This document shows positions 1-64,000 of a DNA stretch of 64,000 nucleotides, piece after piece (the first letter of the stretch is position 1; each line of letters opens with the position of its first letter). The notes beneath the pieces are model-generated. The model did no database searches, had not been told where the DNA came from, and saw only the letters and a list, made by a program, of their open reading frames with translations. The translations under genes and the position numbers were made by a program. Source of the DNA: Diphasiastrum complanatum (taxonomy: Eukaryota > Streptophyta > Lycopodiopsida > Lycopodiales > Lycopodiaceae); the NCBI GenBank assembly GCA_029204225.1, contig CM055100.1, forward strand, positions 6,904,933-6,968,932, read 5' to 3'.

Positions 1-1494
1 TTCACTAGACTCTAGCATGATCCCACCATTGGAAGCCATGATTCTAATGTTTCTTCAACTTTTAGGTTCTGTCCTAAAGCACTTAGCACTCACTTTTCTC
101 TCAACAAATGATAGATAAAGAGATCTATGAAGATTTAGGACCCTAAAACACTTCTATCTTGAACCTAGATGGTTTCCAAGCATAGAAAGGAAGATTGAAA
201 CACATGCAACACTTTGCACACACTAAGAATGGATTGCAAAATCAAACCAACCTGAACACACTCTTGCTTAAGCTCTCAAACTTTCCAGCAAGTGACCAAA
301 TCAAGTTATGGTGTGAAGAGTTACTTGCATTCTTAGAAAATACCCAAAACTAGGATGCCAAGATTACCTAGTAATGAACAAACTTGATCAACATATGATC
401 AACACACCAAGATATTGATTCAACTTGTAAAACCACATGTAAACCACACTTCTAAAAGTTTATAAACTCCAGCAAGTGATAAATACAAGATTTAGAGGTG
501 AATGAATGAGCACACTTAGTGAATCACAAGACTAGCTTCACTATCTTGTCAAATCTTGGTGTTTAGATGTAGATCTAAGATCACTTCACATGAGAATGTT
601 CCTCAACCTGTTAAGAACCTGAAAACACACTTGCATAATGGTTAACACCTTCCAGCAAATGCTCCAATCAAATTACATAAGGAGAGTTACTTACATGCTC
701 AACAAAGTACACCAAAATTTATGCCAAAATTGATGACAATCTTTACAATATGCTCTTCACAATGGAGCTTACAATATGTTCACCCAAAAAAGGGGGATCT
801 TTCATCCAAATGGGAGCTTTGCTCAGCCTTTAGGAGAATTACAACTCACTCAAAAGAGCATTTGTCATCCACTTAAGGAGAAGTTTCATCCACTTAAGGA
901 GAGTGTTCATCCAAGAATGGAGATTGTCAACAATAGGATTGAAAAGAACATTGTTAGTATTGAATATGCACAAGCCTCACAATCACAAATGATTAGGTGT
1001 TATGATCTGATCCAAAATAGTTTCTTTTCAGCCTCTGATCTTCAATAGACCTGAAATATGCTTTTGATCCACAAGTTCAACTCACAAAACAAAGGTTAGT
1101 AAGATTTGATCAACAAAGCAATGCAAAATCATGCTAGAACTTGATCAAACATCCAAATATCACCAAAAATGGAATACTTACTGTAAATAGAATCTATTCA
1201 TTCATCTTGGACCCAACTTGATCCAAGGGTCCACAAAAAGTACATTAGAAATCACAAGATTCATGTGAGTCCCAATTTGGACCCAACTCTAAAAAGTGAT
1301 CTCTAAGTTTAATTATGACATTGGGCCTCTAGTTTTATTTTAATTACAAGGCCCAAGTCAAGTTTATTTTATTTACAACTTCAATTGCGTGCTCATTGGG
1401 CCATGGGCTTATAGACGCATGATGCCATTGCCCTCGCAACACATTTTATTGAAGAACTTTATTTATTTACACTTTGTTGGGAATACCCCCAACA
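1..1494 (-). mobile_element. LTR-element C1, 5' LTR terminus and unknown extent, inserted in copia A1
   Basis: Read on the minus strand, the segment begins at 1494 with TGTTGGGGGTATTCCC, a typical LTR start. Directly next to it, from 1495, the plus strand is copia integrase code, so 1494/1495 is an insertion boundary. About 1245-1494 resembles 21100-21358 (shared GGCCCAAGTC, TGTGCTCATT-like and GCCCTCGCA blocks), which ends with the same kind of terminus. No reverse transcriptase or gag code is visible. Two imperfect copies of a roughly 65-bp unit lie at 285-350 and 645-715. A small plus-strand reading frame at 776-1048 carries a repeated HPLKE-like unit but has no known relative and is probably chance. 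The other end of the element lies outside the window. Confidence 0.55.
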
Positions 1495-3461
1495 CAACGA
1501 CGCGCTGGAGAACAAAACACCGTACGAGATATGGACAGACATAAAGCCTGATCTGTCATACACACGAGTGTTTGGATGTGCAGCATTCAAGCACATTCCA
1601 AAGGAAAAGAGAAGCAAGCTCGATGACAAATCGGGGCAAACAATCATGGTCGGCTACCCGAACGAAACACATGTGTACAGACTCTAGATCCAACCACGAA
1701 GAAGGTTATTCCGAACAAAGATGTGAAGTTTGACGAGTCCAAATTTCCTGGACTGAAAGACGAAAGAGACCATGAGATCTTCACATTGCTGCCTATTCAA
1801 GAGGGAGATCGAGGACAATCATCAAATCAATATGCAGGACCCCAGACTCTAGAACAACAGGAAACATAGGATTGACCCCATGAAAAAGAAATGTTCAAGC
1901 AGCGACGAAACGAACCTCGAAGGTCAACAAGACAAAGAAGACCTCCATACCGCTATTTCGACAATCTTCAATGGAACGAGACACACAGTTCGATTACTGC
2001 AGCTTCACAGAAGAGCCAACTACATACCAAGAAGCTATCCAAAGTCCAGAGGGAGAATTCCGGAAACAAACAATGTCAGAAGAGATCGAGTCGATGAGGC
2101 GAAACGAGACATGGACATTAGAGCCACTGCCAGAAAACAGAAAAGTAGTCGACTACAAATGGGTGTACAAGAAGAAGCTGAAATCAGATGGCACCATTGG
2201 CCGCTACAAAGCAAGGCTTGTCGCGAAGGGCTACATGCAGAGATATGGTGTCGACTATTTTGACACATATTTGCGCATGGTCAAGATGACAAGCATAAGG
2301 TTGCTCCTTGCATACGCCACACAGTACAATATGGAAATTCACCAGATTGACGTGAAAACAGCCTTTCTCCACGGAGATCTAGAGGAGAAAAATCTCATGA
2401 AGCAACTTGAAGGCTATGAAGACCCCGACAACAGACAATATGTCTGTCGACTACAGATGCATCTACGGTCTAAAACAGACATCACAAGCTTGGTACAAGA
2501 AGCTTGATGGTCTTCTGAAGTCTCTAGACTTCAATCCTACTCAACCAGACTATAATGTCTACATCAAAATGCCTAGGGCTGGAGATCAGAAGAGATCGAA
2601 CAAATGGCGAAATGCACTCAAGTCAATCAGAATATGCCAAAAAAGTGCTGAAGCAGTACCACATGATGGACTGCAAAGAGAAAGCCACACCAATGATAGC
2701 TGCAGCCAAGCTCACGAAACATGATTGCCCAAAATTAGAAGGGGGAGAATAGAAGATGGCAAGTATACCCTACCATAGCTTAATTGGTAGTCTAATGTAC
2801 TTAACAATTTGTACCAGACCCGATCTGGCCTTTTCAGTTTACGCATTGAGCCAATTCTGTTCCAATCCTGGTCTAGCACATTGGAAAATGGCCAAACGAA
2901 TCCTACAATATCTAAAGAGTACCCAGAATGTTGGATTAACCTACAGAGCTAGAAATGAAGAGAAAGAATTCGAGCTGCATCATTACAGTGATGCGAGCTG
3001 GGCGAGCTGCAAAGATGACAACAAGTCCATTACTGGAGGATGTACGATAGCGTGCGAAGCTACAATTAGCTGGATATGCAAAAAGCAAACCTTGGTTGCT
3101 CAATCCTCTTGCAAAGCTGAGTATGTCGCAGCCTCGAAAGTGGCGAATGAAGTAGTGTGGCTGCAAATGATGTCGGAGGCAATCGGGATACTGCAAGAGG
3201 GGCCAAGCACGATGATGATGGACTCTTAGAGTGCCATCTATCTATCCCAGGATCCTGTCTTCCATTTAAAGAAGAAACACATTCCTCTGAAGTACCATCA
3301 TATTTGAGATTTGATCTCGAAAGGAGAGCTCCAGGTCCAGTTCATAAAATCAAAAAATATGATTGCAGATCTCCTCACGAAACTGCTCGACAAGCCACTC
3401 TTTACCAAGCAAAGAGAGACAATTGGATTAAACGAACAAAGCTGCAAGGTTCAAGATGGAG
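1495..3461 (+). pseudogene. Ty1/copia A1 pol relic (integrase C-end, RT, RNase H)
   Basis: Decayed polyprotein code. Integrase C-terminal part at 1499-1870 (KTPYEIW, RVFGCAA, ETHVYRL) with a stop near 1686. Reverse transcriptase at about 1971-2570 (WTLEPLP, CKWVYKKK-like start, KARLVAKGY, QIDVKTAFLHGDLEE). The segment that should hold the YVDD active site is deleted near 2573. RNase H follows at 2756-3460 (SLMYLTICTRPDLAF, HYSDASWASCKDD, AEYVAASK). Frames change several times. The left side was cut by insertion of C1. The right side runs without a gap into LTR-A, with a purine tract (AAGATGGAG) just before the LTR. It cannot encode a working protein. Confidence 0.85.
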
Positions 3462-4265
3462 TGTCAGAAATGGTGAACTCCTGCAACTTTGTCGCAACAC
3501 GAACAAGACACAAAGGTCGAACAATTCGCGACAGTCAATGTGTCTTTGACTTGAAGCACGAATGATTCGCGAATCAATCGCAAATCACAAACACACCTCC
3601 AGGACCGCAAAGCTGCAAAAGGGACAAGAAACGAAAACTACGAAAAGATATGAAAAGAACGAAAGAAAATGGGAGATTCCGAATCAGACGAAAAAAAAAT
3701 CTTTTGCGTTGCCAGCTGGCAGCTCAACAGGCTTCACGCCTACCTGAAACGAGTAGCAACGACAGAGACTAATTAACTAGTTGATTAAGCGTTAACTAGT
3801 CATGTAATTCGACGTTTAGCTATCTTGTAAACTCCATATAGTGGAGGTATAAATGATCCTCTCTAGATCATAACATATATGATGTGAATACAGAGATCTG
3901 TAAGAGACAGAGAGAAACGTAGTGAATAGAGTAAGAAACAAAAAACACCATAGCTGTGCATGAAAGTCTAGCAACGAGCAGAACATAGCGAAAGAGTAGA
4001 ATGTCATTCTGCCAATGAGCGAGACACTGACGAATTCACTCTAAAATAAAATTGATAATTCAGTCACTCTATTTTCGTGCATCTTGTCTTGTGCTTTGTA
4101 TCATGATTGCTAGAATAGAATATGTTATGTGATGCGTAGTCGAGTGTCTGGGTTCCTGTAAGGGCTTCCGCACAAAAGAAAACTAATAGACAGAAAATTG
4201 TTCACGATAAAGAAGACAAAGTGAGGACGAACACGAATCAATCCCACGCACTCGCTTTTGCGACA
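3462..4265 (+). repeat. LTR-A (804 bp), shared by copia A1 and A2
   Basis: Starts TGTCAG right after the purine tract of A1 and ends GCGACA right before a tRNA primer-binding site, so the ends form a short TGTC...GACA inverted repeat. A second copy lies inverted at 46937-47784. The LTR contains a TATA box near 3848. It is the 3' LTR of A1 and at the same time the 5' LTR of A2. Confidence 0.85.
3848..3854 (+). promoter_or_regulatory. LTR-A TATA box
   Basis: TATAAAT lies in a GGAGG(TATAAAT)GATC context about 415 bp before the LTR end, the expected region for the U3 promoter. The inverted copy has TATAAAC at the same place (minus, about 47357-47351). Confidence 0.5.
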
Positions 4266-4277
4266 TGGTATCAGAGT
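4266..4277 (+). other. tRNA-iMet primer-binding site of copia A2
   Basis: TGGTATCAGAGT directly follows the LTR end. It matches the usual plant copia primer-binding site TGGTATCAGAGC with one difference. Confidence 0.85.
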
Positions 4278-6861
4278 CAACAGGTTGTCACTACTGATAT
4301 CCCAGCAGTGATTCCTTCAGACAACATAATATGGCTACGACAATCCAGACCATTGTAGCAATCAATCTCGATGGCGCAAATTACAGGAATTTGAAAATTC
4401 AAAATCAAAACACTCCTGAAGGGCAAAGGCATCTGGTCAGTGACCGAGCTCTTAGAGGTGCAGCCTCCAGAGGGAGACTCGAAGAGAGCTGAATGGATTA
4501 GAAAGGATGAGCGCGCAATGGCGATCATTGTTTTGTCCATAAATGAAGATCTACTCATGCAGATTGAAGATAGCGAAAGTAGCCATGCAGCATGGGAAAG
4601 ATTAAAGCAGAAGTATAAAGTGAGGACTGCAGCTTCAGTCATGCACCCTCACAATCAGCTGCAATCAATACGGTGGGATGGAAACTAGTTGGATCAGCAC
4701 GTTGAGAAGATCAGAACGATCTTCGCTCAACTCGCTGCATCAAGACAGGAGCACCAGGTCCCAGCACCACAGCAACAGATGTACTTCATGAAATCTATAC
4801 TGACGTCCTATCAGCCGCTGAGAATGCTCATACTGAGTCTACTAGATATGACATTCGAGAAAGCAGTCAGTGTTGTTGTTGATGAGAGACTGATGAGAGA
4901 CGAAGGGGAGGGAAGCAGTCATCAAGTTCTCTTCATGAAAGGAAAGAAGAGGAATAAAAACAAGCCAAGATTTGAGAAGACGAAGTCCTCGAATCAACAA
5001 TCTTCTTCCTGCGATCACTGCCACAAACCAACAAATGCTGGTTCAATCCAACAATACCTTGCATGCACTGCAAGAAGAAAGGGCATTCTGCATACGACTG
5101 CAGATTCAACGTTGCAGAACCTTCCAAAGATGCAGAAAGAGATGACGAAGCTTTCACGATCCTCGACGAAGCTTCGACAAGCTACTCCGAACATGACTAC
5201 GATGTGGTCATCGATTCAGGAGCAACATCTCACATAACCTGCAACAAGAAGGTCTTGATCAACTTTCACGAACTCGAAGATGATAGAGTAGTGATTCTAG
5301 GCGATGGAAGCAGACACGATGTCAAGGGCATCAGCTCACTATAACTACAAACACTGTCAGGCCAAGCAGAGCTACCAGGAGCACTCTATGTGCCCTCACT
5401 TAGAAAAGATCTGATATCTGTCTCCAAGATGGCAAGATCTAGGCATTCGAGTATTGTTCGATGACAACACTTGCCGTATGATCGAGAAGATGACAAACAA
5501 GTTGCTGACGGTCGGATGTAGAGAAGGAAATCTCTACCAGGCCAAAATAATCAGCAACTCTAATAGCATATTAAATGCTTCAGAAAATGAAAATCAACTC
5601 TGGCATAGGAGAATGTATCATCTGAACATGCGGAGCCTGTACAACATGAGCACAAAGGACATTGTCACAGGTCTCAAAATATCAAGGCCCAAGGCTGAGT
5701 TCTGTGAAGCTTGTTAGAAAGGCAAGCAACATCAGAATCCATTCACACACGAAGGAAGAAGTGCCAAGGAAGTTCTTGAGCTTGTCCACTATGATGTGTG
5801 TGGACCGATGAAAATAGATTCGCTCTCAGGTTTGAGATATTTTCTAACGTTGTAGAAGAAATCCGAAGTATTTGATTCTTTCAAGAAGTTCGTGGCATTC
5901 GTAGAGCGACACACCTCAAAGAGGATACAGATCCTTAGATCTGACAATGGAGGTGAATACAAAAGTGCAGAATTCTCAAGATTCTACGAAGAACAGGGGA
6001 TTGAACACCAGCTCACTCCTGCATACACACCAGAATACAACGGTGTGGCAGAAAGAAAAAACAAAACGCTAGTCGAAGGAGCCAGATGCATGAGGGCACA
6101 GGCTCAATTGCTAGGCCAATTCTGGGCCGAAGCAATAGCTGTAGCTATACACCTGCAGAACAGATCAACAACTACGGCACTGGTAAACAAAACACCGTAC
6201 GAGATATGGACAGGCAGAAAGCCTGATCTGTCATACGCACGAGTGTTTGGATGTGCAGCATATGAGCACATTCCAAAGGAAAAGAAAAACAAGCTCCACG
6301 ACAAATCTGAACAAACAATCATGGTCGGCTTCTCGAACGGAACACATGTGTACAGACTCTACGATCCAACCACAAAGAAGGTTGTTTCAAGCAGAGATGT
6401 GAAGTTCGACGAGTCTAAATTCCTTGGACTGAAAGACAAAAGAGGCCATGAGATCTTCACACTGTTGCCTATTCAAGAGGGAGATCGAGGACAATCATCA
6501 AATCAGAATGCAGGACCCTAGACTCCAGAGCAGCAGAAAATAGAGGATCGACCCCACGAACAAGAAATGTTCAAACAACGACGAAACGAACCTCGAATGT
6601 CAACAAGACAAAGAAGACCTCCAAACCACTATTTTGACAATATTCAATGGAGCAAAGACACACAGTTCGAGTAATGCAGCTTCACAGAAGAGCCACTTAC
6701 ATACCAAGAAGCTATCCAGAGTCTATAGGGGGAATTATGGAAACAAGCAAGGTCAGAAGAGATCGAGTCGATGAGACGAAACGAGACATGGACATTAGAG
6801 CCACTGCCAGAAAACAGAAAAGTAGTCGACTGCAAATGGGTGTACAAGAAGAAGCTGAAAA
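4278..6861 (+). pseudogene. Ty1/copia A2 gag-PR-IN-RT relic
   Basis: Gag is at about 4332-5120, broken by frameshifts and a stop at 4686; its CCHC zinc knuckle (CMHCKKKGHSAYDC) is at about 5060. Aspartic protease starts near 5200 (VIDSGATSHI). The integrase zinc finger is at 5600-5735 (WHRRMYHLN...CEAC, GKQHQNPF), then the first catalytic Asp (HYDVCGPM). An internal deletion near 5850 removes the following core. Integrase resumes at 5892-6521 with RSDNGGEY and NGVAERKN. The RT start (WTLEPLPENRK) ends abruptly at about 6861 where copia B begins. It is the same family as A1: 6170-6860 aligns with 1495-2180. Confidence 0.85.
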
Positions 6862-9800
6862 TAAACCTAGAAATTGTAGGTACTGGCAAAATCAACCTTG
6901 AAAATTGTAGGTTTTGCAACAAACCTGGCAAATGGGAGCGTGAATGCTTCAAGAAACAAAAGGAGATAGCGCATACAAAAGGCAAATGGCAGGCGAGCAA
7001 TTATGCTGATCAACATCAATTTGATGATGATCATTATGAAGACAATTATGTTAATTAACATCAATTCAAAGATGATCAATATGAAGATGATACAGGTGAA
7101 AGCTAAAACTTGCTCATTATGGCGCTAATGACAAGTGATGAAACAAAGGATACCTGGTACATTGACAGTGGAGCGTCCAAGCACACGACTTCGAGGAAGG
7201 AGTGGTTTTCAGAATTCAAGGAAATCCACAATGGCGATGAAGTTGGACAAGTTGATGGCCAATTGCTACCTGTGAAAGGATTTGGAGTGGTACCAGTGAA
7301 GCTAGCCAACGGAATGATAAAGCGGATAAGCAATGTGCAATATGTTCCTAGTTTAGCCAACAATTTACTATCAGTTGGGACGATGGCTGATCAACAACTC
7401 AAGGTTGAGTTTGATAGCGACAAATGTCTGATCAAGGACATCAATAATCACTACAAAGTGATTGCTACAAGAGCTAGAGTCAACGAAAATCGACTGTACA
7501 AACTGAATGCGAGATCTTTTACTCAAGCTATGGTAAGCAGTGTTGATAGTCGAAGTGATCTTTGACATCAACGATTTGGTCATATTAGTGCTCAAAGTTT
7601 ACAAATTTTGAAAAGAGGTAATCTAGTTATTGGATTGCCTGATATTTTTTTTGAAGGAAAAATTTGTGAAGGTTGCATTTTGGGAAAACAACACAGAGAA
7701 AGATTTCCCAAAAGTGGAGCAAGGAGAGCCAGTGGCATCCTAGATCTTGTCTGCAGTGATCTATGTGGACCAATGCAAACTAGATCTCTTATTGGCTGCT
7801 ATTACTTTATTACCTTTATTGATGATTATAGCAGATGCATTTGGATTTATTTCATAAGCAAGAAATCAGACGCTTTTGCTAAGTTCAAGGAATTCAAGAC
7901 ATTAGTTGAAAAGCAAACAAGAAGTTACATCAAGACCTTGAGATCTAATGAAGGTGGTGAGTATTTTTTGACATAATATATTGATTTTTGCAAAGATCAA
8001 GGGACCAAGAGACAGACTACAACACCTTATTCACCATAGCAAAATGGAGTTGTGGAGCGAAAGAATAGATCCATTGTTGAGATGGCCAGGGCAATGCTCA
8101 AAAGCAAGGGTATGCCAAATACTTTTTGGGCAGAAGCTTGCAGCACAGCTACGCACATCCTGAATCGGTGTCCTACAAAATCTGTGGAAGGTAAAACACC
8201 TCATGAAGCCTTTATTGGAAAGAAACCTAATATTTCTCATTTGAGAGTATTTGGTTGTGATGCTTATGCTCATATTCCTGATGAGAAACAAAGGAAATTG
8301 GATGCAAAAGCTATCAAGTGTATTTTCCTTGGATATGATGAGAAGCCCAAGGCATATAGGATGTATGATACAAATGCACAAAAGCTTGTGATTTTTAGGG
8401 ATGCTACATTTGACGAGATGGGTCAAGGTGAACAATCTAAAGAAATCACTAAACCTTTTGACGAGGGAGCGGAAGTACAGGTCTAGAAAGAAGTGGATTT
8501 TGATGCAGAAGGTCCAATGGAAAAAGATAAGTTTGAAGCTGAAATCCCTAAGAGAGTACCTAAATGGTACTTATCAGTCACAGGTGATGCTAAGAAGGGA
8601 GATACTCCCGAATCTAGCGAACAGGGAGAGCTTAGAAGGTCAAGCAGAAATCGAAAACCTCCTGCAAGGTTAGAAATGAATCTAGCCCTAATGGGTTCCA
8701 TGCTAAAGGCTCAAGAACCAAAAACCTTTCATGAAGCAAAGGAGCACAAGGAATGGCGTGCAGCAATGGAAACATAAATGGAGGCCATATAAAAAAATAG
8801 GACGTGGAACTTGGTTGAGCTACCTGAGGGTAAGATGCCTATCACTTGCAAATGGATTTATAAGATCAAATATGGAGCACATATGGGCAACTCAACAAGT
8901 ACAAAGCACGGTTGGTTGCGAGAGAATTTGAGCAGCAGGAAGGCATTGAGTTTGAGGAAACCTTCGCACCCGTAGCTAATATGGTAACTATACGTTCTAT
9001 CATTGCTATTTCTACTTTTCATGGTTGGAAGATTCAGCAAATGGACGTTAAATCTGCCTTTCTTAATGGAGTGCTGGATGAAGAGGTGTATTTAGTACAA
9101 CCTCAAGGATTTGTTGATCCAGGGAGAGAGCATCTTGTTTGTAAGCTCAACAAAGCTATCTATGGATTGAAGCAAGCACCACGGGCATGGTACTCTTGCA
9201 TTGATGAACACTTCAAGCGAAGGGGAATGATAAAGAGTAAGGCTGATCTAATTCGCTACATTCTAAAGCAAGATTCAGATATAGTGTTCATTGTTTTGTA
9301 CGTGGATGATTTGATTATTACAGGAAGTAATGAGAGCTTAATTGATGAAATCAAATCAGACTTTTCCAATGCTTTTGACATGAGCGATCTAGGATTGATG
9401 CACTATTGTCTTGGCATTGAAGTATGGCAAAATGAAGAGGTTGTCTTTCTTACACAAAGCAAGTATGCACAAGATTTGTTTTATAAGTTCAATATGCAGG
9501 ATTGTAAGCCTGTGAGTACATCGATGGATGTCAACATGAAGCTTACTGCATATGATGAATCTGAGAAAGTAGATGCTTACTTGTACAGACAGCTGGTGGG
9601 TAGTTTGATCTATTTGACACACACACGGCCTGATATTTCTTATGTTGTTGGTGTTGTTAGTCAATTTATGCAAAATCCTAGTCAAGCACACTGGAAGTCT
9701 GCTAAACGTATTCTCAGGTACATTCGAGGGACGTTGAATTTTGGTTTGAAGTATGATCAGCCTGAAGCGCCAATGTTGGTAGGTTACATAGATGCTGATT

Positions 9801-10261
9801 GGGCAGGTAATATTGATGATAGAAGATCTACCAGTGGTTATACGTTCAGTTATGGTACAACTGCAGTTTCATGGAACAACAAAAAGTAACCTACAGTAGA
9901 CTTATCTTCGACGAAAGCTGAATATCGTGCACTCAACAATGCTACACAAGAAGCAGTATGACTATGAAGATTGCTTGTTGATTTAGGCCAATCATAGGTG
10001 GATGCGACTACTATTTCTTGCAACAACCAAAGCTGCATTCACCTTGCCAAAAATCCAGTTCTACATGCTCGAACCAAGCACATCGAAATACATTATCACT
10101 TTGTTTGAGAGAAAATACTTGATGGAACCATTGATCTTGTTTTTTGTAAATCTGAAGATCAAATGGCAGATATTTTTAGTAAGTCATTAGGTAGATGTAA
10201 ATTTAAAAGGTTTCGTACTTTATTAGGAATAGAAGAATGCAATTTTATCATTGAGGGAGAG
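6862..10261 (+). pseudogene. Ty1/copia B relic (gag end, PR, IN, RT, RNase H)
   Basis: A copia polyprotein of a different family from A, lacking its 5' LTR and most of gag. A zinc knuckle is at about 6906 (CRFCNKPGKWERECF), but its histidine position reads Lys. Protease at 7156 (YIDSGASKHT). Integrase at 7566-8480: finger, SDLCGPM, then RSNEGGEY where the family has RSDNGGEY, so the second catalytic Asp is lost; NGVVERKN keeps the Glu. Stops occur at about 7564, 7975 and 8486. The intact RT/RNase H frame is described separately. The copy ends with the purine tract GAGGGAGAG before an LTR start at 10262. Confidence 0.88.
8912..9889 (+). pseudogene. copia B reverse transcriptase-RNase H open segment (325 codons)
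   Basis: This is the longest open part of copia B. RT motifs in order: FAPVANMVTIR, MDVKSAFLNGVLDEE, YGLKQAPRAWY and the catalytic LYVDDLIITG, all intact. Then LGLMHYCLGIEV, the connection domain (GSLIYLTHTRPDI) and RNase H start (YIDADWAGNIDDRRSTSG). A stop at 9889 interrupts RNase H, which continues to about 10265 (SSTKAEYRAL, RTKHIEI-like) with more stops. The first RT motifs lie upstream at 8740-8911 in other frames. Family knowledge: it would copy element RNA into DNA in cytoplasmic particles. With the lesions around it, it is not expected to make a functional polyprotein. Confidence 0.85.
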
Positions 10262-10823
<562 letters not shown>

Positions 10824-10925
10824 TAGTTTAGTCTAGTTTAGTCACATTTTGGTAAATTGTCAATAAGAGGCCAAAACTCATTTTAGACTTAGAGATAAAC
10901 TTTTGAAGTTATATTAGTTTAAAAT

Positions 10926-11459
10926 ACATTCAATAAACACTTTTGGAAAGTGTGGGAAAGTTGGTAGTCGAGTTTGAGAGAGATTCAAATTTGAACTTTG
11001 GGTACATTGAATCTAGACCCAAAAATAGTAGGGTTTACATTTTGGAGGGAAAGCCAAGTGGCCAAATAGGATTTGGAAACTCTATAAAAGGATGTAACTC
11101 GTGGAGAGACACATCTTCTCTCTTCTCTCTCTCATTTCATCATTATACATGGTTCTCTTTGGGTTCTACTACTCATTGGTGCACTATCTTGGTGTTATCT
11201 TGCAATCTTTTGTGTAGAATGATCATTTATTGCTATTTTCGGCTCCACACGTGTGAAATACAGTAGGGTACTGTAATTGTACAGAAAAAAACATATTTTA
11301 TGTTTTGGTTCATGTTTGATCAATATCTCTTAGAGTTTGCATCTCATTTTGTATGTAGATGCTGATTTTTCTACATTGGCAGGATTGTTGGTTTGCTCCT
11401 TATTGTAACCAAAGATTTGGGACTTGGATTGGATCTTGAATGATCTGAAATCCTTCACA
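10926..11459 (+). repeat. 5' LTR of D1
   Basis: Identity with 15346-15880 starts at ATTCAATAAACAC (10928) and ends ATCCTTCACA. The 3' copy is preceded by TG (15346), so the start is set two bases upstream here although this copy reads CA. It contains a TATA box at 11083, a CACACGTGTG palindrome at 11246-11255 and a CT-rich tract near 11120. The 3' LTR has extra CT units and lacks about 10 bp near 11200. Confidence 0.85.
11083..11090 (+). promoter_or_regulatory. D1 LTR TATA box
   Basis: TATAAAAG is present in both LTRs (again at 15503-15510). A CT-rich stretch about 30-60 bp downstream is where transcription of such an LTR would be expected to start. Confidence 0.55.
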
Positions 11460-11471
11460 TGGTATCAGAGC
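11460..11471 (+). other. tRNA-iMet primer-binding site of D1
   Basis: TGGTATCAGAGC, the canonical plant copia primer-binding site, directly abuts the LTR end CA. Confidence 0.92.
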
Positions 11472-12062
11472 TATTGTGTTTCAGGTTATGAAAGGATCAG
11501 CCATCTATAGCAAGGATTTTGGAGGAGTTACCAATGCTAGAGCATGCTAGATTGATCTCTACTAAAAAATCAGCATTTTTGCATGTGTAGAATTGATCTT
11601 TTGTAGGTCAAAACTCAATATAGGGTTATATACTTGATCAATTCCAATTTCACACTTAGCTTACTGGAATTAGATGATTTTTAGTGCATTAGGAAGGTCT
11701 CATTGGAGTCTACAAGAAGATATACCAAGTGTCTAGAAATTGCATGTAGAATTTGAGATATTCAATTTTTTGTGATTTTGTCAAAACCCTGATTTTGATT
11801 GGATCTCTAGTTTGTGAGATTACTGAACTTCATTTGAGTGTGTTTCAATCTTAGGAAGTGGCAAGAATCATTAGATTGAGGATAGATCATAGATTGATCA
11901 AGATTTCACTATTCTATGTGTTGATTTTCTAGGTAGAAGTGCTAGAAGAGATTTGAGAGGTTCCATATCTTTGTGATTTCTTCTTGAGTTCATTTGTTGA
12001 CATTCAAGAGAGTGCTTTGTGCATTGGAACAGGTTGAAAGAAGAAGATTAGGTCACTTCAAC

Positions 12063-12971
12063 ATGACTACAAGTGGTGGATTTATGTTGGAGAGCAATGA
12101 TAGGCTTACCTCAATCAACTATTCTACTTGGAAGGTGAGGATGGAGTCTTTATTGGAGATGAATGAGTTGATGGAGATTGTTGAAGGTGTGGAGGAGAGA
12201 CCTCAAAAACCTCAAGATCAAGTGAGGTATGACAAGAGAGCAAATAAAGCTCTACACATGATTAAGATGAATGTTACCAATGAACTTCTCAAGGAAGTTG
12301 GTAAGTGCGCATCATCTTTGGAGGCTTGGGAAGCTTTGAAGAAGCTTTATGAATCCAAGTCTACATCAAGAGTGCTTACTCTTAGGAGGCAAATCTTTCA
12401 AAGTTTGCAAAAGAAGGAAGAGAATACTCATGCTTTTTTTTTGAGGGTTAAAGCATTCAATGATGAGTTAGCATGTATTGATGAAAGCATTAAGGAGGTA
12501 GAACTTGTTCAAGTTATACTTAATGGACTGTTGGATGATCATGCTAATCTTGTTCAAAGTTTTGCTATTCAAAAGACTTTGCCAAGTATTGTGGATTTGC
12601 AAGAGATCTTGGTGAATGAGGAGTATAGGCTTCAATCAAGAGGAGGTGGATCTACATCGACATCTCATTATGAAGAGGATGCTATGTCCATCAAAGGCAA
12701 GTTCAAGGGAAAAGGAAAAGGCAAGTGGTCTAAAGGGCAAGATCAAGGTGAGACTTCTTCTTTTGGCAAAAAGAAAGATAAGTCTAAGTTGAAATGCTTT
12801 TATTGTGGAATCAAAGGGCATTTTGCAAATGAATGTTTGAAGAAGCAAAGAGATGAAGGTAACAAGCAAATCAACTTTACTACTAATGATGAGGGTCTAG
12901 GTGGTGGTGATTCTCTTTTGATGTGTTCATCAAGTCCAATATCAAGTGAAGGTGACAAAGACTCATGGTAG
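12063..12971 (+). CDS. Copia gag of D1 (302 aa)
   Basis: Capsid/nucleocapsid protein that would package element RNA in cytoplasmic particles. The start at 12063 (MTTSGGF) is preferred over the in-frame ATG at 11994 because copy D2 starts at the equivalent ATG (19387, MATSAGF). The N-terminal half is the copia gag domain (NYSTWKVRMESLLE, AWEALKKLYES, LTLRRQIFQSLQKKE, LVQVILNGLLDDH, LQEILVNEEYRL). A basic Gly/Lys tract follows (KGKFKGKGKGK), then a CCHC zinc knuckle (CFYCGIKGHFANEC). It ends SSEGDKDSW followed by TAG at 12969-12971; the codons after the stop continue in the same frame into the protease signature. Gag looks fully intact. Confidence 0.85.
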   Translation: MTTSGGFMLESNDRLTSINYSTWKVRMESLLEMNELMEIVEGVEERPQKPQDQVRYDKRANKALHMIKMNVTNELLKEVGKCASSLEAWEALKKLYESKSTSRVLTLRRQIFQSLQKKEENTHAFFLRVKAFNDELACIDESIKEVELVQVILNGLLDDHANLVQSFAIQKTLPSIVDLQEILVNEEYRLQSRGGGSTSTSHYEEDAMSIKGKFKGKGKGKWSKGQDQGETSSFGKKKDKSKLKCFYCGIKGHFANECLKKQRDEGNKQINFTTNDEGLGGGDSLLMCSSSPISSEGDKDSW

Positions 12972-15356
12972 ATTGATAGTGGAGCTAGCTCACACATGAC
13001 TAGTCACAAGGAGTTCTTTACTTCTTTGGTCACTTATGATGGAGCCAAGAAAGCAATTCACATGGCCAATGGTGGTGAGTGTGTGATTGAAGGTATTGGT
13101 TCAATTCCTATTTGTCTCTCTACTAATAGGAAAGCAAGACTTGATGGTGTTCTTTACATTCCTTCACTTTCAAAGAATTTGTTAAGTGTTGGTCAAATGA
13201 TAGAGAAAGGATACATGGTAAAGTTTGGTGGTGATGCTTCTTTCATTACAAAGGAAGAAATCTTGGTTGCTAGGGGCAATAGACAAGGTAGACTTTTCAA
13301 GCTTGATGCTTTTGTTATGGCTAACAAAAAGGATGGAATGGAAAAGGAGATTGGTCTCAACTTTCCAAAGTTACCTTTTAGCATCAATAATATTGGTGGA
13401 TCTTATGCAAAGTCTAACAAGCTTCCTTATGCTAGATCTAGGTCAAGATCTAATATGCTTCTTGGAGATGTTCATCTTTGTGCTAACTTGGATAGTCTTG
13501 AGGATAATGATGGTGTTTCAATGGTTCTTCATGGCAAGTGCAAGCATGCAAAAGGTAAGGAAAGAGCTAACTTCATCAATGGAGGTGAAGGTTCTTCCTT
13601 GGAAAAGATTGTTGTTAATGATTTCTTTGATCATATGTCAAAAGATGTTGCTAGGTGCATGCATGAAGGAGGTGGTTCTTCTAAATTCTTTTGTGATGAG
13701 TCCAAGAAAGTCATTTTTCCAGCAAGTGGAGTCACATGTCTTCATAAAGAGAGTAGATCAAATGGTTCTATCAAGAGACTTAGTGAGGGAGATAGTCACA
13801 AGTCAAGAAGAAGAGAAGTATGCGAAGAGTTCAAAGTAGGATGTACTTTGAATGATGTCATTGTGAATAAAAGTGAGGAAGAATCATTATCATGTGAGTC
13901 ATTACCTAAAACATTGAGTAGAAGTTCTTGTTTGAAAAAAGAGAGTACTTCAATCATCCTTATGTTGAAGGTACTAATCATATTTTTCATGGCTTCTAAT
14001 GTTTTTGAGGTTTATACTTCTTATGATGCAATCATTAAGAGGGAGTCTTATGAAGGAAAGAGCAATGGAAGATTCGTTCTTGGGAAGATCCAAGGCATGG
14101 ATCTCACATCTCTTCATCAACTCAAAGGATCCTATGATTATGAATTGATCACTCATGATCAAGATTTCAAAAGGTTGGTTGGAGAAGACTACATGGAGCA
14201 AATCGAGAGGCAATTTCTTCAAGGCAAGGGAGATCTCATTGGTGAGCTTATTGAGGTTTGTTATGGACTCAAGAGGGCTGGATTTATTAGGTTTGATACT
14301 CATCTTCACCTACTTTACTTGATGTTGGATGGAAAGTTTGGAATCTATCTTTTGATTTATGATGGTGACATTGGTGACATTGTTTTCACTAACCTTTGTG
14401 GAAGATCGAGATCAAGCATTGATGAGATCTTGTTGGATCTAGATCATATGTTTGAGAGGGAGTATTTCCAAAGGTTCAGGTCTGAAGATATTCATATCTT
14501 TGATATCTTTGATGATCAAAAGAAAGGTAAGCTAGTGGAAGTGACTCATTTTGCTTTACTCACATGTTTTGGAGAATTTTCTTGTGTAGATGATGCTATG
14601 CAAGTGAATATTGATTCTCATGGTTTTTGTACTGGAAAAGCAAGTAATGGATCTGGAAAACAAATTTTGTTCAATGACTTTGATGGTCAAGAGGAAGATC
14701 AAGAGGTTGGTCTCAAAGGGCTTCAACAACACAAAAGGAAAGGTGACAATTTGGAGCTAGTCAAGAGCATCAAAGGAAGGTTATTTCGCAAAGATGTTAT
14801 GGATCTATTTTTGCAGCTTATTGAAGACTCAAGTAAGGTCAAAGGAGAAGCAAGGAAGTGTTGTTCAAGTTTACTTTACTTGTTCTATCTCATGATTGAG
14901 CTATTTCATGTGGATGTGTGCAAATTGTCAAGATATGGACAAACTAGCTACATTGTCTTGCAATATCTTATTTTTGGAGTTGTACTAGCATTCTTGGCTG
15001 GTTTTGCTGATGGAAATGAGGCTAATGGAGGCTCATTATATCACTCATCCATGATCAAGTTCTCAAGTGTTGAGCTACTTGGTGCCAATACTTGGAGATT
15101 GTCAATTTTTGGTGAATTCATGGTCATTTTCTTGTGTCAAGTAGATCTTGAAGATGGACTAGTGCAACCTACTTGGTTTATGGAGTCATGTGGTGTTGGA
15201 TTCGCATCATTAATTTACTACCTACTCATGGATTTCCAAGGTTTGATGGTTTCTTGTGGCAAGATGGAGATGGAGGCTCATTCATGGAGTTTTATGGTGG
15301 AGACATATCAAGAAAGGACAAAGTTGGAGGACACAAGCAAGCAAATGATTCAATAA
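12972..15356 (+). CDS. D1 second ORF: copia protease start plus remodelled, apparently non-catalytic pol-like region (about 794 aa)
   Basis: In frame with gag across one TAG; the first ATG is at 12996. The first about 115 codons are a normal copia protease (IDSGASSHMTS, CVIEGIGSIPI, YIPSLSKNLLSVGQM). After about 13320 the sequence only resembles pol. Around 13360-13500 it looks like an integrase finger end without its histidine half, and the paired Cys read Gly and Tyr (IGGSYAKS). Around 14150-14460 it follows an RT pattern (YMEQ, CYGLKRAG, DGKFGIYLLIY, SIDEI), but YVDD reads YDGD. Hydrophobic stretches occur near 13960-14010 and 14865-15010. The last about 240 codons match nothing I recognise. 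That it derives from pol is my inference from these patterns. Confidence 0.6.
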   Translation: MDSGASSHMTSHKEFFTSLVTYDGAKKAIHMANGGECVIEGIGSIPICLSTNRKARLDGVLYIPSLSKNLLSVGQMIEKGYMVKFGGDASFITKEEILVARGNRQGRLFKLDAFVMANKKDGMEKEIGLNFPKLPFSINNIGGSYAKSNKLPYARSRSRSNMLLGDVHLCANLDSLEDNDGVSMVLHGKCKHAKGKERANFINGGEGSSLEKIVVNDFFDHMSKDVARCMHEGGGSSKFFCDESKKVIFPASGVTCLHKESRSNGSIKRLSEGDSHKSRRREVCEEFKVGCTLNDVIVNKSEEESLSCESLPKTLSRSSCLKKESTSIILMLKVLIIFFMASNVFEVYTSYDAIIKRESYEGKSNGRFVLGKIQGMDLTSLHQLKGSYDYELITHDQDFKRLVGEDYMEQIERQFLQGKGDLIGELIEVCYGLKRAGFIRFDTHLHLLYLMLDGKFGIYLLIYDGDIGDIVFTNLCGRSRSSIDEILLDLDHMFEREYFQRFRSEDIHIFDIFDDQKKGKLVEVTHFALLTCFGEFSCVDDAMQVNIDSHGFCTGKASNGSGKQILFNDFDGQEEDQEVGLKGLQQHKRKGDNLELVKSIKGRLFRKDVMDLFLQLIEDSSKVKGEARKCCSSLLYLFYLMIELFHVDVCKLSRYGQTSYIVLQYLIFGVVLAFLAGFADGNEANGGSLYHSSMIKFSSVELLGANTWRLSIFGEFMVIFLCQVDLEDGLVQPTWFMESCGVGFASLIYYLLMDFQGLMVSCGKMEMEAHSWSFMVETYQERTKLEDTSKQMIQ

Positions 15357-15880
15357 ACACTTTTGGAAAGTGTGGGAAAGTTGGTAGTCGAGTTTGAGAG
15401 AGATTCAAATTTGAACTTTGGGTACATTGAATCTAGACCCAAAAATAGTAGGGTTTACATTTTGGAGGGAAAGCCAAGTGGCCAAATAGGATTTGAAAAC
15501 TCTATAAAAGGATGTAACTCGTGGAGAGACACATCTTCTCTCTTCTCTCTCTCTCTCTCTCATTTCATCATTATACATGGTTCTCTTTGGGTTCTACTAC
15601 TCATTGGTGCACTATCTTGGTGTTATCTTGTGTGTAGAATGATCATTTATTGCTATTTTTGGTTCCACACGTGTGAAATACAGTAGGATAATGTAATTGT
15701 ACGAAAAACAAACATATTTTATGTTTTGGTTCATGTTTGATCAATATCTCTTAAAGTTTGCATCTCATTTTGTATGTAGATGCTGATTTTTCTACATTGG
15801 CAGGATTGTTGGTTTGCTCCTTATTGTAACCAAAGATTTGGGACTTGGATTGGATCTTGAATGATCTGAAATCCTTCACA
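15346..15880 (+). repeat. 3' LTR of D1
   Basis: Direct repeat of 10926-11459. It begins TGATTCAATAAAC and ends CCTTCACA, with TATA at 15503-15510 and the CACACGTGTG palindrome at 15666-15675. It is followed by ATAACTCCAC rather than a primer-binding site. No clear polypurine tract precedes it. Confidence 0.85.
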
Positions 15881-16889
15881 ATAACTCCACAATCCATTGG
15901 CTATCAAACTTCTACTGCTATCCTACCATTTTCCAACATGATGGTGAGTGTGCAATCAAAGGGATTGGCACAATTCCTGTTTACCTCTCTACTAATAGGA
16001 ATGTTTGAAGGATGTTTTATTCATTCCATTTATCACTAATAACCTTCTTAGTGTGAGTCAAATGCTTGAAAAGGGATTCAAAGTGGAGTTTGAGGGTGAT
16101 GCTTGTTTGTTCAAGAAGGAGAATGAATTGATTGCAAAAGGGAAGAGGCAAGGTAAGTTGTTCAAACATGATGCTTGTGTTGTTGCTAACCAAGCTGGAT
16201 GTATTTCAAAGGAGCAATTGTCAATGCAAGAGGTATGGCACAAGAGATTGGGACATCTCAACTACAAGTCATTGGAGGTGATGGCAAAGAGGCAAGTTGT
16301 TTTTGGTCTTCCCAATTCTTTATCAAGTATGAATCATGTTTGTGAGCAATTTGCTTTATCAAAGTCACATAGGTTACCTACATCAAGGTCAAGTGCACCT
16401 TTTCAACTTGTGCATTCAGATATTCATGGTGTTACTATAATTAGCAATGGAGGTGCTAAGACGTATGTGAATTTTATTTATAATTCTATTAGATTTTGTT
16501 GGGTGTATCTACTAGAGAGCAAAGATGTCTTTGTCAAGTTCAAGATGGCAAGGGAGGTCCAATTTTCTACAAAGATCAAGTGCTTGACGAGTGAAAATGG
16601 TGGTGAGTACATTTCTACCAAGTTCAAAGCATTTTGAGATGCAGATGGGATCAAGATGGAGTACACAAGCCCAAGGACACCACAAGAAAATGGAGTGGCC
16701 GAGAGGTTATGTGAAGGATCAAAGCCATGAGGTTAGGTGCAAATCTTCCTAAATCCTTTTGGGATCAAGCTTTGTTGTGTGCTAATTTCCTATGCAATAG
16801 ATGATCGAGTGTGGTATTGTGGGTGGGAAAATCCCTTTTGAAGTCTTGTTTGTTAGAAGGCCGAATGTCAAGTTTTTCAAAGCTTTTGG

Positions 16890-17154
16890 GGCTAAAAGCA
16901 TGGTTTGGTGGTGCAAAAAAAAGAACCCATTTTTCATTGTACCTTTTGGTAGTACATTTCACTTTTCGGGGATTTGGGAGGGATCTTGATAGATGCTACA
17001 CATGAGTAAATGGAATGAAGGTGTCCCTAGTAATGATGGGCCTACCCTCTTATAGTATTGGGGGGTACGTGTTGGGCCTACTCTCTCTCCTCCAATAAAA
17101 ATGAAATAGTGTCCTTGACAGTCCATGTTGCACCACCAAACCAAGCTTTTAGCC
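16890..17154 (+). mobile_element. MITE-1 (265 bp) with TTGG target duplication
   Basis: Starts GGCTAAAAGCATGGTTTGGT and ends with the inverse (ACCAAACCAAGCTTTTAGCC), a terminal inverted repeat of about 25 bp. The flanks are TTGG at 16886-16889 and TTGG at 17155-17158. The interrupted copia E code reads ..CTTTTGGATGC.. once one copy is removed. It has no coding capacity. Confidence 0.85.
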
Positions 17155-17591
17155 TTGGATGCATTTGCTATTTCAACATTACACTTGATGATAGTACAAA
17201 GGAGGATCCATCTTCAAAGAAAGGTATATTTGTTGGTTATAGTGAGGTGAGCAATGCTTTTTATTCCTTCAACTAAGAAAGTGCTCATTGGAAGAGATGT
17301 CCTTTTTGATAAGAAATTTTTTTCAAAAGTTTCTTCAAGTGGTGGTGTGAAAATTGGATCTAACATTCTTGATGTTGATGACATTGATGATATCTTGGAT
17401 ACATGTTGATGTTGAAGAGCCTACTTCAAATCAAAAGCCAAAGAGGACATCAAGGCAAAGGTAACAACATTTGAGGCTCATGATTAAAAAAAGTAAGCAA
17501 GTTGTTGGTGGTACAAACTATGCTTTCCTAGCCTTTTTTGATGAACCTACATGTGTAGATAAAGAAAGACAAAAAAGAGGAGTGGATCCAA

Positions 17592-17870
17592 GGCTAAAAG
17601 CATGGTTTGGTGGTGCAAAAAAGAACCTATTTTTCTTTTGGTAGTACATTTCACTTTTGGGGATTTGGGAGGGAGCTTGATAGATGCTACCCACGAGTTC
17701 ATGCAATGAAGGCGTCCCTAGTGATGATGGGCCTACCCTCTTGGAGTAATGGGGGGTGGGTGGACCCACTTTAGAATGTTAAACAATAAACCTTTTTTGA
17801 GTGCATTTCTACCCAAGAAAGGTAGTGTCCTTGACAATCCATGTTGTACCACCAAACCATGCTTTTAGCC
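17592..17870 (+). mobile_element. MITE-2 (279 bp), sibling of MITE-1, with CCAA target duplication
   Basis: Same termini and same orientation as MITE-1, and most of the interior is shared (GATAGATGCTAC, GATGGGCCTACCCTCTT). Flanks are CCAA at 17588-17591 and 17871-17874. The part before the right terminus (about 17770-17820) differs from MITE-1. It has no coding capacity. Confidence 0.85.
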
Positions 17871-18430
17871 CCAACCAATGGATTTTAAGTATCAAGCTCT
17901 TATGAAGAATGACACATGGAGATTGGTGGAACTTCCAAACAAGGCTATTGGATGCAAGTGGATCTTCAAAGTGAAGACAAACCAAGGTGGATCAATCAAC
18001 AAGTAAAAAGCAAGGTTGGTGGCAAAAAGATATGCTCAAGAGTATGGAATTGACTATGATGAGCCTTTGCACCCATGCCAAATATGGTAAGCATTTGGGA
18101 CATCATATCCCTTGCAACACTTTTTGGATGGTATCTATGGAAATTGGATATCAAAAATGTATTCTTGAATGGTGATCTTGAGGAGGAGGTGTTTATGGAG
18201 CAACTCGAGGGCTACATTTCACATGGCAAGCCTAATCATGTGTGTTTTTTACAAAAGAGTTTGTATGGACTTAAGCAAGCGCCAAGGAGTTGGTATGCTA
18301 AGCTTAACATCTTTTTACTTTATCAAAATTTCAAGATGATGGAGACAACTATCCAGATATTGATGATATCAAGATTGCACTAAAAAAAGAGTTTGAGGTG
18401 CATGATCTTGATCTTTTGCATTATAGTTTG

Positions 18431-18801
18431 TTAATTTGAACTACGTTACGTAGATTTCAAATCTATGCATTTTGATTGGGCCTGGTGACGGTCGAAACTA
18501 AAGAAAAAAAAATAAAAGTATCTTTACAAAGGGTCCTTTTGATATTGAGAACTCCTCTAATGGTAGAGGTCTGCTCACACGTGTGCACAAGGCTGAAGTA
18601 GGCGAGTTTTTACTTCTAAAAGATTGTTTACTAGTTCTCTATATAGAAGGAAAATGGACCAAAAGTGCTCAAAATAGAAAGTTTGATCCAAGTGTCAATT
18701 TTGCATGATGAATCATCATATGACAAAGCATCCTCAAACATGTGAGATCTGATGCATGATTAGTACCACAAGCTCCAAGAAATGTATTTATAGAGCCACA
18801 T
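18431..18801. other. Unassigned segment between copia E and copia D2
   Basis: No coding similarity seen. It contains an exact CACACGTGTG palindrome at 18576-18585 and a possible TATA-like TATATAG near 18640, so it may be a decayed LTR. It ends where the D2 leader begins. Confidence 0.35.
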
Positions 18802-20634
18802 GTGTTTCAGGTTATGAAAGGATCAGCCATCTTTAGCAAGGATTTGGAGGAGTTACCAACGCTAGAGCATGCTAGATTGATTTCTTCTCAAAAATCTCCA
18901 TTTTTGCATATGTAGAATTGACCTTTGTAGGTCAAAACTCAATATAGGTTTATATACTTGATAAATTCTGATTTCACACTTGGTTTACTGGAATTTGCCG
19001 ATTTTTGGTGCATTGTGAGGGTCTCATTGGAGGCTACAAGATGATATTTCAAGTTTTTCGAAATTGCATGTAGAATTTGAGATATTCAATTTTTTGTGAT
19101 TTTGTCAAAACCCTAATTTTGATTGGATCTCTAGTTTGTGAGGTTACTGAACTTCATTTGAGTGTGTTTCAATCTTAGAAAGTGGCAAGAATCATTAGAT
19201 TGAGGATAGATCATAGATTGATCAAGATTTCACTATTCTATGCATTGAGTTTTTAGTTAGAAGTGCTAGAAGAGATTTGAGAGGTTCCATATCTTTGTGA
19301 TTTTTTCTTGAGTTCATTTGTTGACATTTAAGAGAGTGCTTTGTGCATAGGAACAGGTTGAAAGAAGAAGATCAGGTCATTGCAACATGGCTACAAGTGC
19401 TGGATTCATGTTGGAAGACAATGATAGGCTTACCTCAAGTAACTATTCACTGTGGAAAGTGAGGATGGAATCACTTCTTGAGATGAATGATGTTTTGGAT
19501 ATTGTTGCAGGTGTGGAGGAGAGGCCTCAAGCACCTCAAGATCAAATGAGGTATGACAAGAGGGCCAAAGGGCTCTACACATGATTAAGATGAATGTTAC
19601 CAATGAACTTCTCAAGGAGATTGGTAATTGCACATCATCTTTGGAGGCTTGGGAAGCTTTGAAGAAGCTTTATGAATCCAAGTCTACATCAAGAGTGCTT
19701 ACTCTTAGGAGGCAAATCTTTCAAAGTTTTCAAAAGAAGGAAGCGAGTACTCATGCTTTTGTTTTGAAGGTTAAAGCATTCAATGATGAATTAACATGTA
19801 TTGATGGAAGCATTAAGGAGGTAGAACTTGTTCAAGTTATACTTAATGGCTTGTTGGATGATCATGCTAATCTTGTTCAAAGCTTTGCTACTCAAAAGAC
19901 TCTTCCAAGTATTGTGGATTTGCAAGAGATCTTGGTGAATGAGGAGTATAGGCTTCAATCAAGAGGAGGTGGATCTACATCAATATCTCAATATGAAGAG
20001 GATGCTATGGTCATCAAAGACAATTTCAAGGGAAAAGGCAAATGCAATCGGTCTAAAGGGCAAGATCAAGGTGAGACTTCCTCTTTTGGCAAAAAGAAAG
20101 ATAATTCTAAGTTGAAATGCTTTTATTGTGGAATCAAAGGGCATTTTGCTAACGAATGTTTGAAGAAACAAAGAGATGAAGGTAGCAAGCAAATCAACTT
20201 TACTACTAATGATGAGGATCTAGGTGGTTGTGATTTTCTTTTGATGTGTTATTCAAGTCTAATATCAAGTGAAGATGACAAAGATTCATGGTAAATTTGA
20301 TAGTGGAGCTAGTTCACACATGACTAGTCACAAGGAGTTCTTTACTTCTTTGGTCACTTATGATGGAGCCAAGAAAGAAATTCACATGGCCAATGGTGGT
20401 GAGCGTGTGATTGAAGGTATTGGTTCAATTCCTATTTGTCTTTCTACTAATAGGAATGCAAGACTTGATGGTATTCTTTATATTCCTTTACTTTCAAAGA
20501 ATTTGCTAAGTGATGGTCAAATAATAGAGAAAGGATACATGGTAAAGTTTGGTGGTGATACTTGTTTCATTAGAAAGGAAGAAATCTTGGTTGCTAGGGG
20601 CAATAGACAAGATAGAATTTTCAAGCTTGATGCT
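18802..20634 (+). pseudogene. Copia D2 relic: leader, gag, protease start
   Basis: 18802-19386 matches the D1 leader from about 11474 (GTTTCAGGTTATGAAAGGAT) but lacks the LTR and primer-binding site. Gag starts at 19387 and is close to D1 gag throughout; one frameshift near 19570 splits it. The zinc knuckle (CFYCGIKGHFANEC) is intact. Gag ends SSEDDKDSW followed by TAA at the same codon as the D1 stop. Protease follows after a one-base insertion (SGASSHMTSHKEFF) and is cut at about 20634 by element C2. Confidence 0.82.
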
Positions 20635-21358
20635 TGTTGTGTCATCGATGTAGCATAGGGTCCATCGCTGGGAGCGGCAACCTCGCCTTCACCTGCATAG
20701 CAAGAAGAGAGAGGGAGAAGAGAAAGATGAGAAAGAGAGTGGAGAGAGGGAGAGAGAGAATTCCTAGGTTGAGAAAGGCTTTGGGGGCTCAAGCGCCTAC
20801 CAAAGCTATTCTATCCCAACATAGGGAGAAAGGGAAAAGAGAGAGGGAGAAGAGAGAGAGAGAGAGAGTGGAGAGAGAGAGAGATGGAGATGGAGAAACC
20901 AAGAGAGTTTTATTAGAATGAAAATGGAAGATGATACAATACAATGGAAATGGATCCCTCTCATTGGCCATTTCATTGGGACAAGGATTCTAATCCAAGC
21001 CCTTCAAATAAACACAACTTAAATCTATTGGTTCTAAGAAAGCACAAGGGCACTCACATGATTCATGTGAGTTCTACTTTGTGCAACTTAGATTCCTTAT
21101 TTTTCAGCTTGACTTTTTGAACTTGGGCCTCAAACTTATTTATTTACAACTAGGGCCCAAGTCACTAGAACACAACTTAAACTATTTAACTAGTGTGCTC
21201 ATTAGGTTGGGCTTACACACGCAGGATGCCAGTGCCCTCGCACTTATTATCCTATTGTACAATGTACTATGGCAAGGCCCACTAGGTAAGACTTGGCCAA
21301 TAATATTTTAAGTGGTGGGACCCACTTGTTTATTATTGTGCAGGAAATACCCACAACA
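20635..21358 (-). repeat. LTR of element C2 (minus, 724 bp)
   Basis: The two ends form a perfect 7-bp inverted repeat, TGTTGTG at 20635 and CACAACA ending at 21358. Copia D2 protease is interrupted at the left end. 21100-21358 resembles 1245-1494 in element C1. A GA-rich stretch lies at 20700-20885. Flanking 5-mers (ATGCT and GGGTC) do not match, so this is probably the 3' LTR of a minus-strand element rather than a solo LTR. Confidence 0.55.
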
Positions 21359-21545
21359 GGGTCAACGACCCAAAGTAGTGTCGGTCCCTCAGCACTAGGC
21401 TGCAACTATCGTGAAGGGGCGCTGTTGTCGGTTCTTTTATTGTTGGGACATGGATGCTTCAGAAAAAGCATGGGTAGAATTTGCTTACGTAAAACCTGAG
21501 GCTTTATTGGTGGATAATCGGCAAGAACCAGGACTTGTCAGATTC

Positions 21546-22058
21546 TCAATAATACCCATAAGGGTCTGGTGGCCATTTCGGATAACCTTGATCATCGACA
21601 ATTGGGTAGTTGAGGCATTCCATCGGAGGATCCCAAGATAAATCTTGCTGATCTATTAGATTCTCATAGATTGGTGCAACTGGTCCCAATGTCATAGACT
21701 CCCCCAAATTGTAAGGTAGATATGACGTGCTAGCTTGACTTTCTTGTCTGTCCAAGTATTCGAGGTATGCCATAACCTGACGACTTTCCTCAACAGTCAA
21801 TATCATAGATTGAGGACAAGGCTTTGTCACTGTAGGCACTGGTGCTTGTTGTACTGGAGGCCTATTTGGGCTTGGATTCCCTAGATTTGGCCTTTGAAGA
21901 ATGAATATACCCGGATTTGGCGTTGGTTTGGGCTGCTGCATTATGGAACAATGAGACTTTGGTTGAATCTTGCTTGTTGAGGGACAATCATCAACTTTAG
22001 TCTTCCCTTTGTCAAAGTACAGCAAAATGGACCAAGAATAGATCTGAATCAGATCCAC
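21546..22058 (-). CDS. Unrecognised 170-codon ORF, probably internal to element C2
   Basis: I do not recognise this protein. It is Pro- and Gln-rich in the middle (PTPNPGIF, NRPPVQQAPVP). The second half has a possible helix (MILTVEESRQVMAYLEYLDRQ), then an acidic/aromatic tail ending WPPDPYGYY. No zinc knuckle, protease or RT motif is present. It lies between the C2 LTR (20635-21358) and the LTR of copia F, in the orientation expected for the 3' internal part of C2. It could be a gag-like or element-specific protein, or a chance frame. Confidence 0.3.
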   Translation of the reverse strand: MDLIQIYSWSILLYFDKGKTKVDDCPSTSKIQPKSHCSIMQQPKPTPNPGIFILQRPNLGNPSPNRPPVQQAPVPTVTKPCPQSMILTVEESRQVMAYLEYLDRQESQASTSYLPYNLGESMTLGPVAPIYENLIDQQDLSWDPPMECLNYPIVDDQGYPKWPPDPYGYY

Positions 22059-22061
22059 AAG

Positions 22062-22843
22062 TGTGATTGGATGTTAGATTAGATCAACCTATCAATCTAC
22101 ACAAGATTAGATAGCGTTTAGATCAAATATAGATGAATAAATCTAACAAGAACAATCATTATTGATCAAAACTTGTACTTGCTGGTTTCACACGTGTGAA
22201 AACCTGTCAGAGTACGGACATTAGGCTGAGAATAAAGTATACTAATCTTAGAACCCAATCAATGCATAAAAACACAAGACAAATAGAGAGAAAACACTAG
22301 AATTGCTCCAAAACCAAGATTTAGCTTCCATATCAATTATGGCCAAATGAGCCACCATATATACACAAGAGCTGATGCTTACTCAGCTAATTTGGCACGT
22401 GTAAGAGTGCCTACTCATCAAAGGATCCACCAATAATCATCAATATGGCACATGGACCAAGTTTCCTAACTTATAGCCACCTCCCTTGATTTTAGGCAAT
22501 TTTCCTAATTTATAGGGACTTGCACAAATATCTATTACAAGCTGGATCTCACCTACTACTGATGTTTTGACACATGTGAGCAATCCTTGGCACGTGTGAG
22601 ATCACTCCTATCCATGTGAAATAGCTTTTCCTACCAATAAAATGATGCCAAGTGGCATATAGCTAGAAAACTGATTTTGGCCATTTTAGCCACTAAATCT
22701 CAAATGAAATGGTATGTACAACCTATATGACTCATCTAAATGATAAATGCATTTGATTCACATGTGGGAATAGGCTCCACACGTGTAAACATAATATGTA
22801 CATGATTTTGGCCTAGATTAAGCATGATTTTGACATTTTCACA
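22062..22843 (-). repeat. LTR of copia F (minus)
   Basis: On the minus strand it starts TGTGAAAATG right after the purine tract GAGGAGGAG. The far end was placed at 22062 (CCAATCACA) by appearance. It contains CACACGTGTG at 22189-22198, CACACGTGTA at 22778 and a TATATA box near 22357-22364. Its start matches LTR-K at 38396 (TGTGAAAAA after GAGGAGGAG), so F and K are one lineage. Confidence 0.6.
22357..22364 (-). promoter_or_regulatory. Copia F LTR TATA box
   Basis: Minus strand reads GTGTATATATGG, about 480 bp into the LTR, a plausible U3 promoter position. Confidence 0.4.
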
Positions 22844-22844
22844 C

Positions 22845-23060
22845 TCCTCCTCAAAATCTAGCTTGGTAAATCTAGTATACATCTATCTACAACTCCAAGT
22901 GCTATTCTTAACTTCACAAATGGATCCTTTGCCAATGGTTTGGTAAGTATATCAACAACACAATCTGAAGATGAAACATGGATGATCTTGATCTCCTTTG
23001 CTTGTACCTTCTCTCTCACAAAGTGATGTGAAATCTCAATGTGTTTTAGTGTCTTCTAGC
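22845..23060 (-). pseudogene. Copia F RNase H C-terminal relic
   Basis: Minus-strand code HIEISHHFVREKVQAKEI, HVSSSDCVVDILTKPLAKD and FVKLRIALGVVD is the usual C-end of copia RNase H, directly followed by the purine tract and LTR. Upstream code is missing beyond about 23060. It aligns closely with copia K at 38190-38395. Confidence 0.8.
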
Positions 23061-23435
23061 AATCAATAAGCTTGTAGACCTGACCCTACCACTTTAGAAA
23101 AAATCTAGAATGATGGATCTATAGATTACAATCTCATCTTTGCAAATTCACTCCTTAATCTTTGGTTTATAGCACTCAATCTCTCTCAACTTCAAGGTAC
23201 ACTAAAAAAAAAACATAGAATCAACTTCAATGTATTGTAGACAAGCTCTAATCCACCTTTATGATTGATCTAAACCAAGAACAAATCAATGGAATAGAAA
23301 CAGTGCAAGTGAAAGCTTGAAAAATGCACTAAATTGACTCAAAATTGGGTGTATGAAGCTCAAAATGCACCAAACTAAATTTTACTGTAAAAAATAGGTC
23401 CTGTACGGCCCCACACGTGTGAAAAGTACACCTGG
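23061..23435. other. Unassigned segment between copia F and G
   Basis: No code recognised. It contains GTACGGCCC followed by CACACGTGTG at 23412-23421, resembling the palindrome setting inside LTR-F and the K leader (about 40249), so it may be a fragment of another LTR. Confidence 0.35.
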
Positions 23436-26410
23436 CACTTTCGTTATCACAAAATAAAATTGTGGGGATGTATTGATACAGATTGATGTTTGACAACAAA
23501 TTTCTCAACCAAAACACTTCCTTAATAGATTCAGAAGCATCAATGTATTCTGCTTCAGTAGAAGAAAGTGCGATAGAGGTTTGCTTACGACTGTTCCACG
23601 AAATAGGACCGCCGTTGAAGAAGAAAGTAAATCCAGATGTGGACTTACGATTGTTTGCATCTCCTCCCCAGCTTGCATCAGAATAACCGTTGAGCTGATG
23701 AAGATTGTCATTGCTGACATCTCCATAGCAGATGCACTAGTCCATGGTAGCTCGAATATACCTCATCACTCGAATAAGAGCCTTCCAATGGGTAATGCCA
23801 GGATTAGCCATGTATTGGCTGAGTGAGCTAACAACAAAAGAGATATCTAATCTTGTATAGACCATTGCATACATGAGAGATCCTAGTATCGATCGATATA
23901 GATACTCTCTCATATGTTCCTCTTCCTGTTTGGTCTGGGGACATTTGTCCTTCGACAAATGCAGGCCTGGATCCATTGGTGAGTGAGCTAATTTACAATT
24001 CATCAAATTGTATCTGTTAAGAACATTATGAAGATACCTTTGTTAAGTGATGTAAATAAGTCGATTTGCTCTGTCTCTGTGGATTTGAATTCTCAGACAG
24101 AAGTGAGCTTCGCCCAGATCAATCATGTCGAATTCTGAGAACAGCATCTGTTTTGAATTCTTAACCATATTGGTATTGTTGCTGAAGGGCAATATATCAT
24201 CCACGTACAAGGTGATGATAATGAATGATTGCTGCACTGACTTCAAATAAATGTTGCAATCAGCAGTGCTTGGTTTAAATCGTTGTTCAATGAGGAATGT
24301 ATTGATCCTCTGAAACCAAGCTCTGGCAGACTGTTTCAAGCCGTACAGTGCTTTGTGGAATTTACAGACATGATTCTTCATGCCTTTCAGAACGTATCCT
24401 TCGGGCTGAATCATGTAGATATCTTCTTGTATAACCCCATTCAGATAGGTTGTTTGTACATCAAGTTGATGTCTTCAAGGTTGGCAGCTGCAGCATAAGA
24501 CAAGAGCATTCGGATTGACAAATGTTTGACAACTGGCCTAAAAGTCTCACTGTATTCGACATTCGGAATCTAGGTGAATCCTCGTGTTACCAGTCTGGCC
24601 TTCCTTCGATCAATTGCTCTGTTGGCATTATATTTGATCTTAAAGATCCATTTGCAATCAATGATATTGTAGCCAATAGGAGCTTCGACTAATGACCATG
24701 TCTGATTCTTGATCAGAGAGGAATACTCTCTGTCCATGGCTTCTCTCCAGAGATCAGAGTCTGGTTGGCTAAGTGCCTCTTCGACTGTCGTCGGTTCCTA
24801 CATTAAGAGACAGACAGACTCAAGAGTATACCTTGTGGGTTGTGTGCGCACTCGACTTGATCTTCCGAGAGGATTCGACTGATGAACCGCTCCTGGGACT
24901 TGTTGTTGGGTAGCAGCAACATCTTCGTCTGATTCGTTGTCTCGAAGTGGGTCAACAATAGACTCGCCTGAGCCAGAAGCTCGGACTGTCGTGTCAATGG
25001 CAGATGATGAAGGTTCTTCTTGAGCAATATCCTTGCCTTTGAGATCGACGAATTGATCCTCGATAAAGATTGTATCCCGACTATACAAGATTTGCTGGGT
25101 ATAAGGATCGTACAGCTTGTAAGTGTTATCAAAAGAAGTATATCCGATCAGAATGGTTTTGAGACCTTGGAAGTCCAATTTCTTCCTTGTGTCCTTTGGG
25201 ATCTGCGCATAGGCAATGCACCCAAATACTCTTAGGTTCTTCAAGGAAGGCTTAGAACCTGTCCACACCTTGTGGGGTGTCTTGTCTGAGAGGGCCGTAG
25301 TCGAACATCTGTTCTGGACATAAGCTATAGTGGAGACAGATTTAGCCCATAATCTCTTGGACAACGATGCATGCGATAGCATACACTTAGCAGATTCGAC
25401 CAGAGTACGGTTTTTTCTCTCAGCTAAGCCTTTAGACTGAGGACTATAAAGAGTGATGAATTGCTGCTCAATGCCTTGGCTTTGGCAGTACTCCTTAAAC
25501 ACTCCACCGTTGTCTGACCTTAGGGCCTTGATCGTCCTTCCAGTCTCCTTTTCTGCATGCTCCTTGAAGATTCTGAAGCAGTTGAAGGCTTTTGATTTCT
25601 TCTTTATGAAGTACACCATAGTCCTTCTGGAGAATTCATCAATAAAGGTTATAAAATACTTGGTGTCTTTCAACGAAGGATTTTTCATCGGGCCACAAAT
25701 ATCTGAATGTACAACATCTAGCAATCCTCTAGCAACATGCTGATGACTTGACTTAAATGGTTTCCTAGTCTGTTTTTCAACTAGACAGCCTTGACAGACA
25801 GGTAACTCGACTTTTTTGCGAGGATAGTCGAGATCAAGAACAATAGATTGTCTAGACATTCATTGTACAACAGCATGATTTAAATGACCAAGTCTATAAT
25901 GCCAAAGTAAACCTTTATTGAAGTACCGAGAGCCTGACTAGAGGCAGAAAAGCAATGACTCAATTTATACAAGTATCCATGCCTCTTTTCGAGTGCTAGG
26001 ATCTTGCCTGTCCTATCAACTACTTTACACTGATCACATTCGAATTCTACTCTGTGTCCTAGATCTGTGATTCTGCTTATAGAGAGCAGATTCGTAGATA
26101 ATTTTGGTACATATAGGACTTTAGAGAGTAGCTTAGACTGATCATTTGTAAAGCATAATCTCACCTTTAATAGCTTGTGTGCTATTGTCGCCAAGGTGAA
26201 CAAATTTCTGGGTACTATAAGGTGTATAGGACTCGAAACAGCCAATGAGGCTAGTCATGTGCTGAGTGGCTCCGGAATCTAGGAACCAAGAATTGTCGCC
26301 AGATGCCCCTTGGTGATTGGTCATGAAGGCATTATGATCCGCTTCTTGAATAGGCTGTGGAGCTTCTGCAACTGCATTTGCCACTTGATTTGATGTCGTT
26401 CTGGATATTT
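23436..26410 (-). pseudogene. Ty1/copia G relic (PR, IN, RT, RNase H)
   Basis: Read on the minus strand from right to left. Protease at 26384-25880 (WFLDSGATQHMTS, NLLSISRITDLG). Integrase open frame at 25859-24798. RT at about 24790-24010 in several frames (IDCKWIFKIKYN, YGLKQSARAWF, catalytic TLYVDDIL at about 24200). Connection/RNase H at 24006-23436 (GSLMYAMVYTRLDI, DNESA). Frame changes and stops occur around 24414-24560 and 24043. Gag, both LTRs and the RNase H end are missing; the right side stops at the foldback element. Confidence 0.85.
24798..25859 (-). pseudogene. Copia G integrase open segment (353 codons)
   Basis: Contains the second half of the zinc finger (CQGCLVEKQTRKPF), the first catalytic Asp (HSDICGPM), the second (RSDNGG, followed by VF instead of EY) and the catalytic Glu (GLAERKNR). 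It then has the copia-specific C-terminal part (VFGCIAYAQIPKD, NTYKLYDP) and an acidic linker toward RT (DNESDEDVAATQQQ). The integrase core is therefore complete by motif, but upstream His residues and downstream RT lie in other frames. Confidence 0.8.
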
Positions 26411-26411
26411 G

Positions 26412-27298
26412 GGCATGCTTTTAAGAAGTCTACTACAACATCCACATGCATCACTTTTTAAAAGCATCCATCCTACATGGAGTCTTGAATGGTAGAATTT
26501 GTAGTAATCGTTGGACAGAAAAATATAGCCAAATAAGGTCCTGAACTCTTATTAGAGGCACAAAGGCCCACTATGAATAGATGAGGTCATGCCAAAATTG
26601 GAGGCTATTCTACATATAGTAAGTTTACCTTATGAGAACTGAGAGCTTCTACTTTCACATATTTTTATGGAAAGGTAACCTTCAAACATACAAACTACAT
26701 GAATGCTCAAAATAAAGGTCCTTCAATGTCATGGAATCATATGCAAGCCCACATATACTGCCTACCAACATTGAAACATGCATTGCATATGAATGTTATA
26801 AGAAAAAAGGGGCCTTAAATATCAAAGAATCATATGCATGCTACAAGAATCATAGACAAAAATAGCTGGTAGGTGGGATTTGGCCAGAATCATTGTGACC
26901 CTACACAATTTCCCAAACATTATTCTTGTCACTTATAAGTTTTGGAAGATTCCATGTTCCAACTATTTTTGTGTATCTTGTGGGCCTGCATACGATTCTA
27001 TGACATTGAAAGACCTTCGTATTTTCAGCATTCATATGACATGTATGTTTGATGGCCACCTTTCCATATGGAAATGTGAAAAGAAAAACTCTCAATTCTC
27101 ATAAGAGAGACTTGGTGCTTGTAAAATAGCCTCCAAATTTGGCATGACGTCATCTATTTATAGTGGGCCTTTGTGCAAGAGTTGGGACCTTATTTGGCTA
27201 TATTGCACAAATCATGCCATTCAATACTGCATGTAGGATGGATGCTTTTAAGAAGTGTTGCATGTGGATGGTGTAGTAGCACCTCTTAAAAGCATGCC
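26412..27298. mobile_element. Foldback element with about 350-bp inverted arms
   Basis: GGCATGCTTTTAAGA at 26412 is mirrored by TCTTAAAAGCATGCC ending at 27298. The inverse similarity continues inward as an imperfect arm to about 26763 on the left and about 26960 on the right: TAGCCAAATAAGGTCC, AAAGGCCCACTAT, TCATGCCAAA, GGAGGCTATT and CAATGTCATRGAATC-like blocks all occur on both arms in inverse order. The central loop is about 200 bp. It lacks coding capacity. Flanks differ (copia G on the left, gypsy H on the right), and no target duplication is evident. The long imperfect arms resemble Mutator-like or foldback MITEs, but class is uncertain. Confidence 0.75.
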
Positions 27299-28600
27299 TG
27301 AATGTAACAACCTGATTGCAAAAGTTTGCGAACAGTAATATCTGTAGAGAAGTGTCCTCCGCCCAGGCCATCATGTGAAAACATGATTAAATCTAGTATT
27401 TCATGCGGTAACACACATCTACGTAGAATATTGTCTAATCTACGACGATACAATTGTCCTGCAATCAATTGATAAGGTTGAGCCTTATGAATCAATTGTC
27501 TCTTCTGTACTTTGCGAAATGTGATCGACTAGATAATGTTGCTTTCCCTTTTGAACCACAATTCAAAAGTCAAATTCAGTCAATAACAGTAACCATCTTG
27601 CAATACGTCCAGTATTGCATGTCTTGTTTACCAAATAAAGCAACGGCCGGTGATCCGTATAAAATGCAAAGTGCGTTTCCATGAGGTAATGACGAAATTT
27701 CCGAACAGAAAAAATCATGGCTAACGCTTCACGTTCTGTTGTTGAATAATTCTTCTCCGGATCTATAAGTTGTCTGCTTGCAAATTGTATAGGATAGTCC
27801 TTCTTATAATCACCTGGCTACGTCAAAACTGATCCAATGGCACCGTGTGAACATGAAATTCAATCGTCCAATTTGGAGAACGCAGTATTGGTGCTGAAGT
27901 TAATGCTTTTTTTAATTTTTCAAAGGCTTCCAACGCCTCTACTATCCAAATAGGAACAATAGTCAGTTTGTATATAGGTCGTGCTAAATCCGCAAAGAAG
28001 ATAATAAAAATTCGATAGTAGTTCGCATGACCCATAAACACATCAACTCCACGAATTGTTGTTGGTGGTGGCAATTCCACAATAACCTTGATTTTATAAA
28101 AAGCTGTGGCAAAGCCATGGCTCGATATCACATGCCCAAGCACAACTCCGTGGAAAACCCATATCTGGTATTTTTCTGGATTTAGAGAAATTTGATATTT
28201 GTGACATCGTTCAAATACTTTCTCTAATCGATCCAGGTGGTCTGTATCTGTACTGTGGACTCCCACGTCATCCATATAAATTTCAAGGAATTTCTATAGA
28301 TAATCTTTAAAAGCAAATTGCATTACTCTTTGGAACAAACTTGGTGCATTACAGAGTCCAAACGACATTACTTTGTAAGCATAGGTGCCCCATTCTGTTG
28401 CAAAAGCTGTTTTGTGGCGATCTACAGGAGCAATCTTAACTTGGTTGTAACCACTAAATCCATCCAGGAAACTATAAGCTTTCGCTCCAGCAAGGCGATC
28501 CAAAATGCTTTCAGTAAAAGGTAATGGAAAGTGATCCTTCCGCGTCACTTTGTTCAAAGATAAACGAGGGTGGAACAAAGAGGGGGGGTGGGGTTGAAGC
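27299..28600 (-). pseudogene. Ty3/gypsy H relic (RT, RNase H, IN finger)
   Basis: Minus strand. RT from about 28575 (NKVTRKDHFPLPF, SFLDGFSGYNQVKIAP, SFGLCNAPSLFQRVM). A stop precedes the active site at about 28292, then IYMDDVGVHS with both Asp intact, LGHVISSHG and MGHANYYRIF. RNase H remnants at 27840-27540 (REALAMIF-like, TDHRPLLYLVN-like). The integrase zinc finger is at 27495-27300 (HDGLGGGHFSTDITVRKLLQ), ending at the foldback element. The order RT-RNase H-IN identifies gypsy type. Gag, protease and LTRs are absent. Confidence 0.82.
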
Positions 28601-29269
28601 ATATGATCTAGCTCCAATTGGAAGCGTCAATATTGCAGAAAATTGATGATGGCACAAAGGCCTCCTACAAATCAAAATGGAGGACTCCCAAAAACATCAC
28701 AGAAATAGCCGAAATCCTTAACCCGGACAAAGCCAGTAAGGACGGCGAAAACAAATATATCCTTATTTGCCTCCGATACAATATGATAAATATGAATGAG
28801 ATCCAAATTAGAGAGGGGGGGAAGCTAGAAAAGGCAGAGAGAAATAATAAAAAGCTAGTCTTATCAGATATTGAAAAGTGAATGGTAAATTACCGTCTAG
28901 AGCAGTGGAAAACTCTAGAACGATATTGAAGTGCTTTTTGAGGATTCTCAACTGGCCTTCAACTGCCTTGAGCACTTTCTCATCTTCTAAGAGTGTGGTG
29001 CGTAGGGTTGCTAGCTGCATGTCCTTGGTATTGAGCATAGCGTCGAAAGTTTTCGCTGGTTCTGATAGGTTTGTGGTACCCAATTGGAATGGTCCTTGTA
29101 ATACTCGGCGCGCTTCTTTTGCAGCTTTTGGGCGACCGATGTTTCTTCTTCTACAGTTGCCACCATTTGCTTGCACTATGCATAATCTGTTTTCTGATTG
29201 ATTGCCAGATTTACGAGATTTTCTAATCAGAACATCCCGTTGTTTACTAAAAATAACAATTTTTGCCAA
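28601..29269. other. Unidentified segment with two weak ORFs
   Basis: The plus frame at 28618-28881 (87 codons) is Lys-rich and unrecognised. The minus frame at 28808-29269 (153 codons) has a heptad-like helical stretch (MLNTKDMQLATLRTTLL, EDEKVLKAVEGQLRILKKHF) suggesting a coiled coil. They overlap and neither resembles a known family. Placement between two gypsy relics suggests element-derived sequence. Confidence 0.25.
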
Positions 29270-30299
29270 AAAGAGCCTAACTTGCGCTTCAACCAGAATT
29301 TCCTTGGACAGATTTGATCGTGCACTGAAGTGCTATAGAGGACAATGATGACAAAATATGGCTCTTTACAGACCGTTCGGAGCATCTCTGGGTATTTGTA
29401 CAAGGAAAACGAGGGACGATGAGTAGGGCTGAGATTTTCACACTGGGTTTGTACAAGGGCTACGACAGTTTACACAAGGCAAGATTTTCTATATTACATG
29501 GCTCCTTCGGTACTTGCTAACCTACCTAGCCAATTCCTACCTATTCCAGAAAATTATCACTTATCTACGCTTAGGGGGCCGGGGCAACTTCGTAATTTAA
29601 CTGAGTCGACCTACAAGTCTAACCTAACTTATCTAATTCATCTAAACCATCTACTCTAGACTAATCTAAGCTAGTCTACACTACCGGCTAGCCTAGCTTT
29701 CTATCTGTTTCTACCTAATCTAAATGTTATCTAGGCTAATTAGGCTAACTACTCCTAACTGACGAACCGAACTAAGATTAAATAACTAAGAAAATTGAAT
29801 CTGATCTAACGTAAATTTTGAGATCTATCTAAGGGTCTCGGTTGGCAACTGCCCTAATTTATGGGACTTGATCTGTTACCTAAAAAACTAACTAATGTAA
29901 AATCTACTCTAACAGGTAGAATTTTCTAGATCTAATCCTAGCTTTATCCTAGCTATCGAAGTGGGGTCGCCTAATTGAAACACTATCTTCCTAGGACAAT
30001 CTAATAGAGCTAACAAATCAGAGACTATCTAGGCTAGCTAGACTACCTACTTGGTCTTTCTAGGCTAAAACTACCTAGTATACGGCTGATCCAACTAGCT
30101 AAGTAGTATTAATCTAATCTAACTATCCGATTTATGACTATTCTAGAATTAAGCAGAATACTAAAGATCTAACTTCTAACTCCTATTGATCTAGATCTAA
30201 ACTACTGCTAAGATTTAACTAATATATCCTACCACCTATCTAATTGACAAATATCTAATCTTACAAAATACTCCTACCTAGGATATCTAACAGAATGTT
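29270..30299. other. CTA/TCTA-rich non-coding stretch, possibly 3' region/LTR of gypsy I
   Basis: From about 29570 to 30290 the plus strand is dominated by degenerate CTAA, TCTA and CTAGCTAG words, with no reading frame of note. It lies just downstream (minus strand) of the gypsy I integrase end, where a 3' LTR would be, but no second copy is present to prove it. Confidence 0.4.
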
Positions 30300-30877
30300 G
30301 ACAGTTCATCTTGAGCTGAAAAAGATGCCATGGATGGTGGTTCTGGGACATCCCTGAGCTCAACATTGGTGGAATAGTAGCGACGCAACCTGCTGTCATT
30401 AATGGGCATGTCTAGCGAATTGCCTTGCAGGTCGACGAGAATAACTGTGCCATTAGATCAGATCTCTACTACTCTATATGGCCCTTCTCCGTGGAACTTA
30501 AACTTGCCTTTGTGTGCCTTGGCGTTGTATAACAATGCCAATTATCCCTTGACGAGATCTTGAATTGTGATATTATGATCATGCCAGGCCTTTTGTCATT
30601 GTTTTTCCACAGCTAGGGCGTGAAGGGCTAGGAAGCAAGTCTCATGAAGTTGAAGAAGGTTTTCCAATCTCCTCTTGGTAGATTCCTCTATACTAAGTCG
30701 TTTGACGATGTCGACTCTCAGACTTGGAACAACAAACTCAGCTGGCATTACGGCTTCTTGTCCATACACTACGGCTTCTTGTCCATACACCATCTGAAAT
30801 GGAGTTTGTCCAGTACTTACTTTGAATGTGGTTCTGAAAGCCCATGCAGCTGCTTGGAGCTTGTGTTCCCAATCCGA

Positions 30878-31252
30878 TCATGAAACTTCAACCATCTTCA
30901 TGATAATTTCGTAGAGGATCTTGTTCAACGATTCTGCTTGTCCATTACAACGTGGGTAGTAGGGGGTACTCTTCCTATGGACAACCAGATAAGAGGACAA
31001 CAGGTGAGTGATAGTCTCATTTAGAAAATGCATTCTGTGATCACTCACGAGTTCTAGTGGGCACCCAAAACGGACCAAGAAGTTCTCATGCAAGAATTTG
31101 ACTGTGGAGTTGGCATTAGCCTTTCTCACCACATTGGCTTCAACCCATTTGGCCAAGTAGTCGGTGGCTACAATAATATATCGAGCTTGCGAGCCACAGG
31201 TAGCTGGACGAATAGGGCCGACATAGTCGATGCCCCATTTCTCCAATGGCAT
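30878..31252 (-). pseudogene. Gypsy I integrase core (124 codons open)
   Basis: All three catalytic acidic residues are recognisable: Asp in WGIDYVGP, Asp in LVSDHRMHF (family usually SDRGxHF) and Glu in NGQAESLNK. Just downstream, at about 30735-30790, a 21-bp unit is repeated, giving VYGQEAV twice. Confidence 0.75.
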
Positions 31253-31996
31253 TTAAGCCAAAACAGGTCATAACGACATTCTGTCCTTTCCATGGGTTCG
31301 ATTGAACCGTGGCACACGTCACACCTTTTGACTTGATAGTGAATGTCTCTGAACATCGTGAGCCACCACCATCAGCAACGAAATGCCCTCCTCCTATTCC
31401 TTCATGGGCGATGCTCACTACTTAGGATACTTTGTGCTGTAGGACACAAAAGTGACATATAATTTTGTCATTACAAATGCGATACAACTATCCTGCTATC
31501 AATGTGAAAGGGACAGATTTAATAATCAACTTGCGTCGTTCTAATTTGCTCATCTAAGGGGGAGGACGTCCTGACATAAGATATCCAACAATATCGGCAG
31601 CCCACTCAGAGACGGCATCGACGTGGAATAATATGGCGTCAAGGAGTTCGTCATTGACCCCTCCACTCTCAAGAATATTTCAGATTCGTGAAAGGTGATC
31701 GGCCAGATAATGTTGTTTCCCTTTGCGAACGACGATTTTAAAGTCGAACTCTTGGAGAAGCAGCAACCATCGGGTGATTCGTCTGGTTGTGCATGGTCTA
31801 TTTACCAGATACAGTAGGGCTTGGTGATCTACGAAGAAGACAAAGGGGTTGGCTGGCAGGTAATGGTAAAATTTCTTTATACTATATACCATGTCTAGCG
31901 CTTCTCGCTCGGTGGTGGTATAGTTTATCTTCGTAGGAATCAACTGGCTACTGGCGAAGTAGATCGGGTAATCCTTCTTGTACTCCCCTGGTTGCG

Positions 31997-32557
31997 TCAG
32001 AACACTCCTATGGCATAGTTAGAGACGTCTATGTGGATGTGAAATTCTATGGTCCAAATAGGAGGTCGAAGGATGGGTGCAGTAACTAAGGCCTTTTTGA
32101 GTTTGTGGAAAGCCTCAATGGCTTCCATAGTCCATTCTAGTTGCATAGTCATCTGGTAGATTAAGCGGGCCAGCTTAGCGAAATTCAAGACAAACCTATG
32201 ATAATAATTGCAATGCCCCATAAAGATGTATATTTCATGTATAGTTCTTGGCTTAGGCAATGCGAGTATTATGCGGATCTTGTCGACATTTGTGGTGATA
32301 CCATGCCTCGAAACTACATGGCCTAGCACTATGTTGTGCGTGACCAGAAATTGGCATTTGGCCGGGTTTAGGGATATGCCGAACAATCGACACTGGATGA
32401 ACACTCTCTCTAAGCAAGCTAGGTGTTGGGCTCTAGAGGAGTGGACACACAAGTTGTCCATAAATATTTCAAGAAACTTCTGAAGAAAATCCTTGAAAGC
32501 ATAACTCATCACTCGTTGGAAAGTGTTGGGAGCATTGCACAATCCAAATGACATCAC
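31997..32557 (-). pseudogene. Gypsy I reverse transcriptase, C-terminal half (186 codons open)
   Basis: Starts MSFGLCNAPNTFQRVM, then IFMDNLCVHS (second Asp of the active site changed to Asn), LGHVVSRHGIT, the thumb region (IFMGHCNYYHRF) and the start of RNase H (FHIHIDVSNYAIG). The active-site change predicts no polymerase activity. Confidence 0.8.
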
Positions 32558-33491
32558 TTTGTAGGCATATGTTCCCCACTCAGTGTAGAAGGCAGTTTTG
32601 TGCTAATCTTCAGGGGCTATCTACACTTGGTTATAGCCACCGAACCCATCTAGAATACTATAGGCTGCTGCTCTGGCTATTCTCTGCTTTGATGATTGCT
32701 CAGCTGATGAAACATCAAACTGAAGATAGTCCACCGTAGTTAGGGCTTCGGTCCAATTTATCACATTGGTTTGCGAATTATCACGTATGACAATTCTCCT
32801 CCAACGACGTCCATCATCTGTCTCCTTGTCAAAGTCAATGGTAGTAGTAGAGTGTGAAACCATGGCTCTTTGGTCTGTCGGTTTCATAATCCAGGTATTA
32901 GGATCGATCTTAACTACGGAATTATGATTCTTTAGCACGATACGATTTTTTCCCTAGTCATGAAGAGCTTGGGACGTTCTGAGGCATGATCTACCTAGTA
33001 TGACACTGTAGAAATGAATTCCGACTACCTTGGTATGCACTTTGTTGGCTATGCCTAATGGTTTCACGCTAGGCTGGTCAGCTAGTCGAATTGTAAAAGG
33101 AGCACTTACCATGCGAGTAAGACCTCATTCTTGATGAAGTTTGGAGGAAATGATGCTCACTCCCGACCCTTCGTCAACTATGGCCGATTCTTTTGGAAAC
33201 CCTCGATGCATGATCGGAATGGTCGCATGTTTAGCATCTTTCTCCCATCCTACCCCTACTTGGTGGACTGGTTGTGATCTCTCTACTTCTTCATCTGGTA
33301 CCAAATTGGTAGGGTGTGCATATGGTCTCTCACTACCAAGTCCGTCTATATAAGTTTTCAATTCTTCCCAGAGGGTCGGATGTGTTTTGAGTAAGGTGCC
33401 TAGGGGCATTCTGACATCACTTATCAATAGATGGACTAGGACAATGGTGTGGTCTTTCTCCTCTTCCTTGCTATGGAGAAGAACTTCGAAA

Positions 33492-34204
33492 TATTTGTTT
33501 GTCCAACTATTTTTAGGGATGCTGATAAGTTGGCGACGTCGGTCAGCCAATGTAGCAAAAACGCAAAAAGCCGAAAAACTTGAAGGTGCCCTTAGACTGA
33601 AAATATGCAACTCCTAAAGGTGCCCTTAAACTAAAGGTATGTAGATCCCTAAGGCACCCTTAGATTTAAGGTAGCGAAGAAGGCGAAAAAGCCAAAAAAG
33701 CCAAAAAGTGCCTTATACTGAAGGCATAGAAGAAGGCGAAGGTACCTTAGACTAAAGGCAGTAAAAAGACAAAAAGTGCCTTAGTTTAGAGGCGGCAAAG
33801 AAAACCGAAAAAGGCAAAAAAGGTGAAGGTGGTCCAAAAATGGTTTCTGGCCAGTGTGTCACATTTTTCATGAAGGAAAAAAATGTGAAGAAGGCAAAAA
33901 AGCAAAAGGTGCCTTAAGAATGGTTTCTAAGGCATTCTGGCCACTTGGCCAGTGTGTAGCATTTTTCGTAAAGGGAAAAATACGAAGAAGGCAAAAAAGC
34001 AAAAGGTGCCTTAAGATTGGTTTCTAAGGCATTCTGGCCACTTGGCCAGTGTGTCGCAAAAGGTGCCTTAAGAATGGTTTCTATGCATTCTGGCCACTTG
34101 GCCAGTGTGTCGCATTTTTCGCCGATCTGCGAAATAGACGAAGGTTCCTACAAATTTGTTAAGGTCAAAAATAAAAGGGAAAAAATGTGAAGGTCCGAAA
34201 ACAC
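33492..34204 (-). repeat. 3' LTR of copia J, truncated
   Basis: Directly follows the J purine tract (AAGGGAGAG, about 34206-34215 minus) and begins TGTTTTCGGACC. It is a direct repeat of 37099-37850. The rest of the LTR, equivalent to 36693-37098, is missing because gypsy I code starts at 33491. The junction lies inside an open frame (33125-33610), which therefore mixes LTR and protease sequence. Confidence 0.75.
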
Positions 34205-36680
34205 TCTCCCTTAATGTGGATTCTAAAAAACTTTGAACTTCATATTTAACATATCGTTAAATCTGAGATGTTGCCTCCATAGCAGATGCTGAGAGTTTTC
34301 ATTGCTTGGATGTACTTCATGACCTTTGTTAGCGCTTTCCAATGAGCTACGCCTAGATTTGACAAGAACTGGCTGAGTGTACTGATCGAATATGCAAGGT
34401 CTGGTCACGTGCAAATTATTGTGTACATCAGTGAGCCGATGATGGATTGAAACGGGTAGCGCTTCATCTCCTCCTTTTCTATCTCAATTTGAGGAGACTG
34501 TTTCTTTGATAGTTTTAGTCTAGGGTCGAGTGGAAAGAGACTGGGTTTGCAGTTGGACATTCCATACTTTTTCAGCACGTTGTTGAGATATCGTTGCTGA
34601 CTGATAAAGATCAGTCTGCTGGGTCGATCTCGTTGAATTTGGATTTCGAGACAATAGTGGGCTAGACCCATGTTAGTCATCTTGTCTTCCTAGGCCAGCA
34701 TGCATTTTGTATCCTTCATCAGATTCAGATTATTATTGAATACGAGTGTATCATCTACATAGAGAGTGATGATGATGAAGTAATCTGATACAAATAGTAG
34801 ACATTCAAGTCTGCTGAGTTTGTAATAAAACTATTCTCTATTGGAAATGCATTGATCTTCTAGAACCAGACTCTAGGTGACTGTTTCATCCCGTAGAGCG
34901 CCTTGTGGATTTTGCATACAAGGTGATGTTGCTTGTCGTTGAGTTCGTATCCCTCTGGCTGCGTCATGTAGATTTCCTCTTCAATGGTTCCATTGAGGAA
35001 ATCGGTCTGGACATCCATATGGTGGACTTAAAGGTCTATCGCGATTGCAAAGGAGAGTAGTAGGCTGATCGATGCATGTTTGACGACTGGGCTAAAGGTT
35101 TCTGAATAATCCAGGTCTGGAATCTGAGAAAAGCCTTTGGCGACTAGCTTGGACTTGTAATGATTTAGTCTTCCTTCAGCGTTGTACTTTGCCTTGAATA
35201 TCCATTTGCATGGAATCGATTTTCGACTTCTAATTCAGAAGTGGCTATGTGAAGAGCTTGACTGTTAGAAGAGTAGCAGTGGCTGAGTTTGTAAAGATAG
35301 TCGCTTCTTCTTCCATAGGCTAGCACCTTCCGAGATTTGTCAAGAATTGTGCAGCCATCCATATTGAATTCGACCCTCTGACCTGAATCGGTGATTCTGT
35401 TAATTGAGAGTAGATTCTTGGTCAGATTTGAAACGTGGAGAACGTTGGACAGCAACTTGACCTCACCTCTTCTAAATTCAACTCTGACTGTTCCTTCACC
35501 TCCGATTGTATGTGATGAGTTATCTCCAAGTTGCATAACTCAAGAATGGGTGAATGACTTGTAGTTGTTGAATCAGTAGCGATGGTGAGTCATATGTTGA
35601 GTTGCTCCAGAGTCTAGATACTAGGAATCGATATCCTGTTGTTCTCTTTCTTTGTGGTCATGAAAGTTGTCTCATCTTCTTCTTGTTGCTGATTTGAGTG
35701 ACTGGTCGTAGCACTATGTGCTTGTTGTTGGAACTGCTTCTTCTTTTCGTTGTTGTACTTCAAATTTTGATAGTCCTTGATTTCGTGGCCAGTCCTCTTA
35801 CAGTATCTGCAGAATAGTTTTTGCACAAGTTGGAATGATGAAGAGCTTGAATTCGATCCTGGACCGAAATTTGGTCCAGACTGTATGTTGCTCCTCTTGT
35901 TAGTATAGCTTGACTTCATAGATCTCTTGGATCTAAACTTTTGATTTTTTGATTATAGAGCTTGAGGATCCGATCCTGAGTCTGAGGAGGATGCTGATAT
36001 TCTTATCTCCTCTTGTAGGAGTAGCAAAATTACTCTTGATAGATTGAGGTGCTCCTGGGTAGAAATTGCCATTATCCAATTTTTGTAGGCTTCAGATAGA
36101 CTCGATAATAGAGTCATGAGTGCATCAGAATCTTCTATGACTGAGCCAGTTGCAGTCATCTGCTCCATAAGATTTTTGAAAGTGTTGAGGTGACTCGAAA
36201 CACTATTTGCCTCAGATATTCTGAGGGTGAAGAATTTCTTCCTCAGATGGAGCTTGGATGTAACGTCTCTAATGTCGTAGAGAGTTGCTAGGATGCTCAT
36301 GCATCCTTAACGGTCTGGGCAGCACGTACTGAGTATCCTTGATGTTGAGGGTGATCATGGCAAATGCTTTGCCATCTCTTAGTCTCCACTTGGTGATGAC
36401 GGCTGCATCACTTCTAATTTGAGCTCTGTGCCATCAACGATGTCCCACAGTTCTTTGGCTAGAAGTATAACCTTCATCTTGAATTTCCAGAGATGGTAGT
36501 TATCTCCATCGAGTTTGCCAATGAGAGATGAACTAGATGATGGATCCATTTTGGTTGAACGAGATCCTTGGTAGAAACAACGACTGTCGGAATATTGTTG
36601 GCTGCGCGTTTGCTAGAATGACATCTTGATAGAAACAAGACTGATAATTCGCAGTAGAAATGCAGATTATTGAAATGCCT
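34205..36680 (-). pseudogene. Ty1/copia J internal region (gag, PR, RT, RNase H; integrase deleted)
   Basis: Minus strand. Gag at about 36560-35614 (LHLRKKFFTLRISEANSV, LLSSLSEAYKNWI); its zinc knuckle reads CRYCKRTGHEIKDY, so the last Cys is Tyr. Protease at 35640-35220 (DSGATQHMTHH-like remnant, GGEGTVRVEFRRGEV, NLLSINRITDSG). Protease is followed at once by RT code near 35220: integrase and the first RT part are deleted. RT/RNase H at 35200-34240 (LYVDDTLVF at about 34760; MGLAHYCLEIQI, GSLMYTIICT). There are several stops. Family resembles copia G. Confidence 0.82.
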
Positions 36681-36692
36681 GATCTGATACCA
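36681..36692 (-). other. tRNA-iMet primer-binding site of copia J
   Basis: Minus strand reads TGGTATCAGATC, one or two changes from the canonical site, directly after LTR end ...GACA. Confidence 0.8.
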
Positions 36693-37850
36693 TGTCGTAA
36701 AATTGCGGGTGCACGTGAGCGGCAGCGGAAGCTCGAGGATTGAGTGTAGCATGTAGGAATGGAAACATAATAGTTAGCAGCAGAATTATTCAAGTAGAAG
36801 AATTCATACAGAATGCGCAAATGAACGACGCGGTAGTGAAACAAAAATTGCACTCTGATTAATATCGACAGTGAGTACAATAGCTTGAAGTAATAACTTC
36901 AGCTTGCTGAGCGTGATAACGCTGGCTACAGATAACTCTGATTGAAAGAGAATTTTAATCAACACTTACATAGTTTGATTTAGCTAGTATATGTATTTAC
37001 AAGTGTCGAGAGACAAAATATCTTACAAGCCTTTAATGCTATTTACGCCAGTATTTGCATATGTACAAAGTTGGTAACCGCTAACCGCCTTTGGGATATT
37101 TGTTTGTCCAGCTATTTTTAAGGGTTGCTGATAAGTTGGCGACGTCAGTCAGCCAATGTAGCAAAAACTCAAAAAGCCGAAAAACTTGAAGGTGTCCTTA
37201 GATTGAAGGTATGCAATTTCTGAAGGTGCCCTTACACTGAAGGTATGTAAATCCCTAATACGCCCTTAGATTTAAGGTAGCAAAGAAGGCGAAAAAGGCA
37301 AAAAAGCCGAAAAGTGCCTTATACTGAAGGCATAAAAGAAGACGAAGGTGCCTTAGACTAAAGACAATAAAAAGACGCAAAGTGCCTTAGTTTAGAGATG
37401 GCGAAGAAAATCGAAAAAGGCAAAAAAGGTGAAGGTGGTCCAGAAAATGGTTTCTAAGTCATTCTGGCCAGTGTGTCGCATTTTTCATGAAGGAAAAAAT
37501 GCGAAGAAGGCAAAAAAGCAAAAGGTGCCTTAAGAATGGTTTCTAAGGCATTCTAGCCACTTGGCCAATGTGTCGCATTTTTTATGAAGGAAAAAATGCG
37601 AAGAAGGCGAAAAAGCAAAAGGTGCCTTAAGAATGGTTTCTAAGGCATTCTGGCCACTTGGCTAGTGTGTTACATTTTTTGTGAAGGGAAAAATGCGAGG
37701 AAGGTGAAAAAGTGTCTTAAGAATGGTTTCTAAGGCATTTTGGCCACTTGGCCAGTGTGTCGCGTTTTTTGCTGATCTACGAAAAAGGAGAAGGTGCCTA
37801 AAAGTTTGTTAAGGTCAGAAAGAAAAGGAAAAAATGTGAAGGTCCGAAAA
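36693..37850 (-). repeat. 5' LTR of copia J (about 1158 bp), with U3 tandem repeats
   Basis: Ends CGACA before the primer-binding site. The start is near 37850; it reads TATTTTCGG where the 3' LTR has TGTTTTCGG. The region 37440-37790 holds about four copies of a roughly 100-bp unit with TGGTTTCTAAGGCATTCTGG and TGGCCACTTGGCCAGTGTGT. The whole block is repeated in the truncated 3' LTR. Confidence 0.75.
37440..37790. repeat. Tandem repeat in copia J LTR, about 4 x 100 bp
   Basis: Unit marker TGGTTTCTAAG recurs near 37448, 37535, 37634 and 37724; each is followed by the direct TGGCCA pair and a CGCATTTTT/AAAAATGCG inverted pair. The corresponding block in the 3' LTR is 33830-34130, with a shortened third unit. 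Confidence 0.8.
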
Positions 37851-37905
37851 TATGAAGTCGGCCTTCGGTTTTTCAGGATGCTCATTACTTGAACGATTTG
37901 TTTAA

Positions 37906-38395
37906 GACTGAGCATAAAAAATCTAACAACAAAGTGAATAGAAGATCAACAAGTGCTTTTTCCACCTTTCTATATGATGGAGTAGTATCATGGCTTTCCA
38001 ATAAGCAAGATAGCATCTCCTTATCTTCCACAGAATTGGAGTACAAGGGCTTGACATCAACATGAAAGGAGGTCTTGTGGTTCAAAAGGCTATTGGTGGA
38101 ACTTCATGTCATGGAGGAAGAGATCTCTATCATCTATTGTGACAACCAATCAGCCCAATCACTTGCAACTAATCCTACATTCCATGCAAGGAGCAAACAC
38201 ATCGAGATTGCTCATCATTTCGTGAGGAAGAAAGTGCAAGCCAAAGAGATCAAGCTCCCACACGTGTCATCATCAAGTTGCTTGGCTGATTTGTTTACTA
38301 AATCTTTACCTAAAGATTTATTTGTCAAGCTTAGATCTTCAATTGGAGTGATTGATAAAAGTATTGTTGTTTGCAAGGCTAGATTCGAGGAGGAG
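37906..38395 (+). pseudogene. Copia K RNase H relic
   Basis: Code NNKVNRRSTSAF, VVSWLSNKQDSISLSSTE, IYCDNQSAQSLATNP, RSKHIEIAHHFVRKKVQAKEI and HVSSSSCLADLFTKSLPKD is a nearly complete copia RNase H, with one stop at about 38061. It runs into purine tract GAGGAGGAG and LTR-K. The left junction to the copia J LTR spans about 55 unassigned bases. Confidence 0.82.
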
Positions 38396-40082
<1,687 letters not shown>

Positions 40083-40094
40083 TGGTATCAGAGC
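40083..40094 (+). other. tRNA-iMet primer-binding site of copia K
   Basis: Exact TGGTATCAGAGC immediately after the LTR-K end CACA. Confidence 0.92.
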
Positions 40095-41185
40095 TTCATG
40101 CTTTGAAGAGGTGAGCGTGTATACATCAGATCAACAGTTCTTTTGCTTGCAGGAACTCGGATTTGGGAAAGGGATTCAAACTCACTAAGAAACAAGCTAT
40201 ATGTGGATCATAAGTGGATCAAAATGAGCCTGATCTGCTCCAGCAGAGCCCTATACGGACAGAGAGCTCACACCTGTGAAATCAGCCTTCATTAATTGAG
40301 TGCTACTTCTCAAGGATTGATCCAAATTTGATGTTCTATAGCTTGTTGGATAGGTATTGAAGAGTAGATTGTGTTGCTCGAGTTTCTAAATCAATTTGAT
40401 TTATTTTTAGAAGAGTTTTAGGCAATCAGACTTCTTGATTGATTACACTTAGAAACCAAATCTTTCTAAGTTATCAGAGAGTAGATGAGAGTGCTTCATC
40501 ATATGTAATGAGAGTTAAGGATCTTCATCAAGAGTTAGCTGGTATTGGAGATGCTCTTAAGAACATGAACTTGTTCAAGTAGTCCTTAATGGACTTAGAG
40601 ATGAGTATGACAATATTGTGCAGACTTATGCTGTCAGGGAGGATCTTCCATCCTTGGAGACATTGCAAGGCATTCTCATTGCTGAAGAAAGTAGGCAAGA
40701 GGACAAGATGTTGAGGATCAACAAACTTTCATTGAAAGATGGTGGAGATGACAAAGCACTCTTCATTAGAGACAAGTCAAGAGGCAAGGGAAAATGACAA
40801 CAACACTTCAAGAAGGACAAAGCCAAAGAAGGTGGTGAGGATCAGTCCTCACAAGCTGCAACATCCAGTGGCAAGAAGAAGCTGTCAAAGATCAAGTGTT
40901 TTTTCTGTGGCAAGAAAGGACACTATGCATCAAACTGTTTCAAGAAGAAGAACCAATCTAAGCAAGTTAACCTTACTAATGAGGATGAGTGTGAGAGTGT
41001 TAAGAGTGAAAGGGAGGATTCATTAATGATGTCTACTTTTTCATCTTTTCCTTTTAAGAATGAAGAAATCTGGTGGATAGATAGTGGAGCTAGTTCTCAT
41101 ATGTCTAGTTCTAGAAACTCTTTCAAGTCTCATGCCATATTTAGGTGCAAAAAGATCAATCTATACTGCTAATGATGTAGAGTGT
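40095..41185 (+). pseudogene. Copia K gag and protease start, decayed
   Basis: Leader, then gag remnants from about 40480 (MRVKDLHQELAGIGDALK; LPSLETLQGILIAEE in another frame). The CCHC zinc knuckle is intact at about 40897 (CFFCGKKGHYASNC). Protease start at about 41070 (WWIDSGASSHMSS). After GAKRSIYTANDVEC at about 41183 the similarity stops and gypsy sequence begins, so the copy is cut inside protease. Confidence 0.78.
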
Positions 41186-43935
41186 AGCCGGACTTCAACG
41201 CTATATCCATCGTAGTTTTCAGCTGCCTCCTATCCCTTATGAACAACAAAAACCAGAAGAGATTCTTGAGATTCCTCAGATTCCTATGAATCTGATGAAT
41301 ATAGGTGTTGCTAAGGGGAATAGCATCACACTGCCTTTGTCCTATAAAGATTATCTCGCAGTATCTGCTATCCTCGATAGCGGATCAGACGTTAAGATAA
41401 TGGCTTTGTCATTGGCAAAGTCATGGGGCTTCAATACCCTCGATCAACCACGTTTTAAACTTCATATGGCTGATCAATGAGTTACTAACCTTGCTGGTCA
41501 TTTATCAAATATAAAAGTTCGAATAGCATGTGTCAAGTTTATCATCGATTGTGTCATCTTAGACCTACCAGAAGATGCCAATACGTATAAGCTCCTTCTT
41601 GGTACACCCTGGCTCCAGATGGCAGGTGTTGTCCAAGACTGGAAGAACAACAAAATTATCTTTGGCAACCACGATAAACGAGTCACTGTTGACTCAAATG
41701 GCTATGTCAAGCCCGCCAAGGTATACAATGATTGGTCTTCTACAACATATGACGAATCAGTAGTGTCCCAATCCAACCAAAACGCCACTATACACGAACC
41801 ACAAACATAATCAATTGGGGTCATGCACTAGCCACCGTGAACTGTGCAGATCCCAATCGATGTCGTATCGAAACGACTGCAGAAGATGTGGATATTCCCC
41901 CATCTTCTACAGACATTGACACACCCATAATCTCGCTTATGGTGATAGACCCCATTCCTATAGCTTGGTGCCCAGGAGAACCTAGTGTCTCTACTGCCCA
42001 TGTTTCGGAAGAAGGTATTCTTTCCATGGATGATGTCGAAATGACGGATGATCATGTACTCAACGTTATCCGTCCAAAGTCATTCCTAAGGAGATCAAGT
42101 TACCAGGACCGTTGGCTCATATCCAACTAACATCCAAAGTACCAAACACACAAGCATATAGGCCCAAATCCAAAGTATATACTTGGGACATGTATTCCGA
42201 CGAAGTCTGGGATACAATCGACGTCGATATGGTAAGTGAGGCCACAACACCACCTATTCAAAAACCACAAAAACCTCGGTAACAAAAAAATAAAATTATC
42301 GATACAAAATTAACCCAGCGTCAAAAACAGATGCGTGCCAAGCTTAAACAGCCAATCAAGCAAACAGTCCGACAAAGCTTCCACGTCTGGGAAAGAATCA
42401 ACTCAAATGATTTCTAAAGTCCCAGAACATTTTGTGGACCCACCTTTCGATCTTCCACATAAGTTCAAAGACTTTACACTGGATGACGTTGTTATCCAGT
42501 TACCGCAGCCACATCGGGAACCTACACCAAGTTCCAATTCCTTTGAAGGACCCGCTAAGACAATTTCACTAAACCTTAAAGATCCTGACGAGGACATAGA
42601 TCGCATAGTTCATGTTCGTGCATATCTGTCATCAACCCAACTGTCTGATCTAGAAACTTTATTACGCAAATACAGGGATGTATTTGCATGGAATTATACC
42701 GAAATGAAAGGAATCCCCCCTGAAATAGTAGTACATCATATTCCTCTAGAAGACAATGCTAAGCCTGTTAGGGCTAAACCTTACTGCAGTAACCCAGTCT
42801 ATCGTGAGAGGATCGATGAGAATATTAAGAAATTGCTGGATGTTGGCTTCATTTATGAAGTTCAACATACTGATTGGGTATCACCCATTGTGGTTGTACC
42901 CAAGAAAAACGACAAGCTTCGTATCTGTGTTGACCTCAAGAACCTTAATGCGGTTACGAAGAAAGACCATTTTTTCTTGCCCTTAACGACCCAAATATTA
43001 GAGGAAATGGCAGGAGCTGAAGCTTTTAGCTTCTTGGATGGATTCAACGGTTATTTCCTTGTTCAAATAGCCCCTGAAGATAAACATAAAATGGCTTTTG
43101 CCATAGAGAACGACATTTACGCTCATAACGTTATGCCTTTTGGCTTATGTAATGCTCCCTCAACTTTCCAACGGGTCATGCAACTGGCCTTTCAAGATCT
43201 GTTACATCGGGTCGTGGAGATTTATCTTGACGATCTAGGTGTACATTCTTCCGCTGCTACGCACCTAGACGCCTTGGAGAAAATCTTCATTCGCTGTCGT
43301 AGGTTCGGCATCTTATTAAACCCTGATAAGTGCCGAATATGGGTCACCCACGAGGTTGTTCTCGGGCATATAATATCAAAGAACGGTATTTCTACCGACC
43401 CATCAAAAATCAAGGTTATCGTGGACATGCCCCTACCTGCAACAGTGAAGGAAGTATATGTCTTCCTCGGTTATACCAACTATTATCGCATCTTTATAAT
43501 CGACTATGCCGGCAAGGCACGCCTCGTTTATTTAGTTGTGGTAGATTCGCGCTGGACCGAAGAACGAATTAAGGCCTTTGAGGAGTTGAAAACAGCCCTC
43601 ACGATGGCTCCCATACTCCGCTCGCCAGTTACACGAAAGAATTCCATGTGCATACTGACGCAAGTAAATATGCCATTGGAGGTCTCCTTGCACAACTGGA
43701 CGAGTATGACAAAGATTTTCCTATATGTTTCTTAAGCAGGCAACTGGTGCCTGCGGAAGTAAACTATACAACTATCGAGAGAGAAGCATTGGCAATGGTC
43801 TATGCGGTACAACAACTACGGCATTATTTATTAGGCCAGACCTTTGCTTTCTACACAGACCATCAAGCACTCTTATATATCGTTAATAAGTCCTGTAAGA
43901 CGGGAGAAATAGCTCAATGGCTACTGATTTAGGAT
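41186..43935 (+). pseudogene. Ty3/gypsy L relic (PR, RT, RNase H)
   Basis: Protease at 41286-41800 (ILDSGSDVKIM, LLGTPWLQMAG), with one TGA at 41478. A degenerate linker to about 42330 has several stops. RT at 42335-43640 is a long open frame. RNase H at 43648-43932 is in another frame (HTDASKYAIGG, TIEREALAMVYA, FYTDHQALLYI, all catalytic residues present). Integrase is absent: at about 43940 the sequence switches to opposite-strand gag code. The left junction is with copia K. Confidence 0.85.
42335..43735 (+). pseudogene. Gypsy L reverse transcriptase open frame (466 codons)
   Basis: The first about 110 codons are linker (PFDLPHKFKDFTLDDV, DLETLLRKYRDVFAWNYTEM). RT follows with GFIYEVQHTDWVSPIVVVPKK, LRICVDLKNLN, FSFLDGFNGYFLVQIAPED, PFGLCNAPSTFQRVM, catalytic IYLDDLGVHSS and LGHIISKNG. 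The catalytic Asp pair is intact. A one-base shift near 43635 moves the end out of the RNase H frame, so the last about 35 codons are not native. It is the best-preserved gypsy RT in the window. Confidence 0.85.
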
Positions 43936-44078
43936 TTGATCGCACTATGGAATGACATGGTGAGTTGAGCTTGCAGGAGGTCAGAAAATACTTCAAGTCC
44001 CTGTAGGGATTGCTCCTTTCCGGGGATATGAGCTGATAATGGACTTTCTGTATGTTCTTCCTCTCGCAAAAATTCATC

Positions 44079-45095
44079 TCAAAATAAGTTGTATTGCATT
44101 TGTTCCACTTTTGGGTCTGGGTAATCTTTTGGTAATGTCGAGGTCGTCAAATGGCTTCCATGTGGGTCAGCTAATTTTCCATGGTTTTGCTGCTGTTCGT
44201 GTTGTTGGCGTTGTGCTCTAGTAAGAACTCTAACAGGTTCGGATGTGATATGACGTGCTGGAAGGATCATGTTAGGTTGTTTAGGACAATCTTTGAAGCT
44301 GTGTTTGCGAACACAGTCGGGACATTCCGCATGGTATTGGTTTTTAACTTTACAATCAACCATGAAATGTCCTGTTTTGCCACAGATAAAGCAGCACTTG
44401 CTCATTGGTCCAGTGGCGATAGCGTAACCATCTTGGTTGGCTAGCTGTGTTGGGTTTTCTGGTGGTGTGAAATACTCAGCTTGTTTGCACGAACATGAGT
44501 TGTCGGTTTGATACTGGTGATGGCTAGATGATGGAATTGATGTATCATGATGATATGATTGATCGTAGGAGTTTTCTACCAGGTGTGTGTGGGCAGACTC
44601 TCGAGGATGTCTATGTTTTTGTGCTTCTAGATCCTGTTGTCCTCGTGGTGGTGGTCCTAAGAGTGCCAACTGTGGTTGAGGTTCATGTCTAGGTTGTCTG
44701 GGCAACTCCTGTATATGGACCTGGTTGTTTCGTGGTGGATATGGCGTGTGTTGTTGCTGTGAAATAAATGGTTGTCGAGGAGGTTGATAATGTCCTCCTG
44801 ACTGGTTCTGAGGCTGATTCCTCGGGTTATAATAGCAATAAAGGGAGGTATGCCCCATAAAGTCACAGATTTCACATTTGATCAAGGAGGTGTCTGGGAC
44901 CGGTTGGTATGAAAGGCACTCATTGCCAGTGTGTGTACCTCGACAGTGAGGGCACCACATGTTCTCTCGTCTATGATGGATTTGGCCAGTGGGTAACTGA
45001 CCTGGCATTGAACTTTGGATAAATTTAAGAGTATTTTGGAACTCTTTTGTGAGTTTCTCCATCTGTTGTTGGTGTTGCTGGTTAAGCAGCTCCAT
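44079..45095 (-). pseudogene. Gypsy M nucleocapsid part with four Cys/His knuckles (338 codons)
   Basis: Opens with a Gln-rich coiled stretch (MELLNQQHQQQMEKLTKEF). The first knuckle pair is CPHCRGTHTGNEC and CEICDFMGHTSLYC. A long Pro/Gln-rich linker follows (about 160 residues). The second pair is CFICGKTGHFMVDC and CPDCVRKHSFKDC. The tail ends DPKVEQMQYNLF. In each pair one knuckle has the classic CX2CX4HX4C spacing and the other CX2CX3HX4C. A nucleic-acid-binding role is expected from the motifs. Confidence 0.75.
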
Positions 45096-45462
45096 CTGTG
45101 TCTTCCATAACTATTCTCGTGTGTCATCGTTTGGTCGAGCTTCTTGGACAGCACGATGTGCTCTCCGTTCCCGTGGTTCGTCCACATCTGAGCCCTCGTC
45201 TTCTTCTCGAATGGCATCGGACATGGCTTGTTTCAATGATGTATATTCATCATTGGAATGAAGTTCACGTCGTATCCATCGTGGGAGTCCAACGAGGAAC
45301 CAAATGATGAGCATGGACTCAGTAGGTTGCTCTTGTACCTGACTTTTTAATCCTTTAAATCGTTCAATGTAGTCACGAACTTTTTCGACTTTTGTCATTT
45401 TGATATTACTTAGTTTGACAAAAGGACTTTCTATCAAGCAAAAAGGCTTGAACCGTTTGATG

Positions 45463-45762
45463 AAGGCCTCTTTCAAGAGTAACCAGTCACATTTATCTTC
45501 ACGATCAAGGTTAAAAAATCACTCGTGCGCGATCGATCATGGTCATCGAGAAGACTTGTACCATGGCCTCTAGTGATGTCTCGTCGTAGATGTCACAGAC
45601 ATTCGCTTGATAAAGGACTCTTTCAAGATTGACCAGTCTATCTTATCTTCATGATCAAGGTTAAAAAATCAATCACGTGCTTTAGCGATCATGATCATCG
45701 AAAACAGTTGGACCATAGCATCGGGAGATGTTTCGCCATACACATCACATGCATTCTCAAAG
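45463..45762. repeat. 150-bp tandem duplication in gypsy M gag
   Basis: CTCTTTCAAGA...ACCAGTC...CACGATCAAGGTTAAAAAATCA at about 45468 recurs 150 bp later at about 45618. The copies differ at many positions, so the duplication is old. Confidence 0.8.
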
Positions 45763-46379
45763 ATTTGCAAAAATCTTTGAGGGTCCGAACTACCGTCAAA
45801 CTTTGGTAGATCTAGCTTGGGTGTACGTCTCTCATGATGAGCATTGTGGGTAGCAGAGGCTCCATTAAGGTTGGTTCTGGCCTGTGAGGGTTCAGCACCA
45901 TAAAATTGGGGTCGTGCACGTGAGGACTCAACTCTATCAGGTTCTTGTCCCTCGAATGAGTTTGTGGATGACTCGTGTATTTGGGCCCGCATTTGGTAGA
46001 ACCTATGACATCTGATTTGTTCAACTGCAAGGGACCTGATCTCGTATGGATAATCTTCTGGGATGTCAGGATCTGTATTGTCGGCCATTGGGTATTGTTG
46101 TGTCTTTGTTGTGTTGGGTATGTGTTTATGGTGTTTTAGGATTTTTAGTGTTTTTGGATTTTTTAGGGTGTTGAAGGAAGTGAAGGTGGAGACTCAGTAT
46201 AAAAAGGGCTTTCTATTGGTACGAGGTTTATTATTTTGAATTTCTTTTTTTCGTGTTCATGCCTTTTTTTTTTTTTTTCAGTCTCTAAGGCTTTGGGGAG
46301 ATGGTGGTTCGGTCCAAATGGCAATCAGAGGTGTTGATCAAAAGTTATGGTCCGGTCGAAATGGGTGTTAATTGCTCCG

Positions 46380-46936
46380 GTCGAGCTTTGACATGATTTC
46401 TTCGGTTGAGATCTGCTTGAATCCCTCCGGTCGAGATTTGATCGCTGCCTTCGGCTCCGGTCGAGATTTGAGCAGGCACTTCGGCTCCGGTTGAGATCTG
46501 AGTGGACACTTCGGCTCCAGTTGAAATCCTAGCAGACACTTCGACTCCGGTCGAGATCCCAGCGGGCACTTCGGCTCCGGTCAAGTTTTCAGCGGACACT
46601 TCGACTCCGGTTGAGATCCCAGAAAAATGCTTCGGTCGAGATTCCAGAAAAATGCTTCGGTCGAGATTCCAGAAAAATGCTTCGGTCGAGATTCCAGAAA
46701 AACGCTTCGGTCGAGATTCCAGAAAAACGCTTCGGTCGAGATTTCAAAAAAATGCTTCGGTTGAGATTTAAGATGGGCCTCCGGTTGAGAGTTTATTGAG
46801 GTCTCCGGTTGAGATTTTACTGAGGTCTCTGGTTGAGAGTGAGTTGGGGCCTTTGGTTGAGATGTAAGTTGGGCCTCCGGTTGAGATTTCAGCTGCGGTC
46901 TCCAGTTGAGATTTCAGTTGGGCCTCCGGTTGAGAT
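46380..46936. repeat. Minisatellite with core TCCGGTTGAGAT / 25-bp unit
   Basis: CGGTCGAGATTCCAGAAAA recurs at exact 25-bp spacing at 46633, 46658, 46683, 46708 and 46733. On both sides the same CGGT(T/C)GAGAT core recurs with looser spacing of about 30 bp (46390-46610 and 46770-46936). Both strands have repetitive open frames over it that are best ignored. Confidence 0.9.
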
Positions 46937-47784
46937 TGTCGCGAGAGCGCGTGTGTGGGACTGATTCATGTTCATCCTCTTCATCTTCTTTATCGCGAAC
47001 AATTTTCTGTCTTTTAATTTTCTTTTGTGCGAAAGCCCTTACAAAAACCCAAACACTCGACTACGCATCACAGAACACATTCTATTCTAGCAATCATGAC
47101 ACACAACTCAAGACAAGATGTACGAAAATAGAGTGACTGTTTTATCAGTTTTTAATTTAGAGAGAATTCGTCAATGTCTCGCTTGTTGGCAGAATGACAT
47201 TCTACTCTTTTGTTGTGTTCTTCTCGTTGGCAGACTTTCATGCACAGCTATGGTGTTTTTACTTTCTTACTCTATTCGCTACATCCCTCTCTCTATCTCT
47301 TACAGACCTCTGTATTCACATCCTACTTTTTTTATGATCCAGAGAGGATCGTTTATACCTCCACTATGTGAAATTTACAAGATAGCTAAAACGTTGGATA
47401 AAATGACTAGTTAACGCTAATCAACTAGTTAGTTAGTCTTCGTCGTTGCTACTCGTTTCAGTTGGGCGTGAAGCCCGTTGAGCTGCCAGCTGGCAGCGCA
47501 AAAGATTTTTCTTCGTCTGATTTGTAATCTCCCGTTTGCTTTCGTTCTTTTCGTGGTTTTCGTTTCGCGTCCCTTTTGCGGTTTGCGGTCCTGGAGGTGT
47601 GTTTGCGATTTGCGATTGATTCGCAAATCGTTCGTGCTTCGAGTCAAAGACACGTTGACTGTCGCGAATCGTTCTCGTTCATGCTTCGAGTCAAAAACAT
47701 GTTGATTGTCGCGAATTGTTCTCGTTCGACCTTCGTGTCTTGTTCGTGCTGCGACAAAATTGCAAGAGTTCACCATTTCTGACA
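46937..47784 (-). repeat. LTR-A copy 2 (minus, 848 bp)
   Basis: Inverted copy of 3462-4265: starts TGTCAG at 47784 after purine tract AAGGAG and ends GCGACA at 46937, next to the minisatellite core. TATA at about 47357-47351 (minus). Confidence 0.85.
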
Positions 47785-48388
47785 CTCCTTGAACCTTGCA
47801 GCTTTGTTTGTTCAATCCTATTGCCTCTCTTCGTTTGGTAAAGAGTGACTTGTTGAGCGGTTTCGTGAGGAGATCTGCAATTATATTTTCTGATTTTATG
47901 AATTGGACCTAGAGCTCTCCTTTCGAGATCAAATCTCGAATATGATGGTACTTCAGAAGAATATGCTTTGTCTTTGAATGGAAGACATGATCCTGAGACA
48001 GATAGATGGCACTCTGAAAATCCATCATCATCGTGCTTGGCCCCTTTTATGGTATTCCGATTGCCTCCAACATCATTTGTAGCCACACTACCTCATTCGC
48101 CACTTTCGAGGCTGCGACATACTCAGCTTCGCAAGAGGATTGAGCTACCAAGGTTTGCTTTTTGCATATCCAATTGATCGCAGCTCCACATGCTATCATA
48201 CATCCTCCAGTAATGGACTTGCTGTCATCTTTGCAGCTCGCCCAGCTCGCATCACTATAGTGATGCAACTCGAATCCTTTCTCTTCGTTTCTAGCTCTAT
48301 AGGTTAATCCAACATTTTGGGTACCCTTCAAATACTATAGGATTCGTTTGGCCATTTTTCAATGTGCTAGACCAAGATTAGAACAATA
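47785..48388 (-). pseudogene. Copia A3 RNase H relic
   Basis: Minus-strand code YLKGTQNVGLTYRARNEEK, HHYSDASWASCKDD, INWICKKQTLVAQSS and AEYVAASKVANEVVWLQMM matches A1 (2860-3461) closely. It is cut at about 48388 (LGLAH), beyond which the sequence is unrelated. Confidence 0.85.
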
Positions 48389-49319
48389 AATAACAAGCGA
48401 AATGTCTAATAACCCCCATCTCAGCACATACATTCAAAAGTGGGCATCTCTAAATACAATCCAAAGGTACCAATCTATTCAATAGCTCGATACATGACAA
48501 GCCAAACTTCTATCATCTTTACAAAAATTTGCTTTAACAACCTCGAATTAAATTGGTTTGAGACAAGTTCGTGATGGTCATCAAACCATGCAAACATATT
48601 ATAGTAAACTAGGCAACCATGCAACAAAAAGCTTTCGATGTTTATGTGATACCCTATAGCGTGTTGTTGCCCAACAATGATCATTGTCAAAAAGATGTAA
48701 CTTGCTCCATAAGTTACACTACATAAGTAATAGACTTGGCTTTCAAGCCATATGAAATAAATTGAGAACCTAAAGCTTCTAGATGGCAACCATTATTCAA
48801 TAAAGCCTCATCAAAAATCATAAGTTGAGAGCATAGCACCAAGGTCTCCTTTATTAGAACTCAAGCCCAACTTCCTAACCAAGAGAATTTCCACAAATCG
48901 CGCCAAACCATGCAAGTCACAAAAATTTGGTTACTTAAACAGTGAAACTCACTTCACAAAACAATCAATCCAGGTTGTGATCAGAAATGATACCCAATGA
49001 AATCAAAAAACAGCTTCAATTTTTGGAGCACTTGAACCTTGGTGCTGGCTGAAATATATCACGTTACCCAATTTTGGACTACTTACAGTACAATCGAATC
49101 ACATCAATAAAAAAAAACCTTGCATTACACTATTCATCAAAATATAGTGAACGAAATTCAATAACGTTTTCATTGAATAAACTTTAGATTGAATGACAAA
49201 CAAGTAAATAGCATTACGAAGTGTGATGAGGGATGATTCCTATAGAGATAACTCATTACATTTGAAAACAAAATTTTCAGCTCTCCCAAGCATTTGAACT
49301 TGAGTTGGCTGCTTCAGCT
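48389..49319. other. Downstream flank of RPL13A, no gene seen
   Basis: AT-rich sequence between copia A3 and the RPL13A stop codon. It should include the RPL13A 3' UTR. A 104-codon minus frame at 48475-48789 has no recognisable features. Confidence 0.4.
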
Positions 49320-50813
49320 CTAGTAGCTTAGAGGACCAAGTGTGGGTTGCAAATCACGAAGTTTAGCTTGAGCAAGCTTCTCTGCCTTGACTCGTAGCTG
49401 AATAAGATGCTTCTTCCGCTCATAGAAGACTTTTGCCTTTGCTTTGCGTTTTTCTTCCAACTCCTGTCAAAGCACGGAGAGCAAATAGCGACCCCAAACT
49501 CCTTTAGGAAAAAGGCTTTCTCATGCTGAGAGCACATGCACAACAATCATGAACCTCTTTGATTACTCAAATTTCTGCCAAAACTCAATAGAAAAACAAA
49601 GCCCATACCTTTATTGTATCATAGTGATGCCATCCAACTTCTGCAGATAAACGTCCAAGCAGGCAAAACTTGTGGCCAGGTTGGAGCCTCAGAACCCTGC
49701 AAATCATAACAATGTGCACATTGTTCACTGATTTCTGTAGCAAAAGGTTGAAAAATCAAGCCATACTCTGACACAACAAAAAATAATACATATTCTTAAC
49801 AACAGAATGAAATAGAAGAGTATCAATTTTGAAATACTCTGCATCAAGTCTTCCCTGCATTCGAGAAAACAATGTGTGACGACCGCACATCATTCTCTAT
49901 TCATATAGAAAACAAGTACGCTCGTCGTGATCAACCCCACAATGGCCTTGCTTACACACTATGGATCTCTTATGCCCATTCCAACCAGTAGAGGCCGGAA
50001 TGTACTGGTAAAGAATGTGATTAAAATGAATTTTTAAAAAATCTTTGAATTGAAAACACTGCAGGGGGCCCCAATAAACAGCAGAAGGTTCAAGGTTTTG
50101 GGAAGTACACCTAGCTGAAAGAGGGTGAGCAATTGAAGGATGAATCTGCTAGCCAGATTTTCGATTTTGTGGTTTGTGATTCTATCATGTTGCATGATTA
50201 TTCCGTGAGTTTATTCATGTTACATGGTTGCAATTTTGTAAGTTTTTTCCGTAGTTTTTTTGATGTTTTTTTCTACATTGAGCATGGCACGGGTTTTAGG
50301 CATCCATTTTAGGTCATTTTTTAACATTTAGTTCCTTTCACTTGAATTCATCTATAGTTTCCTATTCCTTTTGCTTTCACAAGTTTTGGTTAATTTTGAA
50401 AACCTCAAAACGTAAGCTAGAGTTGGGGTTTTGGGGAAAAACTTTTTAGGGTTTAGGGTCTCAGCTTTGAAGTTTTGATTTTAGGGTTATTTAGTTTGGG
50501 TTTAGGGCTTACTGTTTAGTGTTTATGGTTTAGGGATTTTCGTTTTAGCATTTAAAGTTTGTATTTGGCTTGAGGGCAGGGCAGACTAGCTTCCATAGCA
50601 GTTTGATTGGCATATACTCGATTCGGGTTTGATTGGCATATACTCAAGTTGGGCAGGGCAGACTAGCTTCCATAGCACCAACCATAGTTGTGTCGAACCG
50701 CGGTTCGAATCGGCCCGGTTCGAACCGTTTTTTGGTTCGAACCGAAAAAAAAAAAAAAACTTAATATCTTTTAAAAAAAAATATGGTTCAAACCTTTTGT
50801 TTTGGCATTTTCC

Positions 50814-50885
<72 letters not shown>

Positions 50886-53800
50886 TTCAGGGTTTTTTCG
50901 AGTGTTTCATTGTACATTGTAATGAGTATGGGGTGACATTAATGTTTTGAGTGACGAGTAACAATGATCAATCTTTCTAGTCATGTATGGAAGTTGGTAG
51001 CTACTAGCTAATGTCACAAATGATATCAGATAGATCATAGCTAAAACTACGGGCAACAGATAGATCAAGAACCCTAAATCGCAGATGATAGGTACTGTTA
51101 GGTAACAAGACTCAGGAGTTGCACATTAGGATTCAAATTTCACTATCAATTAATCACGAATTATAATGTACATGTTACCCATTAACACTAAGAAAGCACT
51201 TGTTTTTGGACCAATGTTTCATGGGTCCGTTTCGTACGTCGTTTCGTAACGGGTTTGAAACGGGAGGGTCAGGTTCAAAACAAGAAAAAAACTAGGGTTT
51301 TTTTTTTAAATGTGTTTTTATGGATTTTTTGGGGTTTAGACATGTCATAGAAAGACTAGTACCAAGTAGATACATCCAATTTCATGAGAATGCTTAAAGA
51401 ATGCAATTTCAAGAGGAGAAACTATGTACGGTCACTTTCCTCAAATCAAAAAAATTTGCATTTTTTTAACATGCGTTTCGAACGTAAGAAATGCGTTCAA
51501 ACGTAAGAAACGCATTTCGAATCGAGGCGTTTCAAACGCGTTTCTTTGTTCGAAACGTGTTTTTTGGACAGAACTGAAGGGTAGAAACTACGGGAAGGGA
51601 GGGGGGGGAACCCTAAAACTGATTCGCCGGTTCGAACCTGGAGAAGCTGATTCTTTCCCGATTCACGATTCAAACACGGTTCGGAAAGGCGAATCGAAAG
51701 ATACCATACTAGGGCATCAGTAGTTGGTCAAGACCCCCCATCGAACTTTCAGCCACCAATTGCTTCCACCTTGAGCATTCTTAAGAGGATCACATAGGCA
51801 AGTGTTGCGGCCTTTGCTTCCTAGTGCCAACCATCCACCTCCCAACATATCCAACCCTCCTGACAGACCTTCCACATCCGCTACACCTAAGGTACCTTGG
51901 ACATCATTTGCACCTCACAGACCCAACACATCAACAGCTGCCCCACCTACAGTAGTGCCATCATCTACCAACAATGCCCCACTTTCCTCAAACCCATCGC
52001 CAGCCGATGATGCTTGAGCAGCACCCCCACCCCGTCCTCCACCCCATCCTCCTACACTCAGCCCTTTGCACATTCACCATGCCTCTGAGCACCATCCATC
52101 AATCCTTTTTCGGGGCAACAATGATGCATCTGACAGGGCATTGGCAGACATGTTCTATGAGCTGAATTTGCCATTTGCCATAGCAAACACCCACCTATTT
52201 AGTGTTGCAATTGTTGTTGTAGTTACATGCACCCCTGCTTATAAGCCAGCAACCATTGAGGCTCTGCAAACCACACCTTACAGCAGCCTACAACCGTGTT
52301 GATACCCAATTGTAACAGCTTAGGTTTGGTTGGGAGGTATTTGGTTGCTCCATCATGGCAATGGATGGACCGACATTCGACATAGATGTGCCATCGGATA
52401 CATCAGCAGATTGAGGATCAACAGTTGGATAATTGTTTACTGGCTATTAGATACTGCTCGTATCTATACTTTTCCTCATATCCACGACTGAACAATTTAG
52501 TTGGCTGAACATGGAATAACTCCTAGCAACAAATGTTCCACAGTTGCACTGCATTCAAGAACACATGCTCCGGAACAATCAACCCCATAAATTGTGTTCC
52601 ATTCAAGAACTGACTATTACTTGTTTACAAGGGTTTTTAAAACACTCTGCAAATGGGTTCAGAGCACCAGTCTGATGCAAAATTGGCACGTTCCATGAAT
52701 TTTCATAGAGAAACATTTGGGGTGTAGCAGATCCACAAGTTAGAGCTTAGCCAACTTTCTTATAGTCACAAACAATACCAACTATGGCTGAAATAAAGTC
52801 ACCATTTTAATTATCACCTTGAATAGCTTCTGTGCACACCCTGTTCAGTAAATATATACTGTATCTTATAGATGGAGTTGGGACTCTGCAAAAGCAAGAA
52901 GAAAGATGCATTCAACAATGCAGCACTCACTTTAATGCATCTGGAATAACCATCCTTTTCATTTTATCATATGGTGCTGGGACCCCTTCAAATGCCTTCA
53001 ATCGCTCCAGTGCAGCCGCACCTCGCTTGGTCTTATGAGGAATCATTCTGCAAAACAAACATCGTCAATTTCTAGATTCTCTCCTATGTAACTGTCACGA
53101 TTGATCTGATCAAAAGCAGTCATGGATAGGTAAACATTTACCCTCGAATCGTCCGCCACAGAATGCGTGCAGGAGCACGGAAATGTATTGGCCCCTTACT
53201 AGGCTTAGTATTCATGCGCTTTCGCAAGAAACGCAAATATTTCATTTTCTGCCGGACGAGGCCACCTGACAGGCATATCTCCTCACATCGCACGACCACC
53301 TAAAAACCAGTAAGGGTATTTATCATCGCAAAAAAAGGGCAATGACTAGTTGAAGTAACTATGATGGCCAGCAAAGCAGCACAAAATTCATAAAATGAGA
53401 AGCTCAATGTTGCTTGTGACAACTGAAGAGTTTAACTGCATAAACTGATGTAGCTTTGGGTTTCCACTCAATTCTGAATTAGGCGATTCAGGATCGGATG
53501 AATGCGATTCAATCCGATTCAAAATTATCTGAAATTTTTATGCATTTGATGTATGATTGTAGTAAATTTATAGTGTAATACAAAGTTGCAGTGCACATTC
53601 CGGAATGCGCTCCGGAGAGTGATCCGGGATTTCCCATTAGGGTTTCCCAGAACGCCAAATTTTATTTTTTTTAATTTGGTGCCAAAATGGATATCAAATG
53701 AAAGGTATTTTTGAGAGCAGTTCATTTATCTATTTGCCAGGAGTTTCAAGACCATTGTCGTCCAATTTTGGGCCATTAAGTGATTTTCTATCCTAGTCGA

Positions 53801-55118
53801 ATCTGTATTGTGTGAAATGAAACAAGACAAATATAACGTCTACTGTCTGATGTTGGAATCTGTATTTTCTTCAACAACTGTATGAATTATGTTAGAAACT
53901 TCAGAAGTTATCCGCAATTACGTCGAACAGGTAGCTACCTCTGCCCATTCCTCATCATCATCAATGTGAGAGTCCAAAGACACCTCTCTTTTAAAAGGAC
54001 AAGGAGACCCAACAGTCTCACGGTACCAAATTATGAAACATTACTCATGCAAAGTTAGAACTGATGGAACAATACCTGTGGATCCTCTGAGCTTCAATGC
54101 AGACATTCTTGAACTCTAAGACAACATCTATTTCCAAAACGATAACCCCTTTATAATAAAAGCTGCTATAAATGTTTCCATCTATTTCAACCATCACTTG
54201 CATTGAACCATGATGCATTTACCTCTGCTTTGGGAAAATCACCTAGTAAGAAGGATGATGGCTCTTGTCAAACCTAAGCAGCTTCCAGTTCCTGCACTTG
54301 TTGCTACACTCTGTGTACATGTATGCATAACTTTTGAAGTCTTTCAAAGAAGTAGCAGCTTGAATTGTCAAGCCATTCACGAAATCTACATCTACATTTT
54401 GAAAGTCCAGGTCTCAAGTTCTATTCATTTGAGAATAAAATCGTTGTGAACTTTACGTGAGAGAGAGCTCCCAACATGCATCATTGTTCGGCACAAAGTA
54501 GTCAAATTGCAAGTATGTGCAGATGTGCAACGTTTATGGGATCCCGGACCGCGTTTCTGGTCCCCGATCGCTATTGCAGCGGATCACGATCCACTGCAAC
54601 TCAGGCACTGTAATATGTCTAATTATCTGCCTTAAACAATGGTTCAAAATTTCATCTTCGTAAAAAACTGTTGAGAACCACCACCCTCTCATTCTTTCAG
54701 AATTGACTTGGACAAATCAGTTCGAAGAGATCGTGGTTCAGTCCTGATTGAATAACGACTCCGTGAAACTACGGTAAAGACAGTAAACAGATAACCTACC
54801 AAATAGAATCCATCAGTCGATGAAGAGGTATTTAAAAAATTAAAACAAACCAAATGTTAGAACAAAAAAGCATGTGATATAAAATGAATGAACCTGGCTG
54901 AAAATCAGAGCAATATTACAACCAGAAAAATGTACATCCAGCCATTTTCAGTTGATTAATGAACAAACGCTAAATAACGAATGCGATGAAAGACGAGGGA
55001 CAACCACACGCTGGCCATTGAGAAGCTCCTTGGCCAGAATAGAGGCCAAGCGGCCAAGCATGTGGAGGCGGGCATCCACCACCACCACCTTTGCGCACAC
55101 TCCAGATCCAGAAACCAT
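49320..55118 (-). CDS. RPL13A: 60S ribosomal protein L13a (uL13), five coding exons, 206 aa
   Basis: Structural protein of the cytosolic large ribosomal subunit. Exons on the minus strand: 55118-55005, 53299-53142, 53047-52931, 49696-49609, 49463-49320 (114, 158, 117, 88 and 144 nt, together 207 codons with stop TAG). Key segments in order: [129 protein letters not shown], then a basic helical tail. Length equals the usual plant protein. Acceptors are TTTTTAG, TTTGCAG, TTTGCAG and TTGACAG. Donor 1 is ambiguous: GTTGTC gives the family's four Val; GTGGTT three bases earlier would give 205 aa. The start ATG has purine-rich 5' sequence. All exons are open; it looks functional. Confidence 0.96.
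50815..50883. repeat. (AG)n microsatellite, 69 bp
   Basis: Uninterrupted AG repeat within RPL13A intron 3. Confidence 0.95.
51802..52480 (+). pseudogene. hAT-type (DUF659-like) transposase relic in RPL13A intron 3
   Basis: Antisense to RPL13A. A Pro/Ser/Thr-rich stretch (51802-52017) is followed in another frame by [21 protein letters not shown] and [12 protein letters not shown] (52066-52302), which follow the N-terminal pattern of plant hAT-like DUF659 proteins. At 52343-52374 the code GCSIMA, a one-base deletion, then GWTDIRH gives the family's hallmark GCSIMxDGWTD. There is no zinc BED finger, catalytic core or hATC dimerisation domain, and no terminal repeats are identified. It is dead. 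The family assignment rests on motif memory. Confidence 0.6.
53300..55004 (-). other. RPL13A intron 1 (1705 bp)
   Basis: Non-coding. It contains one copy (53560-53825) of a repeat also found upstream of the gene. No other gene or RNA motif seen. Confidence 0.7.
53560..53825. repeat. Dispersed repeat R1, copy 1
   Basis: Shares TTCCCATTAGGGTTT, TTTGCCAG, GTCCAATTTTGGGCCA and nearby blocks in the same order with 55840-56075. It lies inside RPL13A intron 1. Confidence 0.75.
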
Positions 55119-55700
55119 TGCCTCCTCCCTACCTTCTGCTGCTGCTGCTACCGCTATCTCCTTCCTCGCCTTGCCTTGCTGCTCTTCTTGCCTGCCTTTT
55201 TGGCTATGGCGCCACCATCGCCAAACCCTCTCTCTCTCACTCTCTCTCTCCTCAAAACTCTAAAAAGTAAAATTGGTTTCACACAGATGCATTTATTGAA
55301 TACTTCTCCATTTCATGGTGCCTTAAAATGGACCAAAGGGGGCCAACCCCCTTTCTTAGACTTCACCTCACTTGACAAATGCAAGAGTGGCACTTGAAGA
55401 TCTAGAGAGCATTCAAGTTCATGCATTTCATGAATATATGGACAAACAAAGCAGTCAAGCAAGCACATCATATTCACATTACCAATGAGAGAAGCTTCAA
55501 CAATGTCAGTGGCAGCTGTGCCTATTTATGGGGATCAAAATCAACAAGCATTAATGCACATGAGCACGATTTTACTAGAAGCAAAGCACTTAGCTTCTCG
55601 AAGATGCATGCCTTTTCATTACAGGAGGACAAGATTAAAATAGCTTTGACCAATAAATATATAGCCTACTTTGGGTAGATCCACCAATACTTGACCAACA
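55119..55700 (-). promoter_or_regulatory. RPL13A 5' UTR/promoter region
   Basis: Minus-strand sequence just before the ATG is purine-rich with GCAGCAGCAGCAG and a GAGAGAGAGTGAGAGAGAGAG tract (about 55223-55250), a common setting for plant ribosomal-protein leaders. I could not find a clear TATA box, and the usual AAACCCTA telo-box is not seen near the ATG. Plus-strand frames here (54952-55397) are shadows. Confidence 0.4.
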
Positions 55701-55839
55701 TAGAAACTTTGAATTTATTTGCTTTCATTAAGAGCTAATGTAATGTAGGTCATCTCTTGGAACTTAATCCCCTTATTGATCATTGCTTTACATCAAGTAG
55801 CAAGAAATAAATTGTTGTGTATCTCTGTATATAATAGAA

Positions 55840-56075
55840 AAGTAGTACCATAGATGCAACCCACATTCCATAATGTCATCCATGAGTTCCCATTAGGGTT
55901 TTCCAAAATGGAAAAAAAAAAAGGGGTGCCAATATGGGTATCAGATTAAATGTGTTTTAAGAGCAATTCACTTACCTAGTTTGCCAGAAGTTTTAAGAGA
56001 AATACAGTCCAATTTTGGGCCACTAAGTAGTTCTTTATCAAACATCTATATTTTTGTGTTATGTCAAATGAAATT
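55840..56075. repeat. Dispersed repeat R1, copy 2
   Basis: Same orientation as copy 1 at 53560-53825, so the two copies bracket RPL13A exon 1 at about 2.3 kb spacing. Confidence 0.75.
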
Positions 56076-56437
56076 ACATAGAACCATATTGAATGACAGC
56101 AAATTGACAACAATTATGAAGCATAAGCACCCATCTCAAAACTTGTGACAAAAACATGAATCTAATCAACCTACTAAAAAAAAAAAATAGCCATTAGTCT
56201 TTTTTTCAAAACCAATTTCTTTTATTCAATCTAGGTCACTGAAGTTTCGAAAGCACATTCTGGAACTTGCAACAATGAGTAATACTTATGAAACTTTTTG
56301 CAAAGTAGAAAAAATACATTGCATTTTAGATTGTTAAACATTATCATATAAAAGGTTTTTTTTTGTTTTTTCATTCCTTGGTGTAGCATTATGAAGATCT
56401 TTGTTCATTCTCTTTGGAACTGTTTTTTAAACAAATA

Positions 56438-59400
56438 CTAAGACACGGTGAATTTTAAGGAGAAACTTTTGCTCTCACCTAGAGTAGCAAAATATAAGCT
56501 TGTTGGGACTATTTCCACAGAAATTCCATCTGGTGCTTGTACAGTCACTATGTAAGTGCTCCCCTTTGATCCCACATGTGTCACTGTCCTTGCCACGGTT
56601 CTAACTTTTCTTAGGTTGGTTATGGCAACTGAAGGATAGTTGAGATTGCTGATTGAGGGGACTTTTGTGCCACATGTGAAATTAAGACCAGTTATGAGAT
56701 TGATGGCTGAATTGTTATATCCAGCTTTGCACAAAAAGAGGACATAGTCATTAGGTTGGATATCATAAATAAGTCCTGGATCTGCTGCAGCATTGGGATT
56801 GATGTGCCCGGATCCGAACTCAAATGGATTCGCTTCATTCTCAAATGTAGTAGTAATGGGTTGATTCAAGTTGTTGACTATCGTAGCTGCAAACAAAGAT
56901 AGAGCATCCTCATCAAAGAAACTACTTAGTACCAAAAGTCATATTCGTATCTTTTTTTTTTTAAACAACTCACTTAATTGCTTTATAGGATAGACAATGA
57001 TGCCATTGGTGATAATTATCTATCTTCTATGTATGGTGGGTACCATTGGATGCTCACCAGTGGTCATGATGGCTGACTTGATGGCAGCAGGACTCCATGT
57101 AGGATAAATGCCTTTAAGAAGTGCTACTACACCAGCCGCATGTGGGCATGCCATCGATGTACCTTCTATAATATTAAAAGCTACTCGTCGATTATCAAAA
57201 GGCAAGCCTGTTGGTGAGCTTACCCCAGACCATGCTGCTAAAATGTTTACACCAGGTGCTGTAATATTTGGCTGCAAATTATAATTGATCAATCAGAGCC
57301 ATAACTAAAGCAATTAAATCATTTAATTGTCTTATGTGAATACAAATTCAAGGGTGGGATCTAAGTACTTGTTGCTAAGCAATATGCTTGTTTTTCTATT
57401 TCTAGTTTTCTCTCAGAATTTGATACTAGATATTACATTTTTATACTTGAAACATGTCATGGTATATGCTTCTTTATATTGAAACCAAACTAGCTAGCAC
57501 CACTTTAAAATGAGAGAAAAAATACCACTTTCGTATGCCTTTTACATTATCTTCAGGATATTTGGAGTGAGAGAATTTGGACCTCTTGAAGAAAATCCAG
57601 TAACAACTGGTGTTGGCTTGATACCCAGTAGAGTACTCGTAGGCATGATCTTTGCTTTAGAATTTCTATTCCCAAATGAGTCAAGAAAATAGAACAAGTT
57701 GTGAAATCGACAAAGGAATCTATACAAAATGTGGCATACTATATGAAAATTTAATTTCTTACCCATTTAGGCGTATGTACTTTTGAGCTCTAATTGCATC
57801 AGCTGCATTGATATATGCTCCAGGTAAAATAGAGCCATCCAAGTCTATGGCTTCCCTGTTTGTAGGTAAATTTCCTATGATACATGCAATCCCTCCTACA
57901 TTTGCCACTTCTTGAATCTCGTCTGACACGAAGTATTCCTCTGCTCTCATACAGAGCACTATTTTTCCTTGTACTTTCTTTGGGTCCAAGGAGTTTGCTA
58001 CGCACAAACTATACAATATCCATCAAAATACAATCGAATGAATTCAGATCATGTTTCTCAAATATATATCAAAACTGCAAAGGTACAAACGAATCTATCC
58101 AAACAAAAAAGCTGAAATAGACTGATGCAAGGCCAAACTTTTGGACTTCCATGTAATTCCTTCAACATTAATGCTCTACCTTGAAAAAGCTAAAAAGACA
58201 TCTTGGAACAAGACTCAATAGATTTGATGTAAGAAATAGGAAAATTACCTTGAAGTTGTACTATTGTCAATGGCAGCATCTCCCGCAAAAATTAATGGAA
58301 AGAATTTATCTGCAAGTTTATATGGCGAAAGGCTTTGCCCCTGCATAAATCAATAGACTTATTACATGGCTGGATGTAGTCATTATATTCCACAATGCGC
58401 AATTTGAGTGGCATAATAAATGATATCAATTATTATGATAAGCTAACCTTGAGAATTATGCCATTTCCAAGGATGACTGGAGAAGAAAATTCAAGGTCAA
58501 TGCTGCTGGCTGCCACAGTCAGGATCCAAGGTGAAAGATTGGATATTGTCGCTAGTGTAGGACCATCGTTTCCTGCTGCGCAGATCAGAGAGATGCCATG
58601 GGCAATGGCATGGAATGCACCAATGCCTATGGAGTCTTCTAAAAAATGTGGCTGGGGGTTGCCGTGTGCAAGAGAAATGGAAAATAAATTCACACTTCGT
58701 GTATGGCATCATCCATAGCTGCAAGGATGTCTGCTTCACTATAAGTGCCATCCAACCAACAGACCTTGTACATGGCAATCCTTCCATAGGGTACTTCGCC
58801 TTTGGCTACGCCATCGGCTAACCCATACATACTGGCATTTGCCACAAAATTACTTGCTACCGTGGAGGAGGTGTGCGAACCATGCCCAGCTGCATCTCTA
58901 GCAGATAAGATGTCTCCTGAAGCTGGCATTTATGGGACCATGTTCCTACTCATATCCTTTTAGGTAGTATCTCGCTCCTATGAGCTTCCTACAACATACA
59001 TATTCTTTAATTATTTTGGCAGGAGAAGCCATCACTCTTGCAAGACAATCTACTACCATTACTTTAATCAAAGTTGCTATACTTCATGTTGTATGCAACA
59101 TGAAAAGCTATCACTAGTTAATCTTCCATCACTAGATTGAGCAACAAGGATACATATGTAAGCTTGTGTAGTCTTGATGAGATGAAGGTTAAGTTGTGTA
59201 GTGTTAAATAGTTGATATGGATGAGTACACAAAATTTTTCCAATATGCATCTTGGTTTCCAAAGGGGGCTTGAATCTAGAACTACTAAGCTAACCAATTA
59301 AACCAATTTCTTTGCATGAAATTTTTTCAATATGGCACTAGCAAACAGTGAATGGATATTGTTGTTGATCAAATGGATCACCTGTTACATTGGGAAGTAT

Positions 59401-59880
59401 TGAATTGCTCTCCTACTTCACATATGCCCTTCCATCATGTTGGAATTGGAGGTATAGAGTCATCGTGGAAACTTGGTGATTCATGCCAAATACCTTTGAT
59501 CATGATCAATTACAAGAGCGTGCGTTAAGCAAATTGAGAACCGTAGAATAGAACATAGAAAAATATTAATGAGAAAATGAACCATTGACTAAAAATTATA
59601 ACTCACTTGAATCTAGAAGACCGATGATCACATCTTGGCCAAAATTTGCTCTGATCCAAAGATCATGAAAATGTGACTGGCTATTTGTTTTACTATTGGT
59701 AGAATTTCCTTTCTCAATTCCCAAGAAGTCCCAGCTTCTTGTTGTTTGCAAGCTTCAAAATCTACTCTCAAAAACTGATACAACTCCTATCATTGTTATT
59801 CTCCCACAAAAGAACAATACAACAGTGCTTTGTTGTTACACTTTCTCCCAGAAAAAAATTGGAAATGTGATATATTTTGT
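56438..59880 (-). pseudogene. Subtilisin-like serine protease (SBT, peptidase S8) pseudogene
   Basis: Exon pieces in order on the minus strand: about 59800-59607 (GVVSVFES, TTRSWDFLGIEKG, IIGLLDS with catalytic Asp); about 59005-58690 ([30 protein letters not shown] with catalytic His, MDDAIH); 58693-58449 (NLFSISLAHG, oxyanion AAGNDGP); about 58342-58248 (GQSLSPYKL, FAGDAA); about 58008-57768 (PA-like part, LDPKKVQGKIVLC); about 57690-57551 (FSSRGPNSLTPNILK); 57271-57058 ([25 protein letters not shown] with catalytic Ser); about 56888-56438 (GSGHINPNAAADPGLIYD and Fn3-like tail). Lesions: TGA at 59755-59757, TAG at 58946-58948, frameshifts near 58930 and 58692, donor AT for GT at 57549-57550, WPES segment lost, signal and propeptide exon not found. 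Family role: secreted cell-wall protease. Confidence 0.85.
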
Positions 59881-59906
59881 TCATTAGAGCAATCATGATT
59901 CTAGAC

Positions 59907-60574
<668 letters not shown>

Positions 60575-60812
60575 GTTGGTCACTGCCAGCTGCATCATTC
60601 CTACAGTCCTCCAGAATGTAGACAGACACTGCTGATCTATGTTTTTAGATTAACACAAAATTCAACAAAATTCAACCAGTGTGCAGAATTGATAAGATGA
60701 GTGAATGAGATACACACACGATGACATACAACAATTCATTCAAGATCAGACATTACAGGACTGATATGTGCGTAATGGCTACAAAATCATCTATTGATTT
60801 TTCTGATTCTTC
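60575..60812. repeat. 235-bp direct duplication, copy 1
   Basis: GTTGGTCACTGCCAGCT...TGATTTTTCTGATTCTTC recurs at 60985-61219 with only a few differences. Confidence 0.85.
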
Positions 60813-60984
60813 CCTCCACTCGCGTAGCTCTTTGCCTGATGTCGTAGGCATCTCCTCTGAGCCATCATGCTGCTGATTGAAGCCATTGCTTCTGAAGTGT
60901 GTTCTCTTGTTGATGGGTGTTTGTTTGAATGCTCGGCCTCCTAGATCTGATAGCTCTTTGGCTACGTCAGACTATGACAAGGTA

Positions 60985-61219
60985 GTTGGTCACTGCCAGC
61001 TACATTCCTACAGTCCTCCAGAATGTAGACAGACACTGCTAATCTACGTTTTTAGATTAACACAACATTCAACAAAATTCAACCAGTGTGCGGAATTGAT
61101 AAGATGAGTGAATGAGATACACACACGATGACAGACAACAATTCATTCAAGATCAGACATTACAGGAGTGATATGTGCGCAACGACTATAAAATCATCTA
61201 TTGATTTTTCTGATTCTTC
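60985..61219. repeat. 235-bp direct duplication, copy 2
   Basis: Second copy of the 60575-60812 unit; about 170 bp of unique sequence separates them. Possibly LTR fragments, but no terminal TG/CA, primer-binding site or code is seen. Confidence 0.85.
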
Positions 61220-62967
61220 AAACACTGCATGCAGATCCACGCAGTGCGTTGGCGTGAGAGAAAAATATAGTTCTCCCATGTCTCTCTTACCAGCGGACTT
61301 GTGGATCTGCAGATCCTATGCTTACAGAAACTTGTCTCGCACGCAGACGGACTTCTTTTCTGTATTTTTCGTCTTCTTGCTTCCTAGCGTTAGACTACTT
61401 CATCTATATTTTGTATCAAGAAAAGTTAACATAGTCGTGATTGTCTTACATGCTCTTAAATTTTTTGCTACTTCTATGTGTGCGTTGAATTGTTTCTTAT
61501 GCTATCTTAAGCTATGATGTGTCATGTCTTTGACTAAGGATTGGTTGGAATTGTGCATGGAATATTTTGATTGTTTGGAAATTCAAACAATTAACATTAG
61601 ATGACGAAATTTGTGTCAATGTTCCTAGGAGTTGATTAATTTATATCATGGATCTGAAAGAAACTTATTATCTCTGAAGTAGATTTTACGCAATAGTGAG
61701 CATTGTGGTCTGTCTCAATTTTGTAACTCCATTTAGGTTGTGTGATCTATCTACCAAAGATTCTTGGATAGCATGTTTTTGATTGTTGATATCATGTTCA
61801 CGAAAACTATAGTGAAGTGACCAAAGAAATATGTTGTCAAGCGTTAAGTATGCGGGAAGTACATGTCACAAAGAACAACATGAAGGAGAATACATTTCGT
61901 GATCCACAGAAAAATATGTTACATGTAATGTCATAGTAGCTAATGGCATCAAAGTATGAGTGCTTCAAAAGAAGTTATATGGATGACACCATGTACAAGA
62001 AGTTCCAGATATGTATCCCACTATAAGAGAAGACATGCATTGTGGTAAACTTCTTATATGTCACTTATTCTAGAGGGATTATGTAAGCTCATCTTTCACA
62101 TTCTAACTTGAAACACATCATTGAACAAATGTTCATTCGTGTTGCCAAATTTATAATGTAATTTCTTTTTCTTTTGTATGTCCTCAATGTGCAACAAATT
62201 AGAGTCGACCAAGTCTAAAGCAAAAGAATAGTCCTGACCAACTCGCCACTTTTTGAGGACAATAAATAATGTAAACTTGCAACTTGCAAACTTCATCGTT
62301 TCTTTCAAGCTCATTGTTTATGCCTAAGATTCATTCAAAGCTTCGACCTCAATAGTTTATTCAATTTACACTATATGTAAGGACCATAATGTGCCAAACC
62401 CATAAATTTCTATACACAATGTCTATTTCATAGGCTTGTCTCATAAAAATCAAAACACACGACATTGTTGGATGAAGGTTGATTGACATTTGCATGCTTC
62501 AATAGGAAATTCATGAGAAATGTCTCGGATGAAGATCGATTAACATTTACATGCTTCAATAGGAAATTCATGAAAAATGTCTCAAGCTTGATATGTAAAT
62601 AAGGGGTCTCTTAATAGCTCAAATCATAAAGTTTTGGTTTCAATCATACAATTGAAACTTTTGAAAGTTGCAATAAGCTTAGCAATGTCTTTTTGGAAAA
62701 TCATGACATTGTGCCATTGTTTACTTCACAAGTATATCCATTTGTTTGAATACAAATAGCAATGCATCTTATTCAACTTGGTAGGTATGATGCATAATGA
62801 GTTGGATCATAGCATACTTTTTGGAAATGAAGTTATGTATAGCATTATTCAAAATCAAGACTTCATCTAATTGAGAAGTACATACAAGCACTACATAGCA
62901 TTCAATTGAAAAAAATAGAAATGAATGCAATGTCATGATATGTATCATTGGCAATGCACATTATAGC

Positions 62968-62971
<4 letters not shown>
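61220..62971. other. Intergenic, no gene recognised
   Basis: 61850-62060 has a weak, frame-broken resemblance to copia protease (VANGIKV, then VPTIRR-like), too degraded to call. 62466-62585 is a short tandem duplication (GCTTCAATAGGAAATTCATG twice). No other signal. Confidence 0.4.

Positions 62972-63035
<64 letters not shown>
62972..63035. repeat. (GA)n microsatellite
   Basis: About 62 bp of uninterrupted GA repeat. Confidence 0.95.
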
Positions 63036-63038
<3 letters not shown>

Positions 63039-63211
63039 TGGGCAATGATAGATAAAAAGGGTTTTGTCTATTCTCATTGGTCCACGTTTGCCCTAAAACG
63101 TATTTGAAGGGCATTTGAAGTGTAGTGAAAATGGGTTGAAAATGACGTGCATTCAAAAATTTCTAGAGAGAGAACATGTGCCTTTAGAAATTCCTAGAAA
63201 GAGAAGGTATA

Positions 63212-63216
<5 letters not shown>

Positions 63217-63278
<62 letters not shown>
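63217..63278. repeat. (GA)n microsatellite
   Basis: About 62 bp GA repeat. The flanks contain further short GAGAGA runs and the word CTAGA(G/A)AGAGA twice upstream (about 63160 and 63195). Confidence 0.95.
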
Positions 63279-63281
<3 letters not shown>

Positions 63282-63388
63282 GTGCACTTCCAAGAGAGAG
63301 AGAAACGCTCATTTTTTATTTTTTAGGGTGTTTTTCGGGTTTGTTTTAAGGATTTTTAGGTTTCACATGAAAAATAGCACTAATGTGA

Positions 63389-63391
<3 letters not shown>

Positions 63392-63451
<60 letters not shown>
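63392..63451. repeat. (GA)n microsatellite
   Basis: About 60 bp GA repeat, the third array within 480 bp. Confidence 0.95.
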
Positions 63452-63453
<2 letters not shown>

Positions 63454-64000
63454 TCTCACATCTATGTTTCTATAGTAAATGCAAAGATGATATGGGTGTA
63501 AAAAGACCCATATAGAAGGCCAACAAAATGTAAAATCTAGCCAAAAGAAAAAGGCTTTCGTACATTTCCTTTGCATCATAACCAATTTGTAGGAATACAC
63601 ACAAATACGCATCGAGATTTGAGACCTTTCGCTTTCTTCCGTGTCAAAGTGTAAATTCATCATCACACTATGGAGCTATAATGCATCAAATTTTATTTTT
63701 GTGGTTTCAAGAATGGCACACATCTATCAAACATAAATAGTATTGTCATCAAAATTTCATGCAACACGTAATAATATAATTTAATTGTGTTTGTAGGAAC
63801 TGAATAAGAAAATCTATAATTTGTTGTAGTTTGCAAAATGATGCCTTGGGTTCAAACAACTCATGTACTGGTCTCATAAGTTATTAACAGACATGCTTTC
63901 CTCAAAATCAACAATAGTTTTCCCTAATGGTTTTTCCTTTTAACTCCTACAAGTCCAAGGAAAAGGTTACATAAACATGTACATATGCTTTTTCCTCTAA
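63452..64000. other. AT-rich intergenic, nothing recognised
   Basis: No reading frame, repeat or motif of note beyond short chance frames. Confidence 0.4.

Follow-up and report, generated by a model that had tools for sequence, protein, structure and literature searches.

A non-autonomous copia family of Diphasiastrum complanatum with a long open Pol-derived frame in which no amino-acid constraint is detected

TR-GAG elements are defined by Gag as their sole coding domain, a definition that the family described here falls outside because of its protease, and BARE-2, the case of "life without gag", reportedly multiplies with its missing functions supplied in trans, much as this family appears to do. 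The family came to light through D1, an LTR element in a 64,000-nucleotide stretch of the Diphasiastrum complanatum genome (hereafter the window). With ordinary Ty1/copia elements, represented in the same genome by the type of copy L043, it shares LTR ends, primer binding site, PPT, gag, protease, frame and even the last residues, KLVEEGV, but it is without a recognisable integrase core, RT or RNase H, and its frame has 1203 codons against 1330. As TR-GAG elements are summarised in PMC10025401, the likeness lies in the non-autonomous state and the retained Gag domain, and the difference in the protease and in a long open frame that continues, fused, across the Pol region. BARE-2, in the same summary, is the element without gag, whereas in D1's family the constraint lies on gag and it is Pol that is dead; in the copy L044, gag is open, and it is constrained on internal branches, so that the case is not one of an element making no Gag. 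Bs1 of maize, which according to PMC13317346 and PMC7264820 captured pieces of three host genes, is likewise a plant LTR element with non-standard sequence within an open frame, but the traceable pieces in D1's family are Pol-derived, and no origin could be traced for the segments called here X1a and the X2 interior. Retand elements that lack domains (as described in PMC11963269) are similar in being recently active without some coding domains; unlike D1's family, they are Gypsy elements, in which antisense frames lie between pol and the 3′ LTR. Among titles and abstract openings of the openly licensed literature there was no non-autonomous LTR family with an open, amino-acid-unconstrained Pol frame, which is weak evidence of absence.

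A sequence-only reading of the window had singled out a long open frame with a pol-like outline and replaced catalytic residues. The frame and its surroundings are as follows, with L065 and L066 standing for a second family described below.

10803..10807, no strand: target-site duplication, 5′ copy, GTAAC
10808..11459, + strand: 5′ LTR of D1, TGTGAGAGATTTC...AATCCTTCACA, aligned to the L044 LTR
11460..11471, + strand: primer binding site TGGTATCAGAGC, identical in L043, L044, L065 and L066, presumably of the initiator tRNA-Met type
12063..12971, + strand: gag with CCHC zinc knuckle (Pfam Retrotran_gag_2 2e-23, zf-CCHC 5e-5)
12972..15356, + strand: frame of 794 codons without a stop, within D1
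12972..13214, + strand: protease (Pol_BBD, Pfam 1e-22)
13284..13523 (edges approximate), + strand: integrase zinc finger remnant, shortened, Cys pair lost
13536..14102, + strand: X1a, replacing the integrase core; unrecognised, with an internal hydrophobic stretch
14103..14456, + strand: RT-like piece, out of order, with YDGD for YVDD at 14358-14369
14511..14603, + strand: remnant of the Pol stretch that immediately precedes RT in ordinary Pol
14580..15221, + strand: X2, replacing RT/RNase H, common to the L065/L066 family
15222..15353, + strand: out-of-frame tail of D1, residues ~751-794
15348..15880, + strand: 3′ LTR, left end truncated by a deletion
15881..15885, no strand: target-site duplication, 3′ copy, ATAAC, one base off the 5′ copy
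18801..20640, + strand: D2, a second partial copy of D1's family (UTR, gag, part of protease)

Much of the outline first read from the letters holds. The first part of the frame is copia protease, beyond which the Pfam search of the D1 ORF gave one chance-level match (0.067) and, at E<=10, neither integrase core (rve) nor RT (RVT_2); the same two domains were not found at that threshold in L044, whose gag and protease are copia-type by Retrotran_gag_2, zf-CCHC and Pol_BBD. The finger-like piece with its lost Cys pair emerges as a remnant when residues 6-495 of the L044 fused frame are aligned to 12-531 of L043 (61.6% identity, E 4e-178). In the RT-like piece, the motif-A Asp is aligned to a gap. 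The pre-RT remnant, in its L044 version, matches L043 3051-3159 in DNA (70% of 105) and by hhalign (P 2.6e-3). A relation to Pol, at least in part, is thus detected by both alignment and profile comparison, and the view of a non-autonomous, non-catalytic element is supported. The "unrecognised last third" needs to be divided: part of it is X2, a segment common to a second family, and part is an out-of-frame tail of D1. D1 has a frameshift near residue 751, as many copies align just to residue 750-753 and a single-base gap falls at fused codon 1061, and a 3′ deletion of ~418 bp, joining L044 position 5108 to 5527, has removed the fused-frame end and the PPT. Together with a stop at the gag/protease joint (codon 311), which terminates D1 gag and is absent from 30 of 33 aligned copies and relatives, these lesions mean that the last ~43 residues of D1 are out of frame. 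The D1 LTRs differ at 6 of 523 aligned sites.

Some features of the locus deserve separate record. D2 aligns over 1844 bp at 92.5% identity. D1 (12969-12971), D2 (20292-20294) and the copy L018 carry a stop at the same gag/protease Trp codon, two as TAG and one as TAA, and the three do not group together in a tree that is itself poorly resolved. The D1 5′ UTR and an adjacent relic RT recur, both at 100%, at G000:C9:6653602-6660479, ~263 kb off on the same contig (compared with window 11475-18383); a duplication of the D1 locus, in the genome itself or in its assembly, is therefore probable. Long simple repeats (CT/GA and TA runs) occupy window positions 10370-10547, 39390-39490, 50817-50882 and 59910-60104, one of them lying closely upstream of D1.

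D1 belongs, as a decayed member, to a non-autonomous copia family of high copy number that has a fused Gag-protease-Pol frame. When the 1.74-Gb genome was searched with the D1 ORF, 57 of 96,530 candidates were scored, at 89-100% identity; the matched stretch was stop-free in 34 of the 57 and a stop-free 1203-codon frame was present in 19, in a sample that, consisting of the best ORF matches, is biased towards open copies. The 1203-codon frame starts with gag, continues past protease and finishes in KLVEEGV directly before the 3′ LTR. A second search (150 scored of 5,617 candidates) returned 32 rows with an identical score, which were treated, by score and without alignment, as one recent cluster; 30 have frames of 1203 (16 rows), 1145-1148 (8) or 1088 (6) codons, and the other two of 991 and 867. 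Openness is therefore not the chance property of a single young copy. L044, with complete LTRs, primer binding site and PPT, a GAATG target-site duplication and LTRs that differ at 1 of 654 sites, is a very young insertion. Of the 8 copies drawn by the 5′ UTR, 7 belong to D1's family, 1 is fully open (1149 codons), and an in-frame deletion of ~58 codons is common to 4 of the 7, including the open one. A fragment of the family (L044 2280-5215) without LTRs or gag also occurs in L015 and L016, ~23 kb apart, within 1013-codon open frames.

One candidate source of the missing enzymes is abundant. The L043 frame, Gag-PR-IN-RT-RH, is intact over 1330 codons and has every Pfam Pol domain, including rve and RVT_2, and a frame of that length was present in more than half of 150 scored rows (73,327 candidates). 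L043 and L044 have in common the primer binding site, the PPT stretch AACTAGTTGAAGAGGGAG and the LTR ends TGTGARARAT / TTCACA; the rest of the LTR is barely alignable (p 0.54), or, at a gappier setting, alignable over 517 of 654 bases at p 0.19. L038, whose LTR is 78.6% identical to that of L066, shows that there are also RT-bearing elements closer in their LTRs. From the missing enzymes, the shared cis ends and the young LTRs, we infer that D1's family is non-autonomous and moved in trans. One autonomous-type copy (G000:C2:16985031-16985312) lies in a 4405-codon open frame, far beyond the length of one element and perhaps the product of tandem elements read through.

The second large family, reached by walking out from the element L045, yielded 150 scored rows of 11,430 candidates, 12 of them with stop-free frames of at least 1100 codons. 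In L065 (1270 codons) and L066 (1208), gag and protease are retained together with the integrase core and the SH3 domain, and X2 takes the RT position; over ~1066 bp the X2 of L044 is 87.4% identical in DNA to that of L065 and 87.3% to that of L066, and by MAFFT only two indels, of 9 and 12 bases, separate it from the second family. After X2, an open frame of 187-206 codons follows in 7 of 12 second-family loci (one pair being twins); it translates as RNase H in L055 and L062 and is broken in L066. In L055 and L062 this is a separate frame adjoining the X2 end, at ~1880-2498 in element orientation, with what we take to be the usual acidic residues. Divergence between the two families, by two aligners, is 0.117 and 0.110 in X2, as against 0.210 and 0.190 in the LTR (0.144 at the gappier setting), 0.213 and 0.205 in the 5′ UTR, and 0.385 at four-fold sites of gag and protease. 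Since X2 is closer than any of these, it has probably been exchanged by recombination, a process reported between LTR elements during bursts (in the abstract of PMC5668417); alternatively, its closeness may come from constraint on the RNA.

The 794-codon frame is confirmed, chance does not account for its openness, and the open state is family-wide. In the 698 codons of L044 past the finger, codon-position composition predicts 37.5 stops and none is present. Between the families, the 120 changes in X2 should have produced 5.2 stops and produced none (P 0.006), and both MAFFT indels are multiples of three where 5.1 frame-breaking ones were expected (P 0.006; Fisher 0.021; expectation from 13 LTR and UTR indels, 11 of them frame-breaking), although these P values are optimistic, as the compared elements were picked as long open frames. 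With a second aligner X2 has three indels; two break the frame but offset each other, against an expectation of 7.0 (Fisher 0.107). Stops within X2 in the family alignment are private, save one at codon 1079 in two copies. An apparent fixed stop at codon 1170 was an artefact of the 12-bp indel, and codon-wise alignments show none. The non-significant result of the second aligner would suit the view that the Pol region is under no selection, its masters being open by accident and copied in recent bursts. So would dN/dS values near 1 (below) and the lesions of the 5′-UTR-drawn copies, which are about as dense in gag and protease, with 8 in ~8.7 kb, as in the Pol region, with 10 in ~11.5 kb, counted in six rows with L045 left out as another element and L050 for its forced alignment over a large deletion. 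Such an even spread is, however, also what decay after insertion predicts, and a region barely recognisable as Pol and ~12% divergent between families yet has no family-wide stop or net frameshift; we disfavour an absence of selection and regard it as quite improbable.

The sequence-only reading had proposed that the Pol-derived protein is kept, possibly as a structural or accessory factor, and here the substitution patterns do not bear it out. For branch dN/dS we used 23 copies (8 near-duplicates and the reference row removed; L001, L012 and L015 partly masked) and a mutation spectrum derived from the copies themselves. On internal branches gag is constrained (dN/dS 0.29; 20 N, 23 S; p 7e-5), whereas protease plus finger (0.95; 16:5; p 1), X1 (0.77; 55:24; p 0.3) and X2 (1.29; 88:22; p 0.3) do not differ from 1; in the second family neither do the integrase C-half (0.81; 15:6) and X2 (1.26; 36:9). 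Terminal-branch values are 0.82 for gag (p 0.22), 0.86 for protease plus finger (p 0.51), 0.77 for X1 (p 0.055) and 1.17 for X2 (p 0.30). Between families, gag plus protease gives 0.53 (0.42-0.46 against L043) and X2 1.61-1.74; for group-fixed differences the values are 0.47 for gag and 0.54 for protease, both from 30 D1-family and 3 second-family copies, and 2.05 for X2 (29 and 12). The N:S ratios of X2 and of gag plus protease differ (Fisher p 7e-6 and 2e-4; 33 rows). Thus Gag-protease is constrained between the families at a dN/dS of about 0.5, and in the Pol-derived region no amino-acid constraint is detected.

A rival view is that the region is a new, fast-evolving accessory protein under loose or positive selection, perhaps one that is linked to Gag and has a structural role or interacts with the host. 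The codon-position bias is coding-like, there are hydrophobic stretches, the frame is open in two families and several length classes, X2 is in frame in the second family, X1 is below 1 on terminal branches (0.77, p 0.055), and under the empirical spectrum the X2 estimates of 1.61-2.05 carry p values of 0.02-0.04. That excess is not robust evidence of positive selection: it varies with the spectrum (1.28-1.74 overall, 1.28-1.73 under the other spectra) and is gone (1.02-1.37, p 0.47-1) when the 108 codons that lie in clusters or border indels are removed, so that X2 is compatible with 1. With the internal branches likewise not different from 1, ~58-codon in-frame deletions in several copies and no family, PDB or structural signal in the remodelled region, we consider an accessory protein unlikely.

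X2 is, on alignment, Pol-derived at both ends with an untraceable interior. The interior shows no trace of RT (scores of 92-119 against collinear RT, no better than the 90-140 against displaced segments), protein-level tests detected neither RT nor the RT-RNase H connection, and it is ~135 bp longer than the RT stretch replaced; for X1a no relative was found, and the edges against ordinary Pol are sharp in L065/L066 and in L045. All of this would fit a capture of foreign sequence, for example host genes by transduction as in Bs1, with the captured parts linked in frame to remnants of Pol. Searches against protein families gave no match, and the element's own copies mask any genic copies; we rate foreign capture as a minor contender. 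The second-aligner result and these tests of the X2 interior raised our estimate for foreign sequence from very low to low and somewhat lowered those for the two readings that follow.

On balance we think it probable, if only just, that D1's family is a trans-mobilised non-autonomous copia parasite in which the dead Pol region is free to drift but has to remain open to translation. Its sequence-level support consists of the LTRs, primer binding site, PPT, target-site duplication, a very young copy, the fused open frame, the lack of a recognisable integrase core or RT, and constraint that is seen on Gag and not detected on the Pol region. RT and integrase would be supplied in trans by an autonomous copia of the same genome, either of the L043 type or one nearer in its LTR that still encodes RT, for instance the source of L038. 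In multiplying copies, Pol-region stops and frameshifts would, judging from the neutral expectations, be selected against because the RNA needs translation to near its 3′ end, and X2 would probably have spread between families by recombination. The likeliest step behind this, offered tentatively, would be escape from nonsense-mediated decay: were translation to stop after the protease, the 3′ UTR would exceed 2 kb. Alternatively, the Pol region would serve Gag-protease as a fused C-terminal partner. Long 3′ UTRs are stated to promote such decay in PMC6277124, which cites Kertesz 2006 for plants. Several observations count against this reading: the L066 frame ends ~0.5 kb ahead of the PPT, which weakens the strict version of translation to near the 3′ end, and the codon-311 stop occurs in D1, D2 and L018. 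Many other non-autonomous LTR elements, too, have no long frame. A bolder form, in which ~700 codons are a "placeholder Pol" selected only for openness and not for sequence, seems to us rather doubtful: the element would lose RT and integrase and keep Gag and protease, only RNAs translatable at full length would be passed on, and the segment would spread by recombination, displacing working RT.

Whatever the mechanism, this family separates an open frame from a conserved protein, two things usually met together. One genome holds two non-autonomous families with a common RT-replacing segment, beside an intact and very abundant relative. If selection on the frame only is true, long open frames in repeats would be no evidence of protein function, and the natural stop-bearing copies would allow a direct test of what polices plant retrotransposons, RNA decay or translation.
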